A stretch of 64,000 nt of DNA, taken from IMG/VR virus record IMGVR_UViG_3300032898_000001, positions 1 to 64,000 of that record; one strand, 5' to 3'. A program made the translations under genes and the position numbers. The stretch comes from a virus. Shown in pieces: positions 1 through 64,000 of the stretch. How positions within the stretch are numbered: the stretch's first letter is position 1; the number at the start of each line of letters is the position of its first letter. The notes under the pieces are model-generated. The model was not told where the DNA came from and ran no database searches. It was given only the letters and a program-made list of their open reading frames with translations.

Positions 1-147
1 CCGCCTGATTCGTTCGACGGGAAGGTTCAGAGACTATGTACGGAGCTCCTCAAATGAGGATGAAGATATAGTCCGATCTGCATGGAAATATGCAGAACTG
101 AGCAGAAATGTCTCAGTCCATCGTATTACACGATGAGTAACAAAATG
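1..147 (+). mobile_element. Group I intron, 3' end (5' part lies outside the window)
   Basis: Seen: a P7-type pairing of gactat (32-37) with atagtc (68-73), enclosing a P8-like hairpin (47-51 with 56-60, loop aaat). Downstream come a P9 hairpin ctgcat/atgcag (78-95) and two further hairpins (actgag/ctcagt, and catcgt/acgatg ending near 135). The string aagatatagtcc is the typical 3' core of phage group I introns and recurs at 1189-1199. The 3' splice point is inferred at about 147, because ending there restores the capsid reading frame; an end at 137 would put an in-frame TAA into the exon. The boundary is uncertain by several bases and the upstream exon is not in the window. Confidence 0.7.
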
Positions 148-171
148 ACCCCGTGTACACCGTCAGTAACT
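148..171 (+). CDS. Major capsid protein, internal mini-exon (about 24 nt)
   Basis: Inferred short exon between two group I introns. With a T supplied by the upstream exon it reads Y-P-V-Y-T-V-S-N plus one T. Joined to position 1302 it continues as Y-R-Y-R-N-K-F-P-R-P-Q in the capsid frame with no stop. The phase fits T|A junctions on both sides, and group I introns need a U at the end of the 5' exon. Boundaries rest on reading frame and core pairing only and may be off by a few nucleotides. Confidence 0.5.
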
Positions 172-1301
172 AGGCGGCCTCAGAGGGTGACCTCTGAGTA
201 AACACCTCGCTGTATCGGTGAATCTCCTTCACGTACACAAGTAGTGATAAGATACCTCTTGTGACAGAGGACAATACCGAGGGAACCCCAGAGCCCGGGG
301 ACTCCGTAGAGACTACACGCGAGGCATCTGCTCCATACCAGGATCTCGATGAGGTCCTTCGTACCGTTCACCACGTTCGTGATCTAGCTAGGTACTACGA
401 CGTCACCGTTTCCGAGATGACGGCCTTGCTGAAACAACGAGGCATCATCCGGTTCACTCGTCGCAGTCAGGTCGACTGGTCTCACCTCAAGCAGCTCTAC
501 GAGGAGCTCCAGTCAATCCCCGCCGTAGCTCGACGACTCGGGACAACCGAGAAGATCACGTATGCGGAGCTAAAAGATCAAGGTATCCAACTGCGATCTC
601 GAGGCCATCTCAAGGGACAGAAAAAGTCCGCTAGCTGGCGAGAGGCCAGTGCCAAGAACTGGGATGATCCAGCTTGGCGAGAAGAACAACGAAGGAAGTG
701 GCTTGAGAAAAGTCAGTCCCGACGAAAGGGACCGGGCGTCTCACCTCTCGAGAAGTTCTTGCACACGGCTCTTCGACAGGCGCGGGTCTCGTTCAACGCG
801 AACGAGGTCGTGCTCGACGGTAGGTACGTGGTCGACGTTTTGCTCACTCAGCGGAACATCGTCATCGAGGTAGACGGAAGCTCTCACTGGCTTCCAGAAG
901 CTCAAAAGAACGACAAGGTCCGCCAAGCTGAACTTGAGCGAGCGGGTTTCATCGTTCGTCGAATCGACCACGTAGACGTCGTCAACAACGCACACGGTTT
1001 CGTTGCTGATCTGATGAATGAGTTTGATCTTCAACCCGAAGAGCATCCTCAATCGCGAGTTCGCAGCGACGCCGAGGCCTTTGGTGATCGAATGAACGCC
1101 CTTCGCTCCGACCCCGAAAAGAGTCGACGATGGCGGGAGAATCTCACTAAGGCACGTCGAGAACGAGCTGAACGAGAACGGCAGATGAAGATATAGTCCG
1201 GTCTGCATGGATCACGTGAAAACATGCAGAGTCAGGCAGAAATGACCTGACCACTCACCCACTCACTGAAAGTCAGTGAAACTCGTGGTGAGGGGTAACA
1301 G
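172..1301 (+). mobile_element. Group I intron with internal homing endonuclease gene, inside the capsid gene
   Basis: Seen: the 3' core motif aagatatagtcc at 1189-1199 followed by P9 (ctgcat/atgcag) and a gtcagg/cctgac hairpin, the same arrangement as in the upstream intron. P7 can form between gacta (311-315) and tagtc (1194-1198), and P8 between atctgc (326-331) and gcagat (1181-1186), so nearly all of the ORF sits in the P8 loop. A strong hairpin ctcagagg/cctctgag lies at about 179-198, just inside the 5' end. Splice sites at 171/172 and 1301/1302 are inferred from frame, the U before the intron and the terminal G. About 1.13 kb long. Confidence 0.7.
261..1196 (+). CDS. Intron-encoded homing endonuclease, Vsr/DUF559-like EDxHD type
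   Basis: 311 aa, GTG start. It would cleave intronless capsid alleles and so spread the intron. The C-terminal half (about residues 165-250) has the PD-(D/E)XK-like core seen in DUF559/Vsr nucleases: V-V-D-V-L-L, then I-V-I-E-V-D-G-S-S-H and a following N-D-K-V-R, matching the Glu-Asp-x-His-Asp pattern of phage EDxHD homing enzymes. Residues 40-70 look like a helix-turn-helix, and about 115-150 is a basic W-R-E rich linker typical of intron-enzyme DNA-binding arms. The gene overlaps the ribozyme: the stop TAG is part of the 3' P7 strand. No Shine-Dalgarno is visible, but TGATAAGAT ends seven bases before the start, so a leaderless transcript is possible. Base composition is lower in GC than the flanking capsid gene, which fits a mobile origin. 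Confidence 0.85.
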   Translation: MTEDNTEGTPEPGDSVETTREASAPYQDLDEVLRTVHHVRDLARYYDVTVSEMTALLKQRGIIRFTRRSQVDWSHLKQLYEELQSIPAVARRLGTTEKITYAELKDQGIQLRSRGHLKGQKKSASWREASAKNWDDPAWREEQRRKWLEKSQSRRKGPGVSPLEKFLHTALRQARVSFNANEVVLDGRYVVDVLLTQRNIVIEVDGSSHWLPEAQKNDKVRQAELERAGFIVRRIDHVDVVNNAHGFVADLMNEFDLQPEEHPQSRVRSDAEAFGDRMNALRSDPEKSRRWRENLTKARRERAERERQMKI

Positions 1302-2632
1302 ATCGCTACCGCAACAAGTTTCCCCGCCCGCAGGGTCAGGGCGTCAGCCGGATGGAGAAGGTGTTCACCGGCATCTCCGGTTCCCAGACCGGGGGCCAGA
1401 GCGTGCTCGACATCTCGATCGACGAGCTCGTCACCCAGACCAACAACAACGCCGGCTTCGGCACCTGGCCGCTCAACCTGCCGCAGGCGGGCAGCCAGAC
1501 CGAAGTCAACCTCAACGTCCCGTACCGGTTCTTCGGTCTGACCGAGCAGCTGTCCTGGCTCGCTCAGTTCGCTGGCCAGGGCTTCGAGGACATCTCGGCA
1601 CTCGCCAACCTCATCCTCCTGCAGGAGATGATGCTCGGCGAGGAATACCAGATGATCGCCGGCACCTCGGTGCCACTGGCCACCCCGGCCGCGCCGACCA
1701 TCACCCTGCGCACCGCCGGCTCCAACGAGACCGCCTTCACCACCGGCACGCTCACCGTGGAGGTCACGGGCGCGAACTACTGGGGTGAGACCGCGGCCTC
1801 CGCGGCCAGCAACAGCGTCACCGTCGGGGCCGGCCAGGTCGTCGACGTCACCATCTCCCCGGTGGCCGGCGCCCTGTTCTACAACCTGTACACCAACAAC
1901 GCCAGCGCCGGCTACAAGCAGCAGGTCACCAACGTCGGCGGCATCCGCTACACCCTGCAGGGCACCGCGTCGACCACCGGCACCGCGCCGGCCGCCGACA
2001 CCGGCACCAGCAAGGGCACCCGGATGGAGGGCGTCATCCCGACGCTCACCGGCCTGTCCGCCCAGGGCGGCATCTACCCGGCCGGCTGGCAGGGTGGCTA
2101 CGTCAACAACGCCGTCGGCTCGACCCTCAACTACAGCACCATCAACACCGTGCTGAAGGCCCTGTGGGCGACCAGCGGCAACAACCCGGGCTCGTTCAAG
2201 GCCGACCCGGCGGAGCTCATCTCCTCCGGCGTCGACATCGCGAACCTGTCCGACGACGTCATCGCCCAGGGCTCCGCTACCAACTACCGGTTGTTCATCC
2301 AGCAGTCGGAGACCGGCGGCGTCCAGACCGGTGCGGCCGTGGACGAGTTCCGCAACCCGCTCACCCGGTCCATCATGAAGCTGGTCGTGCACCCCTGGTA
2401 CCAGCAGGGCAACGCCGACCTGCTGACCTACCAGCTGCCGCAGACCTGGACCAACGTCGCCAACGCGTGGGAGATGACCTGCGTCCAGGACTACGTCTCC
2501 ATCGCCTGGCCAGTCATCGACGCGACCTTCCGCTACTCGATCTTCCTGTACGGTGCCATGGTCGCGCACGCCCCGCAGTACTCCGCCCACCTCGGCGGCC
2601 TGCAGTCCAGCAACACCACTCCGTACGCCTGA
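1302..2632 (+). CDS. Major capsid protein, 3' exon
   Basis: About 443 codons continuing the capsid frame from the intron junction; an internal ATG at 1352 is not the real start. Assigned as the head shell protein from its position before the connector and tail genes and from its character: acidic, beta-rich, with the start of the exon rich in Arg, Asn, Phe and Pro. Residues corresponding to about 1690-2010 form a Thr/Ala/Gly-rich beta domain that looks like an Ig/FN3-type insertion (pattern P-A-A-P-T-I-T-L near its start, L-F-Y-N-L-Y-T-N in the middle), probably exposed on the capsid surface. The C-terminal part continues with F-R-N-P-L-T and a W-rich segment. No database comparison was possible; scaffold or other head proteins are less likely given length and context. 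Confidence 0.7.
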
Positions 2633-2645
2633 TCGACGACGTGAG

Positions 2646-2673
2646 GCCCGGTCCCACTTCCCCGGGACCGGGC
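2646..2673 (+). terminator. Hairpin after the capsid gene
   Basis: A 10-bp perfect stem gcccggtccc/gggaccgggc with an 8-nt loop lies 13 bases after the capsid stop and ahead of the next ribosome binding site. There is no clean T-run (tctcatctc follows), so it is probably a leaky terminator or an mRNA 3' end stabiliser that separates high capsid expression from the downstream genes. Confidence 0.5.
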
Positions 2674-2701
2674 TCTCATCTCACCTCAGAAAGGAAACAT
2701 C

Positions 2702-3037
2702 GTGGCCATCTTCGAAGGTGACGTTGGGGCGCGCCAGTCGACCAGCGTCAAGTCCACCACGGCCGTGGCGGTCTTCCTGCTGTCGCAGACCTCCACGGCT
2801 CCCAACAACTCGTGGACGATCCTCACCACCACCCAGAACTACACGGTCATCAACACGGGGGCCAACCCGTGCTGGGTGGGCACGTCCACCTCGGTCACCG
2901 CGGCCACCGGCTTCCGGCTCGGTTCCGGCGAGCAGCTGACCGTCAACGGCACCGTGCACAAGCTGGCTGCCTGCGCCAGCGCCGCGGCCCCGACCACGGT
3001 CATCGCCGGCCTGGCCACTCAGTCCCCGGTGGTGTGA
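2702..3037 (+). CDS. Small beta protein A, putative capsid decoration protein
   Basis: 111 aa, GTG start behind gaaaggaaac. First of three paralogues in this region. The core, residues 50-90, reads V-I-N-T-G-A-N-P-C-W-V-G followed by a T-G-F-R-L-G-S-G-E-Q segment. The same pattern (NTG-NP-hydrophobic-G, then T/N-G-F/L-x-L) recurs in the proteins at 3039 and 4596. No signal peptide or membrane segment. Position directly after the capsid gene and the all-beta character suggest a head decoration or head fibre protein; this is inference. The stop is separated by one base from the next GTG start, so the genes are coupled. Confidence 0.5.
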   Translation: MAIFEGDVGARQSTSVKSTTAVAVFLLSQTSTAPNNSWTILTTTQNYTVINTGANPCWVGTSTSVTAATGFRLGSGEQLTVNGTVHKLAACASAAAPTTVIAGLATQSPVV

Positions 3038-3038
3038 C

Positions 3039-3545
3039 GTGTCGACCCGGATCAACGTGGTACCCGTCGGCCTGGCGGCGGCCGCGGTCTTCACCCCTCC
3101 CGCCGGATCGGGTCGACCGCACGCCGTCATCCACAACTCGGGACCGGGAACCGTCTACCTGGGTCAGGCATCGGTCACGGCCCAGAACGGGCTGCCGTTG
3201 AGGGCGAAGGAGCAGATCGAGTTCCCCTTCGCTCTCGACACGATCTACGCCTGCTCGGGTGGGCTCACTCTCAGTGGCACGGTCACGACCACGACCACCG
3301 CGGCGGTGACGCACGGCGCGTCCACCGTCGTGGCGGTCACGGCGATCACCGGTTTCGCGGCCGGCCAGACCGTGCAGGTCGGGGCGGGCACGTCGGCCGA
3401 GACCCTGACGATCTCGGCGACCAGCACCGCGCCGTCTCTCAAGTTCACCACCAAGCCGGCGTACGACCACGCCTCCGGCGTGACCGTGGCCCAGGTGACC
3501 ACCGGCGCCGTCGGCACCCTCAAGGTCACCGGCGGTCTCAGCTGA
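3039..3545 (+). CDS. Small beta protein B with an added repeat-type beta module
   Basis: 168 aa, GTG start. The N-terminal 85 residues match paralogue A: I-H-N-S-G-P-G-T-V-Y-L-G, then Q-N-G-L-P-L. Residues about 85-165 carry a second module (T-T-T-A-A-V-T-H-G, G-F-A-A-G-Q-T-V-Q-V-G-A-G-T, then a D-H-A-S-G-V end) that is also found inside the connector at 6137 and the tail tube protein at 7905. Probably a virion surface protein on the capsid. No catalytic motif is visible. Confidence 0.5.
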   Translation: MSTRINVVPVGLAAAAVFTPPAGSGRPHAVIHNSGPGTVYLGQASVTAQNGLPLRAKEQIEFPFALDTIYACSGGLTLSGTVTTTTTAAVTHGASTVVAVTAITGFAAGQTVQVGAGTSAETLTISATSTAPSLKFTTKPAYDHASGVTVAQVTTGAVGTLKVTGGLS

Positions 3546-3642
3546 CCTGAAGATCGCCGTCGCCCGTGGCTGTCTCAACGTGGTACGAGATATAGTGAGG
3601 CCAGGAGCAGAGCCGTCTTCTCCCGGAACCGAGCGAGGTCGA

Positions 3643-4296
3643 GTGCCAGAAGGACAGGCAGCCACGGGCGTCGAGACGCCGCCACCCGCTCCCCAGCAGA
3701 CCAGCATCAACCTGATCTGCATCAAGATCATCTGGATGGGAGCCAGCGAGGCGAAACGCAAGGTCGCCTCGATGAACGCCCCGTTCCACGACATCGCGAT
3801 CTTCCCCGAGCCCGACTATCCCAAGGGCCGCAAGGGACTCACGATCTCGCGGGCCTGGGAGCAGATGCACGGCCCGGACGACGCCGGCCTGCTCATCCTC
3901 GACGGGGACGTCGCGATCGACCCGGTCGATCTCAACACCATGGTCCAGCACGTCGCGTCCGACCGCGAGGCCGTCTGGGTCGCTCCCGTGAAGCTCTGGC
4001 CCAAGTCCACCCACCTGGCCGCCTGGGTGTGGGGACACCGCAAGGCACCGCCTCCCGGGATGACCCAGCAGGACGACGTCATGCGGTTCTGGCAGCAGGA
4101 CATCGACGACCCGCGGTGGTGGACTTTTAATTTCACATACATTCCGCGCAGTCTCGTTGTGAAGGCGCAAGAGGCCGGGCTCGAGACCTGGCACTACCCG
4201 AACGTGGACAAGAACTTTCACGAGCTGGCCACCGAGCTCAACTACCGCGTCAAGGTCGTCCGCGGTGACTGCCACCCGCGCCATATCAATTTTTAA
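3643..4296 (+). CDS. Putative GT-A type glycosyltransferase
   Basis: About 217 aa from a GTG at 3643, preceded by gagcgagg. The frame is open from 3580, but the extra 21 residues are low-complexity and I prefer the later start. Seen: an early beta strand S-I-N-L-I-C-I-K-I, then an acidic motif L-I-L-D-G-D-V-A-I-D near the middle. This resembles the metal-binding D-x-D region of GT2/GT-A enzymes, where it holds the nucleotide sugar. The C-terminal half has W-rich segments (R-W-W-T-F-N-F-T-Y) that could contact acceptor sugar. It sits among head genes, so the target may be a capsid protein or, less likely, modified DNA or host surface. Family assignment is by motif only. Confidence 0.55.
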   Translation: MPEGQAATGVETPPPAPQQTSINLICIKIIWMGASEAKRKVASMNAPFHDIAIFPEPDYPKGRKGLTISRAWEQMHGPDDAGLLILDGDVAIDPVDLNTMVQHVASDREAVWVAPVKLWPKSTHLAAWVWGHRKAPPPGMTQQDDVMRFWQQDIDDPRWWTFNFTYIPRSLVVKAQEAGLETWHYPNVDKNFHELATELNYRVKVVRGDCHPRHINF

Positions 4297-4311
4297 TCTT
4301 GGGAGGTCCCG

Positions 4312-4599
4312 ATGAGCAAGCGAGTCAACCTCCCGCCCGGCTGCGACGGCCTCAACATGGAGGACGGCACCCGGTACACGGCGAGTCAGGCCGGGGGCAC
4401 CGTCACGGTCGCCGACCGCCACGCCCGCGCCGTCACGAAGCTCGCGACCGGCGGCGACGGGGGCCTCGTCGACGGCCGGTTCAAGGGCTTCCTCGGCACG
4501 AAGAAGGGGCGCTGGTGCCCGACGTGCATCCGCGTCTGGAACGCCTGGAACACCACCTGCCCCAAGTGCGACGGTGAGACCGTGGAGGACACGCTGTGA
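4312..4599 (+). CDS. Zinc-ribbon protein
   Basis: 95 aa, ATG behind a good gggaggtcc site. The C-terminal 30 residues have two C-x-x-C knuckles (W-C-P-T-C and C-P-K-C, 12 residues apart with N-A-W-N between), a small zinc ribbon similar to RanBP2-type fingers. The N-terminal part is a short hydrophilic domain with no recognised motif. It overlaps the next gene by four bases (GTGA). Function unknown; the conserved position between head genes suggests a virion or assembly role. Confidence 0.6.
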   Translation: MSKRVNLPPGCDGLNMEDGTRYTASQAGGTVTVADRHARAVTKLATGGDGGLVDGRFKGFLGTKKGRWCPTCIRVWNAWNTTCPKCDGETVEDTL

Positions 4600-4874
4600 T
4601 CGACATCAACCAGATCGCTCTGTCAACGGCCGCGTCGACTCGGATCACCCCAATTCCCGGTGGCACCGGCAGCGTCACGCTGGTCAACACGGGTACCAAC
4701 CCGGTCTATATCGGGCTCAGCTCGGCCGTGACCATCACCAACGGCTTCTCCCTGGCCGCCAGCTCCCCGCCGGTCGTCTTCCCCACCTTCGACAGCTCCA
4801 AGCCGCAGGTGCTGTGGGCGATCTCGAAGACCGGCGCGTCGAGCATCGGGTTCATCGTCTCCAACGCGCACTGA
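4596..4874 (+). CDS. Small beta protein C, paralogue of A and B
   Basis: 92 aa, GTG start overlapping the upstream stop. Carries the same core as the proteins at 2702 and 3039: L-V-N-T-G-T-N-P-V-Y-I-G, then T-N-G-F-S-L, then a V-V-F-P strand and I-G-F-I-V near the end. Shortest of the three and close to the minimal fold. Last gene before a bidirectional terminator. Confidence 0.5.
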   Translation: MIDINQIALSTAASTRITPIPGGTGSVTLVNTGTNPVYIGLSSAVTITNGFSLAASSPPVVFPTFDSSKPQVLWAISKTGASSIGFIVSNAH

Positions 4875-4876
4875 AA

Positions 4877-4913
4877 GAGCCCCGCCTCCTCATTGGGGAA
4901 GAAGGCGGGGCTC
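4877..4913. terminator. Bidirectional terminator between convergent genes
   Basis: Perfect 10-bp stem gagccccgcc (4877-4886) with ggcggggctc (4904-4913). It lies between the plus-strand head genes and the convergent minus-strand gene ending at 4963. Confidence 0.7.
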
Positions 4914-4962
4914 GGTAGGCGACCCGCGAGCGGTCTCGGCGGGACTCAAGCGGGTCGCGTGG

Positions 4963-5310
4963 TCAAGAGGTCTTGGCGTTGGCCGGCCAGAACGCGTCGA
5001 TCTCGGTCTCGGGAACGACGTACTCCGACCGCTTGAAGACCCGGCGAGACGCGACGGGCACCCCGTCGACCGTCGCGGTCTGAGCGGTCCCAATCAGGCG
5101 CCGCATCTGGTTGAGGGCCAGGGTCTTCTGATTCTTCCAGTACTCCTCGGCCATCAGCGCGTAGCGGTAGGCGTCCCTCAGCTCGGCCGGGACCTCCTGG
5201 CTGGTGCCCTTCACCACGTCGGGAAACTGGGCCTTGAGCTGGTTCTGCTCTTCCTCGGCCGTCAGGCCAACCGGAGCCTGCAGGATCAGCGGTTCGTGAG
5301 TCTGGGTCAT
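4963..5310 (-). CDS. Hypothetical protein resembling the C-terminal part of YqaJ-type nucleases
   Basis: 115 aa from the ATG at 5310, chosen because gagggaga lies just upstream and because the promoter at 5342-5370 places transcription start near 5335, leaving the longer reading (to 5346) mostly untranscribed. The segment Y-R-Y-A-L-M-A-E-E-Y-W-K-N-Q-K followed by G-T-A-Q-T-A-T-V-D-G-V-P-V is like the helical tail plus small beta hairpin found at the end of phage YqaJ-like exonucleases, but no catalytic residues are present. It may bind DNA or a nuclease partner. A single early gene embedded, opposite in strand, in the late block. Confidence 0.55.
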   Translation of the reverse strand: MTQTHEPLILQAPVGLTAEEEQNQLKAQFPDVVKGTSQEVPAELRDAYRYALMAEEYWKNQKTLALNQMRRLIGTAQTATVDGVPVASRRVFKRSEYVVPETEIDAFWPANAKTS

Positions 5311-5341
5311 TCGGGATCTCCCTCTTCTCGTTCCTGAGACC

Positions 5342-5370
5342 ACCATACCACCGAGCCGTCAAAAAGTAAA
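5342..5370 (-). promoter_or_regulatory. Phage-type promoter (TTTACT-17-TATGGT)
   Basis: On the minus strand: TTTACT (5370-5365), 17-nt spacer, TGgTATGGT with the -10 at 5347-5342. Member of the recurrent promoter family of this phage; drives the gene at 4963-5310. Confidence 0.75.
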
Positions 5371-5385
5371 CAGAGAGGATCAGTT

Positions 5386-5937
5386 ATGACCGTGTACGCG
5401 CGAAGCGACGTCATGAGCGTTTCGCTGTCCCACGAGCACGGGGGGTGTGGAGCCACGCACTCGCGTCCGGTGACCCACGGCGCCCCGGCACAGTCCTGGG
5501 GCCTGGACTGCCCCGCCTGCGAGAACCACCTCCGCTCCGACCCTCACTGGAGCATCAACCTCTCCGAGGTCCCGGAGACCCCCGACGAGGAGCGCACTCG
5601 CCTCGACCGGGAGAAGAAGGGCCAGACCAACCAGCAGGACCTGCTCGTGGCGGCCATCCTGGCCATCGCTCAGTCCCAGCAGGAGCTTCCGGACAACCTG
5701 GCCAAGGCCATCGCCGCCCTGAGCGAGGCCCGTGAGGCCCAGGAACCGGTCGTCACGCACGCCGAGTCAGCGAGCGACACCGCTCCCGACTCGGCCAACG
5801 AGCCCGATCCCGAGCCAGACCTCAACAAGCTGAAGGTCCCGGAACTGCGAGACCTGGCCGCGTCCCGGAACCTGGACACCGGCGGCACCCGAGCCGACCT
5901 GCTCGAGCGCCTACAGGCCGGCGACACCGAGGACTGA
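5386..5937 (+). CDS. SAP-domain protein with N-terminal Cys/His knuckle
   Basis: 183 aa, ATG after agaggatcagtt. The C-terminal 35 residues (L-N-K-L-K-V-P-E-L-R-D-L-A then G-G-T-R-A-D-L-L-E-R-L) are a clear SAP helix-loop-helix, a small nucleic-acid binding fold. Residues 20-45 contain H-E-H-G-G-C-G and C-P-A-C, likely metal-binding. Between them is a Glu/Gln-rich helical stretch and an acidic linker. Proteins of this build commonly lie between capsid and connector genes in actinophages, often called head-tail connector accessory proteins; its exact role is not known. Confidence 0.65.
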   Translation: MTVYARSDVMSVSLSHEHGGCGATHSRPVTHGAPAQSWGLDCPACENHLRSDPHWSINLSEVPETPDEERTRLDREKKGQTNQQDLLVAAILAIAQSQQELPDNLAKAIAALSEAREAQEPVVTHAESASDTAPDSANEPDPEPDLNKLKVPELRDLAASRNLDTGGTRADLLERLQAGDTED

Positions 5938-5940
5938 TCC

Positions 5941-6126
5941 TTGAGTCGGCGCGGCATCTGCGGGCGCTGCGGCACCGTCCGCCGCGGCACGCGAGCCGCG
6001 CCGACTCAACCGATCACGAGTTGCCTCGACTGCGCCACCCCGCTCTGTCTCAAGCACGCCATCTGGCAGACCGACCGCGTCGGGTACATCTGCCGCAAGT
6101 GTCTTCAGTCTCAGGAAGGTCGGTGA
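5941..6126 (+). CDS. Small Cys-rich zinc-binding protein
   Basis: 61 aa with a TTG start three bases after the upstream stop. Contains C-x-x-C three times (C-G-R-C, C-L-D-C and C-R-K-C) plus an extra Cys and His, so it probably folds around two zinc ions. No further similarity recognised. Too short for more to be said. Confidence 0.5.
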   Translation: MSRRGICGRCGTVRRGTRAAPTQPITSCLDCATPLCLKHAIWQTDRVGYICRKCLQSQEGR

Positions 6127-6136
6127 CGAGGTGGTG

Positions 6137-7093
6137 ATGCCCGCGACGCTTCCCGTGGGGCCGCTGACGCCGTACGTCACGCCCGACATCCTCATGAACG
6201 CTCCCACCGGTATCTCGTGGTCCACGATCCCTCCCGGCCGGAACGTCACGGACGAGCAGCGGTACGCCGAGGCCCTCAACATCTGCATGCGCGCGACCGG
6301 CATGGCCGACTCGTACTGCAACCAGCCACTGCGCGCCACCCTCGACACCGAGTACCAGTCGGGCCCGGACTTCCGCATCACGTACCAGCAGGCCACGGGC
6401 AACACGCGGGTCATCCTGCAGCGTTGGCCGGTCCTGGCCATCACCGGGGTCGCGGTCAGCCCCAACACGTTCCCTCGCAGCTGGACCACGGTGCCCAGCG
6501 GGTACTACGACGTGGAGCACCCCGTCATCGGCCTCTACGGCACCTCGGCCCCGTCCGCCGCCGGTGAGGGTGGTCAGTCCATCCTGATCGGTCCCGGGTT
6601 CGTCAACTGGGGCCTCGGTCGCAACGGCTTCTGGGTCAAGACCACGTACGTCAACGGCTGGCCGCACACCTCCCTGACCGCGGCCGCAAACGCCGGCGAC
6701 ACCACGCTGCAGGTCGACGACTGCACCGGCTGGGCCACGGTCTCCGAGTCCCTGGGCAGCACCGGGGTCACCGGCGTCATCTACGACTCGGGAAGCCAGG
6801 AGACCGCTCAGGCCATCTCCACCAGCGCCGTGGCCGGTCCCGGGGTCGTCACCCTGGCCAACCCCCTCACCTTCGACCACGACCAGGGAGTCCTGTTCAC
6901 CAGCCTTCCGGAGTCGGTCATGTGGGGCGTCATCCTCTTCGGGGCCAGCCAGGCCCTCACCCGCGGCGCCACGGCCACCACCGTGCAGCAGATCCCGGGA
7001 GGCGGCGGCTCCTCCGGGACGGGGCCGGCCAAGGCGAGCTCCCTGGCCGACCAGGCCCAGGGCTACCTCGCCCCTTTCCGGCGGGTGATCTGA
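6137..7093 (+). CDS. Putative head-tail connector (adaptor) protein
   Basis: 318 aa from ATG 6137, preceded by gagg at the right distance (GTG at 6131 is an alternative). The N-terminal 90 residues are helical with an A-L-N-I-C-M-R-A-T-G segment, as in gp6/Ad1-type adaptor rings. The middle is beta-rich and includes (about residues 175-255) the module T-T-L-Q-V-D then L-T-F-D-H-D-Q-G-V also found in the proteins at 3039 and 7905. Gly-rich near the C terminus. Order in the operon (capsid, connector, completion, tail tube) supports the call. Overlaps the next start as TGATG. Confidence 0.55.
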   Translation: MPATLPVGPLTPYVTPDILMNAPTGISWSTIPPGRNVTDEQRYAEALNICMRATGMADSYCNQPLRATLDTEYQSGPDFRITYQQATGNTRVILQRWPVLAITGVAVSPNTFPRSWTTVPSGYYDVEHPVIGLYGTSAPSAAGEGGQSILIGPGFVNWGLGRNGFWVKTTYVNGWPHTSLTAAANAGDTTLQVDDCTGWATVSESLGSTGVTGVIYDSGSQETAQAISTSAVAGPGVVTLANPLTFDHDQGVLFTSLPESVMWGVILFGASQALTRGATATTVQQIPGGGGSSGTGPAKASSLADQAQGYLAPFRRVI

Positions 7094-7617
7094 TGCCGAT
7101 CGTCACCGCGCAGGTCTACATCAACAACCTGCTCAACGGCCTCGTCTGGCCTCCCGCGATGACGAACGTGCCGGCACTCGAGTCCCAGATCACCCCGCTC
7201 GACCCGCAGGTCGAGGCCCAGGTCCCGCAGGCCTACGTCTGGCCCACCCGGGGCAAGGAATCACGGGACCCGAAGAAGGGCGGCACCGTTCCGCGAGCCG
7301 CGTCCTTCGGGGCCCCGTCCGGTCTCAAGTCCGAGGTGCACAACCTCGGGGTCTGGCTCGTCTGGTTCGGGGCCGACACGGACCAAGACGCCGACAACCT
7401 CTTCCCGGGCATGGTCGACTGGGTCATGGTCCAGCTCCGGTCCACCGAGGACCCGACCCCGATCCAGACCGACCCGTGGTCCGGCATCCAGAGCTACCTT
7501 CTCGACATCGGGGAGGACATGGACTACGAGATCACTCTTCGAAGCCTGCTCGAGCAGCGGTACGACCGCTACGACGCGCTGATCACGTTGACGGTCAGCG
7601 AGGTCTTTCCCGCCTAG
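7093..7617 (+). CDS. Putative head-tail joining or tail terminator protein
   Basis: 174 aa; ATG overlaps the upstream stop (TGATG), so it is translationally coupled. Contains W-L-V-W-F and a V-W-P-T-R-G-K segment, with the C terminus Y-E-I-T-L-R-S-L-L-E-Q-R-Y-D. Size and position fit a neck or tail-terminator protein. No motif proves this. Confidence 0.45.
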   Translation: MPIVTAQVYINNLLNGLVWPPAMTNVPALESQITPLDPQVEAQVPQAYVWPTRGKESRDPKKGGTVPRAASFGAPSGLKSEVHNLGVWLVWFGADTDQDADNLFPGMVDWVMVQLRSTEDPTPIQTDPWSGIQSYLLDIGEDMDYEITLRSLLEQRYDRYDALITLTVSEVFPA

Positions 7618-7629
7618 TAAAGGAGCCGT

Positions 7630-7908
7630 GTGGCCGACACCTACGCCTACCTCGGAGAGGACGTACGAGCCTACCTCTCGTACGCCGACACCGAGACCGA
7701 TCTCACGCTGGTCGCGGAACCCGGGAAGTCGTACGGCATCCGCGCCATCGAGGGCCACGCGATCCCGCCGAATGACGGGCGCTGGGCCGAGGACCCCGAC
7801 CCGGTCACCGAGGTCGACGTTCCTTCTCCGCGGCGAGGCCGCTCCAGCCAGGCCGCTGAACCGACCGCTACCGACGACCCCTCCACCGAAACGGGAGCTG
7901 AGGAATGA
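7630..7908 (+). CDS. Small acidic protein of the neck/tail operon
   Basis: 92 aa, GTG after aaggagcc. The N-terminal 50 residues may form a small beta domain; the C-terminal 40 are a Pro/Thr/Glu-rich disordered tail. Overlaps the tail tube gene by four bases. Function unknown. Confidence 0.5.
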   Translation: MADTYAYLGEDVRAYLSYADTETDLTLVAEPGKSYGIRAIEGHAIPPNDGRWAEDPDPVTEVDVPSPRRGRSSQAAEPTATDDPSTETGAEE

Positions 7909-9131
7909 GCAACATTCCCACCACGGTCGCGCCCTCCGTCAAGTCCTGGCTCGGAATCGCCCGGGAGCTCACGGTCGGCACGCCGGTCCTGCCAGTCGTC
8001 ACGATCCCCCTGGACAAGGGCTCCTATGAGCCCGAGGACACCCCAATGTTCCTCCCGGATGAAGCCATCCGGGGCGCCATGGCGCTGCTGTATGGGGAGA
8101 TCCTCGGTGTTGAGGATGCCACGTTCTCGTACGGTGGCCCGGTCTTCGGGGACGTGTACGGGTTCTTCCTCGACAACGTCTTCGGCGACCTGTCCAGCGT
8201 CGGCACCAACACGGCCGGCGGCAGCTCCACCACGCACGCCGCCCTGGCCGCGGGAGTCACGACCCTCAGTGCCGCGTCCGGCACCGGTTTCGCCATCGGT
8301 CAGAACGTTCAGATCGGCACCGGCACCACCGCCGAGATCATCAAGCTGACCGCCGTCACCGGCACGTCCCTGACCTTCACCAACAACCCGCTACGCTTCG
8401 CGCACAGCTCGGCGGCGACGCTGCACACGGTCATCGGTCCCTACACCCACACGTTCGCCGCGCTGAACTCGGGAAGCGGTCAGCCGCCCACGCACACGGT
8501 CACCGACTACACGGGTCTTACCCCGACCGTCGGGGCCCGAGCCTACCCGTCGACCTGCATCGCTCAGATCGACTTCACCGGCAACGCCGAGCAGCTGTTC
8601 ACGGCCAAGGTCTCCGGTAACTCGTGGGTGAGCGCCCCGTCCGCGTCGGCTCCTACCCTGTCCACCAACTTCGTGGTCCCGCTCCCCAACTGGCGAGCCT
8701 CGGTCAAGGTCGGCGGGGTTCAGATTTACAACGTGGGTGACTGGACCGTCAGCATCAAGCGTCAGCTGCAGGTCTACTTCACCAACCAGGGCTTCCAGAA
8801 CCCGTTCATCATCGCGCGCGGCCCCCTGGACGCCACCGGCACCCTGAACTACACGGTCGCCGAGGACGAGACTCCGCTCACCCAGATGCTGAGCAACACG
8901 CAGCCCATCCTACAGTTCATCGTCAATAACGGGCTCTCCACCACCAACCAGATCCAGTACACCTTCAACATCCAGAAGGCCGCGTTCATCAAGTCCAAGA
9001 TCAGCCGGTCCGCGGTCCTGGTCGGCTACGAGGACGACTGGCAGGCCATCGCCAACACCACCAACGTGGGTGGCTCCGGCGGCCTGAGCCCGATTCAGAT
9101 GGTCGTCGTCAACAACTACGCCCCGTACTAG
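7905..9131 (+). CDS. Major tail (tube) protein
   Basis: 408 aa, ATG overlapping the preceding stop. Length, position before the tail-assembly chaperone and beta-rich sequence fit a siphovirus tail tube subunit. The fold is interrupted at about residues 100-185 by the inserted module A-A-G-V-T-T-L-S, G-F-A-I-G-Q-N-V-Q-I-G-T-G-T, shared with proteins at 3039 and 6137 and probably displayed on the tail surface. The C-terminal half has repeated strand patterns (W-T-V-S-I-K-R-Q and N-Y-T-V-A-E-D-E-T) as in tube proteins. Confidence 0.7.
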   Translation: MSNIPTTVAPSVKSWLGIARELTVGTPVLPVVTIPLDKGSYEPEDTPMFLPDEAIRGAMALLYGEILGVEDATFSYGGPVFGDVYGFFLDNVFGDLSSVGTNTAGGSSTTHAALAAGVTTLSAASGTGFAIGQNVQIGTGTTAEIIKLTAVTGTSLTFTNNPLRFAHSSAATLHTVIGPYTHTFAALNSGSGQPPTHTVTDYTGLTPTVGARAYPSTCIAQIDFTGNAEQLFTAKVSGNSWVSAPSASAPTLSTNFVVPLPNWRASVKVGGVQIYNVGDWTVSIKRQLQVYFTNQGFQNPFIIARGPLDATGTLNYTVAEDETPLTQMLSNTQPILQFIVNNGLSTTNQIQYTFNIQKAAFIKSKISRSAVLVGYEDDWQAIANTTNVGGSGGLSPIQMVVVNNYAPY

Positions 9132-9173
9132 ACCGTCACTCCTACCTCATCGTCGCTCATCAGAGAGGTCGCT

Positions 9174-9512
9174 ATGCGAATTGAGCTTCCCAGTGGCAAC
9201 TGGGTCGAGATCCGAGAGGCCCTGAAGGCCAAGGACAAGTTCGCCGTTCAGAACGCCGTGAAGTTCACCATGACCGACGGCAAGCAGCAGGAGTTCAGCG
9301 CCGGCATCCAGAACGAGATGCGCGCCGCCTTGCTCGGTCAGGTCATCACGGCCTGGTCCTTCGAGGGGATCCCGATTCCCTCCACCGGTCTCGCCCCGGC
9401 CGCTGTCGTCCTCGGAGAGACCCTGGACATCGACGACTACAACGAGCTGGAAAAGCAGACCGACGACCTCTTCGAGAAGGTACGCCTGGCCGGGGGGCGG
9501 TCCCCAAACTAG
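9174..9512 (+). CDS. Tail assembly chaperone, short form (gpG-like)
   Basis: 112 aa, ATG after agagaggtcgct. Small acidic, helical protein between tail tube and tape measure, as expected for the gpG-type chaperone that coats the tape measure during tail assembly. The end of the frame contains the canonical slippery heptamer CCCAAAC at 9503-9509 directly before the TAG, so a fraction of ribosomes should shift -1 and make the longer product. Confidence 0.8.
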   Translation: MRIELPSGNWVEIREALKAKDKFAVQNAVKFTMTDGKQQEFSAGIQNEMRAALLGQVITAWSFEGIPIPSTGLAPAAVVLGETLDIDDYNELEKQTDDLFEKVRLAGGRSPN

Positions 9513-9772
9513 AAAAAGCGCACCACCGTCTCGTCGCGATCTTTCTCAGCCAGGGCTGGTCTCACAACCTCCCGTACCCGGACGACCTACCTCCGGACAT
9601 GATGACGAAGCGGTGGTTCGCGAAGAACTACGGGTGGGACCCCGATCAGGTCGACCGTCTCGGGATTGAGTACCTCACCTGGCTTCCCGTGATCGAGGAT
9701 GCCGTGATGGTGGCGCAGGATCGGTTGCAGAAGCAGGAGGCTCGTCACCAACGGCCTCAGTCCCGTCACTGA
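9174..9772 (+). CDS. Tail assembly chaperone, long form made by -1 frameshift (gpGT-like)
   Basis: The -1 frame after CCCAAAC (9503-9509) is open to a TGA at 9770-9772 and adds about 87 residues beginning L-E-K-A-H-H-R-L-V-A-I-F, then W-S-H-N-L-P-Y-P-D-D-L-P. The extension has no plausible start codon of its own near the junction and ends with basic, Gln-rich residues. The slip re-pairs CCA/AAC tRNAs on CCC/AAA. A frameshifted chaperone pair at this position is conserved in siphoviruses; here the site is canonical. Confidence 0.85.
9503..9509 (+). promoter_or_regulatory. -1 programmed frameshift site CCCAAAC
   Basis: X-XXY-YYZ heptamer in the zero frame (C CCA AAC), immediately followed by the in-frame TAG at 9510-9512. 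The upstream run of six G (9492-9497) is not a matching slippery site. Confidence 0.85.
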
Positions 9773-9784
9773 CGAGGAGGCGAC

Positions 9785-10234
9785 GTGAGCGGTATCGAGC
9801 TAACCGGTTTTCCCGAGATGCTGAGGGCGCTCGATTCTCTCATCGCTCGGGCCGGTACCGAGACCCCTCGAAAAGCCGCCGAAGAGATGGGCCGTGTCGC
9901 CGGTGACGAGATCCAGCGTCAACTGGCACTGTCATCCCACCCACCTCGTACCAAGACCCCGTCGGCTCCCGGAGAGCCGCCGTCGATGATCACCGGGGCG
10001 CTGCGTGCCTCGGTCAACCAGACGCAGAGCTTCGGGGAGCTCGGGCACTGGGAGGTACACCGGGCACCTACCACGGTGTACGCCCGCATTCAGGAACTCG
10101 GTGGCTGGACCGGGGCCGGTCACCAGACCTACCTGCCGCCTCGTCCCTACGTCCGACCGGCTCTCGACATCGCGCGCGACAAGATCCAAGATGCCGCGAT
10201 CGACGTCTTCCGTGACCTGGTGGAAGGAGCCTGA
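9785..10234 (+). CDS. HK97 gp10-like tail/neck component
   Basis: 149 aa, GTG after gaggaggcgac. The order of features (N-terminal helix with A-A-E-E-M-G-R-V-A, a T-P-S-A-P-G-E-P-P linker, G-A-L-R-A-S-V, then a short beta part with Y-A-R-I-Q-E-L-G-G and P-P-R-P-Y-V-R-P-A at the end) is that of the HK97 gp10 family of tail-completion or neck proteins. Its location between chaperone and tape measure is slightly unusual, since the family more often lies before the tail tube. Overlaps the tape measure start by one base. Confidence 0.65.
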   Translation: MSGIELTGFPEMLRALDSLIARAGTETPRKAAEEMGRVAGDEIQRQLALSSHPPRTKTPSAPGEPPSMITGALRASVNQTQSFGELGHWEVHRAPTTVYARIQELGGWTGAGHQTYLPPRPYVRPALDIARDKIQDAAIDVFRDLVEGA

Positions 10235-13200
10235 TGGCCGGCAACGAGCTGCCCCCGGTTATCGCGCAGCTGATCGCCGACACCGCGGACTTCATCGAGA
10301 AGTTCACCGAGGCCCGCGACCTCGCCGAGGAACTCGCGCCGGCCATCGAGCTCGCGTCGGACGCGGTCAAGCAGCTCAGCGACGCGTCTCTCGACGCGGC
10401 CATCGCTCTCGACGAGGTCTCAACGCGGTTCAACGACGTTCGTGACGCGGCCGTAGAGGCCGGGGCCGCGCTGGAGTTGAACCGCGACGCCCTGGTCGAG
10501 GTCGCGATCTCTGCCGATGAGGTCCGTGATCGAGTCCTTGAGGCGACGATCGGCTTCGATGACCTCGCGGTCTCGAGTCGCGCGGCCGCCGAAGAGATGC
10601 AGAAGGTCCGAGATGACTCGGTCGAGGCCGCGACGTCGATGGGTCACCTGAGAGACGACGCGGCTGAGGCCAGTGGGGCCCTGGACGCCCTGGCCGTCTC
10701 GGAGGACGCGGCCGGAGACGAGGCCAAGAAGTCCGCGATCGACGTATCGGCCCTGAGCGCCGCGATCAAGAGCAGCGGCGGTGCCGCGAGCACGGCCGCC
10801 GGTTTCATCGAAAAATGGGGCCTGATCATAACGGCCGCGTCCGGTCCCGCGGCCGGCCTGCTCCTGGCCGCGATCCCCCTGGCGTTCCTCGGTATCGGTA
10901 TCGCAGCCGAGAAGTCGAACTCGCAGGTCACCGCCGCCTTCGGCAAGATGAAAAACACGATCACGTCGACCTTCAAAGAGGCCTTCGCCCCGATCGTGCC
11001 GTACCTGGTTCAGGCCATGGGCATGATCGGTGACACGGTCAAGGGCCTCGAACCGATCTTCCATTCCATCGCTCAATCTCTCGGTCCGATCATCACGACG
11101 ATCGCCGGCGGCCTCGACGCCATGGCGCAGAACATCCTACCCGCGTTCGCGACCGTGATGTCCAACGTGCTTCCCGTTGTCAAGGCCCTGATGAACGGCC
11201 TCGATGAGCTGTCGGCCGGGCTCGGTCAGTTCTTTGCGAGCCTGAACATCGGTGAGGCCGCTCAGGGACTGAGCGCGCTGCTCGGTGGGGTCGCCCAGCT
11301 TCTTCCCGTACTCGGCAAGCTGCTTAACGCTCTCATGCCGGTCGGCAACATCATCCTGCGCACCTTGGTCCCGGCCATCGTGGAGTTCGCGAACATGGTC
11401 GCGGGCGCGTTCATCCCGGTCGTTCACCAGATCACGCCGGTCATGACCGAGATCGCGGACGTCGTCGTGGAGGTCATTCAGACCTTCGGTGAGCTGCTCA
11501 AGGCCGCGATGCCGCTGATCCCGGGCATCCTGCAGGTCATCGGTGCCGTCGCTCAACTCGACACCGTTTTCGAGGCCCTCGAACCTCTTTTCAACACGGT
11601 CGTCAAGGCCCTGATGCCGATCATCAGCATCATCGCTCAGATCGCGAACGTCATCGTCGGTGACCTGAACGGGGCGCTGCTGGCGGCCGCGAAGGACGTT
11701 CAGCCGCTGATCCCGTTCTTCGGCAAGGCCCTTCAGGGAGCCCTGCAGGCGGTTCTCGACGTCGTCAAGGCCCTGTCCCCCATCTTCATGGGGATCTTCA
11801 ACTGGATGGCCAGTCACGTCCAGGTCGTCGACGCGTTCGCGGTCGCGATCGTTTCCATCTGGGCGGCCATGAAGGCGTGGGCCATCATCATGGCGATCTG
11901 CGAAGGAGCCGCCGCGGCGCTCTCGGTCGCGATGGGCATCCTGGACGCGGTCATGGACGCCAACCCCATCATGCTGATCATTCTCGCCGTGATCGCTCTC
12001 GTCGCCGCGTTCATCTACCTGTGGCAGAACAGCGCCGCCTTCCGCAACTTCTGGGAGGGCCTGTGGAAGGGAATCAAGGACGCGGCCACCGCGGTCGTGA
12101 ACTGGTTCAAGGGACCGTTCGTCAACTTCTTCAAGGACGCCTGGAAGGACATCGTCGACGGGGCCAAGGCCTTCGTCAACTTCTTCAAGGACCTACCGCA
12201 AAACATCGGCAACGCGTTCAAGGCCCTTGGCAACCTCATCGCGAGCGGGGCCTCGGCTGCCTGGCACGGCCTCACGACCGGTCTCTCCGATGCCGGGAAA
12301 GCGATCCTTGACTTCTTCAAGAACCTGCCTCACGACATCGGGTTCGCGATCGGGTTCCTGCTCGGTCTCGGTGTCAAGATCATGCAGGGACTGATCAACG
12401 GCATCAAGAGCGGCGCGACCGCCGTCATCAACTTCTTCAAGGCCCTGCCCGGTGAGATCAAGAGCTTCTTCACGAGTGCCGGTAACTGGCTGCTGCACAC
12501 CGGTGAGACCATTCTCAAGGGACTGTGGAGCGGCATCACCACGGCGGCCAAGGACGTCTGGAACTTTTTCAAGAACCTCCCTCAGAACATCTGGAACTTC
12601 CTCGTCAACGCTCAAAACTGGCTCGACACGACGGGACACGACATCCTCAAGGGGTTGTGGAACGGCATCGTCGCTGGAGCTGAAGACGTCTGGAACTTCT
12701 TCAAGAACCTGCCGCAAAACATCTGGAAGTTCCTGGTCAACGCCCAGAACTGGCTCGACACCACCGGTCACGACATCTTGAAAGGCCTCTGGAACGGCAT
12801 CGTCAACGGGGCCGAGGCGGTCTGGAACTGGTTGAAGGGGCTTCCCGACGACATCCTCGGGTTCCTCAAGGACGCTGGTAACTGGCTCGTTCAGGTCGGC
12901 AAGGACATCATCAGCGGCCTGCTTCACGGTATCTCCGCCGCGGTCTCCGGCATCGGCAGCTTCATCAGCAAGATCGGTTCCGGCATCGTCAGCGGCTTCA
13001 AGGCAGCTCTCGGCATCGGGTCCCCGTCCAAGGTGATGGCCCAAGAGGTCGGCCAGTACATCACGCACGGCATCGCTCAGGGCATGCTACAGGGTGTCTC
13101 GTCCGTTCACAGCGCCATCAGCAGCATCGGCAACACGATCTCTCGCGGCAACTACGGCAGCCTGACCGGTACGAGCTCCTTCGGCTTGACCGCCTTGCCC

Positions 13201-13350
13201 GGAGGAAGCAGCGCGCAGTCTCAGCCCCTGCAGATCACGATCCAGATGAACACGAGCGACGTGCAGAAGTGGCTGCAGACCGGCACGCTGCGCTACAACC
13301 TGCGCAATCCCACCAACGGCCTCACTCTGTTCGGACGGGGGTCCTCGTGA
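10234..13350 (+). CDS. Tape measure protein
   Basis: 1038 aa, ATG. Sets tail length and is ejected with DNA. Residues 1-180 are helical and Ala/Asp/Glu-rich (coiled coil). Residues about 200-230 and 520-600 carry hydrophobic segments of the membrane-spanning type. From about residue 640 to 870 there is a 44-residue repeat with signature F-F-K-x-L-P-x-x-I, six copies (DNA period 132 bp, one of 120 bp). The C terminus is G-S-P-S-K-V-M and G-I-A-Q-G-M, frequent at tape-measure ends. Longest but one gene of the tail block. Confidence 0.9.
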   Translation: MAGNELPPVIAQLIADTADFIEKFTEARDLAEELAPAIELASDAVKQLSDASLDAAIALDEVSTRFNDVRDAAVEAGAALELNRDALVEVAISADEVRDRVLEATIGFDDLAVSSRAAAEEMQKVRDDSVEAATSMGHLRDDAAEASGALDALAVSEDAAGDEAKKSAIDVSALSAAIKSSGGAASTAAGFIEKWGLIITAASGPAAGLLLAAIPLAFLGIGIAAEKSNSQVTAAFGKMKNTITSTFKEAFAPIVPYLVQAMGMIGDTVKGLEPIFHSIAQSLGPIITTIAGGLDAMAQNILPAFATVMSNVLPVVKALMNGLDELSAGLGQFFASLNIGEAAQGLSALLGGVAQLLPVLGKLLNALMPVGNIILRTLVPAIVEFANMVAGAFIPVVHQITPVMTEIADVVVEVIQTFGELLKAAMPLIPGILQVIGAVAQLDTVFEALEPLFNTVVKALMPIISIIAQIANVIVGDLNGALLAAAKDVQPLIPFFGKALQGALQAVLDVVKALSPIFMGIFNWMASHVQVVDAFAVAIVSIWAAMKAWAIIMAICEGAAAALSVAMGILDAVMDANPIMLIILAVIALVAAFIYLWQNSAAFRNFWEGLWKGIKDAATAVVNWFKGPFVNFFKDAWKDIVDGAKAFVNFFKDLPQNIGNAFKALGNLIASGASAAWHGLTTGLSDAGKAILDFFKNLPHDIGFAIGFLLGLGVKIMQGLINGIKSGATAVINFFKALPGEIKSFFTSAGNWLLHTGETILKGLWSGITTAAKDVWNFFKNLPQNIWNFLVNAQNWLDTTGHDILKGLWNGIVAGAEDVWNFFKNLPQNIWKFLVNAQNWLDTTGHDILKGLWNGIVNGAEAVWNWLKGLPDDILGFLKDAGNWLVQVGKDIISGLLHGISAAVSGIGSFISKIGSGIVSGFKAALGIGSPSKVMAQEVGQYITHGIAQGMLQGVSSVHSAISSIGNTISRGNYGSLTGTSSFGLTALPGGSSAQSQPLQITIQMNTSDVQKWLQTGTLRYNLRNPTNGLTLFGRGSS
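12179..12830 (+). repeat. Tandem 132-bp repeats in the tape measure gene
   Basis: The string acttcttcaag or a close variant starts at 12179, 12311, 12431, 12563, 12695 and 12827: spacing 132, 120, 132, 132, 132. The copies from 12553 and 12685 are nearly identical over most of the unit, indicating recent duplication; the others have diverged. Confidence 0.8.
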
Positions 13351-16300
13351 GCGTCACGTTCATCAACGGCTGGTTCGGTGGCTGGGCGGTAGCCGACGGC
13401 TACGTCACCACCGCTCCGGCCAACCACTCGGTCGACATCCCGGTCAGTGGGGTCACCAGCGGTCACTGGCTGATCGCCGCCGTGGGGTGGCACACCGTGC
13501 CGCAGATCGAGACCACGATCACCGTTGGCGACGACGCGGCCAATTACTGGGTCCCGATCGCGACCTCGTACACCGACGGCTCTAGCCTGGCCCTCAACCC
13601 GAACTGGGCGTTCAGTAGCGGCAGCTCTAGCTGGACCGTGGCGGATGGCACGCTCACTAGCGCCACGAACATCATGTACGGCTCACACGCGAAGTCGTTG
13701 AAGATCACTCCAGCCGGCAACGCGGCCATCGGGTTCGTCAACTTCAGTGGCGGGTACGTCGCGGTGACCGGCGGCAACCTGTACACGGTCACCTTCTGGA
13801 TGTTCTCACCGACCGGGTACCAGAGCGTTCAGGTCGGTATCGCACAAGAAAACTCGTCCCACACGTACTTTGGGTCACTGCTGGGATCCTACTCGTTCGT
13901 GCCTCCCAACACGTGGACCCCCGTCACGTACACGGTCGCCGTGTCGAGCACGTGTGCGTATGCCTCTCCTCAAGTGCTGATGCGCAACGGTCCTCAGCCG
14001 TGGGACATCATGTACGTGGGACAGGCGACCTTGTCTCCCGGTGGTGGTTTCTCGTCGGAAGCGCGAGTCGCGATCTGGGCCGCTCCCAACGTCTCACCAC
14101 CTACCAACGTCGCCATCTCACCGCTCGGCCAGGTCACCGGCTTGAACGCTCGTATCATGGAGTTCTCGGGATTCCCGACCTGGTTGGACACGGACGCCAT
14201 CTCGACGACGTTCGTCAACAACTCGTCAACCGCCAAGCTGTCGCTGACTCCCACTCAGAGCGACTTCATTCTTACCGCGGCCGTCGACAACAACGTCTCA
14301 TACCCGATCAGCCGTCTTGCCACGGGCTGGTCCGCCACCACGAAGTGGTCGTCGTTCACCAACGGCACCGACACCGTCGGTGACACGTACCTCCTGGCGT
14401 CGTGGACGACCTCCGGATCACCCACGTCCGTCACGTTCTACGCCACTAACCCGATCAACACCAACCCGTTGTTCGTGTCCAACACGACGGGCTGGCAGGC
14501 AGTCAACTCCACCATCGCGTTGTCGAGCACGCCGGTATACAGCACCGCGACCACGCACAACATGAAGATCACTCCCAACGGGACGAGCTCGGTCGTCGGC
14601 GCGTCGATCACCAACGCGACCGCTCCCGCCGTGACGCCGGGGCTGACCTACTTCGCCGAGGCGTATCTGCACGCCCCGTTCGCGAGCGGCAACGTCTCCG
14701 CGACGGTCACCATGACCTGGCAGACGTCCGGGCACGCCGCCATCTCGAGCCTCACCAGCGCTATCAGCACCGTCGTCGGTGCCACCAGTGCGACGTGGTA
14801 CAACGCGGTCGTTCAGGGGCAGGCACCGGCGACCGCCGCGTTCGCGACGATGACGATCAACCTTCGTGGTCATCTCGCGGCCACGCGCATCGTCAACGTC
14901 GGCAGGGCCAGCCTGAACAAGGCCAGCAACGCCAACGTCGGCATCGGGGCCGCGATGGTTGGGTTCCAGCTCACACCGACCATCCCGTCTCAGCCCAACA
15001 GCACCTGGCCGGACGTTCACTTCGAGGTCGCCTTCGGCCAGGCCTCCGGTACCGCCCCGGACCAGCTCGTGTGGACGGACATCTCCGACCGGCTCTTGTC
15101 GTGGTCTCTCGACCGCGGTCGCCAGTACGAGCTTAACTCCCTGGAGTCGGCTCAGCTCACCATGGCACTGCGCAACGACGACGGCAAGCTCACTCCGGGA
15201 AGCTCGGCCGCCGGTGCCTACCAGGTGGAGGTGTACTCCCCGGCGCGCATCACCGCCCGCTGGCAGGGAAAGATCTACGGGATCTACCGGGGCTACATCG
15301 AGCGCTGGCCCCAGTCCTGGGAAGACATCCACTTCGGCATCGTTCCCGCGATCGGCGTGGACGCGTGGGCCATGTTCGTGACCACGCTTCGGTCCATCCT
15401 GCAGAACGAGATCCTGCTCGACAACCCGTTCGGGTACTGGCCGTGCGGGGACGCCAAGGGACAGACCACGGCCATCAACCTCGGCACGTTCCCCGGCAAC
15501 GGTCAGTTCTCCCTGGCCTCCACGAAGTCCCTTATCGGCACCACGACCTCGGCGTCCGCGACGTTCGGGGCCGACACGATGCCGCTCGTGGGAGACGCGG
15601 GAACGTGCTGGAACATGAACGGCCTCACCTCGAGCCAGGCCAACCTCGGCTACAGCCTGCAGTACACCGGTCCCTACTTGCCGCCCCTGACCTTGAACCC
15701 CACCATCACCTGGCGTGCCTTCCCCATCTACACGGGACCGGCACCGGTTCCAGGCAACCGACTCGCCATCATGACCCTAAACGGGCAGAACAACAACCCG
15801 GTCATCTCGGTGTGGATGGACTCGGGAACCGGCATCCACGTCACCACCTGGAACGCGACCACCGGGGCGCAGACCGACCACACCCCCAGCAGCTCGTTCG
15901 GCTACAGCTTCAACACGATCTACTTCTTGCTTCTCACTCCCACCACGTTCACGCTCTACATCGGCGGCACGGACACGTTGACGGGCACGGAAAACTTCCA
16001 GGTCAACGTGTCCTCACTGACGATGAACGGCCGACGAGACAACCTCAACCACGGCCAGTTCGGCAACATCTCCATCTCTCACGTCGCGTACTTCCCGCGC
16101 CCCCTGGACTACTCCCGGTTCGTCACCTACTCGTTCAGCGCGACCAACGGGATGGCCGGTGACTTCGGGGACTGGCGCGTCAGCCGGCTCTTGTCCTACA
16201 TCGGCTGGTCACAGGCCGCCCGGATCTTCGGTGACGGAAGCGACCAACAGATGGCCGGTGCCACGGACATCGCCGGAAACGACGTGGCCACCGCGATCAA

Positions 16301-16994
16301 CAACATCGCGCAGACCGAGCAGGCGCTGAACTACGTCGACCGTAACGGCTACATCGTCTATCGAACTCGTCAACACGCCCTCGATCGGTCCTCTCAGGCC
16401 ACGTTTGGGCAGAACGTGACCGGCGGTGAGATCCCCTATCTCATCAGTCTTCAGCTCGACTACGACCCTCAGTACATCAGCAACGACATCCAGATGACGC
16501 ACCAGGGAACCCCGCCGTTCAGCGCGACCGGAGAGGCGCAGAGCGCGAGCACCTCGGTGTCGATCACTCTCACCAACCAGTCGTCGGTTAACCAGTACAG
16601 TGACCGTAGCCTGCAGCTCACGTCCTACTTCAGCGACGTGAGCCAGTCGATCAACCTCACGAACTGGCTGATCAACCAGTACAGCTACCCTCACATGCGA
16701 GTCGCTCAGGTCGAGGTCACTCCAGCCTCAAATCCGACCTTGTTCGCCAAGCTGCTGAGCCTGGACATCGGTGATTTCGTCACGCTGAAAATGACCCCCA
16801 TCGGGGCGAATAACACGATCAAGCTGCCAGTTATGATCATCGGCATGCACCACGACGTGGAGTGGAAGGCGGGTAAGTGGGTGATGCGATTCGACATCAT
16901 GCCCCAACAGATCGCCGCTCTGCAGAGCGTCACCCTGAAACTGAACGACGCCGTCCTCGGCAAGCTCGACTCCGGCAACGTGATTGGCTGGTAG
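13347..16994 (+). CDS. Large minor tail protein (tail tip, carbohydrate-binding modules)
   Basis: 1215 aa from GTG 13347, which overlaps the tape measure stop. Residues about 75-230 and 370-520 look like two CBM-type jelly-roll domains (each starts N-P-N/L-x-x followed by W, and contains Y-T-V-T-F-W or Y-F-A-E-A-Y). About 545-660 is a tail-hub-like beta domain with W-T-D-I-S-D-R-L and L-R-N-D-D-G-K-L. About 690-900 resembles a LamG/concanavalin domain (I-S-V-W-M-D-S-G-T-G, F-T-L-Y-I-G-G). The rest is hub-like with Y-V-D-R-N-G-Y-I-V-Y-R. Likely binds cell-surface glycan at the tail tip. Confidence 0.7.
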   Translation: MSVTFINGWFGGWAVADGYVTTAPANHSVDIPVSGVTSGHWLIAAVGWHTVPQIETTITVGDDAANYWVPIATSYTDGSSLALNPNWAFSSGSSSWTVADGTLTSATNIMYGSHAKSLKITPAGNAAIGFVNFSGGYVAVTGGNLYTVTFWMFSPTGYQSVQVGIAQENSSHTYFGSLLGSYSFVPPNTWTPVTYTVAVSSTCAYASPQVLMRNGPQPWDIMYVGQATLSPGGGFSSEARVAIWAAPNVSPPTNVAISPLGQVTGLNARIMEFSGFPTWLDTDAISTTFVNNSSTAKLSLTPTQSDFILTAAVDNNVSYPISRLATGWSATTKWSSFTNGTDTVGDTYLLASWTTSGSPTSVTFYATNPINTNPLFVSNTTGWQAVNSTIALSSTPVYSTATTHNMKITPNGTSSVVGASITNATAPAVTPGLTYFAEAYLHAPFASGNVSATVTMTWQTSGHAAISSLTSAISTVVGATSATWYNAVVQGQAPATAAFATMTINLRGHLAATRIVNVGRASLNKASNANVGIGAAMVGFQLTPTIPSQPNSTWPDVHFEVAFGQASGTAPDQLVWTDISDRLLSWSLDRGRQYELNSLESAQLTMALRNDDGKLTPGSSAAGAYQVEVYSPARITARWQGKIYGIYRGYIERWPQSWEDIHFGIVPAIGVDAWAMFVTTLRSILQNEILLDNPFGYWPCGDAKGQTTAINLGTFPGNGQFSLASTKSLIGTTTSASATFGADTMPLVGDAGTCWNMNGLTSSQANLGYSLQYTGPYLPPLTLNPTITWRAFPIYTGPAPVPGNRLAIMTLNGQNNNPVISVWMDSGTGIHVTTWNATTGAQTDHTPSSSFGYSFNTIYFLLLTPTTFTLYIGGTDTLTGTENFQVNVSSLTMNGRRDNLNHGQFGNISISHVAYFPRPLDYSRFVTYSFSATNGMAGDFGDWRVSRLLSYIGWSQAARIFGDGSDQQMAGATDIAGNDVATAINNIAQTEQALNYVDRNGYIVYRTRQHALDRSSQATFGQNVTGGEIPYLISLQLDYDPQYISNDIQMTHQGTPPFSATGEAQSASTSVSITLTNQSSVNQYSDRSLQLTSYFSDVSQSINLTNWLINQYSYPHMRVAQVEVTPASNPTLFAKLLSLDIGDFVTLKMTPIGANNTIKLPVMIIGMHHDVEWKAGKWVMRFDIMPQQIAALQSVTLKLNDAVLGKLDSGNVIGW

Positions 16995-16997
16995 ACC

Positions 16998-17519
16998 ATG
17001 GCCTCGGTTCCCACCCCCCACCAGTTCGTCGTCGGCGAGGACGCCACCGCGACCAATATCAACACGTACTACTCGGGGATCTCGTTCCTGCAGAACCCAC
17101 CCGCGTTCAAGCTCATCACGACGTCGACCGTCACCATCCCGAACAACACGTTCACCGCGGTCACGTGGAACGACCCGGTCCTGGATAGCTACGGGGGCTG
17201 GAACAGCGGCGCCCCGACCCGGTACACGGCGCAGGTCGCGGGCTACTACTTCCTCGCGGGCAACACCGGATGGGCCCCGGCAGTCGACAACGGTCACACC
17301 TGTGTTTCCGTTATCGGGGTCAACGGCACCCAGTTCACGGAGACCGACTACCTGAACAACACGCCGAACAACACCGGCTTCACCGGTGGTGGCATGTTCG
17401 GTAGCACGATCATCTTTCTCAACGTCAACGACTACGTCGAGTACATCACTCTTCAGGACACCGGCGCCAGCCGGACCATCAGCCAGGGGCAGATGATCGG
17501 GTTCTGGCTGCATATCTAA
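16998..17519 (+). CDS. Minor tail protein, C1q/TNF-like jelly roll
   Basis: 173 aa, ATG three bases after the upstream stop. The N-terminal 30 residues (T-P-H-Q-F-V-V-G-E-D-A-T-A-T-N-I-N) are a motif common at the start of actinophage tail-tip proteins and probably trimerise. Residues 55-170 form a C1q-like beta sandwich: T-A-V-T-W-N-D-P, then Y-T-A-Q-V-A-G-Y-Y-F-L-A-G, then N-V-N-D-Y-V-E-Y-I-T-L. Likely a trimeric receptor-contact tip. Confidence 0.65.
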   Translation: MASVPTPHQFVVGEDATATNINTYYSGISFLQNPPAFKLITTSTVTIPNNTFTAVTWNDPVLDSYGGWNSGAPTRYTAQVAGYYFLAGNTGWAPAVDNGHTCVSVIGVNGTQFTETDYLNNTPNNTGFTGGGMFGSTIIFLNVNDYVEYITLQDTGASRTISQGQMIGFWLHI

Positions 17520-17532
17520 GAAAAGAGACAAC

Positions 17533-17841
17533 ATGACGACTTATGCTCAGTTCTCACAGAACACCCCCTCTTTCGTTGCCGTGCAGTGGTTGAACGGCAC
17601 CGACGGCGGACAGGACTTCGACACGTTCATCGCCAACTTCACGGGAAACGTGACCTTCTCAGTCAACGAGGACGGGTCAGTTCACTACGTTCAGGCAGGT
17701 GGTACGGGAGACATCCCGCTCGGAACGTGGCTCATCCACGGCCCGTACTGGGGTGAGCTGCCGGAGACCCTGTCGTTCAATGACTTCGGCAACCTCTGGC
17801 TCGACAACGACGACTTCACCGCTCAGTTCACAGCTCTGTAG
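17533..17841 (+). CDS. Hypothetical tail-operon protein
   Basis: 102 aa, ATG after aagaaaagagacaac. Trp/Asp/Gly-rich with a central T-F-S-V-N-E-D-G-S-V-H-Y-V and L-G-T-W-L-I-H-G-P-Y-W-G. No membrane segment. Small beta proteins of this build often follow tip genes; role unknown. Confidence 0.55.
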   Translation: MTTYAQFSQNTPSFVAVQWLNGTDGGQDFDTFIANFTGNVTFSVNEDGSVHYVQAGGTGDIPLGTWLIHGPYWGELPETLSFNDFGNLWLDNDDFTAQFTAL

Positions 17842-17865
17842 TTCCACGAAAGGGGACCCCGCGAT

Positions 17866-18150
17866 ATGGACGCGATCTGGGCATCGGTTATCAGCGTCGT
17901 TGGTGTCGTTCTGCTCTCGCCTCTCGGTCTGTTTCTCGCGGGCCGGCTCGTCCCCGTTTCACGCGTCACGGATGCCGAGAAAACGGCAGCCACCTGGAAA
18001 GAGTCATACGATACGCTCAAGACGGCGTTCGACAAGCAGACCGAGCTCCTGACTCGCCAGCAGCAGACCGCCGAGATCACCGACAAGGTGATGTCGGCCG
18101 TGAACCAAAGAATCGACCGACTCGAGACGAATCGCGGGGTGGTCCCGTGA
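17866..18150 (+). CDS. Membrane protein with coiled coil, holin-module candidate
   Basis: 94 aa, ATG after aaaggggaccccgcgat. Residues 5-30 are one membrane span (V-V-G-V-V-L-L-S-P-L-G-L-F-L-A); residues 40-90 are helical and heptad-like (K-E-S-Y-D-T-L-K, L-L-T-R-Q-Q-Q-T). Topology N-out single span plus cytoplasmic coil. First of a series of overlapping membrane genes before the peptidase; could be a holin, antiholin or spanin-like partner. Confidence 0.55.
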   Translation: MDAIWASVISVVGVVLLSPLGLFLAGRLVPVSRVTDAEKTAATWKESYDTLKTAFDKQTELLTRQQQTAEITDKVMSAVNQRIDRLETNRGVVP

Positions 18151-18329
18151 GGAAAAAGCGGTGCGATATGACTGGTCAAGAAGCGGCCGAGGACGCGCTC
18201 GCTGAAGCTCAGCAGGCCCACGATCTGCTCGACCAGGCCGAACGAGAGATGCGACCGGTCCTGGACCGGATCGACAAGGCCGTGAAGGAAAACGCCATCT
18301 TCGCCAAGTTCATGGAGACACTGAGATGA
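18147..18329 (+). CDS. Small helical soluble protein
   Basis: 60 aa, GTG overlapping the previous stop by four bases. Entirely helical and charged (A-E-A-Q-Q-A-H-D-L-L-D-Q-A-E-R-E-M). Could pair with the coiled coil of its neighbours. No family recognised. Confidence 0.55.
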   Translation: MRKKRCDMTGQEAAEDALAEAQQAHDLLDQAEREMRPVLDRIDKAVKENAIFAKFMETLR

Positions 18330-18700
18330 CCGCACTGATCGATGACGCTCTCATCCTCCTGGGTCTCCTGTGCTCCTTGTTCGTCGTCGTGAGGTACTCG
18401 ACCCAAGGCTGGTACAAGAACCCGATCGGGCCGATCATCATGATCGCGTTCGTGATCATGACATTTCTCTACGGTAAATCGGCCCTGTCTATCTTCACCG
18501 GTCACGAGCCCATGACCGGCGTGGTCTATACGGTGACCAACGCGGTGTGTGCCGCCCTCTCCGTCTACGGCGCGGTCGTCGTCGACCGCCTGGTGCGGAT
18601 TCGGTCCCGGCAACGGCGTCTGGACCGGGACCGAAAGAGAGTCGACGAGCGCCTCAGCTTCCTGTCAAGCACCTCGTCCACGTCCCCGACCGATGAGTAG
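18326..18700 (+). CDS. Three-span membrane protein, holin-like
   Basis: 124 aa, ATG overlapping the upstream stop. Hydrophobic segments at about 8-26, 35-53 and 65-88, then a highly basic C-terminal tail (R-I-R-S-R-Q-R-R-L-D-R-D-R-K-R). Three spans with a charged tail are the layout of class I holins; the same layout is common in actinophage lysis modules. Confidence 0.55.
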   Translation: MTALIDDALILLGLLCSLFVVVRYSTQGWYKNPIGPIIMIAFVIMTFLYGKSALSIFTGHEPMTGVVYTVTNAVCAALSVYGAVVVDRLVRIRSRQRRLDRDRKRVDERLSFLSSTSSTSPTDE

Positions 18701-19067
18701 CCACGAGCACGTCCCACACCCGCGGGACTTCCTGCCGGCGGAACGAGCCGCCTGGGCGTGGGTCAACCGCTCCCTGACGACCACGCTCGGGTCCAACGTG
18801 GTCTTCCTGCTGTGCTTCATCGTGCCGCTCCTGGCCGTACCGGCCAGTGAGAGCGTCAAGCTCATCGTGGGAATCGTGTTCAGCAACTGGTTCCAGGCGT
18901 GGGCGCTTCCCGTGCTACAGAAGGGTCAGGCCGCCGGCGACCTCAAGCGGGACGCGAAGATGGACGCCGACCACCGGGCCCTCACCTACCTAGCGCAGCA
19001 GGTAGATGAGATCAACAAAAAACTCGGCGCTCTTCAGGTCCACAGTGGACCCAACGAGGTACGCTGA
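18693..19067 (+). CDS. Two-span membrane protein, holin-like
   Basis: 124 aa from ATG 18693, which overlaps the end of the previous gene by eight bases. Spans at about 33-53 (S-N-V-V-F-L-L-C-F-I-V-P-L-L) and 60-80 (L-I-V-G-I-V-F-S-N-W-F); the C-terminal 40 residues are helical and charged. A second holin-type candidate in the same operon. Confidence 0.55.
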   Translation: MSSHEHVPHPRDFLPAERAAWAWVNRSLTTTLGSNVVFLLCFIVPLLAVPASESVKLIVGIVFSNWFQAWALPVLQKGQAAGDLKRDAKMDADHRALTYLAQQVDEINKKLGALQVHSGPNEVR

Positions 19068-19099
19068 GACCGAGACGTATTCCCGTACCAGGAGGTCCC

Positions 19100-19927
19100 G
19101 TGTACCAGGGAACCACCCCCACCAAGTTCGGTCGCTACGCGGTCGCCGAACCGCTGCGCTTCGACCTCTTTCACCACCACGACCCGGCCACCGAGCTCAA
19201 GACCGTCGACCACGAGCCCCCCGTCCCGGTCCTCGACCAGGAGGACCTCATCGCGCAGGGCATCGACACCAGCGCCCTGATCCCCGGTGCTCAGAAGGTC
19301 GACGCGCTCGGATCCTGTACCTGCAACGCGGGCACCGTGCACCTGGCCGAGCGCCTGCACGCCGTCAAACCCGACACCGTGGCCGCGCTCAACGGGATCC
19401 AGCTCGGCCAGGACGCGGTCAACAACGAGAAGTTCGCGATCTCGCTGTACCACGAGGTCACCGACCAGACCGGGGACCCGAGCCAGGAGTGGCCGCCCAC
19501 CGACTGCGGCTCGACCGGCCTGTACGTGATGACTGAGCTGGTGAAGCTCGGTCTGGCCACGTCCTACAAGACCGCGGCCAACGTCACCGACGCGCTCTCC
19601 CTCCTGCAGGACGGCACGGTCATCATCGGCACCCCGTTCTTCAACGCGTGGATGGAACCCGGCCCGGACGCGTTCCTCGACGGGAACGGCAAGACGAGCG
19701 ACCTGCAGCGCGCCATCGACTCGGGGGTCGCCGGCGGCCACGAAACCTGCCTCACCGCGATCGAGAGCATCTCCTACAGTGGCTCTACCGTCGACCTCGA
19801 GCACACGATTCTGCGGGTGCGAAACTCCTGGTCGAGCTCGTGGGGCGACAACGGGTCGTTCCGGCTGCACGCGTCGACCCTGCACTACCTCGCCTCGTAC
19901 GTCGACTTCAAGCAAGCAGTCATCTGA
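19100..19927 (+). CDS. Papain-like (C1-type) cysteine peptidase
   Basis: 275 aa, GTG after aggaggtccc. Seen: L-G-S-C-T-C-N-A (about residue 75) at the place of the papain G-S-C-W catalytic loop, G-G-H-E-T-C-L (about 215) for the catalytic His, and R-N-S-W-S-S-S-W-G-D-N-G (about 250) matching the N-S-W-G-x-x-W-G-x-x-G signature with the catalytic Asn. The usual prodomain is missing and there is no signal peptide. Position among holin-like genes suggests a lysis role (cleavage of peptide cross-links) or a tail-associated peptidase. The window also has a GH25 lysozyme, so the phage may use two lytic enzymes. Confidence 0.8.
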   Translation: MYQGTTPTKFGRYAVAEPLRFDLFHHHDPATELKTVDHEPPVPVLDQEDLIAQGIDTSALIPGAQKVDALGSCTCNAGTVHLAERLHAVKPDTVAALNGIQLGQDAVNNEKFAISLYHEVTDQTGDPSQEWPPTDCGSTGLYVMTELVKLGLATSYKTAANVTDALSLLQDGTVIIGTPFFNAWMEPGPDAFLDGNGKTSDLQRAIDSGVAGGHETCLTAIESISYSGSTVDLEHTILRVRNSWSSSWGDNGSFRLHASTLHYLASYVDFKQAVI

Positions 19928-19937
19928 GGAGGTTCTC

Positions 19938-20417
19938 GTGTGGACTCGATTGAAGGCGCTCTTGGCCTATGAGCCGGCCGCGCTGGCCTGGGCGGTGAAC
20001 GGTGGCCTGGCAGCCGCGCTCGTGTTCTTGTTCCACCTCGACGGGACCCAGGCCGCCGCGGTCACCACCATCACGACCGCCCTGGCCGCCGCGTTCACCG
20101 CGGTCAAGGCCCGACCGGTCGCCGTGTCGGTCCTAGTTGGCTCGGCCGCGACGATCGCGACCGCCTGCGCCGCGTTCGGCCTGAACCTCACCCCGCAGGT
20201 GATCGCCACCGGCGTCGCGGTACTTTCGGCTGTCCTGGGACTGGTATTCCGTCAGAACCTGACTCCCGCGATGCGCGTTACGACCACGACGGTCACGATT
20301 TCACCCTCAACCAGTAGCGGCGTACTGTCTACCGGATTCCTGCAGTACGACCTTCACAACGACCCCGGCCCCGGTGGTACCGCGGTCGCTCCGGTCCCTC
20401 CCAAGGAGACGCCGTGA
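19938..20417 (+). CDS. Multi-span membrane protein, holin-like
   Basis: 159 aa from GTG 19938, preceded by tgaggaggttctc. Three or four Ala/Val-rich segments between residues 8 and 110 (A-L-V-F-L-F-H-L, V-T-T-I-T-T-A-L-A-A, V-L-V-G-S-A-A-T-I, G-V-A-V-L-S-A-V-L-G-L-V-F), then a Ser/Thr/Pro-rich tail. Immediately follows the peptidase. Likely holin, alternatively antiholin. Confidence 0.6.
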   Translation: MWTRLKALLAYEPAALAWAVNGGLAAALVFLFHLDGTQAAAVTTITTALAAAFTAVKARPVAVSVLVGSAATIATACAAFGLNLTPQVIATGVAVLSAVLGLVFRQNLTPAMRVTTTTVTISPSTSSGVLSTGFLQYDLHNDPGPGGTAVAPVPPKETP

Positions 20418-20593
20418 ACACGTTCAAGCTCATCGTGTTGCCCCTGGCCATCCTGCTCATCGGCCTCGGCATCCTCATCGGCGCTACCCCGCTCGGGAAC
20501 CCGCCGCGGTTCAACGTCGGCTGGCTGCTCGTGCTCTTCGGCACGATCCTCGCCGGGGTCGCGATGGTCCTGGACCTCACCGCGACGTCCTGA
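20414..20593 (+). CDS. Small two-span membrane protein
   Basis: 59 aa, GTG overlapping the previous stop by four bases. Two spans: L-I-V-L-P-L-A-I-L-L-I-G-L-G and W-L-L-V-L-F-G-T-I-L-A-G, joined by a short N-P-P-R-F loop. Typical of phage holin-operon small proteins. Confidence 0.6.
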   Translation: MNTFKLIVLPLAILLIGLGILIGATPLGNPPRFNVGWLLVLFGTILAGVAMVLDLTATS

Positions 20594-20639
20594 TACGGTC
20601 CGGTTCACTATTCCCTCGACCCGATTTGGGGTGGGCGTG

Positions 20640-21005
20640 ATGCCACGAGAGATCATTCAAGCCGTGCCGTACCCGGACGGCGTGTCCCGGCGAGTCACCC
20701 TGTCGTGGGGCTGGAACCCCGACCAGAGTAGCGTCGTCGCGTTGCTCGACATCGACGAGCACGACCCTCAGAAGTTCGAGGACCGTCGTGAGATCGGTCC
20801 CACCGGGCAGACCCAGGCGGAGTTCTGGACGAGCGTGATCAATGTCCCGCTGTATACCAGCGAGATCGAGCAGCTGATCCGTGCCGCGCGCCGCGCCGAG
20901 AAGAGCTACTATAAGCTCGTAGAAGCCAGCATCGACCGCTCCAAGATCGTCACTTGCTCGTGCGGTCCCAAAGAGGGGTGCTCGAACTGCCACCCCGGTC
21001 TCTAA
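20640..21005 (+). CDS. Hypothetical protein with C-terminal Cys cluster
   Basis: 121 aa from ATG 20640 (GTGs at 20631 and 20637 are alternatives; ggggtgg lies upstream). The N-terminal half is a small beta domain, then a helix with L-I-R-A-A-R-R-A-E-K, and the C terminus has C-S-C-G-P-K-E-G-C-S-N-C-H, probably metal-binding. TGATACGGT at 20591-20599 could be an extended -10 for it. Last plus-strand gene before a strong terminator. Confidence 0.55.
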   Translation: MPREIIQAVPYPDGVSRRVTLSWGWNPDQSSVVALLDIDEHDPQKFEDRREIGPTGQTQAEFWTSVINVPLYTSEIEQLIRAARRAEKSYYKLVEASIDRSKIVTCSCGPKEGCSNCHPGL

Positions 21006-21017
21006 CTGATCACACGA

Positions 21018-21049
21018 GAGAGCCCCACTCCCGGCGGAGTGGGGCTCTC
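21018..21049. terminator. Bidirectional terminator closing the late operon
   Basis: Perfect 14-bp stem gagagccccactcc/ggagtggggctctc with loop cggc, between the convergent genes ending at 21005 (plus) and 21058 (minus). Confidence 0.8.
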
Positions 21050-21057
21050 GTGGGCTG

Positions 21058-21621
21058 TCAACCGAACATCTTGCTGGCGCAGACGGGACCGATGCCCTCG
21101 GCCACGCTCTTGGCCGCCTTCAGGTGACGGTGGCAGTTGATGCACCGCTCGAAGCGGATCAGCAGGCTCTCGGCCTGCAGCATCGTCAGGCGCTCGCTGA
21201 GGTCCAGCGCCTTCATCATGCCCGGGGCAAACACGAGCTCGAAGTCGACGACCTCACCCTTCTCGGTCAGTCGCGGGGCCGACTCCACGACGCGCATCGC
21301 GTAGAGACGAGTCTTGTCCTTGCGGGGCTTGACCACGAAGAGTTGCCCGTCGTGCTGGTAGACCCCCATCACGAGGGGCTGCTTGGCGGGCTGCTGCTTC
21401 GCGGCGGGCCGCAGCGGCAGTTTCTTCAACCAGTCGATGGTGTCACTGGCGAGCTTGCGCTCGAGGTGCTTGACCCCGACCTCGTGGTTTGAGAGCAGCT
21501 GAGCCAGGCGACCCGCGTGCTGCTCCGGGACGAGGCGGTCCTTGGCCAGGTCCTTGAGGTAGTTGACCTGGCTGGGGGTGGCGAGCTTGGCCGGCTGGTT
21601 GAGGGTCATGGCGTAGGTCAT
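21058..21621 (-). CDS. DUF6011-type protein
   Basis: 187 aa from ATG 21621. The promoter at 21662-21690 rules out the longer reading to 21663, and ggagacc lies just upstream of 21621. The last 30 residues, C-I-N-C-H-R-H-L ... G-I-G-P-V-C, are the zinc-binding DUF6011 signature common in actinobacteria and their phages. The N-terminal part, T-P-S-Q-V-N-Y-L-K-D-L-A, is the short helical domain often found with it. Function unknown. Confidence 0.7.
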   Translation of the reverse strand: MTYAMTLNQPAKLATPSQVNYLKDLAKDRLVPEQHAGRLAQLLSNHEVGVKHLERKLASDTIDWLKKLPLRPAAKQQPAKQPLVMGVYQHDGQLFVVKPRKDKTRLYAMRVVESAPRLTEKGEVVDFELVFAPGMMKALDLSERLTMLQAESLLIRFERCINCHRHLKAAKSVAEGIGPVCASKMFG

Positions 21622-21661
21622 CGTGGTCTCCGTGAGCTCGGTTTTCCGTGCCGTTGAGACC

Positions 21662-21690
21662 ACTATACCACCACGCCGTCAACATGTAAA
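21662..21690 (-). promoter_or_regulatory. Phage-type promoter (TTTACA-17-TATAGT)
   Basis: Minus strand: TTTACA (21690-21685), 17-nt spacer, TGgTATAGT with -10 at 21667-21662. Drives the DUF6011 gene; start of RNA expected near 21655. Confidence 0.8.
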
Positions 21691-21693
21691 CAG

Positions 21694-21921
21694 CTACTCG
21701 ACGCCGTACTGGTCCCGGTACCAGGCGTGAACGGCCTTCCAGAGAAACCGCCGCGTGTCACCCCCGTTGGGAGTCGGCAGCATGCGGCCTCCGGGAAACC
21801 CGTTCCTCGCCCGCCGGCGCCACCAGGCGTACACGTTCTGGCGACTGATCTGACGGCCGTAGCGCTCGTTCAACCAGGCGGCGATCTGCGTGTAGCCGCC
21901 TTCGATGGGCTCGTCATCCAC
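21694..21921 (-). CDS. Excisionase/MerR-like helix-turn-helix protein
   Basis: 75 aa from GTG 21921, chosen for the near-perfect aaggaggtga ahead of it. Seen: T-Q-I-A-A-W-L-N-E-R-Y-G, Q-N-V-Y-A-W-W-R-R-R-A (recognition helix), then F-L-W-K-A-V-H-A-W-Y at the end, a winged helix-turn-helix of the excisionase/MerR type. No integrase is present in the window, so it is more likely a transcription factor than a true excisionase. Its 120-nt leader contains a strong hairpin (21964-22000). Confidence 0.6.
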   Translation of the reverse strand: MDDEPIEGGYTQIAAWLNERYGRQISRQNVYAWWRRRARNGFPGGRMLPTPNGGDTRRFLWKAVHAWYRDQYGVE

Positions 21922-21963
21922 GCGGCTTTCACCTCCTTCAGGTCCTGTATTAAGGTGGATAGG

Positions 21964-22000
21964 CGCGCCCCTCTCGCCCGCTGTCATCGAGAGGGGCGCG
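21964..22000 (-). promoter_or_regulatory. 13-bp hairpin in the leader of the HTH gene
   Basis: Perfect inverted repeat cgcgcccctctcg (21964-21976) and cgagaggggcgcg (21988-22000), lying between the promoter at 22051-22080 and the start codon at 21921. It has no T-run on the minus strand, so it may be an attenuator, operator or RNA-stability element. Confidence 0.55.
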
Positions 22001-22050
22001 TCCGTCTGTGGGTGCTTTTCCTGCTCATTCCAGGTCTAGCTCGTGTCACG

Positions 22051-22080
22051 ATCTTATCACTTCACGGGGGTAGATGTAAA
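22051..22080 (-). promoter_or_regulatory. Phage-type promoter (TTTACA-18-TAAGAT)
   Basis: Minus strand: TTTACA (22080-22075), 18-nt spacer, TGaTAAGAT with -10 at 22056-22051. It lies just after the methyltransferase stop and directs the HTH gene. Confidence 0.7.
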
Positions 22081-22089
22081 CACCCGTGG

Positions 22090-23364
22090 TCACGCGGGCA
22101 GTGAGACCTCGGTCACCGGGCGCCGAACGGTCGACACGTCGATGAGACGGCTACCGTCCGCCTGCTCCTGGCCGATCAGAGATCCCGGGTTCCCGTCCAG
22201 GCTCTGTCGCAGCCAGGTCATGACCCAGCGAGCCGGGTGCACCGACGTGCCCTTTCCCCAGAACGAGCCGAGGGCCCGGACGTCCTTGCACGGCTCAATC
22301 AGGTAATCGTCCGGGAACCCCATCAGGCGCGCGACCTCCCGGTGGGTGGCGAACCGGTTGTGGGGGTGCCAGACCATGAATGGTCCCGCGCCGTTGATGA
22401 CCCGGCCAGGCTCGTCCCACGGCCAGTGGCGGGGTCGCGAGAAGCCACCGACCTTGAAGCCCTTCTCGATGAGCTGCTTGTCTCGAGTGAGGTGCCCGAG
22501 CCCGGACCGACTGGCCTTGCCATCGTAATGCCAGGACTCCGGTAGCTCCCCGTTCGTCTCGTAGTACCGTCGCAGGACCTCTTCCTCGCTGTCTCCGACC
22601 GGCCACGGTACGGCCCGGTCCCCCGTGACGAGGTCCATCACGCGCTTCTGGTAGTCCACGCCGCCGACCGGCAGATGGTGTCCGTCCACCTTGCCCGTGG
22701 ACGCCGATACCTGGCCGAGCGACCACCACGTAGGAGGGCTCTGGTAGAGCTGAGGCTCCCAGCTGAGCGACAGGTCGGTGAGGTCCCCGATCGCGTCCCC
22801 GACGGTGGCGAGCCGTGTCGGCGGCTCAAACTCCACGCCGAACGGGACCCGGCTGAGAACCAGGAAATACCGGCGGCGCTTGGTCGCCCCACCGAGCAGC
22901 CAGTTGTTCTGCAGGACGTGCGTGGCGTGGTACCGAAGACCGGTGCCGGCGTTCAAGGTCTCGTTGAGCTCTCGCATCAGGGTGATGCCCTGGCTGTACG
23001 CCTGGCCGACCGATTCCATGACGACTGCGAGAGGCCGGACCTTGACGGCGTAGCCGATGAGGTCCCGCATGCAGTTGTTGATCGAGGAGTGAACGCCGTG
23101 GGCGGCGGTCCCCACCGACATGCCGCTGAACGCGGCACACGGCGGGGTACCGACCACGACGTCGGCGGTCACGGGCTCCCAGTCGACCGGGTCCCCGATC
23201 TGGGCCTGCCAGCTGTCACCGAGAAAACGACGGTTCGCTTCCATCAGAGGGAGGCCGAAGCCACCGGGCTTCTCGGTCTTGCCAACGAGCTGGAAGCCGG
23301 CCTGCGTGGCCCCGACGGCCATACCACCGGCAAATCCCTGGCAGTCAGCGAACCGGTAGCTCAT
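22090..23364 (-). CDS. DNA (cytosine-5) methyltransferase
   Basis: 424 aa, ATG overlapping the upstream stop (ATGA). Motif I: F-A-G-G-M-A-V-G-A-T-Q-A-G-F (SAM binding); motif IV: G-T-P-P-C-A-A-F-S-G with catalytic Cys; motif VI: V-M-E-S-V-G (E-N-V in most enzymes, here E-S-V); motif X region: L-M-G-F-P-D-D-Y near the C terminus. Residues about 180-320 are the target-recognition region. Converts C to 5mC at an unknown site. It may protect from host restriction, or supply 5mC if a further modification step exists. Co-transcribed with a dUTPase/MazG and a glycosyltransferase-like gene. Confidence 0.85.
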   Translation of the reverse strand: MSYRFADCQGFAGGMAVGATQAGFQLVGKTEKPGGFGLPLMEANRRFLGDSWQAQIGDPVDWEPVTADVVVGTPPCAAFSGMSVGTAAHGVHSSINNCMRDLIGYAVKVRPLAVVMESVGQAYSQGITLMRELNETLNAGTGLRYHATHVLQNNWLLGGATKRRRYFLVLSRVPFGVEFEPPTRLATVGDAIGDLTDLSLSWEPQLYQSPPTWWSLGQVSASTGKVDGHHLPVGGVDYQKRVMDLVTGDRAVPWPVGDSEEEVLRRYYETNGELPESWHYDGKASRSGLGHLTRDKQLIEKGFKVGGFSRPRHWPWDEPGRVINGAGPFMVWHPHNRFATHREVARLMGFPDDYLIEPCKDVRALGSFWGKGTSVHPARWVMTWLRQSLDGNPGSLIGQEQADGSRLIDVSTVRRPVTEVSLPA

Positions 23365-23768
23365 ACCGGCATCGTATCAGGTTCACCGTCCACAGTGGAC
23401 CGCTTCAGGGCCCAGTTCCCGTCGTAGTTACTGGAAGCACGTCGTTGGTTGATCCGGTTCTTCTGGTCGTAAGCGTACTCCAGCGCGTTGCCCGAGATCC
23501 CGGCAACCAGAGCCAGGTTCAGCAGGAACGTGAAGATGTCCGCGAGCTCCTTCTCGAACTCCACGCCGTCGATCGCGTCTCCCCGGTACGCGGTGACCCA
23601 CGGCTTCCACTGCACCGTGTCAAGCAGCTCGTGGGCCTCGTGGGTGAGAGCCAGGACCATGTCCCGGATGTATTTGACCCGGTGCTCGTCGCTCATCGTG
23701 TCGAAGTCGTAACCGAGCTGCTCCTGCAGCTGGCGCTGCACGTGAATGAGATCGTCGAGAGTGCTCAC
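23361..23768 (-). CDS. All-alpha NTP pyrophosphatase (dimeric dUTPase/MazG-like)
   Basis: 135 aa, GTG or ATG region at 23768 overlapping the upstream gene end. Seen: L-T-H-E-A-H-E-L-L-D (first metal-binding helix), then E-L-A-D-I-F-T-F-L-L-N-L-A, then K-N-R-I-N-Q-R-R, the pattern of all-alpha NTP-PPases such as phage dUTPases and MazG. Likely hydrolyses dUTP or another non-canonical dNTP, keeping it out of DNA. Fits the nearby nucleotide-metabolism genes. Confidence 0.75.
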   Translation of the reverse strand: MSTLDDLIHVQRQLQEQLGYDFDTMSDEHRVKYIRDMVLALTHEAHELLDTVQWKPWVTAYRGDAIDGVEFEKELADIFTFLLNLALVAGISGNALEYAYDQKNRINQRRASSNYDGNWALKRSTVDGEPDTMPV

Positions 23769-24808
23769 TTCACCATCTCCTGGGCTCGTTGGATCGCCTG
23801 GTTCACCTGGATCTTGACGTCGATGAGCCCGGCCTGGTGCTTGAAGAACGCGTCCCGTTGAGCGTGAACCAGCTCCTCGAGCTGAGACACCGTCATCTTC
23901 TCGACGACGTGGGGGTCGAGCTGGTAGGGCTCTCCGAGCTGCGGGGCCTCGGCCGGGTCACAGAGCAGGAGGGCCCCGGCTCGCGCCGCGTAGACGAACC
24001 GGTTCCGCCACCAGCCCGTACCGAGGATCCGCTTGTACGGCGGGGACAGGACACCCCAGGCGAGGCCGTAGAGCCCCACGAGGTCCCTCTCCAGCATCTT
24101 CTGAGGTGCTCGACTGGCGCGGCCCCCGAGGTGGTTGAGGTCCCACGTGAGTCCCAGGGACTCGAGCCAGGTGAGCTGGTTGGAGACCGTGCCGAGCACC
24201 CACTCTCGCTTCCGGTACCACGGCAGCGCTCGCTCGATCTCGTACTCGCGGGCCAGGGGCGACACGTCCACGTAGGTCACGTCGCGCATCCACGGGACCC
24301 GGTCACCGAGCTCGTGGTGCTCGCCCCACGTGAACGCCGGGATGAGCACCGGGGGCCAGTAGCTCGGGTTGGTCAAGTTCTCCATGACCTGAAGCAGCAT
24401 CCTGGCGTGGATCGGCTCACTGGCCCACTCGTAGTCCCGACGGGACTTGAAGAACGGCTTGAGGAGCTGCGTCTCCCCGTAGCGCAGGTGGGTCTTGACG
24501 TTGGCCGTGAACTGCGGGAAGTTCCAGTCGTCGAAGTAGAAGATGAGTGGGATCCCGAGGACCTTGGCCTGATTGATCGCGGCGAGGGTCGGGTAGAGGT
24601 TGTTACTGGCGATGGAGAAGAACGGCACGAGCCCGATGAGCATCAGGTCGTACCCGGACAGGTCGGTGCCAGCGGGGTGCGCGCCGTGGTCGACCTCGTG
24701 GCCGAGCGCGGTGAGTGCCTTGACGAACAGGTCACTCACCGGCTCGTACCCGAGGGTCGTGCCGCCACCTCGCTGCTGCTTCGTGCAGCCGGTCGCGTAA
24801 ATCTTCAC
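23765..24808 (-). CDS. Putative glycosyltransferase (GT-B-like)
   Basis: 347 aa, ATG. Starts M-K-I-Y-A-T-G-C and a helix with L-F-V-K-A-L-T-A-L-G-H-E-V as in N-terminal Rossmann halves of GT-B enzymes; I-P-L-I-F-Y-F-D-D-W follows. The C-terminal half has R-N-R-F-V-Y-A-A-R-A-G-A-L-L-L-C-D, resembling the donor-binding region (E/R-A-A-A-x-G). Overlaps the dUTPase/MazG gene by four bases. Clustered with a C5 methyltransferase and in a phage with an Asp-type ThyA homologue, it may glucosylate modified cytosine in DNA; this is inference. A cell-wall glycosyltransferase is the alternative. Confidence 0.55.
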   Translation of the reverse strand: MKIYATGCTKQQRGGGTTLGYEPVSDLFVKALTALGHEVDHGAHPAGTDLSGYDLMLIGLVPFFSIASNNLYPTLAAINQAKVLGIPLIFYFDDWNFPQFTANVKTHLRYGETQLLKPFFKSRRDYEWASEPIHARMLLQVMENLTNPSYWPPVLIPAFTWGEHHELGDRVPWMRDVTYVDVSPLAREYEIERALPWYRKREWVLGTVSNQLTWLESLGLTWDLNHLGGRASRAPQKMLERDLVGLYGLAWGVLSPPYKRILGTGWWRNRFVYAARAGALLLCDPAEAPQLGEPYQLDPHVVEKMTVSQLEELVHAQRDAFFKHQAGLIDVKIQVNQAIQRAQEMVK

Positions 24809-24809
24809 G

Positions 24810-25418
24810 TCAGAACGGGAGCCCCGGAGCGGGCGGGACCTCGGTGATCGGCACGGTGGGAGCTGCGGCCGGGACCGGAGCGGATGCCGGAGCTGCCGGG
24901 GTGGGAGCGAGCGCCGCCACGGGAGCCGGAGCCGGGGCCGTCGGGGTGGGTGCCGCGACGGTCGGCATGGCCGGGGTACCGGCTGGTGCCGGGGCAGCGA
25001 CCGCGGCTCCCCCGTCGAGAGGCGGCATGACCGCGTCGACCTGGTTGCGGTCCTGCTCGTTCCACTGCCGGATGCTCACCTTCAGGCGAGCCCGGCGACC
25101 GACCAGGGCGGAGGCGACCTGGGCCATGGACGGGTTGGTGGCGAAGAACGCCTCGTTGAGACCGAGCGAGGCCATGTGACGGAAGAAGAACGCGAGAGCG
25201 ACCTCGTTGTCGGGGGTGACGACGAAGTTGTTGAAGATCTTCCGTCCCTGGTTGGGGCCGTTCTCGATCTTGAACACGGCGACGACCATGTCCTTGCCGT
25301 TGCCCGACTGCTTGGCCTCGGCGGAGTCGACGAAGACGTCGTAGATGGCCGGCTCGACCGGGTCGATGCTGGCCTCACCGGCGGCCTTCTGGAGCTCGCT
25401 CCAGTTCACGGAACCCAT
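24810..25418 (-). CDS. DUF669-type protein, putative ssDNA-binding/recombination factor
   Basis: 202 aa, ATG. Residues 1-115 have the DUF669 pattern: Y-D-V-F-V-D-S-A-E, V-A-V-F-K-I-E-N-G-P-N-Q-G-R-K-I-F-N-N-F-V near the middle. The last 85 residues are an Ala/Pro/Val tail ending G-L-P-F, like the disordered tails of SSB proteins. Next to a RecA-like ATPase and a nuclease, as usual for DUF669 genes in phage recombination modules. Confidence 0.75.
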   Translation of the reverse strand: MGSVNWSELQKAAGEASIDPVEPAIYDVFVDSAEAKQSGNGKDMVVAVFKIENGPNQGRKIFNNFVVTPDNEVALAFFFRHMASLGLNEAFFATNPSMAQVASALVGRRARLKVSIRQWNEQDRNQVDAVMPPLDGGAAVAAPAPAGTPAMPTVAAPTPTAPAPAPVAALAPTPAAPASAPVPAAAPTVPITEVPPAPGLPF

Positions 25419-25421
25419 GGA

Positions 25422-26207
25422 TCATCCTTCCTGAGAAACAACCGACACGTCCAGCTCCGACACGGATGCTGCGGACGATGTCACCGGTAGAACTCTGGTC
25501 TCCCCCCGCACCATCGAGAGGATCTCGCTGATGTTGGGGTCGTCGAGGTAGGCCGGGATGCGCCCGGCCAGGCGGTTCCCGGTCTCAAACCCCGGGAACG
25601 TGTCACAGAACAGGCGACGGATCTGGGTGCCGTCCTCCTGCGGGGCCTTGACCATGTAGGCGCAGAGGTCCACGTAGTACGGAAACGTGGTAGCCATGCT
25701 GCCCTGCATGTACGGGTACCAGGCCCCGTCACCGTTCTGCTTGGTCATCGCGATGAAGATCACCGCGTCGAGCGGGTTGGTCGGGTGCGTGACGAGGTCC
25801 CGGAACTTGCGGATGAGGTCACTGAGGACCCGAAGCAGCTGGCCCCAGTCCTGCTGCTTCATCTGGTTGGTTCCGGCGATGTCGTCAACGACCCGCTGCT
25901 GGATCTCCGAAATGGAGTCCATGACCACGGACCGGAACGGGTGCTTGCCGGAGGCCAGCCAGTCGAAGGCCTTCTGCACGTCCCGGAAGCTGCGGACCGC
26001 GACCGACGCGGTGTCCCAGGTCCCATCCGCCGCGGGAGGTGGTTGGCTTACCGGGTCCCAGCCGATCTTCCGGCTCGGGGTGAACCGGCTGCCCGCTTCG
26101 GCGTCGAGAACGAGCCGGGGCGCCGGAGTCGTGTCCCCGAGCCAGGACTTGCCGGCCTTGCTCGGGCCAAAGATGATGGCGTTGATCCCGTAGTGCGGTG
26201 TCGTCAC
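25422..26207 (-). CDS. RecA-like ATPase (Sak4/AAA_24 type)
   Basis: 261 aa, GTG. Walker A G-P-S-K-A-G-K-S at about residue 14; Walker B-like S-V-V-M-D-S-I near residue 95; I-F-I-A-M-T-K-Q sensor strand at about 150. Typical phage single-strand annealing/recombination ATPase acting with the DUF669 protein. Overlaps the nuclease gene by four bases. Confidence 0.8.
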   Translation of the reverse strand: MTTPHYGINAIIFGPSKAGKSWLGDTTPAPRLVLDAEAGSRFTPSRKIGWDPVSQPPPAADGTWDTASVAVRSFRDVQKAFDWLASGKHPFRSVVMDSISEIQQRVVDDIAGTNQMKQQDWGQLLRVLSDLIRKFRDLVTHPTNPLDAVIFIAMTKQNGDGAWYPYMQGSMATTFPYYVDLCAYMVKAPQEDGTQIRRLFCDTFPGFETGNRLAGRIPAYLDDPNISEILSMVRGETRVLPVTSSAASVSELDVSVVSQEG

Positions 26208-27169
26208 TCGTTCCTCACTTCCGGCTGGCCGAACGCGGCCAGGACCTCGTTGATCGTACCGCGAGACAGATAGGCGTACGGATCACCGACGACGTAGTTG
26301 GCCTGCAACGCTCCCTCCACCCTACTGCCGTCGTCGAACAGGGGACACACCTTCAGGAACGGGCAGCCCCAGCTGCAGGTGTCCGTGTAGTTGGGGAACA
26401 CGACCTCGTGGTGGTCGTGACCGTGGTCGAGCAGCTTCCGGGTCTTCTCGATCTTGGACGCGACGAGGATGACCCGCTGGTAGGTGGCGTTGAGGTCGTG
26501 GCGGTTGTACCCGATCTCGAGCTGCTCATAGAACGGGGGCGTGGCCCGGGTGGTGCGCTTCGACCGTTTGATCATGAGGTAGAGGGCGCCGGCCACGAAC
26601 TCGTCCTCGTTCTTGTTGAGGCTCAGCAGCATCGCGTAGTGCCGCATCTGCTGGTTGAGAACGAGCAGGTCACCTCTCGCGAACCCGCCAACCGTCTTGA
26701 AGTCCCGGAGCAGCAGCGCCCCGTTGGAGATCCGGCGCACGAGCTGGTCGAGCTTGCCGCGGAGCAGGACCCGGGCCTGGCTGGGAAGCTGGATGACGTG
26801 ACTGACCTCATTCTCGGTGGCGAGCACCTCGAGGTCCACGTCCAGGCCGGTCTCCTCGGTCCACTGCAGGTAGCCCTCCAGCATGGCCAGGGCGTAGTCT
26901 CGTTCCTTGATGAGGTCCTTCTCCCAGGCCGGGTTCTCCGCCGCGGTCTGGTCGTAGTCCCAGCGCAGCACGGCCAGGGGGTCGAGCTGATAGCCGTGGT
27001 ACGCCTCGAGAGCGAGGTGCACGTGGTTGCCGAGGTTCGCGACGTTGGTAGGAGACACCGACACCGGGTTGACCTGCAGGCGCCGGTAGTAGGCCAGCCA
27101 CCACTTCCGGGGACAGGTCTGCATGGTCTGGATCTCGCTGTTCGACAGCGCGAACGCGTAGTCGGTCAC
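26204..27169 (-). CDS. PD-(D/E)XK exonuclease, Cas4/RecB-like with Cys cluster
   Basis: 321 aa, GTG start near the end of the helicase gene. Near the N terminus S-N-S-E-I-Q-T-M-Q-T-C-P-R-K-W-W is the first Cys and basic helix. L-L-L-R-D-F-K-T-V-G is the catalytic D-x-K. D-T-C-S-W-G-C-P-F-L-K-V-C-P near the C terminus supplies three more Cys, consistent with a 4Fe-4S cluster. Probably the exonuclease of the recombination/replication module. Confidence 0.8.
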   Translation of the reverse strand: MTDYAFALSNSEIQTMQTCPRKWWLAYYRRLQVNPVSVSPTNVANLGNHVHLALEAYHGYQLDPLAVLRWDYDQTAAENPAWEKDLIKERDYALAMLEGYLQWTEETGLDVDLEVLATENEVSHVIQLPSQARVLLRGKLDQLVRRISNGALLLRDFKTVGGFARGDLLVLNQQMRHYAMLLSLNKNEDEFVAGALYLMIKRSKRTTRATPPFYEQLEIGYNRHDLNATYQRVILVASKIEKTRKLLDHGHDHHEVVFPNYTDTCSWGCPFLKVCPLFDDGSRVEGALQANYVVGDPYAYLSRGTINEVLAAFGQPEVRNE

Positions 27170-28993
27170 TCAACCTCCGAGCAGTCGTTTGAGGATCTCG
27201 CGGTCGCGGACGACCTCTTCGATCCGGTCTTCCTTACCCTGCAGGATCTCCGCTTTTCGTTCTTCCACCGTTCCGGGAGTCCGCTGCTCGATGATCTGCA
27301 CGAACTCGTGGATCTCACTGCCGATGCGATGGACCCGGTTCTCTCCCTGCTCGTTGACGAGCGGGCTGAAGTCCTTCTGCATGAACAAGAGGTGGTTGGC
27401 GCGGGTCAGGGTGATCCCCTCCGCGCCGGCCCCGAGCGTGAACAGGATCACGCGCTTCTTGCCCTGCTGGAACGCCTCGATGGCCTGGGCTCGCTCGAAC
27501 GGGGCCTGCGCCCCGGTGACCATGCCGTACGAGATCTTCTCCTTGTCGAGGCGCGCGGCCGCGAGCTCGAGCAGCTGGCGACTGACCGCAGTCACGGCCA
27601 GGGGCTCGTCCCCGAGCTCCTCGAGCAGGTCCACCAGGTCGTCGACCTTGCCGGACGGGGCCGTCAGCTCGATGATCGCGCTGCCGTCCTCCCGGCGCCC
27701 CGTGATCTCGGCACTGGCCGCGGCGAACTGAGACAGGCGAGTGAGCTGGCTCAACGGGTTGGGTGCGACCAGGAGCTCGTTCAGCATCGCGAGCAGGGTC
27801 GCCTCCATCTGCTTGTACGCCTTGGCTTGCTTCGGGGTGAGGGGTGTCTCACGGATCATCGGTGGCAGCTTCGGGGGCAGCTGCGGGAGCGACACCGCCT
27901 TCGGGATGCGGCGGTACAGCGGCTCGGTGACGGCCCGGAACTCGAGCTCGTTCTGGGCCTTGAGCCCGAGGATCTCCACGCCGCCCCAGAGCCCGAAGCT
28001 CTTCTCGGCGTACCGGTCCAGGTACTTGGTCTTGGCCGGGAACCACGTCGGCTCGATGGTGTGCAGGAGCCCGAACAGGTCCCCGACGTGGTTGTTGACC
28101 GGGGTGCCGGTGAGGACGTAGCGGAACTCGGCCTGGTGCGCGACGGCCCAGGCCGCGAGGACCTGCTGGCTCTGCGGGACGGTGTGAGTGGACCCGTCCT
28201 CCTCGGTGACCTGCTTGCTGCCGACGCTGCGCAGCCGGTGGGCCTCGTCGAGGATGACGGTTCGGGGACCGAGGGCGTTGAGTTCCTTGGGTTCCTTCTG
28301 TTTGTCGGTCAACCGCACCGACCCGTAGGGAGCCAGGCGAGAGTGAAGGCGCACCGAGTCCCAGTTGATGATCGTGACGTCCGCCGCGGCCGCCAGCTGC
28401 TTACGGCGCTGGCCGGCCGCACCGTCCACAACGGACACCGTTAGCTCCGGGGCCCACAGGGCGAGCTCTCGCTTCCAAACCGTGTGCTTGAGGCTGTTGG
28501 GACATATCACGACGGCCGGGTACGGGTCCTGCTTGAGCTTGGCCAGGAGCTGCAGGGTGCGAATGAGAGTGATCGTCTTGCCGGAACCCATCTCGTCGAA
28601 GATACCGGCGCGACGGTTCTCGTACAAGAACGCGACCGCGGCCCGCTGGAACGGGAGCAGGCGTCGCTCCCCGTCGGCCTCGATCTCGTCGATGAACGGG
28701 TCGAGCGCGTGGTACGGGTCGAGCTGGAGCGCCTCCCGCAGGTCGGTCACCGGCTCGATCCGCGACTGACGCTCGTTCCAGGCCCACTGCTTCAAGTTGT
28801 CGTGTAGGACCAGGTCGGGACCGAACACGCCGCGGAGCTGCAGGCACGCCGCCCAGGTAAGCGGTACCTTCCACAGGTTGTGGGTCTTGTCCCACCGGGA
28901 CCCCGGGACCTGGACCATGCGGTCCCGGTCGTTGTAGACGGTCTTGACCCCGATGAGGGGCTCGCCGATCGTGTAGATGGCCGCCTCAGCCAA
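27170..28993 (-). CDS. SNF2-type SF2 helicase
   Basis: 607 aa with a TTG start at 28993, supported by tggagg six bases upstream. Motif I D-E-M-G-S-G-K-T (about residue 130), motif II I-L-D-E-A-H (about 250), motif III V-L-T-G-T-P-V-N-N-H, motif V/VI L-G-A-G-A-E-G-I-T-L and R-V-H-R-I-G-S. The N-terminal 90 residues form a small extra domain. Follows the RuvC-like gene and overlaps it by eight bases. Likely replication or recombination remodelling of DNA. Confidence 0.85.
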   Translation of the reverse strand: MAEAAIYTIGEPLIGVKTVYNDRDRMVQVPGSRWDKTHNLWKVPLTWAACLQLRGVFGPDLVLHDNLKQWAWNERQSRIEPVTDLREALQLDPYHALDPFIDEIEADGERRLLPFQRAAVAFLYENRRAGIFDEMGSGKTITLIRTLQLLAKLKQDPYPAVVICPNSLKHTVWKRELALWAPELTVSVVDGAAGQRRKQLAAAADVTIINWDSVRLHSRLAPYGSVRLTDKQKEPKELNALGPRTVILDEAHRLRSVGSKQVTEEDGSTHTVPQSQQVLAAWAVAHQAEFRYVLTGTPVNNHVGDLFGLLHTIEPTWFPAKTKYLDRYAEKSFGLWGGVEILGLKAQNELEFRAVTEPLYRRIPKAVSLPQLPPKLPPMIRETPLTPKQAKAYKQMEATLLAMLNELLVAPNPLSQLTRLSQFAAASAEITGRREDGSAIIELTAPSGKVDDLVDLLEELGDEPLAVTAVSRQLLELAAARLDKEKISYGMVTGAQAPFERAQAIEAFQQGKKRVILFTLGAGAEGITLTRANHLLFMQKDFSPLVNEQGENRVHRIGSEIHEFVQIIEQRTPGTVEERKAEILQGKEDRIEEVVRDREILKRLLGG

Positions 28994-29447
28994 AGTCGGC
29001 CTCCAACCGGTCGATGATCTTCTGCTTCAGGTCGGCGGGAAGTCGGTCGTAGGTCAGGAGGTAGGAGAGGACATGGGCCGCGGCGTCGTTGGCGTGCACC
29101 TGGCCGCGCCGGTACCAGCCCACCACCTGCAGGGTACCGATGCCGACCTTCCTCGCCGAGGACGGCTTGGGTTTGATCAGTGAGTACGGGTGGTCGAACC
29201 GGATCTGCTCGAGCACCCCGATCATCTTGGTGGCGCTGCCGTCCTGCTTGACCGTGCTTCCCGGGAGAGTCAGGTACTTCTCCCAGCATACCGAGATCTG
29301 TGGGGAGCGCTTCGCGATTATCTTCTTCAGCTGGTCGCCGGCGATCAACCGCTGCCACTGTCCACTTTGGAACACGGTACCGTCCCACAGGGCCCACCCG
29401 GTGAAGGCACCGGGATCGACCCAGAGAACTGGTTGCTCTACAACCAT
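28986..29447 (-). CDS. RuvC-like Holliday junction resolvase
   Basis: 153 aa, ATG after taggaatagaa. RNase H-fold signatures: L-W-V-D-P-G-A-F-T-G-W-A-L (first acidic residue), V-C-W-E-K-Y-L (Glu), and A-N-D-A-A-A-H-V-L-S-Y-L (C-terminal Asp). Resolves branched DNA before packaging. An extended -10, TGATATGAT at 29489-29481, may start a transcript here. Confidence 0.75.
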   Translation of the reverse strand: MVVEQPVLWVDPGAFTGWALWDGTVFQSGQWQRLIAGDQLKKIIAKRSPQISVCWEKYLTLPGSTVKQDGSATKMIGVLEQIRFDHPYSLIKPKPSSARKVGIGTLQVVGWYRRGQVHANDAAAHVLSYLLTYDRLPADLKQKIIDRLEADFG

Positions 29448-29486
29448 TTCTATTCCTACTCGTTCGGTCCTTATTGGACGATCATA

Positions 29487-31340
29487 TCACGTCTTCTTCC
29501 ACCGCTCGGTGAGAATCTTTCCCTCCCAAGGAATCGGGACCCGGTAGTGCGTGCAGTCGTTGAGCACCTGGGTCACGTCGTGCAGCACCGTCTCGGCGTC
29601 CTTGACGGGAGCCTCGAGAATGAGCTCGTCGTGCACGAGCAAGCGCAGCAGGTCACCGAACCCGGCCTGGTCGACCTCCACGGTGCCGACCTTCAGCACG
29701 TCCGCGGCCTCGGCCTGCAGGCGGTAGTTGATGAGAGCGAACTCGTGGCCCTCGTCCGCAGGCAGGTACCGGCCGTAGGACGTCCACTCGGCGGGGCGCT
29801 CCCCGCGGCGTTTCATGGCGTTGGCGTTGGCCAGGGTCGCGCGACTGCGGGTCTCGAGGCCCGGGAACCGCTCGTTGAACGCGTCGTGAATGACCTTGAC
29901 CTGGTCGACGGGCAGGCCGATGGACCGGGCCATGGTCGTGACGCTAGCCCCGTAGAGCTTGGCGTACGACATGGTCTTGACTGCCTGGCGGCGTGGGTCG
30001 CTCTTCGGGACGGGCTCCCCGAAGAGCTGGCCGGCGATCCCGGAGTAGAAGTCGACCCCGCCGTTGTCGGCCTCGTAGAACGCCTGGATCAGGCCCTCGT
30101 CCTCGGAGATCGCGGCAGCCAGGCGCATCTCGATCTGCGACGCGTCGATCGTGATCAGGGTGTGACCGGGCCGTGGGATGACGGCCCCGCGCACCACCTT
30201 GTCGTCCCGGTGCAGGGTCTGCCAGGCCGGGTCGGTGATGGACATGCGACCGGTCCGGGCCTGGATGGTGTTGATGCTGGCGTGCACGACGTCGTCCGGG
30301 TCGGCCAGGTCCAGGAACTTCTCGAGGTAGCTGCCGATGACCTTCTCGGCGTGGCGCGCGTCCGTGATCGTCTTAGCGAGCTGGCGGGCCTCCGGCGTGT
30401 TGCTCATGAGAGCCAGGCCCTCGAGCACCTCCTTGTCGATCTTCGGCAGGCCGGTCGGGGTCGTGTAGTGGACCTCGACCCCGCACCGCAGGAACGCCTG
30501 GTAGAGCTGCTTGGACGACAGCAGGCTCTTGATCCCGTAGTGCTCTTCCAGCCAGGGGCGGACCTGGCCGGTGTACTCTCGCAGCTTCGTGATCGCTCGG
30601 GAGATGTAGTCCCGGTCGATGAGAACGCCGGTGCTCGACATCTGGCCGCAGATCCGCGCGACCGCGAGCTCGATCTCGTAGATCTTCGGACTGGCCGCCT
30701 GCACGTGCGGGTAGAGCAGGTGGTGCAGGTGCGCCGTCAGGACCGGGTCCAGGGCCGAGTAGATCCAGTACGGCGGGAAGTTGTACGGGACCGTGGCCCA
30801 GGTCCAACCGTGCTGCTTCATGCCGTCGTGGAGCAGGGTCTCGCCGGCGGTCGCCTTCTTGTCGATGAGCCGGGCCGCGGCGGGCTTGAGCCCCTTCGGC
30901 CGGGTCGGGTCGACCAGGGCACACTGGATCATCGTGTCGTGGCCGTTGGCCCACGGGAGGTCGATGTCGGCGCGGTGCTTCAGGAACCCGTAGTCGAACT
31001 TGCGGTGGTGCGCGACCGTCGGTTCCCGGTAGTCCTTCAAGAGCTCCTGAGCCAGGCCGCCCCACAGCGGCCACGGGATCGCCCACCCCGTCTGCAGGTC
31101 CCCGATCTGGATGAGACGCAGGCCGTGGATGGCGTGCGTGAATCCCTCGGTCTCCGTGTCGAACGCGAGGACCTCGCGGCGCTCTCCGGCCCAGCGCTTG
31201 AGCTCGAGCGCGTCGTCCAGGCACTCCACGAGCTTCAGCTCCACGTGGTCCAGGGGGGACCCACTCGCTCGCGCCGGGGCGCGAGTCACTCGCTGCGGCT
31301 CGACGGCCGTTTCCGTGGTAGGAACCAGGTCAGCTCCCAT
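29487..31340 (-). CDS. DNA polymerase I-like (family A) with 3'-5' exonuclease domain
   Basis: 617 aa, ATG. Exonuclease: A-F-D-T-E-T-E-G (Exo I) at about residue 60 and V-A-H-H-R-K-F-D (Exo II). Polymerase: motif A T-I-D-A-S-Q-I-E-M-R, motif B R-R-Q-A-V-K-T-M-S-Y-A-K-L-Y-G, motif C L-V-H-D-E-L-I-L. Motif B has Tyr where E. coli Pol I has Phe762, as in T7 polymerase. There is no 5'-3' exonuclease domain. Phage replicative polymerase; it overlaps the deaminase end. Confidence 0.95.
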   Translation of the reverse strand: MGADLVPTTETAVEPQRVTRAPARASGSPLDHVELKLVECLDDALELKRWAGERREVLAFDTETEGFTHAIHGLRLIQIGDLQTGWAIPWPLWGGLAQELLKDYREPTVAHHRKFDYGFLKHRADIDLPWANGHDTMIQCALVDPTRPKGLKPAAARLIDKKATAGETLLHDGMKQHGWTWATVPYNFPPYWIYSALDPVLTAHLHHLLYPHVQAASPKIYEIELAVARICGQMSSTGVLIDRDYISRAITKLREYTGQVRPWLEEHYGIKSLLSSKQLYQAFLRCGVEVHYTTPTGLPKIDKEVLEGLALMSNTPEARQLAKTITDARHAEKVIGSYLEKFLDLADPDDVVHASINTIQARTGRMSITDPAWQTLHRDDKVVRGAVIPRPGHTLITIDASQIEMRLAAAISEDEGLIQAFYEADNGGVDFYSGIAGQLFGEPVPKSDPRRQAVKTMSYAKLYGASVTTMARSIGLPVDQVKVIHDAFNERFPGLETRSRATLANANAMKRRGERPAEWTSYGRYLPADEGHEFALINYRLQAEAADVLKVGTVEVDQAGFGDLLRLLVHDELILEAPVKDAETVLHDVTQVLNDCTHYRVPIPWEGKILTERWKKT

Positions 31341-31857
31341 TCAGGGCCACCCTCACCGTCGTCAGGCCGCTGTCCTGCAGGAACTTCTCCACCTGGTCGG
31401 GGTGCCGGGGCGCGTCCGCGGCGGAGACGACGTGCACCACGCGGGTCAGCCCCGAGTTCGCGATGATCTTCGCGCAGTTGATGCACATCGCGGACGTGAC
31501 GTAGATCGTGCCGTCGGCGATGTCGTTGTAGTCGGCGCGGATGATGGCGTTGGCCTCGGCGTGCACGGCCGGGCAGCTGGAGTAGTCCGCAGATGAGGTC
31601 TCGGCCTGAGCCCGGGGGCACCAGTTCAGGCACGACCCCTCGACGCGCATGCCACTGGGCGGACCGTTGTAGCTGAAAGACGCGACCCGGTTGTCGTGGG
31701 TGACGATCACGGCTCCGACCTGGCGGCGGTCGCAGAGGCTGCGAAACGCGATGGCGCTGGCGGCGGACAGCCAGGTCTGGTCCCAGGTAGGCCGGTCGTC
31801 GGCTACGTCGTCATCAGGGAGAGCTTGGTGACGCCCTGCAGGTTCCACCGATGCCAC
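31330..31857 (-). CDS. dCMP deaminase
   Basis: About 175 aa from GTG 31857 (31848 is the alternative). The frame is open to 31986 but the extra N terminus is only the shadow of the gene at 31803-31973. Zinc motifs: V-H-A-E-A-N-A-I-I (His, catalytic Glu) and T-S-A-M-C-I-N-C-A-K (P/S-C-x-x-C). The segment R-S-L-C-D-R-R-Q-V-G-A-V-I-V is the usual dCMP deaminase start. Makes dUMP from dCMP, feeding or balancing the ThyA-like reaction next door. Confidence 0.85.
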   Translation of the reverse strand: MASVEPAGRHQALPDDDVADDRPTWDQTWLSAASAIAFRSLCDRRQVGAVIVTHDNRVASFSYNGPPSGMRVEGSCLNWCPRAQAETSSADYSSCPAVHAEANAIIRADYNDIADGTIYVTSAMCINCAKIIANSGLTRVVHVVSAADAPRHPDQVEKFLQDSGLTTVRVALNGS

Positions 31858-31973
31858 TGGTCGTCGGTTCCCACCTGGCGAGCGCTGAGGGAGGCCAGGC
31901 AGGCCCGCTCGTGAACCCGGTTCCACACGTACGCGATCAGCAGGGCCCAGACGTAGCTCAGGAACTGTTCCAT
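31803..31973 (-). CDS. 56-residue membrane protein
   Basis: ATG overlaps the ThyA homologue stop (TGATG), and the gene runs into the deaminase start in another frame. Residues 3-20 (F-L-S-Y-V-W-A-L-L-I-A-Y-V-W) form one membrane span; the rest is basic with two Trp. Codon use is normal. Function unknown. Confidence 0.55.
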   Translation of the reverse strand: MEQFLSYVWALLIAYVWNRVHERACLASLSARQVGTDDQWHRWNLQGVTKLSLMTT

Positions 31974-32905
31974 CACTCATTCGCATCCTTACACTCGTTG
32001 CAGGGAAGAGGAACGACGTACCGGCACCTCAGGCAGAGACCGTACCCCAAAGGGTGGGCCGGCAGCCGGTCGAGGACCCACTTCTGAGGCTCTTCAAAGA
32101 TGGTGTCGAGATCCGCGGTCTGCCGGGTCACGACCGCCTCGGCCCACTTCTGCCGCGCGATCCACTGGTTCGGGTAGCCGTGGGTCGGCAACGGGGCCGG
32201 GATCCCGTTCGACACGAGCGGGCTGCCCCACCGCGTGGTCAGGCCCTCCTCCACGGTCCTCAGGGCGTCGGCGTACTGCGGCTCGTAGAGGTGCAGGGAC
32301 CCGACGGTGTGGGTGTAGTGGCCCGGGAACACGCCGAGCGCCGCGGCCATGGTCCGGTGCAGCAACGAGAACTGCATGATGTCGATCGGGAACCCGAGCC
32401 AGGCGTCGTTGCTGCGCATCGTGACCCGGAGGTGCAGGAACGAGTCCCGGAGAAAGAACTGGAACCCGGTGGTGCACGGGACGTCGTGGCTGGCCTCGTT
32501 GTGCTCACTACCGTCCCAGACGCTGACGTAGGCCTGGCGCGTGGCCGGGTCCTCCCGGAGCTTCTGGAACGCGGCGATGAACTGGCCGAAGACCCGCGGG
32601 CCGTACGCACCGCGAAGCCGGCCGCGGTCCGTGTACGGCATGAACCGGTTGCCGCTGACCTCGTTCAGCTGCCACACCGAGCTCACGCCGGCGAGCAGCT
32701 GGTACCCCTCCACGGTCGCGATCTTCAGGTTGGGATGCCGCAGCGTGTCCAGGACGTGAACGCGCTGCGGGTTCTCGATGCGGACCGTGACGTCCCGGAG
32801 CTCCCGGGTGGGCTTACCGCGAGGCGCTTCCTCGGGGGCCTGCAGGAGCTCGTCCAGCAGGTCCAGGTAGAGCTCCGAGCCGGTTTCCGCGCTCAAGTGA
32901 AGCAA
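31973..32905 (-). CDS. Thymidylate synthase-family enzyme, probably dCMP-specific (hydroxymethylase type)
   Basis: 310 aa, TTG start with aaggcgg six bases upstream; a TAG lies two codons ahead. Catalytic loop D-V-P-C-T-T-G-F-Q-F; S-N-D-A-W-L-G-F-P-I-D-I-M-Q-F; G-S-L-H-L-Y near the 3'-OH-binding site. In thymidylate synthases the L-G-x-P-x-N-I Asn binds the uracil ring; here it is Asp. That Asn-to-Asp change is known to switch substrate to dCMP and is found in T4 dCMP hydroxymethylase. So the likely product is 5-hydroxymethyl-dCMP (or 5-methyl-dCMP). The last 40 residues carry C-L-R-C and C-N-E-C, an added zinc ribbon not typical of ThyA. Confidence 0.8.
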   Translation of the reverse strand: MLHLSAETGSELYLDLLDELLQAPEEAPRGKPTRELRDVTVRIENPQRVHVLDTLRHPNLKIATVEGYQLLAGVSSVWQLNEVSGNRFMPYTDRGRLRGAYGPRVFGQFIAAFQKLREDPATRQAYVSVWDGSEHNEASHDVPCTTGFQFFLRDSFLHLRVTMRSNDAWLGFPIDIMQFSLLHRTMAAALGVFPGHYTHTVGSLHLYEPQYADALRTVEEGLTTRWGSPLVSNGIPAPLPTHGYPNQWIARQKWAEAVVTRQTADLDTIFEEPQKWVLDRLPAHPLGYGLCLRCRYVVPLPCNECKDANE

Positions 32906-33875
32906 GTGCTACCGCCTTCTTGATCTGGGTCACGTACCCGTCGAAGTCGTGGTGCTTGAATCGCCTAGCGTATTGAGGATGTGAAATTTTTTCGTGAGGG
33001 ATCTCGGCCGCGGTCAGGCGCCTGCTGGCCAGGTTGCCGAGAGCGATCACGGCGGGCTGGCCGAGGCCCTGGTAGAGGTGCGGCAGGTCCACGCCGGGCT
33101 CCAAGGAGTTGATGATCCCAACCTCGTTGTGCAGCCTGGCCGCGCGGATCGCTCGCAGCAGCCAGGTCGACGCGTCGTACGGGTAGACCGGGGTGAACGG
33201 CCGCCGCAGGTCGTCCCGGGGCTTCTTGCCGCCGGGGCCGCGTTCATCTCCCACGAGCAGGACGGTCGGGCTCGGTTCCCCGATGTAGGTCCGGGCCCCC
33301 GAGATCTGAAGGCGATTCGCGCGCAGGATGTCGTCGCTGCTCGAATTCATGATCCAGTCGGGGATCTCGTCGAGGACCTTCCGGCCGTCGTACACAATCA
33401 GGTCGTTGGCCTGGGCGTAGCCCGTGTACCACGCGTGCAGGACGGGCAGGTAGTCGGCCTTGACCAGGTCGTCGCCGCGTTCCTCGTACCGTGCCTGAAG
33501 CACCTCGAGGGGCGGCAGGCAGACGACGTGGTAGGCGTTGAGCGCGGCCAGGGACAGCTCCACGTGCAGGAGGCCCTCGGTGGTGAGGCGAGAGTGGCCC
33601 CGGAGAAGGGGCCCGTAGGCCCCCTCTCCGGCGTGCCAGCGGTCCAGGATGACCAGGTTGATCGGGCTGAGGATGACGTCGAGCAGGTCGGGGTCGTCGA
33701 GCGCGGTCTCGTACTCCGTGAACGGGCACGTGTCCGGCTGCGGCGGTCCCTTGTGCAGTACCAGGACCTCGGGCTCAAAGCCGAGAGGCGCGTGGTACTC
33801 GATCCAGCGGTCACGCAGGGTCGCGGCCAGGGTCGACTTGCCGGCCAAGTCGGGGCCCTCGATGCAGAACAACAA
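32814..33875 (-). CDS. P-loop (deoxy)nucleotide kinase fused to a UDG-like domain
   Basis: 353 aa, TTG start with gaggaga eight bases ahead. Residues 1-170: kinase with Walker A E-G-P-D-L-A-G-K-S and I-L-D-R-W-H (the D-R motif of thymidylate-kinase-like enzymes). Residues 190-330: a uracil-DNA-glycosylase-superfamily fold: V-L-L-V-G-D-E-R-G, P-F-T-P-V, G-I-I-N-S, A-V-I-A-L-G-N, I-S-H-P-Q-Y. Catalytic positions differ from true UDGs, so it may bind rather than excise a base. The 3' end overlaps the ThyA-like gene by 92 bases in another frame, giving a 30-residue Gly/Pro/Arg tail. It could phosphorylate modified dCMP. Confidence 0.7.
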   Translation of the reverse strand: MLFCIEGPDLAGKSTLAATLRDRWIEYHAPLGFEPEVLVLHKGPPQPDTCPFTEYETALDDPDLLDVILSPINLVILDRWHAGEGAYGPLLRGHSRLTTEGLLHVELSLAALNAYHVVCLPPLEVLQARYEERGDDLVKADYLPVLHAWYTGYAQANDLIVYDGRKVLDEIPDWIMNSSSDDILRANRLQISGARTYIGEPSPTVLLVGDERGPGGKKPRDDLRRPFTPVYPYDASTWLLRAIRAARLHNEVGIINSLEPGVDLPHLYQGLGQPAVIALGNLASRRLTAAEIPHEKISHPQYARRFKHHDFDGYVTQIKKAVALASLERGNRLGALPGPAGRAPAGPRGSASR

Positions 33876-33909
33876 CTCGATTCTCCTCAGCTCTCGTTCC
33901 TTCTCGACC

Positions 33910-34656
33910 CTACAGCTGCACGAGGCGGTAAACCACGTTCTCGTCGTTGCGAACGAGGATGTCCCCGTTCTGAGCGACGCCGATCTCCTCGTAGAGGTGA
34001 GAGCCCAGCTTGGTCGACTTCACGGCGACCTGGCCGGCCACGACGGTTGAGAGAGACGGGGCGGTGGTCACCACGGGACGCGGCGGGGCGGGCGGTGCCT
34101 GAACCGGGTGCCGCTCGTCCTCGACGTACGCGTTGACTTCCGCCTCCCGGGCCGCGATCTTGTCGGGATCGGCGAGAAGCGGTCGAAGTGAGGCCGGTAC
34201 CTCCACGACGGGCGCGGCGACGCTCTCGACCTGCTCCGCGGTTGGGACGTAGATGTACACGCCCTGCAGCGGGGAGTTGATCGTGAAGCCCTTCTTCCGC
34301 ATCTGGTAGACCACGGTCGAGATCTGCGGCTGGGTGAAGCCGAGCTTGCCGGTGATCTCGTCACTGGTCAGCTCCACGTACGGGTTGGAGCGGATGAAGT
34401 CCTCGAATCGCCGCTGCTGCGTGACCTGAGCGGTTCCCGCCGTGAGGGACACGCTCGGCCGGTAGACCGCGACGCCGTGGTGAGGCCGCGCGATGTCGTA
34501 ACCGTTGGCCTTGAGGGTGCTGACCGACCCCGACACGGACTTGACGTCGACGTGCAGAGCGGCCGCGATGTCGTCGATGTCGACGTTCTGGTTTGGGTAC
34601 TGCTTGAGGTACGCCAGGACCTGACGAGACAACCCGCGGTTTGCTTGAGATGCCAT
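33910..34656 (-). CDS. Double winged-helix DNA-binding protein
   Basis: 248 aa, ATG after aagagagatca. Two similar winged-helix modules: residues 8-65 (V-L-A-Y-L-K-Q-Y, D-D-I-A-A-A-L-H-V, S-V-S-G-S-V-S-T-L-K) and 85-140 (F-I-R-S-N-P-Y, D-E-I-T-G-K-L-G-F, I-S-T-V-V-Y-Q-M-R). Then a Pro/Ala linker and a small C-terminal beta domain. A likely regulator of the early minus-strand operon, at whose head it lies, behind its own promoter. Confidence 0.7.
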   Translation of the reverse strand: MASQANRGLSRQVLAYLKQYPNQNVDIDDIAAALHVDVKSVSGSVSTLKANGYDIARPHHGVAVYRPSVSLTAGTAQVTQQRRFEDFIRSNPYVELTSDEITGKLGFTQPQISTVVYQMRKKGFTINSPLQGVYIYVPTAEQVESVAAPVVEVPASLRPLLADPDKIAAREAEVNAYVEDERHPVQAPPAPPRPVVTTAPSLSTVVAGQVAVKSTKLGSHLYEEIGVAQNGDILVRNDENVVYRLVQL

Positions 34657-34710
34657 GCGCTGATCTCTCTTTCCGTGAATTCCGAATTCCTGTTCCGGGG
34701 TGTTGCGGTC

Positions 34711-34739
34711 ACCGTATCAAATGGACGGTGACTTGTAAA
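34711..34739 (-). promoter_or_regulatory. Phage-type promoter (TTTACA-17-TACGGT)
   Basis: Minus strand: TTTACA (34739-34734), 17-nt spacer, TGaTACGGT with -10 at 34716-34711. Probably the main promoter of the replication operon 33910 to about 22090. Confidence 0.8.
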
Positions 34740-34749
34740 CAACGAGCTT

Positions 34750-35253
34750 TCAGAGCCGTTCCACGCCGCTCAGCAGGGCGTCGATGTCCCGGTCACACTG
34801 CCGAGCGGCCGCGAGCAGGCGCATCGCGGGGTTGCTGAACGGCCGGCTGGTCGCCCGGGACCCGGTCGACCGCAGCGCGACCAGGACGGCCGGGGCGTCG
34901 GCACAGACGTGGGCGCTGTGACGGTCGTCCTCGTAGTCGAAGGTCACGTCGTCGGGCAGGTCCCGACCGGGACGGCAGACCTGGCACGGCTCCGCGTCGT
35001 CGGGGATCTCCACGGCGGCGGTCGCGGTGCCCGAGTTGCACGGCCCGTCGTGCACGTGGTAGACCACGGAGCGGCCCACGACGTGAAGCACGTAGCGCCC
35101 GGTCCCGTCAGTCAGGTGGTAGAGCTCCATCTCGGTCCAGCGCGGTGAGTCCGGGACCTCGGTCGTGACGTCGGCCAGGAGCTCTCCCTCGAACTCGAGC
35201 ACCTTGTCCACGTCCGGGACCCGCACCAGTCGCGCGATGTCTTGATCTTCCAT
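34750..35253 (-). CDS. Hypothetical protein with Cys/His residues
   Basis: 167 aa from ATG 35253, preceded by gagaggg. Contains an H-V-H-D-G-P-C-N segment and a C-Q-V-C-R pair that could bind zinc; the last 40 residues are helical (M-R-L-L-A-A-A-R-Q-C). Acidic N-terminal half. No family recognised. Divergent from the gene at 35382. Confidence 0.6.
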   Translation of the reverse strand: MEDQDIARLVRVPDVDKVLEFEGELLADVTTEVPDSPRWTEMELYHLTDGTGRYVLHVVGRSVVYHVHDGPCNSGTATAAVEIPDDAEPCQVCRPGRDLPDDVTFDYEDDRHSAHVCADAPAVLVALRSTGSRATSRPFSNPAMRLLAAARQCDRDIDALLSGVERL

Positions 35254-35282
35254 GTTTCCCTCTCCACTCGTTCCTGGCCGGT

Positions 35283-35312
35283 ATCTTAACCGCCTCGTCC
35301 CACCGATTGACA
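35283..35312 (-). promoter_or_regulatory. Possible divergent promoter
   Basis: Minus strand: TGTCAA (35312-35307), 18-nt spacer, TAAGAT (35288-35283). Weaker match than the others, but well placed for the gene at 34750. Confidence 0.45.
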
Positions 35313-35325
35313 CAGCCGCCTCGTG

Positions 35326-35354
35326 TTTACATCTTCACGGCGAGGTGGTAGGGT
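35326..35354 (+). promoter_or_regulatory. Phage-type promoter (TTTACA-17-TAGGGT), plus strand
   Basis: TTTACA (35326-35331), 17-nt spacer, TGgTAGGGT with -10 at 35349-35354. It is the clearest plus-strand member of the family and heads the 35382-43304 operon. Confidence 0.75.
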
Positions 35355-35381
35355 CAGGTCACCGGAACGAGGGAGGAACGA

Positions 35382-35714
35382 GTGACCGAGACCCGGGTCG
35401 CCACGACGGCCGACCTGAAGACCATCTACCACCACGAGGTGGAAAACCGCCTCAGTCGCCGGCTCAACACCTGGATGATCGAGCACCTCGATCCCGACGG
35501 CTCACACGTGCTCATCGCGCGAGAGCCGTACGCCCGTCAGGCGGCCTTCTCGCTCGTGGAGCACTACCGGGCCGAGGTCCTGATGAAGTACGCGGGAGAG
35601 AGCGACCCGTTCATCGCCTTCATCGACGTCCCGGTCGTGGACTGGGAGGCGCTGCGGACCTTCACGGAGCTCCTGACCGTGAGGCGACGCAACGAGGACG
35701 GTGACACGGACTGA
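35382..35714 (+). CDS. Hypothetical early protein
   Basis: 110 aa, GTG after gggaggaacga. Helical N terminus (H-H-E-V-E-N-R-L-S-R-R-L-N) and a mixed C-terminal half ending in an acidic tail. First gene after the plus promoter. No recognised domain. Confidence 0.6.
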   Translation: MTETRVATTADLKTIYHHEVENRLSRRLNTWMIEHLDPDGSHVLIAREPYARQAAFSLVEHYRAEVLMKYAGESDPFIAFIDVPVVDWEALRTFTELLTVRRRNEDGDTD

Positions 35715-35752
35715 TCGGTTAGACCGAACCAGGAACAGGAAACGGAAGAGAC

Positions 35753-36034
35753 ATGTGGTTCACGATCAAGTTTGACATCGGCAAGAAGAGCGACATCCCC
35801 GTTGAGATCGAGGCCGACACCGAGGCCGAGGCCATCGCGGAATTCAAGGCGTTCTTGCTCAACCTCGACGAGAACGGGAACGAGCCCCGCGGCTGGGACG
35901 GCTGGATCGACGACTTCAAGATCTCGGTCGACGGGGAGGATATGCACCCGATCGTGTTCCAGCCGAAGTGGGTCAGCAGCTTCGAGATCTTCGAGGGTCG
36001 CAGCCAGAACTACGGTTGGAAGTACGGAAGGTAG
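35753..36034 (+). CDS. Hypothetical protein
   Basis: 93 aa, ATG after ggaaacggaagagac. Starts W-F-T-I-K-F-D-I, then E-A-D-T-E-A-E-A-I-A-E-F, so a small alpha/beta fold like those often found as uncharacterised phage proteins. Trp-rich C-terminal half. Function unknown. Confidence 0.6.
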   Translation: MWFTIKFDIGKKSDIPVEIEADTEAEAIAEFKAFLLNLDENGNEPRGWDGWIDDFKISVDGEDMHPIVFQPKWVSSFEIFEGRSQNYGWKYGR

Positions 36035-36044
36035 GGACAGCGAC

Positions 36045-36227
36045 GTGGCGGACGACAAGTTTCGCGTCCGAAAGCAGGACAAGGCCGTGTTCAAGGCGGC
36101 CAAGAAGTGGGCCAAGCAGCAGCGCCGGGCCCAGAGCAAGGCGGCCGGGAAGGGCTGCGCCGTGGTCCTGATCGGGGCCGCGGGAGCCGTCGCGGCAGGG
36201 ATCGCCGCGTGGAAGGGGATCGCGTAG
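36045..36227 (+). CDS. Basic single-span membrane microprotein 1 (array member)
   Basis: 60 aa, GTG. Lys/Arg/Gln-rich first 33 residues, then G-K-G-C directly before one membrane span (A-V-V-L-I-G-A-A-G-A-V) and the C terminus W-K-G-I-A. First of seven tandem relatives sharing K-x-G-C, a Gly-rich span and a [K/R]-G-[I/L/V]-[A/S] end. The stop overlaps the next GTG (tagtg). Confidence 0.7.
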   Translation: MADDKFRVRKQDKAVFKAAKKWAKQQRRAQSKAAGKGCAVVLIGAAGAVAAGIAAWKGIA

Positions 36228-36463
36228 TGGCACGAAAGGTCGGGGGACCGAACGACAAGGGCATGAAGAAGGTCATCAAGCGAGATCGCAAGCTCGCCGA
36301 CGACCACTACCGGCGAGCGCGGTACAACCACCAGAGCCCGCGCACGGGCAAGTACCGGCGAGAACCCAAGAAGCAGGGCTGCATCACCATGACCGCGTTG
36401 CTGGTTCTCGCCGCCGGTAGCGGGGTCACGGCAGTCATCTTGACAGTGAGAGGTATCGCGTGA
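36227..36463 (+). CDS. Basic single-span membrane microprotein 2 (array member)
   Basis: 78 aa, GTG overlapping the previous stop. Basic N terminus with H-Y-R-R-A-R-Y-N-H-Q-S-P (nearly repeated in members 3 and 4), then P-K-K-Q-G-C, span T-A-L-L-V-L-A-A-G-S-G-V, end V-R-G-I-A. Confidence 0.7.
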   Translation: MARKVGGPNDKGMKKVIKRDRKLADDHYRRARYNHQSPRTGKYRREPKKQGCITMTALLVLAAGSGVTAVILTVRGIA

Positions 36464-36684
36464 GCGATAAGGACCGCAAGAGCATCCGGCGCGGCACGGA
36501 CAAGACGCAGAAGGCGCTGAAGGACCACTACCGTCGCGCGAAGGTCAACCGGCAGAGCCCCCTGACCGGGCACCCGACTCGGCCGCCGAAGAAGCAGGGG
36601 TGCCTCACCATGACGGCCGTGCTGGCGATGAGTGTAGGCGGTGCCGTCACCGGGATCGTTCTCGCCGCGAAGGGACTGGCATGA
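36460..36684 (+). CDS. Basic single-span membrane microprotein 3 (array member)
   Basis: 74 aa, GTG overlapping by four bases. H-Y-R-R-A-K-V-N-R-Q-S-P-L-T-G, then P-K-K-Q-G-C-L-T-M-T-A, Gly-rich span, end A-K-G-L-A. Very similar to member 4 (about half of residues identical by eye). Confidence 0.7.
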   Translation: MSDKDRKSIRRGTDKTQKALKDHYRRAKVNRQSPLTGHPTRPPKKQGCLTMTAVLAMSVGGAVTGIVLAAKGLA

Positions 36685-36911
36685 ACGCCAAGAAAAAGAA
36701 GCCATTCGACGTCAAGAAGGCGAACAAGGACGCCGCGAAGGCGACCCGCCAGTTTCGACGTCGCGCCCGGCTGAACCACCAGAACCCGCTCAGCGGAAAG
36801 CCGACGCGCCCGGCCAAGAAGCAGGGCTGCCTGTCCATATCTGCGGTCCTCGTCCTGAGTGCCGGCGGGGCGGTGACCGGGATCGTCCTGGCAGCGAGGG
36901 GACTGGCGTGA
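36681..36911 (+). CDS. Basic single-span membrane microprotein 4 (array member)
   Basis: 76 aa, ATG overlapping by four bases. Starts N-A-K-K-K-K-P-F; R-R-R-A-R-L-N-H-Q-N-P-L-S-G; A-K-K-Q-G-C-L-S-I-S-A; span with G-G-A-V-T-G-I-V-L (same as member 3); end A-R-G-L-A. Confidence 0.7.
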   Translation: MNAKKKKPFDVKKANKDAAKATRQFRRRARLNHQNPLSGKPTRPAKKQGCLSISAVLVLSAGGAVTGIVLAARGLA

Positions 36912-37072
36912 CCTTCGACACCGGCCCGAGGGCCGGGACCCGCATCCGCCAGCCGCGGAAGCGCAACGACAAGACCGGCAACATCCGACGGAAGGGCTGC
37001 GCGCTCACCGCTCTCGCCTTCGTGGCGGGAGCGGTGGGGGCCGCGGTCGCGATCAAGACGGGAGTGAGCTAG
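36908..37072 (+). CDS. Basic single-span membrane microprotein 5 (array member)
   Basis: 54 aa, GTG overlapping by four bases; shortest member. Basic N terminus, R-R-K-G-C, span A-L-T-A-L-A-F-V-A-G-A-V-G, end K-T-G-V-S. Confidence 0.65.
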   Translation: MTFDTGPRAGTRIRQPRKRNDKTGNIRRKGCALTALAFVAGAVGAAVAIKTGVS

Positions 37073-37076
37073 AGAC

Positions 37077-37307
37077 GTGGACAGCCCAGATGGTTTCCGC
37101 CGCAAGGACCCGAAGGGATACGCCCGCGGCAGGGAACTCAGTCGACAAATCAACCAGAAGCGCTCGAGTAGCTACCGGGTCACGAACATCAAGAAGGCCA
37201 AGGACAACCGCAGCGCGCCGGGCTGCGCCGTGATCGCTCTCTGCGTCGGCGTCGGCCTGCCGGGCGCGATCATCGGGACCGTGCTCGTGGCGAGGGGCCT
37301 AGCGTGA
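37077..37307 (+). CDS. Basic single-span membrane microprotein 6 (array member)
   Basis: 76 aa, GTG. Charged N terminus with K-R-S-S-S-Y-R, then S-A-P-G-C, span V-I-A-L-C-V-G-V-G-L-P-G, end A-R-G-L-A. The Lys before G-C is replaced by Pro. Confidence 0.65.
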   Translation: MDSPDGFRRKDPKGYARGRELSRQINQKRSSSYRVTNIKKAKDNRSAPGCAVIALCVGVGLPGAIIGTVLVARGLA

Positions 37308-37528
37308 GCAACCGCTCACGGCGGCGCAAGATCCGGAAGGCCCAGCGAGAGTTCCGGGAGACGGGCCGGCGCTACGGCGGGGAGACCGTCTATCCGGCGG
37401 GAGCCCGTGAGGCCAAGAACAGGAAGATCCAGGACGCGATGAGCGGCCGGCGAAAGGGCTGCGTCGTCTCGGCCATCTGGCTGAGCGCCGCGGTGATCGG
37501 CGCGATCGCGACCGTGAAGGGAAGCTGA
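37304..37528 (+). CDS. Basic single-span membrane microprotein 7 (array member)
   Basis: 74 aa, GTG overlapping by four bases. Very basic start (N-R-S-R-R-R-K-I-R-K-A), then R-R-K-G-C, span V-V-S-A-I-W-L-S-A-A-V-I-G, end V-K-G-S. Next gene (helicase) starts two bases later. Confidence 0.65.
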   Translation: MSNRSRRRKIRKAQREFRETGRRYGGETVYPAGAREAKNRKIQDAMSGRRKGCVVSAIWLSAAVIGAIATVKGS

Positions 37529-37529
37529 C

Positions 37530-38981
37530 GTGGAGCTGAGCGCGGACCAGGACGCGGCACTGACGGCGATCCTGAACTGGTTCATCGAGGCCCCGAGCCC
37601 CGAGTTCTGCACCAAGAAGGAGTGCTGCCCGCGGGACCACTCCCACAACCTGACCTGCGCTCAGCCTCACACCCACGGCCGGGCCCGGGACTTTGAGCCG
37701 TTCGCGCTCGGGGGCCTGGCCGGCTCGGGCAAGACCACGATGGTGAGGCAGGTGGAGTGGGCCCTGGACGTGAAGGCCGCGTTTGGGACCCCCACCAACA
37801 AGGCCGCGGCCGTGCTCCGCGGGAAGCTCCATGACGACCAGAAGGAACGCGTCCGCACCTACCACTCCCTGCTGTACAAGCCGTTCTCGCGGTTCTGGTG
37901 CGGCCAGACGGGGCGAGACGTAGTGCCCGTCGAGAACGAGGACGCGAGCGAGGACGACCTGCACGAGTTCGTGCCGTGCTGGCAGGGCACGCACCTGCCG
38001 CGCCACGACTGCTCCATCCAGGAGGAGCTCAAGTTCACGCGCCGGGAGCACCTCGAGGGCCACCGGCACCTGCTCGTGCTCGACGAGGCGTCCATGGTCG
38101 GCCAGGAGCGCGTGGAGGAGATCCGCCAGTTCGGGATCCCGCTACTCCTGGTCGGGGACCACGGCCAGCTCCCGCCCGTCAAGGCCGTCGGGGGCGCGAA
38201 CCGCTGGATGCGGAAGCCGGACGTGGTCCTCACGCAGAACCACCGCCAGGGCGAGGCCAGCGGGATCGTCACGGCCGCGCTCTCGGTCCGGGAGCGCGGG
38301 GTCCTGGACCACGGGCGGTACGGCGACGGCTCCACGGTCTGCGCGTCGGCCAGGCGGCACCCCGAGATCCTGGCCGTCATGGACCCGGAGCGGTTCGCGC
38401 CCGGTCCCGAACGCGTGATCATCTGTCACACGAACGCGGTCCGCGCCCAGGTCAACAAGCAGTTTCACGCGTTCCTGACCGACCAGCCCGGCCCCGTAGC
38501 CGGGGACCGGGTGGTGAGCCTGGCCAACGTGGAGGGCGTGGTCGTGGACCGGGTCAACGAGAAGTGGGTGCCGCGCCGCGGCGCCCCGAAGGAGGGAGAC
38601 GCCGCGCCGTTGATCGCGATCGAGAACGTGTACAACGGCTGCACGGGCACGGTCCGAGAGGTCCTGGGCTCGTCGCGGCACACGGTGCGGCTCGTGGTGG
38701 AGCTGGACGCGGACAGCCAGGGACGGCCCGGCACTCACGTCAGCGTCGCGGCCCTGAGCGCGCAGTTCGGGCGAGAGACCCAGGTCCCGTACAACGAGCG
38801 GCCGCACGGCGCGCACCAGCTCTGGGACTTCGCCTACGCCCTGACCGCTCACAAGGCGCAGGGCAGCGAGTTCGACGACGTGATCGTGCTCGACACCCAC
38901 CCGCCGGAGTACCGGGCCTGGCTGTACACGGCCATGACCCGGGCCAAGAAGCGCTTGCTCGTGATCGACTGGCGGTCGTGA
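37530..38981 (+). CDS. RecD/Dda-like SF1B helicase
   Basis: 483 aa, GTG. Walker A G-L-A-G-S-G-K-T-T (about residue 65), Walker B L-V-L-D-E-A-S-M, motif III G-D-H-G-Q-L-P-P, N-H-R-Q, and the C-terminal UvrD-type motifs A-H-K-A-Q-G-S-E-F and T-A-M-T-R-A-K-K. An insertion with C-C-P-R-D-H-S-H near the N terminus (about 28-48) could bind metal. Likely replication or recombination helicase (5'-3' by family). Confidence 0.85.
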   Translation: MELSADQDAALTAILNWFIEAPSPEFCTKKECCPRDHSHNLTCAQPHTHGRARDFEPFALGGLAGSGKTTMVRQVEWALDVKAAFGTPTNKAAAVLRGKLHDDQKERVRTYHSLLYKPFSRFWCGQTGRDVVPVENEDASEDDLHEFVPCWQGTHLPRHDCSIQEELKFTRREHLEGHRHLLVLDEASMVGQERVEEIRQFGIPLLLVGDHGQLPPVKAVGGANRWMRKPDVVLTQNHRQGEASGIVTAALSVRERGVLDHGRYGDGSTVCASARRHPEILAVMDPERFAPGPERVIICHTNAVRAQVNKQFHAFLTDQPGPVAGDRVVSLANVEGVVVDRVNEKWVPRRGAPKEGDAAPLIAIENVYNGCTGTVREVLGSSRHTVRLVVELDADSQGRPGTHVSVAALSAQFGRETQVPYNERPHGAHQLWDFAYALTAHKAQGSEFDDVIVLDTHPPEYRAWLYTAMTRAKKRLLVIDWRS

Positions 38982-39226
38982 TGGCCCCTCCTCTCGTGGT
39001 GAGGCGGTTCACGCCGGGCCGGTTCAGTGACCCGGCTCACTTCGTGCTCGGTGACCCGCGAGAGCACGGCTGGCGCTGGGAGTGCCAGCTGTGTGGCACG
39101 ACCGGTCAGTACCTCAACACGCGGTGGCGCCGGGACCCGACGCTGTGGGAGCGCTGCGTGGCCGGCGGGCTGAAACACCTGCGGAAGCACGTCCCGTTGG
39201 TGCTGTCCATTCACCTGTTTACATAG
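38981..39226 (+). CDS. Small zinc-knuckle protein
   Basis: 81 aa, ATG overlapping the helicase stop (tgatg). W-E-C-Q-L-C-G-T-T-G-Q-Y and a later C plus H-L-R-K-H could complete a zinc site. No known family. The stop overlaps a TTTACATAG string that looks promoter-like. Confidence 0.55.
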   Translation: MAPPLVVRRFTPGRFSDPAHFVLGDPREHGWRWECQLCGTTGQYLNTRWRRDPTLWERCVAGGLKHLRKHVPLVLSIHLFT

Positions 39227-39268
39227 TATGGTCGTACCAGGAACCGAAGACGGAAGAGAGGAACGAGG

Positions 39269-39559
39269 ATGACGATCTTTCTCCTGCTGGTCGTCGCCCT
39301 GAGCTGCTGGCTCGTGGGCTATGGCATCGGCCGGCGCCGGGCGAGGAAGCAGCTCGCGGCGCGGGCGCTACAACGAGAGCCGCTGACCTGCGACTGCGGC
39401 CACCTGTACACGTCTCACAAGGTCACGAAGCCCTACCGGTGCACCGCGGCCTTAAAGACGGGAAGCTCCCTGCCCTGTGCCTGCCAGCGCTACGTGGGAC
39501 CGGTCCCCGCGCCTACCCTGGCCGAGCTCAGGCCCGAGGCCCCGAAGGTCGGTGAGTGA
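39269..39559 (+). CDS. Membrane-anchored Cys-rich protein (paralogue 1)
   Basis: 96 aa, ATG after agagaggaacgagg. One N-terminal span (F-L-L-L-V-V-A-L-S-C-W-L-V-G-Y-G-I-G), basic stop-transfer R-R-R-A-R-K, then C-D-C-G-H-L-Y, C-T-A-A-L-K, C-A-C-Q-R-Y-V-G-P, a metal-binding soluble part. Shares this plan with the next gene. Confidence 0.6.
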   Translation: MTIFLLLVVALSCWLVGYGIGRRRARKQLAARALQREPLTCDCGHLYTSHKVTKPYRCTAALKTGSSLPCACQRYVGPVPAPTLAELRPEAPKVGE

Positions 39560-39878
39560 CGTGGACGTCCCTACCGTGTTCGAGACGATCAGTCTGCTGC
39601 TCGTGGGCTACGGCGTCGGGAACCTGAGCGGGCGCCGTCACCGGAAGACAGCGCGACCCGCGGGACCGAAGTACACCTGCGGTTGCACCCACGACCTCTC
39701 GGTCCACGACCCGAAGACCGGCCGGTGCCACGCCGGGGTCAAGAGGCTCAAGTACGACTACGTCGGAGACGTGGTGGGCTACATCTATCCGCAGTGCCCC
39801 TGCAAGCAGTACGTGGGCCCGAAGCCGCCACCCGACCTGAAGGACCTGTGGCCCGAGGCACCGGGAGTGGGAGACTGA
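39552..39878 (+). CDS. Membrane-anchored Cys-rich protein (paralogue 2)
   Basis: 108 aa from GTG 39552 (overlap with the upstream gene; GTG 39561 possible). N-terminal hydrophobic stretch I-S-L-L-L-V-G-Y-G-V-G, then C-G-C-T-H-D-L-S-V-H, G-R-C-H, C-P-C-K-Q-Y-V-G-P and P-E-A-P-G-V-G, matching paralogue 1 (C-x-C-x-H, C-x-C-x-x-Y-V-G-P, P-E-A-P-x-V-G). Probably duplicated. Confidence 0.6.
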   Translation: MSDVDVPTVFETISLLLVGYGVGNLSGRRHRKTARPAGPKYTCGCTHDLSVHDPKTGRCHAGVKRLKYDYVGDVVGYIYPQCPCKQYVGPKPPPDLKDLWPEAPGVGD

Positions 39879-39913
39879 TCTGTTCTTATGAGAAAGCAAA
39901 AGGAGCTACAGAC

Positions 39914-40294
39914 ATGACCGACTTGAAGTTTGTGCCGTTCACCGAGGAGAACGACTGGGAGGGTGAGACCTGGCGGTTCTGGCTGCAGCTCACCGGCAAC
40001 GAGGCCGAGATCGAGAAGCTCGGCAACCTGCTGATCAAGCAGGCGACCGGCGAGGACGGGGAGAAGCGCGAGATCCCGTACTCGATCGACCTCAGTGACG
40101 AGCTCACCGAGGCCGAGGTCGACCTGCTCGTGGACCACGCCCACGGCACCAGCTACATGAGCAGCGAGACCAAGGTCACGGGCACGTTCACGTGCCCCGA
40201 GGGCCCCGACGTGCACGCGGACCAGGACGACGGGGACGACGACCCGTTCTACAAGGGCGGCATCACCGAGCTCTTCACGACGGGAGACCGATGA
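39914..40294 (+). CDS. Acidic hypothetical protein
   Basis: 126 aa, ATG after aaggagctacagac. Very acidic throughout, with a D-D-G-D-D-D-P stretch near the end; N-terminal half reads as a small alpha/beta fold (W-R-F-W-L-Q-L-T-G-N-E-A). Possible DNA mimic or chaperone, but nothing proves it. Confidence 0.6.
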   Translation: MTDLKFVPFTEENDWEGETWRFWLQLTGNEAEIEKLGNLLIKQATGEDGEKREIPYSIDLSDELTEAEVDLLVDHAHGTSYMSSETKVTGTFTCPEGPDVHADQDDGDDDPFYKGGITELFTTGDR

Positions 40295-40569
40295 GCCACG
40301 GCCAGCACGTCGGGATCCTCGTCGCCGCGGTGGAGCGGCGCCTGCAGGACTTCGGCGCCGCGTACGAGGGCGCGAAGCGGTGGTACGTCGACGAGAACGT
40401 CGTCGACTGCGATCTCGATCTCTTCCTGGAGGTCGTGACCGCCGCCCTGGAGGGAGCGGTCGCGGACCTGTCGAAGGTCGAGTGCCCCGCCGCGGGCTGC
40501 GCCTTCTCGTTCGTGGGACCGGCCGCGAACCGAGACGTGGTGACTCACTACCTCGAGAGCCACCCGTGA
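40291..40569 (+). CDS. C2H2-like zinc-finger protein
   Basis: 92 aa, ATG overlapping by four bases. Helical N-terminal 60 residues; the end C-P-A-A-G-C ... H-Y-L-E-S-H has a C-x(4)-C-x(n)-H-x(4)-H spacing of a zinc finger. Possible nucleic-acid or protein-binding role. Confidence 0.6.
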   Translation: MSHGQHVGILVAAVERRLQDFGAAYEGAKRWYVDENVVDCDLDLFLEVVTAALEGAVADLSKVECPAAGCAFSFVGPAANRDVVTHYLESHP

Positions 40570-40910
40570 AGGGCCTTCCCGCGACGTGCCGGAGCTGCGG
40601 CCAGGGTCCGCTCGTGGCGGACCGCCGGGCCGCGGCGCGGGAGGGCCTCCTGTGTCACCGCGGCCGCGGCCTGTGCCGGCCCTGCTACGACCACGAGTGC
40701 CGGTTCGGGGACGTGACCCGGTGGGGGCGCCTGAGCTTCACCCGGGAGGAGGTCCTGGCCGAGTACGCGGTCCTGAGACCGCTCGGCTTGACGCACCGCG
40801 AGATCGCGCGGCGCCTGGGCATGAGCCTCGACGCCCTCGGGCAGGCCCTGACCCGGGCGCGGCGCGCCGAGAGACAACGAGAGCAACCGAAAGAGAGGGA
40901 GGCGGCCTGA
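40566..40910 (+). CDS. Zinc-ribbon plus sigma-region-4-like HTH protein
   Basis: 114 aa, GTG overlapping by four bases. N-terminal C-R-S-C ... C-R-P-C-Y-D-H-E-C metal site; residues 65-105 (L-G-L-T-H-R-E-I-A-R-R-L-G-M-S-L-D-A-L-G-Q-A-L-T-R-A-R) form an HTH of sigma-region-4 type. Probably a transcription regulator of the phage. A common design in actinophages. Confidence 0.65.
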   Translation: MKGLPATCRSCGQGPLVADRRAAAREGLLCHRGRGLCRPCYDHECRFGDVTRWGRLSFTREEVLAEYAVLRPLGLTHREIARRLGMSLDALGQALTRARRAERQREQPKEREAA

Positions 40911-41176
40911 TGCTGCTGTCGACCACGTACCAGATCCTCGAGAACCAGACCAAGTCGCTGAAGCGTGAGCTGAACGACCAGCTGGCCGCGGGGAGCCTGG
41001 AGGACGAGGACCGCGAGATGTTCGAGCGGGTCCTGAACGGCCTCACGGCCTTCACGCTCTGGACCGAGCGCCGAGCCCTCGAGGCCAACATCAAGGCCAG
41101 GGAGACCGCCCTGGCCGAGCTGAAGCTGCAGCTTCACGACCACCGAGAGCTCTTTGAAAGGAAGATGAACCCGTGA
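40910..41176 (+). CDS. Coiled-coil hypothetical protein
   Basis: 88 aa, ATG overlapping the upstream stop by one base. Nearly all helical with heptads (L-K-R-E-L-N-D-Q-L, E-A-N-I-K-A-R-E-T-A-L-A-E-L). No motif known. Confidence 0.6.
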   Translation: MLLSTTYQILENQTKSLKRELNDQLAAGSLEDEDREMFERVLNGLTAFTLWTERRALEANIKARETALAELKLQLHDHRELFERKMNP

Positions 41177-41703
41177 CCGAGACGTTCAACGTCCAGCGCA
41201 GCGCCGAGGCCCGTGACCTGGTGGACGAGATGCGCCGCCAGCTGGAACGCTGGGGGAAGCAGTCCTACCCGCCCGGCACCAGCGAGGTGTACCGGGAGGC
41301 CTGTGACCTGGCCCGCGCCGAGTGTGACCAGGCGGAACGAGACGGGCGACTGACCTGGTTCCACATCCTCAAAGAGGAGTTCTTCGAGGTCGCCAGTGAG
41401 GAGGACGACCGCCGGCTCGAGAAGGAGCTGATCCAGGTCATGGCCGTGTGCGGGTCGTGGCTGCGGGACCTGCGCGAGAAGCGAGGCCACCGGGGTGCTC
41501 GGGTGGGAGTTCGGAGCGGGGACCGCGTGACCGTGGACTCGGGCCTGAACCACGACGGTCCCGTGACGGGAACGGCCGAGTTCGTCGATGAGGTGACGCT
41601 GCACGTGCGGGACGAGGTGAAGAAGGGGCTGCTGCACGTCTACGCGTGGGAGGACGTGGCGAACCTGACCGTGACGCGAGGAAGGGAGCACCAGGATGAG
41701 TGA
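41173..41703 (+). CDS. MazG-like NTP pyrophosphohydrolase with C-terminal beta domain
   Basis: 176 aa, GTG overlapping by four bases. Residues 55-100: H-I-L-K-E-E-F-F-E-V-A-S-E-E-D-D then L-E-K-E-L-I-Q-V-M-A-V, the E-E-x-x-E ... E-x-x-x pattern of MazG/PRA-PH helices. Residues 105-170 form a small KOW/SH3-like beta domain (G-D-R-V-T-V-D-S). Likely house-cleaning of nucleotides or ppGpp-related signals; substrate unknown. Confidence 0.6.
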   Translation: MTETFNVQRSAEARDLVDEMRRQLERWGKQSYPPGTSEVYREACDLARAECDQAERDGRLTWFHILKEEFFEVASEEDDRRLEKELIQVMAVCGSWLRDLREKRGHRGARVGVRSGDRVTVDSGLNHDGPVTGTAEFVDEVTLHVRDEVKKGLLHVYAWEDVANLTVTRGREHQDE

Positions 41704-42046
41704 CGGGAAGCAGAAGCTCGTGTCGGTGTCGGTCCACGACTGCGAGCTGCAGGTGTTCCGGGCCGGCGGGAAGGGCGGCCAGCACCAGAACAAGACGAGC
41801 TCCGGCGTGCGCCTGATCCACCACCCGTCGGGGGCCCGCGGCGAGTCCCGCGAGGAACGGAGCCAGCTGCAGAACAAGAAGAACGCGTTCCTGCGGCTGA
41901 TCGAGACGCCCGCGTTCCGGGTGTGGCTCGGGAAGATGCTGCTGCAGGGCCCGCCGGCCGAGGTGGTCGTGGCGGAGGAGATGCGAGAGGAGAACCTGGT
42001 CGTGGAGGGCAAGGAGAACGGGAAGTGGGTGAGGATCGATGAGTGA
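41696..42046 (+). CDS. Peptide chain release factor-like protein with GGQ motif
   Basis: 116 aa, ATG overlapping by eight bases. Residues 18-45: F-R-A-G-G-K-G-G-Q-H-Q-N-K-T-S-S-G-V-R-L, the catalytic GGQ loop of class I release factors, followed by the usual S-R-E-E-R-S-Q-L-Q-N-K helix. No codon-recognition domain, so it resembles ArfB/YaeJ-type rescue hydrolases, which release peptides from stalled ribosomes. The basic C-terminal tail of ArfB is not obvious here. May work with the phage tRNAs to keep translation going. Confidence 0.85.
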   Translation: MSDGKQKLVSVSVHDCELQVFRAGGKGGQHQNKTSSGVRLIHHPSGARGESREERSQLQNKKNAFLRLIETPAFRVWLGKMLLQGPPAEVVVAEEMREENLVVEGKENGKWVRIDE

Positions 42047-42545
42047 CGAGACACACCTCGACGCGGACGGCTGGTGCACGTGCGTCGGGCACCAGCGCCT
42101 GAAGCGAGAAGCGGCAGCGGCCGAGGACGAGCGAGAGCTCGTGGCCCGGGAGGCGCTGGGCCGCGCCCGGAGGCTGCTCGACGAGACCCGGGCGGCGCTC
42201 CGCGGTGACGTGGAGCGCCGGTTCGAGGCCCTGGCCCGAGAGATCCTGGGCGAGACGGCCGGTTCACCGGCCAGTGGGATCCGCAAGGTGCTGCTGTTCG
42301 CGCCGAGCTACTACACCGCGAGGGAGATGGCCCGGGAGGCGGGGCTGGGGCCGCACCAGGTGATGTACGTGCACACCCTCTCGCAGCTGTGGGGCCTGAC
42401 CGGCCAGCGGTACCGCTACCTGGCCTGGGAGGACCGTTACCACATCCCGCCGGAGATGCTACTGCAGCTTCTGCACCACGAGATCAAGAGGGTGACGCCG
42501 GAGGAGCTGGCGGACCTCACCAACCGAAACGGAGAGACGACATGA
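42039..42545 (+). CDS. Hypothetical protein
   Basis: 168 aa, ATG overlapping by eight bases. N-terminal C-T-C-V-G-H, then a long helix (A-R-R-L-L-D-E-T-R-A-A-L), then an alpha/beta part with V-L-L-F-A-P-S-Y-Y-T-A-R-E-M-A. The C-terminal half looks like a small Rossmann or DEAD-like fragment without motifs. Function unknown. Confidence 0.55.
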   Translation: MSDETHLDADGWCTCVGHQRLKREAAAAEDERELVAREALGRARRLLDETRAALRGDVERRFEALAREILGETAGSPASGIRKVLLFAPSYYTAREMAREAGLGPHQVMYVHTLSQLWGLTGQRYRYLAWEDRYHIPPEMLLQLLHHEIKRVTPEELADLTNRNGETT

Positions 42546-42847
42546 AGATCACGATCACGGTGGAGCGCCAGATGGGCGACCACCAGGCGGTGACGCAGGA
42601 GCTGGAGTGGGGCGACTCCAACTTCGAGTGGCACGAGATCACCACTCGCGGGGCCACGCTGCTGCACGCGGTCGCCTGCAAGTTCGGTGACGTGAACCGC
42701 CGGCCGAGCACCTGGCCCGGCGAGCGAGGGATGGGAACCGGAGAGCGGGGCGTTCCCGTGGAGATCGGCGACGTGCAGGCGGAGCTCGAGCGGTTGCAGC
42801 GCCAGCAGCAACGGGGCGCGCGGCCGCAGGACCGGCCGGGCCGATGA
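42542..42847 (+). CDS. Hypothetical protein
   Basis: 101 aa, ATG overlapping by four bases. Begins with an amphipathic strand K-I-T-I-T-V-E-R and has a Gln/Arg-rich C-terminal helix (Q-A-E-L-E-R-L-Q-R-Q-Q-Q-R). No domain recognised. Confidence 0.55.
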   Translation: MKITITVERQMGDHQAVTQELEWGDSNFEWHEITTRGATLLHAVACKFGDVNRRPSTWPGERGMGTGERGVPVEIGDVQAELERLQRQQQRGARPQDRPGR

Positions 42848-43092
42848 GCGGGCGGCTCCGGCCGGGGCGCGAGAAAAAGAGCTACCGCGACGTGATCGAG
42901 CTCGGGAGGCGGTACGGCTACGAGCTCGTGGGCTACACGGGCGCCGGGCACCTCCGGCTCGTGCACCCCGTGGCCGGGACGGTCTTCGCCCCGTCGACGC
43001 CGTCGGACCGCCGCGGGCTACGGAACGTGGCGCAGAAGCTGCGGCAGCGACTCCGCGAGAGCGGGGTCACGGAACCAGAAACGAGGAACTGA
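42844..43092 (+). CDS. HicA-like dsRNA-binding fold protein
   Basis: 82 aa, ATG overlapping by four bases. Sequence pattern S-Y-R-D-V-I-E-L-G-R-R-Y-G-Y-E-L, G-A-G-H-L-R-L-V-H-P, then T-P-S-D-R-R-G-L-R-N-V-A-Q-K-L follows HicA mRNA interferases, including the catalytic-type His. No HicB antitoxin follows (the next gene is 69 aa and unlike HicB). It may be an orphan nuclease or RNA-binding protein. Confidence 0.6.
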   Translation: MSGRLRPGREKKSYRDVIELGRRYGYELVGYTGAGHLRLVHPVAGTVFAPSTPSDRRGLRNVAQKLRQRLRESGVTEPETRN

Positions 43093-43094
43093 AC

Positions 43095-43304
43095 TTGGAG
43101 ATCATTCACGTCGTCATCGGCGGAGCTCAGACCCAGCTCGTGCTCCGAGAGGGCACCCAGCTGAGCGTCCTTCAGCTAGACCTCGCTGAGACGGAGGTAC
43201 TGATGAACGTGCTGCGGCTGGCGCTGAACAAGATGACCAACAAGGAGTTCCCGATGCCCGCTGACCTCGACGTGCGCTGGCCGATGACGCTCGACGTGAG
43301 GTGA
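43095..43304 (+). CDS. Small hypothetical protein
   Basis: 69 aa, TTG start two bases after the previous stop. Short alpha/beta protein ending in W-P-M-T-L-D-V. Last gene of the plus-strand operon before the terminator at 43417. Confidence 0.5.
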   Translation: MEIIHVVIGGAQTQLVLREGTQLSVLQLDLAETEVLMNVLRLALNKMTNKEFPMPADLDVRWPMTLDVR

Positions 43305-43416
43305 TGGCCATTCGAAACGAGGGAGGTAGAGTATCGCTACCTGAGGTGAACCGGAACGAGGGGAAAAGATCATGAACGCTCGTTTTGGTTGCCTCGCAAC
43401 AACTTCGTGATATAGA

Positions 43417-43452
43417 ACGACCCGGAAGCGGGTAAGCTTCCGGGTCGTTTTT
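43417..43452 (+). terminator. Rho-independent terminator
   Basis: 13-bp perfect stem acgacccggaagc/gcttccgggtcgt with a 6-nt loop followed by ttttt. Ends the 35382-43304 operon. Between 43305 and 43416 I see only a possible 11-codon ORF (ATG at about 43372). Confidence 0.9.
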
Positions 43453-43516
43453 GTCTGTGATACCGGGTAGGAGCCGGTATGAGATCGTACTTCCATCGAC
43501 GAGGTAGGACTATACC

Positions 43517-46087
43517 ATGACGGACGCCCAGACGGACAGCTCGCCGTACCTGGAGGCCGAGACGGCCGTCGCGCACATCCCCGACGACTTCCAGTTCACG
43601 TTCGGGTGGTGGCACAACGCCGAGATCAGCCGCAAGCAGGTGATCGGCGGCCAGAAGATCGACAAGACCGCGTACCACAAGCACCTCTCTCACGGCGGGT
43701 CGTACGACCAGTTCCAGTACGGGACCGAGAAGCCGATGCCGCAGGGGTTTGGTGGGAAGTGCGCCCACGAGGGCCACGACGAGCACGGTCACCAGCGCGC
43801 CGTCATCTGCGCGCGGCAGACGCACCTGTTCGTGGTCGACGTCGACGACCCGATCAACTACGCCCTGACCCAGACCGCGGAGCTGCTCGGCAAGGACCAG
43901 GCGATGACGACCCGCGGGGTCGGGTTCCACGTCTACGTCTACGTGCCCCCCGAGCTCATGGGGCAGTGGCCGACGCAGGGCCCGATCGCGGGCGGTGACA
44001 TCAAGGCGAACGGGTTCGTGCCCGCCCCGCTGACCGTGCACTACACCGGCCACAAGTACGAGCTGCGGCCCGGCGCCGCGGTCGTGGTCGCGACCTCGCA
44101 GCTCCTGGCCGCGGTGAACGCGGACCGCCAGGCCCGGCGGCTCGCGAACGGTCCCGGCGGGGAGCGCGGGGACGGCAACGACCCCGAGCTCTTCAGCTAC
44201 TGCGGGGCCCTGTACGCCGCGAACCCGGCGGACAAGGAGGGCGCCTGGGAGATGTGGCTGCGGAAGGCGATGAGCCTCCCGCTGTCGGACCCGACGTGGC
44301 CGTGGTCGGAGGCGGACCGGGACCGGTTCGAGCACCACTGGTCGTACTGCGAGCAGGCGCACGCCGTGAACCACCCGCCGGTGAGCTCGCCGTTTCTCCC
44401 GCCCGTCGTGACCGTGACGGCGCCCGTCCCGCACCTGCCGGTGCCGAGCGTCGCCGTGAAGCCGGGAGGGGGAGGGACGGCGGTGCCCGCCCCGCCGCAG
44501 CCCCCGGTGGTGAGCGCGGCGCCCGTGGCTCCCTCGCTCGCTCCCTCGCTGCCCGAGGTGGTGACGGTGGCCGACATCACGGAGGCGGCTCCCGTGACCG
44601 AGGGAGGGACTCAGGCCGCCAGGAAGGGCGACGACGCGGCGTCGGTCGCGGAACCGGACTGGACGGCGCTGGACGCGGCCGGGACGCCGGAGGACCCGCT
44701 GACCGCGGTCCGGCGGTTTGAGCCGTGCTGGCGAGACGACGAGGAGAACTTGACGCTGCGGGCGTGGCGCGGGGCGTGGGTCGGGTGGACGGGCACGCAC
44801 TGGGCGGAGGTGGAGGAGGCGGCGCTGCGGGCCTGGATCTACCCGCGAGTGGAGCACGCCCGGTGGTCGAAGAAGACCGCCAAGGGCGAGATCAAGATGC
44901 CGTGGGCGCCGACCCGGGCGAAGGTGACGAACGTCCTGGACGCGATGGCCGCGACCTGGCACCTCGACTCGGCGGTGGAGCAGCCGGCGTGGCTGGACGG
45001 GCGGCAGGAGATGGAGCTGATCTCGCTGCGGAACGCGCTGGTGAACCCGGTCACGCGACAAGAGCACCCGCACACGGCCGCGTACTTCACGGGCTACTCG
45101 CTCCCGTTCGACCACGACCCGGGGGCGGGCTGCCCGCGGTGGGACGCGTTCCTGGCGTCGGTGTTCCCGGGGGACGCGGAGAGCGCGGCTCTTCTTCAGG
45201 AGTGGTTCGGGTACGTGATCTCGGGACGGACGGACCTGCAGAAGATGCTCTTTCTCGTCGGCGCGAGCCGGTCGGGGAAGGGAACGGTCGCGCGGACCCT
45301 GACGTCGCTGATCGGGAAGGCGAACGTGGCGGCACCGACCATGCACAACCTGTCGACTAACTTCGGGCTGTCGTCGCTCATCGGAAAGTCACTCGCGGTA
45401 ATTGGAGACGCGCGGACGTCGGCGAAGACCGACACGCAGCTCATCATCGAGCGGCTGCTGATGATCACGGGTGAGGACAGCATCGACGTCGACCGGAAGA
45501 ACCGGGCGATCTGGACGGGGAAGCTGCCGACGCGGGTCACGATGCTCAGCAACGACCTGCCCTCGTTCCGGGACTCGAGCGGGGCGATCGTGAACCGCAT
45601 GCTCGTGCTCAAGTTCACGCAGTCGTTCCTGGGCCGGGAGGATCTGGACCTGGAACCGGAGCTGCAGGGAGAGCTGTCGGGAATCTTCAACTGGGCGCTG
45701 GTGGGACTGGAACGGATCAACCGGGTACGGCGGTTCACGACGCCGGCCGCGAGCCAAGAGATCATCAAGGAGATGGAGGAGTACGCGAGCCCGATCTCGG
45801 TGTTCCTCGCGGAGAAGTGTGAGGTCGGAGACGGGTACTGGGTGTCGCGGGATGACCTGTTCACGGCGTGGCTGCTGTGGAACGGGGACGCGGTGAAGGA
45901 CGGGCAGGCGGCGAGGACGTGGTTCGGTCGCTCGTTGCACGCCGCGGTGCCCAGTCTCGGAGACACGACGGGGCGGACGAGAGGGTACAACGGGGTGCGG
46001 TTGAGGCCGGGAAACGCCACGTTCATCGCGGGGCTGAGAGGGACCGGAGAGGTCGTCAGGGAGCTGCCGAAACGAGAGGGAATCTAG
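43517..46087 (+). CDS. Primase-polymerase / SF3 (D5-like) helicase
   Basis: 856 aa, ATG with aggtagga seven bases upstream. Residues 1-230: archaeo-eukaryotic prim-pol domain, with V-V-D-V-D-D-P (catalytic acids) and G-V-G-F-H-V-Y-V. About 290-390: Pro/Val-rich linker. About 400-520: D5_N-type region. About 560-760: SF3 helicase with Walker A G-A-S-R-S-G-K-G-T, Walker B-like S-L-A-V-I-G-D-A, and T-M-L-S-N-D-L-P. Starts phage DNA replication; the AT-rich repeat region directly downstream is a likely origin. Confidence 0.9.
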   Translation: MTDAQTDSSPYLEAETAVAHIPDDFQFTFGWWHNAEISRKQVIGGQKIDKTAYHKHLSHGGSYDQFQYGTEKPMPQGFGGKCAHEGHDEHGHQRAVICARQTHLFVVDVDDPINYALTQTAELLGKDQAMTTRGVGFHVYVYVPPELMGQWPTQGPIAGGDIKANGFVPAPLTVHYTGHKYELRPGAAVVVATSQLLAAVNADRQARRLANGPGGERGDGNDPELFSYCGALYAANPADKEGAWEMWLRKAMSLPLSDPTWPWSEADRDRFEHHWSYCEQAHAVNHPPVSSPFLPPVVTVTAPVPHLPVPSVAVKPGGGGTAVPAPPQPPVVSAAPVAPSLAPSLPEVVTVADITEAAPVTEGGTQAARKGDDAASVAEPDWTALDAAGTPEDPLTAVRRFEPCWRDDEENLTLRAWRGAWVGWTGTHWAEVEEAALRAWIYPRVEHARWSKKTAKGEIKMPWAPTRAKVTNVLDAMAATWHLDSAVEQPAWLDGRQEMELISLRNALVNPVTRQEHPHTAAYFTGYSLPFDHDPGAGCPRWDAFLASVFPGDAESAALLQEWFGYVISGRTDLQKMLFLVGASRSGKGTVARTLTSLIGKANVAAPTMHNLSTNFGLSSLIGKSLAVIGDARTSAKTDTQLIIERLLMITGEDSIDVDRKNRAIWTGKLPTRVTMLSNDLPSFRDSSGAIVNRMLVLKFTQSFLGREDLDLEPELQGELSGIFNWALVGLERINRVRRFTTPAASQEIIKEMEEYASPISVFLAEKCEVGDGYWVSRDDLFTAWLLWNGDAVKDGQAARTWFGRSLHAAVPSLGDTTGRTRGYNGVRLRPGNATFIAGLRGTGEVVRELPKREGI

Positions 46088-46454
46088 GTGCTACATCGGG
46101 GGAGTTTAGGTGTTACCTGTGGGTAGATCGACATTGTTGAACGTTCAATCGGGTAACAGCTAAAATGTCCGATTGTAACAGCCTGTAGCAGCTAAGGTAG
46201 CAGCTAAAGTTTGATCAATACAGGCCCTGGGACCAGGCAAAACAGACCGATGTAGCAGCTTGTAGCAGCTAAAAGTACCGTATTCGCTCTAGTTTCAAAA
46301 AAGTGGGCATGATGTCTACAGAGAGTTACGAATAATTACAGAGAGTAGATAGAAAATCGAGAATGGCTCGTAATAGACTTTCAGGTGCTACAGGGTGCTA
46401 CACCTGATCTTGGAGTGATCAATAAGTGACCCGAGAAAGTGGTATGATCGTCAC
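46088..46454. other. AT-rich repeat region, candidate replication origin
   Basis: No convincing gene. Directly repeated tgta(g/a)cagc-type words occur at 46152, 46174, 46184, 46197, 46251 and 46261 (several followed by taa), and the inverted form ggtgctaca at 46087, 46384 and 46394, with a related aggtgttacctg at 46108. Base composition is clearly lower in GC than its surroundings, especially 46270-46380. It lies right after the primase-helicase gene. Repeats of this kind are typical of initiator binding sites; the assignment is inference. Confidence 0.6.
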
Positions 46455-46760
46455 ATGAACTGGAACGAGCGATGCCGAGCCGCGGGGGTGTCGGAGGACA
46501 GCGGCCCGTACGGCGCTACCGCTCAACGAGGACCCGGCGACGAGACATCGGCGCTGGAGCGCCTGGTCACGTGGGCCGAGAAAAACGACCTTCGCTGGGT
46601 TCCTCACGTCGGCGTGTGCCCGTGCTGGGTGCTCGGGAAGAACCCACACGCCGGCACGTGCAAGCGCCTGGGAGTCTCGGATGAGAAGGGAGCGTGGAAG
46701 GATCACGTCTCGACGTGGTGCTCACGTTCGCGAAAGGGACGCGGGGCTCGAGAGGTGTGA
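46455..46760 (+). CDS. Small Cys-containing protein, possibly leaderless
   Basis: 101 aa, ATG. Residues 50-75 have C-P-C-W-V-L-G-K-N-P-H-A-G-T-C, a likely metal site. There is no ribosome binding site; TGgTATGAT (46440-46448) ends six bases before the ATG, so the transcript should start at or next to the A of ATG. First gene after the repeat region. Confidence 0.55.
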   Translation: MNWNERCRAAGVSEDSGPYGATAQRGPGDETSALERLVTWAEKNDLRWVPHVGVCPCWVLGKNPHAGTCKRLGVSDEKGAWKDHVSTWCSRSRKGRGAREV

Positions 46761-46796
46761 ATCGCTCAGCCGTACGTCAACGAGGAGTGGGACCCG

Positions 46797-46910
46797 ATGG
46801 CGGAGAAAGAGATCCAGCTCCTCATCGCTCGAGGGCTCAGGGTGACGGTGACGACAGGCTGGTACCTGCCGCCTCATACCCGATGCGTTGAGGTGAGGCG
46901 TGAGGCCTGA
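46797..46910 (+). CDS. 37-residue hypothetical protein
   Basis: ATG behind gaggag (nine bases). Short alpha/beta protein with R-V-T-V-T-T-G-W-Y-L. Codon use is normal, but the gene is short and the call modest. Confidence 0.4.
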   Translation: MAEKEIQLLIARGLRVTVTTGWYLPPHTRCVEVRREA

Positions 46911-46961
46911 TAGAGGGGTGTGTGCGTATACGTACACGCGTGTCCATGAAATGAGGCAGAA

Positions 46962-47396
46962 GTGAGTGAGGCGCGAGACGTGCCCGGCGAGGTGACGCTG
47001 GAGGAGGTGGAGGCGAGCGTGTGGCGGCTGCTCGCGAGCGCGAGTGAGGGGCGAGATGGATCGGGCGTGAGCGCGCGATTGGACGCGGTGCTGGTGCTGG
47101 TGAGGCGGTACGGGGAGTGCGTGGCGAGGCAGCGAGAGGTCGAGATGAGGCGCCGAGAGAGCGCCGCGGGAAAGGAAAAGGAGGGCGTGAAGCGGTGCTC
47201 GACGTGCGGGCGCGAGCTGGCCATCGCGGAGTTTCACCGCAACACGAGCCGGCCCGACGGGCGCCAGAGCCGGTGCAAGGAGTGCGCGGGAGCGGCCCGG
47301 CGAGCGCGTACGCGGGTCGCGGCGAGGCAGCGAGAGGCGGTTTCGGTTACTCTCGGTGCTCGTTTTGAGGGCGCGGGGACGGCGAACGGGGCGTGA
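46962..47396 (+). CDS. Zinc-finger protein with helical N terminus
   Basis: 144 aa, GTG. Residues 75-110 contain C-S-T-C-G-R-E-L ... F-H-R-N ... C-K-E-C, the zinc frame found in HNH-type proteins, but without the H-N-H catalytic part. N-terminal 65 residues are helical and acidic. Basic after the zinc site. Possible DNA-binding protein. Confidence 0.55.
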   Translation: MSEARDVPGEVTLEEVEASVWRLLASASEGRDGSGVSARLDAVLVLVRRYGECVARQREVEMRRRESAAGKEKEGVKRCSTCGRELAIAEFHRNTSRPDGRQSRCKECAGAARRARTRVAARQREAVSVTLGARFEGAGTANGA

Positions 47397-47620
47397 GGCA
47401 CCCCTGGCTGGCCGACGGGGCCTATATCACGGTCTGTCCCGTGTGCGGGCTGGCCTGCGAGGGGGCGAGCGAGGACGAGCGGGGTACCTTATATACGCAC
47501 GCGCGGCGCGACTACCCGTGTCGCCTGGCCCACCGCCTCAACGAGTCAGGCGTCGGGTTCGACCCGGAGCTCTTTCTCGAGGCGCTGCGGCTCATCGAGA
47601 AAGGACCGTACGAGTGGTGA
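47393..47620 (+). CDS. Small Cys-rich protein
   Basis: 75 aa, GTG overlapping by four bases. C-P-V-C-G-L-A-C near the N terminus, H-A-R-R-D-Y-P-C later, then a helix F-L-E-A-L-R-L-I. Typical small actinophage zinc protein of unknown role. Confidence 0.55.
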   Translation: MRHPWLADGAYITVCPVCGLACEGASEDERGTLYTHARRDYPCRLAHRLNESGVGFDPELFLEALRLIEKGPYEW

Positions 47621-47811
47621 GGTTGCCGGCCTGGCTGCGGCGCTGGCTGAGGGTCGAGTCGCCGAGCGAGGTCTTCGCTCCGCGTCGCGGCCAGCAGCGT
47701 CACCCGGCCTGCGTGGTCGCGCCGCCCTTGGCCACGACGTCGATGACGAGCGGGACGGTCGATGAGAGCGATCTCGATCTGGCCGTGGCGGTTCGCGATG
47801 AGCGCCGCTGA
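47617..47811 (+). CDS. Small hypothetical protein
   Basis: 64 aa, GTG overlapping by four bases. Basic N terminus (W-L-R-R-W-L-R), single Cys, acidic end. No domain. Confidence 0.45.
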   Translation: MRLPAWLRRWLRVESPSEVFAPRRGQQRHPACVVAPPLATTSMTSGTVDESDLDLAVAVRDERR

Positions 47812-47953
47812 GGAAGTCGACCTGTGGTGCACGACCCACGAGCGCTGGGCGATCGGCAGCGAGCGCCACGCGGCGGGTCCCGAGCACGTCTTGGAGTGGC
47901 GAGAGCGACCGCGTGAGGGCACCCAGCTGGCCTCGATTGGACAGGTCGGATAG
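47798..47953 (+). CDS. 51-residue hypothetical protein
   Basis: ATG inside the previous gene (14-base overlap). Contains W-C-T-T-H-E-R-W and E-H-V-L-E-W; Trp/His-rich. Last plus gene before two hairpins. Confidence 0.45.
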   Translation: MSAAEEVDLWCTTHERWAIGSERHAAGPEHVLEWRERPREGTQLASIGQVG

Positions 47954-47955
47954 GA

Positions 47956-48033
47956 TCAGCGGAGAAACGAGTTCTCGTTTTCCGCTGAAATCTCGCGAAG
48001 ATCAAAGAACCAGGCCATCAGCCTGGCTTTTTT
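47956..48033 (+). terminator. Two tandem hairpins ending the plus-strand block
   Basis: First hairpin 47956-47988 (tcagcgga/tccgctga plus aaacga/tcgttt, loop gttc). Second 48010-48026 (ccaggc/gcctgg) followed by a run of six T, a standard terminator. Convergent with the gene ending at 48037. Confidence 0.8.
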
Positions 48034-48036
48034 GGC

Positions 48037-48261
48037 TCATCGGGTCCGTCGAGCCAGCTCGTCGAGGACCGCGTCCGCCGCGGCGGGGGACAGGATCGGC
48101 AGCTCCCGCTTCAGCAGGTCCTGCACCACGGTGATCACGAGCTGGGTACGGGTGCGGCGCGAGGTGAAGGCGCCCGCGTGGCGCTTGACGAGGCGCGCGG
48201 CGTCGTTGAAGAGAGCGTCGACGACCTGGCGGGCGGCCTGGTTGAGAGTCTGGTCCGACAT
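48037..48261 (-). CDS. Small basic helical protein
   Basis: 74 aa, ATG after aggagcttcc. All helical with R-R-T-R-T-Q-L and L-D-E-L-A-R-R, net basic. Own promoter upstream. Function unknown. Confidence 0.6.
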   Translation of the reverse strand: MSDQTLNQAARQVVDALFNDAARLVKRHAGAFTSRRTRTQLVITVVQDLLKRELPILSPAAADAVLDELARRTR

Positions 48262-48291
48262 CGGAAGCTCCTGTTCTGCGGTGGTAGGATC

Positions 48292-48320
48292 ATTCTATGT
48301 CGTTTTTGCACAGAAGTACA
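48292..48320 (-). promoter_or_regulatory. Promoter variant (TGTACT-17-TAGAAT)
   Basis: Minus strand: TGTACT (48320-48315), 17-nt spacer, TAGAAT (48297-48292). Same geometry as the main family with a changed -35 and no TGN extension; drives the gene at 48037. Confidence 0.65.
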
Positions 48321-48337
48321 CAGCTCTAGCACAGAAA

Positions 48338-48369
48338 AGAGGGCCCCTCGCTTTGCTGAGAGGCCCTCT
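48338..48369 (-). terminator. Terminator of the 48402 transcript
   Basis: Stem agagggcc/ggccctct (with further cctc/gag pairing) followed on the minus strand by cttttct. Separates the gene ending at 48402 from the promoter at 48292. Confidence 0.65.
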
Positions 48370-48401
48370 CGTTCAGTTTGATCTTACGTGCACCTTCGCC
48401 G

Positions 48402-49013
48402 CTAGAGCTTCTTCGCCCAGCGCCAGACCTTCACCCACAGGCGAGTGAGAACCTCCTCGTTGAGGACCTCGTCGCTCTCGAGGAACGCGACGAGCTCCTG
48501 GCGGGTCGTGTCCTTCCCGATCACGAGCTTGGGCTTGTCCTGGCCGGCCAGGTGCCGGGCCTGGTCCTCGGTGAGCTTGACCGTGAGGGCCAGCCGACCG
48601 TCGAACGTGCGCCCCGCCTCGAGGTTGCCGGCGTTCACGTAGTGGTGGGGGAACGAGGCACTCGACACCGGGCCCTCCACGAGCACCTCCACGCTCTCGC
48701 GCGTGGGCTTGACGGGAGCCTGGCGAGGCAGCTTCTCCAGGTCGCGGTCCGCGAGCTCGACGTGCGCGTCCTCCGTAAGCGACGGGCCGCGGAACGTGCC
48801 CGTGAGGTGCGTCTCGACGACGGGATTGTGCCGGACGATGACGGGCAGGGCCTGGCCCTCCCGCAGGCACGTGATCGTCGCGTCGTCGAGCAGCTCCTCG
48901 ACGAGGTGAGCGGCGTGGCTGGCGCGAGCCCGCGGGTCGTGGTGACTCGGCACGTACGCGTCGAACTCGTTGTGGAGGAGCAGCTCGAGGCGCTGTTTCA
49001 GCTGGTCGTCCAT
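48402..49013 (-). CDS. Hypothetical protein
   Basis: 203 aa, ATG; its start overlaps the end of the upstream gene. Helical N-terminal segment (L-K-Q-R-L-E-L-L-L-H), a beta-rich middle (V-E-V-L-V-E-G-P), and a helical C terminus with W-V-K-V-W-R-W. No family seen. Confidence 0.6.
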   Translation of the reverse strand: MDDQLKQRLELLLHNEFDAYVPSHHDPRARASHAAHLVEELLDDATITCLREGQALPVIVRHNPVVETHLTGTFRGPSLTEDAHVELADRDLEKLPRQAPVKPTRESVEVLVEGPVSSASFPHHYVNAGNLEAGRTFDGRLALTVKLTEDQARHLAGQDKPKLVIGKDTTRQELVAFLESDEVLNEEVLTRLWVKVWRWAKKL

Positions 49014-49354
49014 CAGGAGAAGTCCCCCGCCTCGGCCTCGTCGCCGTAGCTGGGGTTGTCGTCGATCGCGGCGTCCTGCCAGGCGGCCGGTGCGGCGCTG
49101 AGGTACGCGGGAACGGGCTCGTCGGCGTCATGGTTCTTCTCGCGCCAGGTCTCCACGACCACGCTCACGACGTGGCGCGAGTTGAAGGCGCTGAAGTCGC
49201 CGTTCGGGAGCTCGAGGTTGATCCCCTGCACGCCCTCGTTGAGGATCTCGGCCATCCGCTGGGCCGTCTCGGCGGTCACCCCGTCGACCTCCTTCCAGGC
49301 GCTCTTCACGGCGTGGCCGGTGACGAGGTGCACGACGCTGCGCTGCTTGATCAT
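49013..49354 (-). CDS. Hypothetical protein
   Basis: 113 aa from ATG 49354 (behind aagaagga); the promoter at 49402-49430 excludes the longer reading to 49423. Begins K-Q-R-S-V-V-H-L-V-T-G-H-A-V, with a helix E-T-A-Q-R-M-A-E-I-L-N; acidic tail. Resembles small phage proteins of unknown role. Confidence 0.6.
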   Translation of the reverse strand: MIKQRSVVHLVTGHAVKSAWKEVDGVTAETAQRMAEILNEGVQGINLELPNGDFSAFNSRHVVSVVVETWREKNHDADEPVPAYLSAAPAAWQDAAIDDNPSYGDEAEAGDFS

Positions 49355-49401
49355 CTGGTTCCTTCTTCCGGTTCGGTCTGTCTTCCTGGCCTGGCTGAGC
49401 C

Positions 49402-49430
49402 AGTCTATCACAGAACTGTGCAAATGTACA
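49402..49430 (-). promoter_or_regulatory. Promoter variant (TGTACA-17-TAGACT)
   Basis: Minus strand: TGTACA (49430-49425), 17-nt spacer, TGaTAGACT with -10 at 49407-49402. Drives 49354 to 48402. Confidence 0.65.
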
Positions 49431-49435
49431 CAAAA

Positions 49436-49678
49436 TCAGGCGGTGAAGTCGGCGCTCTCGTCCTCGAGGGTCGCGAGGATCTCCCAGCCCCGTGGCCAAC
49501 ACCGCCGGCACCGCTGAGCGCGCACGCGCCGCGTGTGGTCCGCCAGCAGGCGGCGAGCGAGCACCTGCGAGAAACCGCCGTAGGTGACGTAGTCGTTGCC
49601 GGCGCGCCGCTCCAGGCGAGAGGCGCGGCGGTCCAGGCGGATCAGCTTCTTCTCGTGGCCGCGGTTCTTGCGTCCCAT
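49436..49678 (-). CDS. Small basic protein with C-x-x-C
   Basis: 80 aa from ATG 49678 (TTG at 49684 is an alternative overlapping the upstream stop). Very basic first half (G-R-K-N-R-G-H-E-K-K-L-I-R), then R-C-R-R-C-W-P-R. Possible nucleic-acid binding. Confidence 0.5.
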   Translation of the reverse strand: MGRKNRGHEKKLIRLDRRASRLERRAGNDYVTYGGFSQVLARRLLADHTRRVRAQRCRRCWPRGWEILATLEDESADFTA

Positions 49679-49680
49679 GA

Positions 49681-49908
49681 TCAATTTCCCGTCAGGGTCG
49701 AGAGCGAGGGCGTGGTCAAGACCAGGGACAGGATCACGATGGCCATGGCCACGCCGATGACGGCCAGGCGCGGGCCCGGCTTCTTCGGTGGGAGGGGCTC
49801 ACGCTCAACGTGGAGCTCCTCCCACCAGTGCGGGTAGGCGTTGTGGCGGTTGCGTGGGAGCACCCGTTGATCATATCGGGTGTGACGAGTGACACGATGG
49901 CCGGCCAT
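49681..49908 (-). CDS. Tail-anchored membrane protein
   Basis: 75 aa, ATG overlapping the upstream gene end. Hydrophilic His/Arg-rich N terminus, then one span near the C terminus (L-A-V-I-G-V-A-M-A-I-V-I-L-S-L-V-L). Layout of a C-tail-anchored protein. Function unknown. Confidence 0.6.
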   Translation of the reverse strand: MAGHRVTRHTRYDQRVLPRNRHNAYPHWWEELHVEREPLPPKKPGPRLAVIGVAMAIVILSLVLTTPSLSTLTGN

Positions 49909-50225
49909 CAGTCGTCTCCCAACACCGTGATCGAGATGGCCTCCTGCTCGAGCACCGTCGCGGTGCAGATCCGGTCCTGCGCCTCGGTCGACAGCTCACG
50001 CCACTCCTTCCGCGGGATGCCCGTGTCGAGCTCCACGCGGAACCGGACGGCGTGGAAGCTCGTCACGCGGAGCTTGATCGTCTCGTTCTCGTACGCCTCG
50101 TCCTGCTCGGCCTCCTCTTGCAGGGCGGCGTGCAGGGACGCGTTGAGCTCCGCGGCGGTGGGGCGGTTGACCTCGCGGATCGCCGCCCGCACCGCGGGGT
50201 CGCTGTACGTGTTCTCGTCGCTCAT
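49908..50225 (-). CDS. Acidic hypothetical protein
   Basis: 105 aa, ATG overlapping by four bases. N-terminal helix E-L-N-A-S-L-H-A-A-L-Q-E-E-A-E-Q-D, then a beta part (I-K-L-R-V-T-S-F, V-R-F-R-V-E-L). No known family. Confidence 0.6.
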   Translation of the reverse strand: MSDENTYSDPAVRAAIREVNRPTAAELNASLHAALQEEAEQDEAYENETIKLRVTSFHAVRFRVELDTGIPRKEWRELSTEAQDRICTATVLEQEAISITVLGDD

Positions 50226-50425
50226 GCCGTCTCCACCACGTCGAGCTCGGTCACGGTCCCGCTCTCATCGACGCTCGCGGCACCCATCACGAAGGCGTAG
50301 AGCACCGTCCCCATCACGTTCTTGATGGTCACCTGGCCTTCCCCGTACACCTCGACCACGAGGCCCACGTCGGCCAGGTGCACGTCCGTGCTCTCGTTCT
50401 CGCGGAGCTCGTTGCTGTAGCTCAT
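50222..50425 (-). CDS. Small beta-rich hypothetical protein
   Basis: 67 aa, ATG. Alternating strands (L-V-V-E-V-Y-G-E-G-Q-V-T-I-K). Ends overlapping the next start. Function unknown. Confidence 0.5.
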   Translation of the reverse strand: MSYSNELRENESTDVHLADVGLVVEVYGEGQVTIKNVMGTVLYAFVMGAASVDESGTVTELDVVETA

Positions 50426-50427
50426 GA

Positions 50428-50550
50428 TCAGTCCTCGTCTCGGGTCGGCTCGGTCGTGTAGAACTCGTCGGTGAGGGAGTCGAAGGGCTCGCTCTCGGTC
50501 TCGTCCTGGCTGGCCCACAGGGCCCGGCGGTACGCGGCGGCGCGGTCCAC
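50428..50550 (-). CDS. 40-residue acidic protein
   Basis: GTG start; stop two bases before the next ATG. Starts D-R-A-A-A-Y-R-R-A-L-W-A-S-Q, then acidic. Fits tightly between neighbours, which supports it. Confidence 0.45.
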   Translation of the reverse strand: MDRAAAYRRALWASQDETESEPFDSLTDEFYTTEPTRDED

Positions 50551-50553
50551 GGC

Positions 50554-50667
50554 TCAGCGCTCCTTCGCGTTGTGGATGAGGCCGATGACGATCAGAATCG
50601 CGATGAGGCTGGCGCCTACGATGAGCGCGACCGGCGAGAAGTAGAGGGTCTCGAGCAAGTGGATCAT
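50554..50667 (-). CDS. 37-residue single-span membrane protein
   Basis: ATG. Span F-S-P-V-A-L-I-V-G-A-S-L-I-A-I-L-I-V-I with a short N-terminal part and N-A-K-E-R end. First gene after the promoter at 50706-50734. Confidence 0.6.
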   Translation of the reverse strand: MIHLLETLYFSPVALIVGASLIAILIVIGLIHNAKER

Positions 50668-50705
50668 CGTGGGCCTCTTCCTGGTTCCGTGTTCCTGATA
50701 GCTTA

Positions 50706-50734
50706 ATTCTATGCCGAGCGCGGCAAAATGTAAA
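50706..50734 (-). promoter_or_regulatory. Phage-type promoter (TTTACA-17-TAGAAT)
   Basis: Minus strand: TTTACA (50734-50729), 17-nt spacer, TAGAAT (50711-50706); lies inside the 3' end of the upstream gene. Confidence 0.75.
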
Positions 50735-50918
50735 CACCCACGGCCGACTTCTCCACCACCTCGCTCGCCGCGACGGGCGGGTTCCCCAGTTCGCACGGCC
50801 GCCCGCCCCGCGCGTGCCACACCAGGCGCGCGTCCCGGTACACCTCCAGGCGCACGGCCTCCTGGCCGCACGCCGCGCACGGGCCCGCGAGAGGGACGTG
50901 CCAGACCTTCTCACTCAC
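50709..50918 (-). CDS. Small zinc-knuckle protein
   Basis: 69 aa, GTG after caggaggcgtgac. C-A-A-C-G-Q-E-A near the start and a later C; L-E-V-Y-R-D strand. Its 3' end overlaps the promoter at 50706-50734. Confidence 0.5.
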   Translation of the reverse strand: MSEKVWHVPLAGPCAACGQEAVRLEVYRDARLVWHARGGRPCELGNPPVAASEVVEKSAVGVYILPRSA

Positions 50919-50919
50919 G

Positions 50920-51075
50920 TCACGCCTCCTGCAGGCAAAAGAGCAGGTATCTCTCCGACTCGGTCAAGATCAGGATGTTGCGCTCGTAGAGACTGAGCAC
51001 CCGCGAGGCGACGTCCTGCAGGTCCCCGAACTCGTTCGGGCTGAAGGTCAGGGTCACGTCCTGGTTGATCTTCAC
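50920..51075 (-). CDS. 51-residue hypothetical protein
   Basis: GTG 51075, behind caggaggcacc; transcription from the promoter at 51110 starts near 51103, so the longer reading to 51141 is excluded. Contains L-T-F-S-P-N-E-F and a helix I-L-I-L-T-E-S-E-R-Y-L-L. Function unknown. Confidence 0.55.
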   Translation of the reverse strand: MKINQDVTLTFSPNEFGDLQDVASRVLSLYERNILILTESERYLLFCLQEA

Positions 51076-51109
51076 GGTGCCTCCTGGCTGGTTTTGTGTT
51101 GATACCTCA

Positions 51110-51138
51110 ATTCTATGTCGAACTCTCTCGTTTGTAAA
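51110..51138 (-). promoter_or_regulatory. Phage-type promoter (TTTACA-17-TAGAAT)
   Basis: Minus strand: TTTACA (51138-51133), 17-nt spacer, TAGAAT (51115-51110). Overlaps the 3' end of the gene at 51113. Confidence 0.75.
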
Positions 51139-51475
51139 CACCTGGCGGGCACTCCCGGTGAAACCCCGCGCCCAGCACCGCCTGCACCACGTCCCCCAGC
51201 GCGTCGTCCACGACCCCGTTGTACGTCATCGGCGCCAGGGCCGCCACGAGCGCTGCCTCATCCCGTTCCCGGGGCGTCAGCTTCTGGGCCGCGAAGTATA
51301 CCTCCAAGTCCGCCCGCAGCTCGTCCCATTTCCCGTCCACCATCAGCTGCAGCCGCGGCGGGCGCTCGTCGGCCGCGTACGGGAAGGAGTCCTGGCAGTC
51401 CGCGCACCAGTACTCCTGGCCGCCGCTCATCAGCTGATAGGTCGTGTTCTCGCCGCCGCAGCTCTCACACGTCAC
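51113..51475 (-). CDS. Zinc-ribbon protein
   Basis: 120 aa from GTG 51475, behind ggagacgac, overlapping the upstream stop. Starts T-C-E-S-C-G-G, then Y-W-C-A-D-C, a two-knuckle zinc ribbon in the first 30 residues; the rest is helical. Small actinophage protein of unknown role. Confidence 0.6.
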   Translation of the reverse strand: MTCESCGGENTTYQLMSGGQEYWCADCQDSFPYAADERPPRLQLMVDGKWDELRADLEVYFAAQKLTPRERDEAALVAALAPMTYNGVVDDALGDVVQAVLGAGFHRECPPGVYKRESST

Positions 51476-51762
51476 GTCGTCTCCTCGGGTTCGTACTTCG
51501 CCTTCAGCTCCGCGAGCTTCTCTCGCTCCCATTTTTCGCGCCGCGGCCGCGACTCCTCTTCCCGGGCCGCCACCCACGCCTTGTGCTCGTCGATCTCCGC
51601 CTGGCTGGCCACCTCGTCCCAACGCAGCGTCGCGAAGTTCACCTCCACGTCGAGCGGGTCACCCGCCCGCGGGTGCTCCGTCTCGAGCCACGCGATCAGG
51701 TCCCGCAGCGGGATCGTCCCGTCCATCGACGCGTAGACGTGGAACCGCCACGGCTCGTCCAC
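51472..51762 (-). CDS. Hypothetical protein
   Basis: 96 aa, GTG. N-terminal alpha/beta part (F-H-V-Y-A-S-M-D-G), then a long charged helix (E-E-S-R-P-R-R-E-K-W-E-R-E-K-L-A-E-L-K). A second ORF starting at 51814 (GTG overlapping the upstream stop) runs about 51 codons in another frame; I cannot tell whether it is real. Confidence 0.5.
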   Translation of the reverse strand: MDEPWRFHVYASMDGTIPLRDLIAWLETEHPRAGDPLDVEVNFATLRWDEVASQAEIDEHKAWVAAREEESRPRREKWEREKLAELKAKYEPEETT

Positions 51763-51810
51763 GGGGGTTCGTGTGAAGCTGGCGGTGCACTTTCTTGATC
51801 TTCCAGCCCG

Positions 51811-52239
51811 TCACTCGCTTTCGCCCTCCTTCTCCTTGTCCCAGCCCGCCGGCGCTCGCCAGTCACACGCTCGGGCCAGCGCCGCGTACTCCTTCGGCCA
51901 CCACGTCCACACCCGGCTCTTCACGCCCGCCGCGGTCACGGTCTCATCCAGCAGTGCCCTGGCCGCGGCCACGAGTTCCTCGTACGGGGCGACCCGCGAT
52001 CGGCCCAGACTCTTCCGCTCGGCGCGGCGCCGCGCCATCTCTTCCGGCGCCGCGTACGGGTCCTCCTCCACCTCAAAGTGCAGCGGGTGCTCGTGATCGA
52101 ACGGCGGCAGGCACCGCGCGTGGTTGCGAACGTCCTCCGGCGGGTCGCACTCGTAGAAGCCGACCATCCCCGCGCCCGGCGGGACGTAATGCGGTTCGGT
52201 GCGCTGGCACACCTGGCCGGCCTTGTTCTGGTGGCTCAC
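51811..52239 (-). CDS. Hypothetical protein
   Basis: 142 aa, GTG 52239 behind aaggagagg. Contains C-D-P-P-E-D-V-R-N-H-A-R-C-L-P-P-F-D-H-E-H-P (possible metal site) and a C-terminal half with W-T-W-W-P-K-E-Y. No family recognised. Confidence 0.55.
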   Translation of the reverse strand: MSHQNKAGQVCQRTEPHYVPPGAGMVGFYECDPPEDVRNHARCLPPFDHEHPLHFEVEEDPYAAPEEMARRRAERKSLGRSRVAPYEELVAAARALLDETVTAAGVKSRVWTWWPKEYAALARACDWRAPAGWDKEKEGESE

Positions 52240-52286
52240 TGGCCCTCTCCTTCTCTCCTGGCGCTCACGACGCAGTCGTCGCGAGA

Positions 52287-52466
52287 TCACTGCGGTCCCC
52301 AGTACACCGTGTCGACCGCTCTCTCGCACCCCTGGCACCACAGCGCCGAGTGTGAACCGCAGTCCTCGCAGCCGACCTCGGTCTCCTCGCGCGTCGTGTT
52401 GAGGTACTCGCAGTACGGGCAGTCCCAGGGCGCCACGGGAGGGAACAGGTCCGGGTCCTCACTCAC
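52287..52466 (-). CDS. RanBP2-like zinc-finger microprotein
   Basis: 59 aa, GTG overlapping the upstream stop. W-D-C-P-Y-C ... N ... C-E-D-C matches the W-x-C-x-x-C-x(3)-N-x(n)-C-x-x-C pattern of RanBP2-type fingers, which bind RNA or ubiquitin in eukaryotes; a third C-x-x-C pair follows. Confidence 0.6.
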   Translation of the reverse strand: MSEDPDLFPPVAPWDCPYCEYLNTTREETEVGCEDCGSHSALWCQGCERAVDTVYWGPQ

Positions 52467-52750
52467 GTCGTTCCCTGGCCTTTCTTCTCCTCGTGCCACG
52501 CGAGCACCTTCTCCACGAGCCAGTCGTCGTCCCCGGCGCTCTGCTCGATCAGCCAGCGCAGCTCGTCCGCGGGGGTCTTCTCGCACCGGTGGTCCCGGGC
52601 GAGCGTCGTGATGTCGTCCAGCGTGGCCGCGGCGCTCAGGCGGCTCACCACGCAGTTCTCTCGGCCGGCGCGGACGTGCTCGAGGCGGTTCCCGTTCTCT
52701 CGGCGAGCGACCACGAACTGGCCCGCGTGCGCGGCGTGGATCCAGGTCAC
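52463..52750 (-). CDS. Hypothetical protein
   Basis: 95 aa, GTG. Alpha/beta N-terminal half, helical end (L-R-W-L-I-E-Q-S-A). Overlaps both neighbours by four bases. Confidence 0.5.
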   Translation of the reverse strand: MTWIHAAHAGQFVVARRENGNRLEHVRAGRENCVVSRLSAAATLDDITTLARDHRCEKTPADELRWLIEQSAGDDDWLVEKVLAWHEEKKGQGTT

Positions 52751-52989
52751 GTCGTCACCTCAATCTCGTCAGCCAGCTCGACGGGAAACAGGGGGTCGTC
52801 GGTCTTGATCAAAACACCGAGAAGGTGATGTCGTCGCACGAGTGCGTAACCCTCATCATCCAGCACGCGAAGTGCGGCGGCGAGACCGGCTGCCTGCGCG
52901 GGACGGTCGCTCTCTTCGAGGTCAACGCCCCAGTAACCGGCGACCCCGTCCACGCTCGCCGCGATCAGCTTCTCGGTCAGGTCACTCAC
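52747..52989 (-). CDS. Small hypothetical protein
   Basis: 80 aa, GTG overlapping by four bases. Helical (A-A-G-L-A-A-A-L-R-V-L-D-D-E-G), acidic. No motif. Confidence 0.5.
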   Translation of the reverse strand: MSDLTEKLIAASVDGVAGYWGVDLEESDRPAQAAGLAAALRVLDDEGYALVRRHHLLGVLIKTDDPLFPVELADEIEVTT

Positions 52990-53360
52990 GTCAGCCTCCC
53001 GAGCTCGGTCAGGACTCGCAGCACGTCGTCCACGAGCGTGAACCCGATCTGGCCGGCCAGGTCGTCGCGGCGGTAGAACTTGCAGCTGGCCGGGTACGCG
53101 TCGCAGGCGCAGAGGTGCTGGTGCGTCTCGTCGGCGAGCTGGTACGCGATCCGCTCGCTCAGGTCCTCGCGGTCCAGGACGTCCTCGCTCGCCGGGCCCG
53201 GGAGGTCACTCCGGGTCAGGCGCAGCCGCGCGAACCCGTCCTCGTCGGTCAGCCACTGGCCGGCCGTCACGCTTCTCCCGTCGCGCTCCAGCTCCACGAA
53301 CACGGCCTCGTTTCCGGGGCCGGGCGGCGCCGTGAACACGACGTCGAGGTGCTCGCTCAC
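52986..53360 (-). CDS. Hypothetical protein with Cys residues
   Basis: 124 aa, GTG. Beta-rich first half (A-V-F-V-E-L-E-R-D-G), second half with H-L-C-A-C-D-A-Y-P-A-S-C (possible metal site) and V-L-R-V-L-T-E-L. Function unknown. Confidence 0.5.
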   Translation of the reverse strand: MSEHLDVVFTAPPGPGNEAVFVELERDGRSVTAGQWLTDEDGFARLRLTRSDLPGPASEDVLDREDLSERIAYQLADETHQHLCACDAYPASCKFYRRDDLAGQIGFTLVDDVLRVLTELGRLT

Positions 53361-53536
53361 GTCTTCTCCTCTCGTTCCTTCTCCAACAGGTCACTCAGCT
53401 CGCAGAGCAGGCACGCCCGCAGCGCCGGGTTGTGCGGTCCCGGGTGCAGGTGCTGGGTGTGGCCGCAGTTCGGGCAGGCCACGTCGATCAGCTGGCCGGC
53501 GATGACTCTCATCCGGCAAGCCTTGACCCAGCTCAC
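53357..53536 (-). CDS. Small zinc-ribbon protein
   Basis: 59 aa, GTG overlapping the neighbours. C-P-N-C-G-H-T-Q-H ... C-L-L-C, a plain zinc ribbon, with a short charged tail. Confidence 0.55.
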   Translation of the reverse strand: MSWVKACRMRVIAGQLIDVACPNCGHTQHLHPGPHNPALRACLLCELSDLLEKEREEKT

Positions 53537-53787
53537 GTCTCCTCGTCTCGCACGAACAGCTGAGCCGGGTGCGGCACCGGGTAGTACGCGTCGTCCTCGC
53601 CCTCGTACTCGTCGAGCAACCACCAGGTCACGCTCGACGCGTCCCCTGGCTGTCGGATGGTCAGGTCGTGCACCTCCACGACCCGGGGCAGCACCCCGTC
53701 GCGCCGCGACACGTACCGCTCCACGTCCCGGTCCTCGTACCGGAACGTCATCGGCACGAGCTCGACGACCTCTTCTTTCTTCGTCAC
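53533..53787 (-). CDS. Small hypothetical protein
   Basis: 84 aa, GTG. Beta-rich (M-T-F-R-Y-E-D-R-D-V) with W-W-L-L-D-E-Y-E near the middle. Overlaps both neighbours by four bases. Confidence 0.5.
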   Translation of the reverse strand: MTKKEEVVELVPMTFRYEDRDVERYVSRRDGVLPRVVEVHDLTIRQPGDASSVTWWLLDEYEGEDDAYYPVPHPAQLFVRDEET

Positions 53788-54047
53788 TCGTCCGTCTCCC
53801 ACTCCACGGTCACCTTCGGTCGCCTGACCTTCCCGTTCTCGTCCCAGACGAGCCACGACGGGAGCGTGAGCAGGAGGCAGCGGTCGTCCTCGAGCAGCGC
53901 CGCGGCGCGGTCGTACGCCTCCGCCTCTCGTTCGAGCTCCTCCCACCCGTTCGAGCCCTTTGTCCAGTTGTCGCGGTACGCCCGTCGTCCCGCCGCGGCC
54001 AGGCGCAGCCGGGCCACCGGGTCGGCGGGTAGCCTCGGCTCGCTCAT
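53784..54047 (-). CDS. Small hypothetical protein
   Basis: 87 aa, ATG overlapping the membrane gene stop (ATGA). Helical start A-R-L-R-L-A-A-A-G-R-R-A-Y-R, then a short beta C terminus. Function unknown. Confidence 0.5.
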   Translation of the reverse strand: MSEPRLPADPVARLRLAAAGRRAYRDNWTKGSNGWEELEREAEAYDRAAALLEDDRCLLLTLPSWLVWDENGKVRRPKVTVEWETDE

Positions 54048-54175
54048 CTCGTCCACCTTTCCACGGCCCACAGGCCCACGCCCGTCGCAGCCCCGCACAG
54101 CACCGCGACGTACCCGAGCGGCGCCAGCACGAGGACGTTCCCGAGGGACAGAGCCGTTCTCAGCGTCACGCTCAT
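54044..54175 (-). CDS. 43-residue membrane protein
   Basis: ATG after ggaacgag. Two short hydrophobic stretches (L-G-N-V-L-V-L-A-P-L-G-Y-V-A-V-L and G-A-A-T-G-V-G-L-W). First gene of the minus-strand cluster down to about 51113. Confidence 0.5.
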   Translation of the reverse strand: MSVTLRTALSLGNVLVLAPLGYVAVLCGAATGVGLWAVERWTR

Positions 54176-54213
54176 CTCGTTCCTTCTCTCTTCTCTCTTC
54201 TCTCTTCCGAGGT

Positions 54214-54249
54214 GAGGCCCGAGCTCCGGGGAAGGGGAGCTCGGGCCTC
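54214..54249 (-). terminator. Terminator after the gene at 54254
   Basis: 14-bp perfect stem gaggcccgagctcc/ggagctcgggcctc with an 8-nt loop. No clear T-run, so possibly factor-assisted. Confidence 0.65.
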
Positions 54250-54253
54250 GGTC

Positions 54254-54583
54254 TCAGCGCGGGCCGACCGACGGGCTGGCCTGGCGCGTGGGGTTGCTCG
54301 TCGATGGGCGGTCCGTGACCCGGAAGTCCGCCATCTTCGCGAACCGCGCGTACGCGAAGGTGTCGTGCAGGTCGGCCGCGACGGTCTTCTCCAGGCCGAG
54401 GTAGTGCATGGCCAGGTACTCGACGAGCAGGTGGACGGGACCGCTCACGCGGTAGGTGGGCCAGCCGTTGGCCTCTCCCGTCTGCAGGACGAGGATGCCG
54501 TTGACGGCCGGGGGAAGGCCGTCCTTGTCGCTCGCCCAGTCGAGCTCGACGGTGATCACGGGAACGCTGGTGTCGTCTGCCAT
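54254..54583 (-). CDS. Hypothetical protein
   Basis: 109 aa, ATG 54583 behind agaaggagccctc; alone between its own promoter and terminator. Beta-rich start (V-I-T-V-E-L-D-W), then a helix with E-Y-L-A-M-H-Y-L-G-L, Pro/Ser end. Function unknown. A ggtcgg-aaaaa-ccgacc hairpin sits in the leader (54604-54620). Confidence 0.6.
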   Translation of the reverse strand: MADDTSVPVITVELDWASDKDGLPPAVNGILVLQTGEANGWPTYRVSGPVHLLVEYLAMHYLGLEKTVAADLHDTFAYARFAKMADFRVTDRPSTSNPTRQASPSVGPR

Positions 54584-54627
54584 GAGGGCTCCTTCTGGTT
54601 GCTGGTCGGTTTTTCCGACCTGAGGCA

Positions 54628-54656
54628 ACCATATCACCTGCCACGCCATTTGTAAA
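54628..54656 (-). promoter_or_regulatory. Phage-type promoter (TTTACA-17-TATGGT)
   Basis: Minus strand: TTTACA (54656-54651), 17-nt spacer, TGaTATGGT with -10 at 54633-54628. Confidence 0.8.
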
Positions 54657-54672
54657 CACCCTCACGTAAAAA

Positions 54673-54707
54673 GTGGGGCCGCCCTCCCCGAAGAAGAGCG
54701 GCCCCAC
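54673..54707 (-). terminator. Terminator of the tRNA array
   Basis: 10-bp stem gtggggccgc/gcggccccac, followed on the minus strand by ttttt (54672-54668). Ends the transcript that starts at the promoter 56440-56468. Confidence 0.85.
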
Positions 54708-54826
54708 GCCGGCGTGCCCTTTCTAGTCGCGGTGACACGCCGTTTATCCCGGCTAACCGCTAAGGACGGCGTCGCCATCGGGCTCACCCCGGCGATGGCC
54801 ACCTCGCGTGACCGGGGGTCTTGCCT

Positions 54827-54881
54827 AAACGAGACGGGCGGGCTCAAACACCCGCGGCACCCCGTCGGGTCCGTCTCGTTT
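54827..54881 (-). ncRNA. tRNA-like hairpin element without D and anticodon arms
   Basis: 11-bp closing stem aaacgagacgg/ccgtctcgttt. Inside, on the minus strand, a short hairpin (ACCC/GGGT) is followed by a T-arm-like hairpin (GCGGG/CCCGC, loop of about eight). The last seven pairs plus the T-arm-like hairpin mimic the acceptor-T half of a tRNA. No anticodon arm. It lies between the array terminator and the first canonical tRNA. Function unknown. A second hairpin gccatcg/cgatggc lies just left (about 54772-54799). Confidence 0.45.
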
Positions 54882-54883
54882 TG

Positions 54884-54953
54884 TGCGCTGGCCCGACTCG
54901 AACGGGCCGGCAACCTTCTCGGTCCGGTGCACCGGCCGATCTCGCGCAGCGCT
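54884..54953 (-). tRNA. Degenerate tRNA-like element
   Basis: 70 nt with AGCGCTG/CAGCGCA acceptor (six of seven pairs) and a good T-arm GCCCG-TTCGAGT-CGGGC. The anticodon stem does not pair in the standard position and position 33 is not T (loop contains GAG). I could not fold a proper cloverleaf; perhaps a decaying tRNA-Leu. Confidence 0.35.
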
Positions 54954-54972
54954 CCATCTTTCTAGGACGGTG

Positions 54973-55015
54973 CTCGATTCAAGCCGTGCCCTGATTATCG
55001 ACACGGCTAACCGAG
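54973..55015 (-). other. Long hairpin next to tRNA-Trp
   Basis: Stem gccgtg/cacggc (54983-54988 with 55002-55007) and outer pairs ctcg/cgag. The outermost arm could extend into the tRNA-Trp 3' end. Tail-like element in the RNA array, not a tRNA. Confidence 0.35.
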
Positions 55016-55025
55016 TAGAGCGTCG

Positions 55026-55096
55026 CACCTGGTCGAGGGATCGAACCTCGTTCTGCGCTTTTGGAGAGCGCCGTGCTGCCACTGCACCAACCAGGC
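55026..55096 (-). tRNA. tRNA-Trp (CCA)
   Basis: 71 nt. Acceptor GCCTGGT/ACCAGGT, D-stem GTGC/GCAC, anticodon arm GCGCT-CTCCAAA-AGCGC (anticodon CCA), T-arm CGAGG-TTCGATC-CCTCG. No encoded CCA end. Confidence 0.9.
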
Positions 55097-55215
55097 CCGA
55101 CCGATCGCTCCCACGTAAACCGGGACGCCGTGTACCAGGGGCCAGGCCCCCGGCATCGCGCTCGCCTCCCGGACCATCTTCTCCATACCCCATCCCGGCG
55201 GTGGTCCGAGCGCGA

Positions 55216-55353
55216 TCAGTCGTCTGTCTCTCGAGGCTCATCGCAGTCGACGCAAGAGTCGAACCGCTCGCTGTCGATGTTGAACCGGTGCCCGTGCACC
55301 TCACACGCGGTCCACTCCGAGAAGTCGATCTCGTCTCGTTCCTGGGTCTCCAC
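55216..55353 (-). CDS. 45-residue Cys/His protein inside the tRNA array
   Basis: GTG 55353 with gagaggaggc upstream. Contains C-E-V-H-G-H and C-V-D-C-D, a small zinc site; acidic ends. A protein gene between tRNA genes. Confidence 0.5.
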   Translation of the reverse strand: METQERDEIDFSEWTACEVHGHRFNIDSERFDSCVDCDEPRETDD

Positions 55354-55367
55354 GTTTTGCCTCCTCT

Positions 55368-55478
55368 CTACGAACCGCGACGAGCCCGAACCAAACCACG
55401 TCTCGTCTCGAGGCACCCTGCAACGAATGTCGCGTTGGGCCGTCCCACCAGGAGGCCGTTCCTCGTCCTCCACGGCAT
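55368..55478 (-). CDS. Possible 36-residue basic protein
   Basis: ATG 55478; stop just before the ribosome site of the next gene. Arg-rich (R-T-R-N-G-L, E-T-R-R-G-L-V-R-A-R-R). No clear Shine-Dalgarno; could be a chance ORF. Confidence 0.25.
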   Translation of the reverse strand: MPWRTRNGLLVGRPNATFVAGCLETRRGLVRARRGS

Positions 55479-55509
55479 GAGACTGGTCTCGCCGTGCCTC
55501 TTCCCTACG

Positions 55510-64000: not shown

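What the first reader, a model, noticed from the sequence alone, without database searches (positions are those of the whole stretch)
36045..37528. Tandem array of seven related membrane microproteins
Seven genes in 1.5 kb, most overlapping by 1-4 bases, encode basic proteins of 54-78 residues. They share a Lys/Arg-rich N terminus, G-C directly before the span, a Gly-rich single membrane span and a K/R-G-I/L/V-A/S C terminus. Members 3 and 4 are close duplicates, the rest have diverged, mainly in the cytoplasmic part. Such a diversified set may target several host membrane proteins or defence systems, form a mixed complex, or bring nucleic acid to the membrane. I know of no described family with this plan.
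Basis: partly seen in the sequence, partly recalled or inferred. Interest (0 to 1): 0.75.

Follow-up and report, generated by a model that had tools for sequence, protein, structure and literature searches.

The report
Seven-gene array of phage membrane microproteins
An uncultivated, probably actinobacterial phage carries seven adjacent, overlapping genes for tiny, strongly positively charged, single-span membrane proteins that have no detectable relatives elsewhere and are co-translated just ahead of its DNA helicase; the array is real and under protein-level selection, but what it does is still an inference.

Summary
Seven ORFs (60, 78, 74, 76, 54, 76, 74 aa) fill 36045-37528. All have phage-like codon usage, and m2/m3/m4 show purifying selection. 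They are among the most basic proteins of the 95.5-kb phage record. All seven, and almost only they, carry G-C directly before a C-terminal span. m2, m3, m4 and m6 are clear paralogues. m1, m5 and m7 join through the G-C/span/tail plan and pairwise matches. New details: (i) two span classes, about 22 and 18-19 residues; (ii) a small-xxx-small helix-packing motif at one fixed place in 7/7 spans; (iii) the C-terminal K/R-G codons also form the Shine-Dalgarno sequence of the next gene, yet other tight junctions of this phage almost never use K/R-G (1/73), so the tail is family-specific; (iv) close relatives with the orthologous helicase carry three other small genes at this site. No homologue was found in phage records, plasmids, protein-family and PDB libraries, about 80 related virus records or 394 bacterial genomes. 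Best reading: a lineage-specific set of tail-anchored microproteins that oligomerise in the host membrane through a constant span and expose variable basic cytosolic heads, probably as host-directed effectors; a replication tether is the main rival.

The parts
36045..36227 (+). m1, 60 aa, 18-residue span class, ends WKGIA
36227..36463 (+). m2, 78 aa, 22-residue span class; 1-nt overlap with m1
36460..36684 (+). m3, 74 aa, 22-residue span class; 4-nt overlap
36681..36911 (+). m4, 76 aa, closest paralogue of m3; 4-nt overlap
36908..37072 (+). m5, 54 aa, shortest head, short (18-19 residue) span class, ends KTGVS
37077..37307 (+). m6, 76 aa, 22-residue span class, second Cys inside the span
37304..37528 (+). 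m7, 74 aa, 18-residue span class, ends VKGS; related to m5 (E 1.8e-5)
37530..38981 (+). Dda/RecD-like SF1 helicase; its start is 1 nt after the m7 stop and its ribosome-binding site lies in the m7 K-G codons
35382..35714 (+). 110-aa gene that opens the rightward operon; counterparts of similar size and N-terminal sequence sit at the same place in the helicase relatives
35753..36034 (+). 93-aa gene directly before the array

Best explanation
The array is a lineage-specific, tandemly duplicated set of C-terminally anchored (N-in) membrane microproteins. Shown: seven translated-looking genes, constant G-C + span + tail, variable strongly basic heads, tight coupling to each other and to the helicase, absence at the same site in relatives that have the orthologous helicase. 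Inferred: the products insert with the basic head in the cytoplasm; the conserved small-xxx-small face lets the spans pack into homo- and hetero-oligomers made in similar amounts because the genes are translationally coupled; the heads, which diverge fastest, contact cytosolic or membrane-bound host partners. The most likely role is that of accessory host-directed membrane effectors (takeover, exclusion of other phages, or counter-defence) made together with the replication genes.
For: Coding and selection; shared plan, nearly unique in the record; paralogy; highest net charge in the phage; small-xxx-small at the same place in 7/7 spans, reached by 0/20000 span shuffles, or 87/20000 with m2/m3/m4 counted once; heads less conserved than hinge and span; coupled junctions with embedded ribosome-binding sites. 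Accessory nature: helicase relatives (about 52% identity) keep the flanking genes but have three other small genes without a strong span at this site, and no credible profile match in about 80 related records. Precedent: small single-span phage proteins outside lysis cassettes can be toxic to actinobacteria (the 58-aa Amelie gp43, PMC11797047).
Against: No expression, location or interaction data. No relative with a known function. Position inside the replication operon fits a replication role at least as well. Head divergence could be relaxed constraint rather than target diversification; positive selection was not shown. The short tail outside the membrane leaves little to act on the outside.
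Confidence: 0.4

Rival explanations
1. Replication tether: the basic heads bind phage DNA or the replisome and the spans hold it at the membrane, as phi29 p16.7 organises membrane-associated DNA replication.
For: Co-translation with the helicase; operon continues to the DNA primase at 43.5 kb; heads carry net +8 to +15; precedent p16.7 (PMC11476376).
Against: Absent in relatives that keep the same helicase; a core replication part would be expected to be conserved; seven diverged copies are not needed for a tether; no sequence match to any solved structure.
Confidence: 0.25
2. Membrane-permeabilising or lysis-timing proteins (holin-like, pinholin- or toxin-like).
For: Short single spans rich in Gly/Ala, basic ends; single-span phage proteins are often toxic when overproduced (PMC11797047, PMC13148394).
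Against: The phage has its own lysis genes elsewhere: holin 19938-20417 and endolysin-like 63297-64238; the array lies in the replication operon; seven paralogues with a conserved cytosolic hinge are not explained.
Confidence: 0.15
3. The likeness of m1, m5 and m7 to the rest is convergent: unrelated small basic single-span proteins with a common juxtamembrane motif and a tail dictated by the next gene's ribosome-binding site.
For: With G-C and tail kept, shuffles often reach their profile scores; K/R-G codons coincide with AGGG-type ribosome-binding sites.
Against: Only 1 of 73 other tight junctions in the phage uses K/R-G at that place; m5/m7 match pairwise with E 1.8e-5 and m1/m2 with E 0.001; small-xxx-small falls at the same place in them too.
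Confidence: 0.15
4. Not genes: chance open frames in GC-rich DNA.
For: High GC gives many spurious open frames.
Against: Codon scores, third-position GC, gene-finder result and dN/dS.
Confidence: 0.02

Closest known systems
phi29 p16.7 (membrane organiser of phage DNA replication)
   Same: Small phage membrane protein expressed with early replication genes; proposed nucleic-acid contact on the cytosolic side
   Different: p16.7 is a single gene with a folded functional domain and, from my knowledge, an N-terminal anchor; here the anchor is C-terminal, there are seven paralogues and no sequence match
Single-span toxic proteins of mycobacteriophages (e.g. Amelie gp43, 58 aa; lysis-cassette protein gp29)
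   Same: Size, single span, actinophage setting
   Different: Single genes, no tandem array; tblastn of m3, m4, m6 and m7 against 50,697 phage records gave no credible match
Membrane parts of prophage exclusion systems (RexB, Sbash gp31, Butters gp31)
   Same: Phage-encoded membrane proteins that act on infection by other phages
   Different: Those have four spans and a cytosolic partner protein (PMC6426596, PMC7542560); here one span each

Membership tests
Phage holin / lysis-cassette protein | Encoded next to endolysin, membrane span(s) | tested here: not met
   Holin 19938-20417 and endolysin-like gene 63297-64238 lie elsewhere; the array is in the replication operon
phi29 p16.7-type replication organiser | Sequence relation to the solved p16.7 domain | tested here: not met
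   Profile A1 against all PDB chain sequences: only one irrelevant match, E 0.73
phi29 p16.7-type replication organiser | DNA binding and membrane location | not testable with these tools
   Needs an experiment; heads are strongly basic
Bacterial lipoprotein | Lipobox Cys after the hydrophobic stretch of an N-terminal signal | tested here: not met
   In all seven the Cys precedes the hydrophobic span, after a basic head of 29-51 residues
Type IV prepilin-like protein | Gly at the cleavage site followed by a hydrophobic stretch with Glu at +5 | tested here: not met
   No Glu in any span (sequences); the +5 Glu criterion is from my knowledge
RexB / Sbash gp31-type exclusion protein | Four spans with a partner gene | tested here: not met
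   One span each; definition from PMC6426596
phrog_11730 (unknown function) | Significant match of the members | tested here: not met
   Only m7, E 0.0096; the model also rings in E. coli, B. subtilis and other control genomes, so it is unspecific
PADLOC anti-phage defence families | Match to a model | tested here: not met
   None up to E 1

The most novel reading that the evidence does not exclude
A modular membrane platform: seven coupled paralogues with one interchangeable span assemble into mixed oligomers whose different basic heads recruit or block several partners at once (phage DNA and replisome, or several host membrane systems).
Probability: 0.15. Interest if true: 0.75.

Novelty: new variant of a known kind. 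Interest (0 to 1): 0.45.

Why it matters
Small orphan membrane proteins are common in phages but mostly unstudied. A sevenfold, diversified and translationally coupled set with one constant membrane module would give a natural series in which the role of the span and of the head can be separated, and a test of whether phages build mixed membrane complexes from duplicated microproteins.

Tried and rejected
Pattern scan of IMG/VR for G-C + span + tail: four chance hits. Scans with m3 and with the m2/m3/m4 alignment: no relative; the seven-row alignment was too diverse to scan with. Relatives fetched through DNA polymerase, helicase and major capsid protein, then searched whole with the family profile: nothing credible; the best-looking ORF (L295, GDGC + span) has no basic head. 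394 genomes of the class of Dactylosporangium: 12 marginal matches; the five read out (L202, L203, L204, L207, L211) showed no small protein of this plan. A 42-bp blastn match in Mycobacterium phage Hashim76 lies antisense to a gene. Plasmids: none. Considered and dropped: lipoprotein, prepilin, four-span exclusion protein.

Full report
What is there. The window is bases 1-64000 of an IMG/VR virus record of 95,531 bases. The record has a tape measure protein, holin, terminase, DNA polymerase I, helicases and primase, about 65% GC and DNA polymerase matches mostly to Arthrobacter, Gordonia, Micrococcus and Microbacterium phages at under 40% identity. It is therefore a new, probably actinobacterial, tailed phage; the host is inferred. 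They form part of a rightward operon that begins at about 35.38 kb and continues through the Dda/RecD-like helicase towards the primase at 43.5-46.1 kb. No terminator-like site was found on the + strand in 34600-39400.

Are they genes? Yes, as far as sequence can tell. A codon model trained on clear genes gives each of the seven frames a positive score, with the other frames of the same stretch negative or clearly lower. A simple dynamic-programming gene finder written for this record chose all seven with the same starts. Over the 50 codons shared by m2, m3 and m4, third positions carry most differences, and dN/dS is about 0.16 for m3/m4 and m2/m3 and about 0.38 for m2/m4.

Are they one family? 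m2, m3 and m4 are plainly so (47-67% identity), and m6 joins them (E 4.5e-6 with m3). m5 and m7 match each other (E 1.8e-5); m1 matches m2 and m7 weakly (E 0.001-0.004). In leave-one-out profile tests m2, m3, m4 and m6 exceed all 2000 free shuffles; m1, m5 and m7 are reached by 1, 14 and 5. If shuffles keep G-C and the last four residues, m1, m5 and m7 are no longer distinguished. So the array has a firm core and three members tied to it by position, plan and motif. The spans fall into two classes that follow this split: 22 residues (m2, m3, m4, m6) and 18 (m1, m7; m5 is 18 or 19 depending on how its KTGVS tail is aligned). The order in the array is short-long-long-long-short-long-short.

What is constant, what varies. 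Constant: G-C directly before the span, a small-xxx-small pair ten and six residues before the end of the span in all seven (none of 20,000 sets of shuffled spans reached 7/7 at any one place; with m2/m3/m4 counted once, 87 of 20,000 did), and a Gly in the tail, after K or R in six of seven. Such motifs are known from membrane-protein work to pack helices (general knowledge), so oligomers are a fair inference, not a result. Varying: the heads. Between m3 and m4 only 5 of 24 aligned head residues agree, against 17 of 24 in the hinge and 19 of 26 in span and tail. All seven are at or near the top of the record's 150 predicted proteins in net positive charge per residue. By the positive-inside rule the head is cytosolic.

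The C-terminal motif has a second reading. In the overlapping junctions the K/R-G codons (AAGGGG, AGAGGT, AAGGGA, AGGGGA, AGGGGC) stand where the ribosome-binding site of the next gene must be, and the m7 K-G codons do the same for the helicase. This could have made the tail an artefact of translation signals. However, among 73 other close junctions of the record only one has K/R-G at that place. The tail is thus a property of this family that also serves as signal, as expected if a unit 'gene plus signal for the next copy' was duplicated. It also means that conservation of the tail should not be read as protein function alone.

Where else? Nowhere that could be searched. tblastn of m3, m4, m6 and m7 against 50,697 phage records found nothing better than E 3, and m3 against plasmids nothing. 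All seven were scanned against Pfam, PHROGs, NCBIfam and PADLOC, and the family profile against PDB chain sequences, without a meaningful match. Related virus records were gathered through DNA polymerase, helicase and major capsid protein, and their whole records searched with the family profile: no credible match. Three relatives (about 78, 111 and 112 kb) have the orthologous helicase at about 52% identity and the same upstream neighbours, but carry three other small genes, without a strong span, between them. The site is therefore a variable pocket, and the array is specific to this phage or its immediate kin. Limits: many records are fragments, the tools may leave out the closest kin of the window, metagenome contigs could not be scanned, and very short diverged relatives are easily missed, although members as distant as m1 or m7 score 20-24 bits in leave-one-out tests.

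How it may work. I commit to host-directed membrane effectors acting as mixed oligomers, at 0.4. The reasons are the accessory, variable site, the absence in relatives, the duplication, and faster change in the heads. Against it stands the coupling to the helicase, which fits a replication tether (0.25), for which phi29 p16.7 is a precedent (PMC11476376). Lysis is unlikely as a main role because the phage has lysis genes elsewhere, though toxicity of single-span phage proteins in actinobacteria is documented (PMC11797047, PMC13148394). No positive selection was shown, so 'diversified against several targets' remains a guess.

Novelty. The kind (small orphan phage membrane proteins) is known; a sevenfold coupled paralogue array with this plan was not found in the literature searches made here, which cover open-licence papers only.

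Noticed in passing
window 39269-39559 and 39561-39878 (+): A second tandem pair of paralogous small membrane proteins just downstream of the helicase: N-terminal span, Arg-rich stretch, Cys/His-rich C-terminal part; 37% identity, E 7e-16; no match for the second in phage records.
   Followed up: partly
L040-L042 (three relatives), about 5300-6014: At the array's site the relatives carry three small genes of 61-81 aa, of which the first two look distantly alike.
   Followed up: no
L051 5180-5431 and 5428-5592; L044 5435-5665: Small genes shortly upstream of the helicase with a shared, extremely basic C terminus (RRYVEVTARKHRARRRRRK-like), apparently duplicated in tandem in L051.
   Followed up: no
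G000 87706-91584 (beyond the window): 1292-aa protein whose same stretch matches both ADP-ribosyltransferase and head maturation protease families; an ADP-ribosylglycohydrolase lies at window 61850-62773.
   Followed up: no
G000 74270-75940 (beyond the window): 556-aa protein matching phrog_850, RNA-binding protein.
   Followed up: no
window 41696-42046 (+): RF-1 domain release-factor-like protein of 116 aa in the same operon as the array.
   Followed up: no
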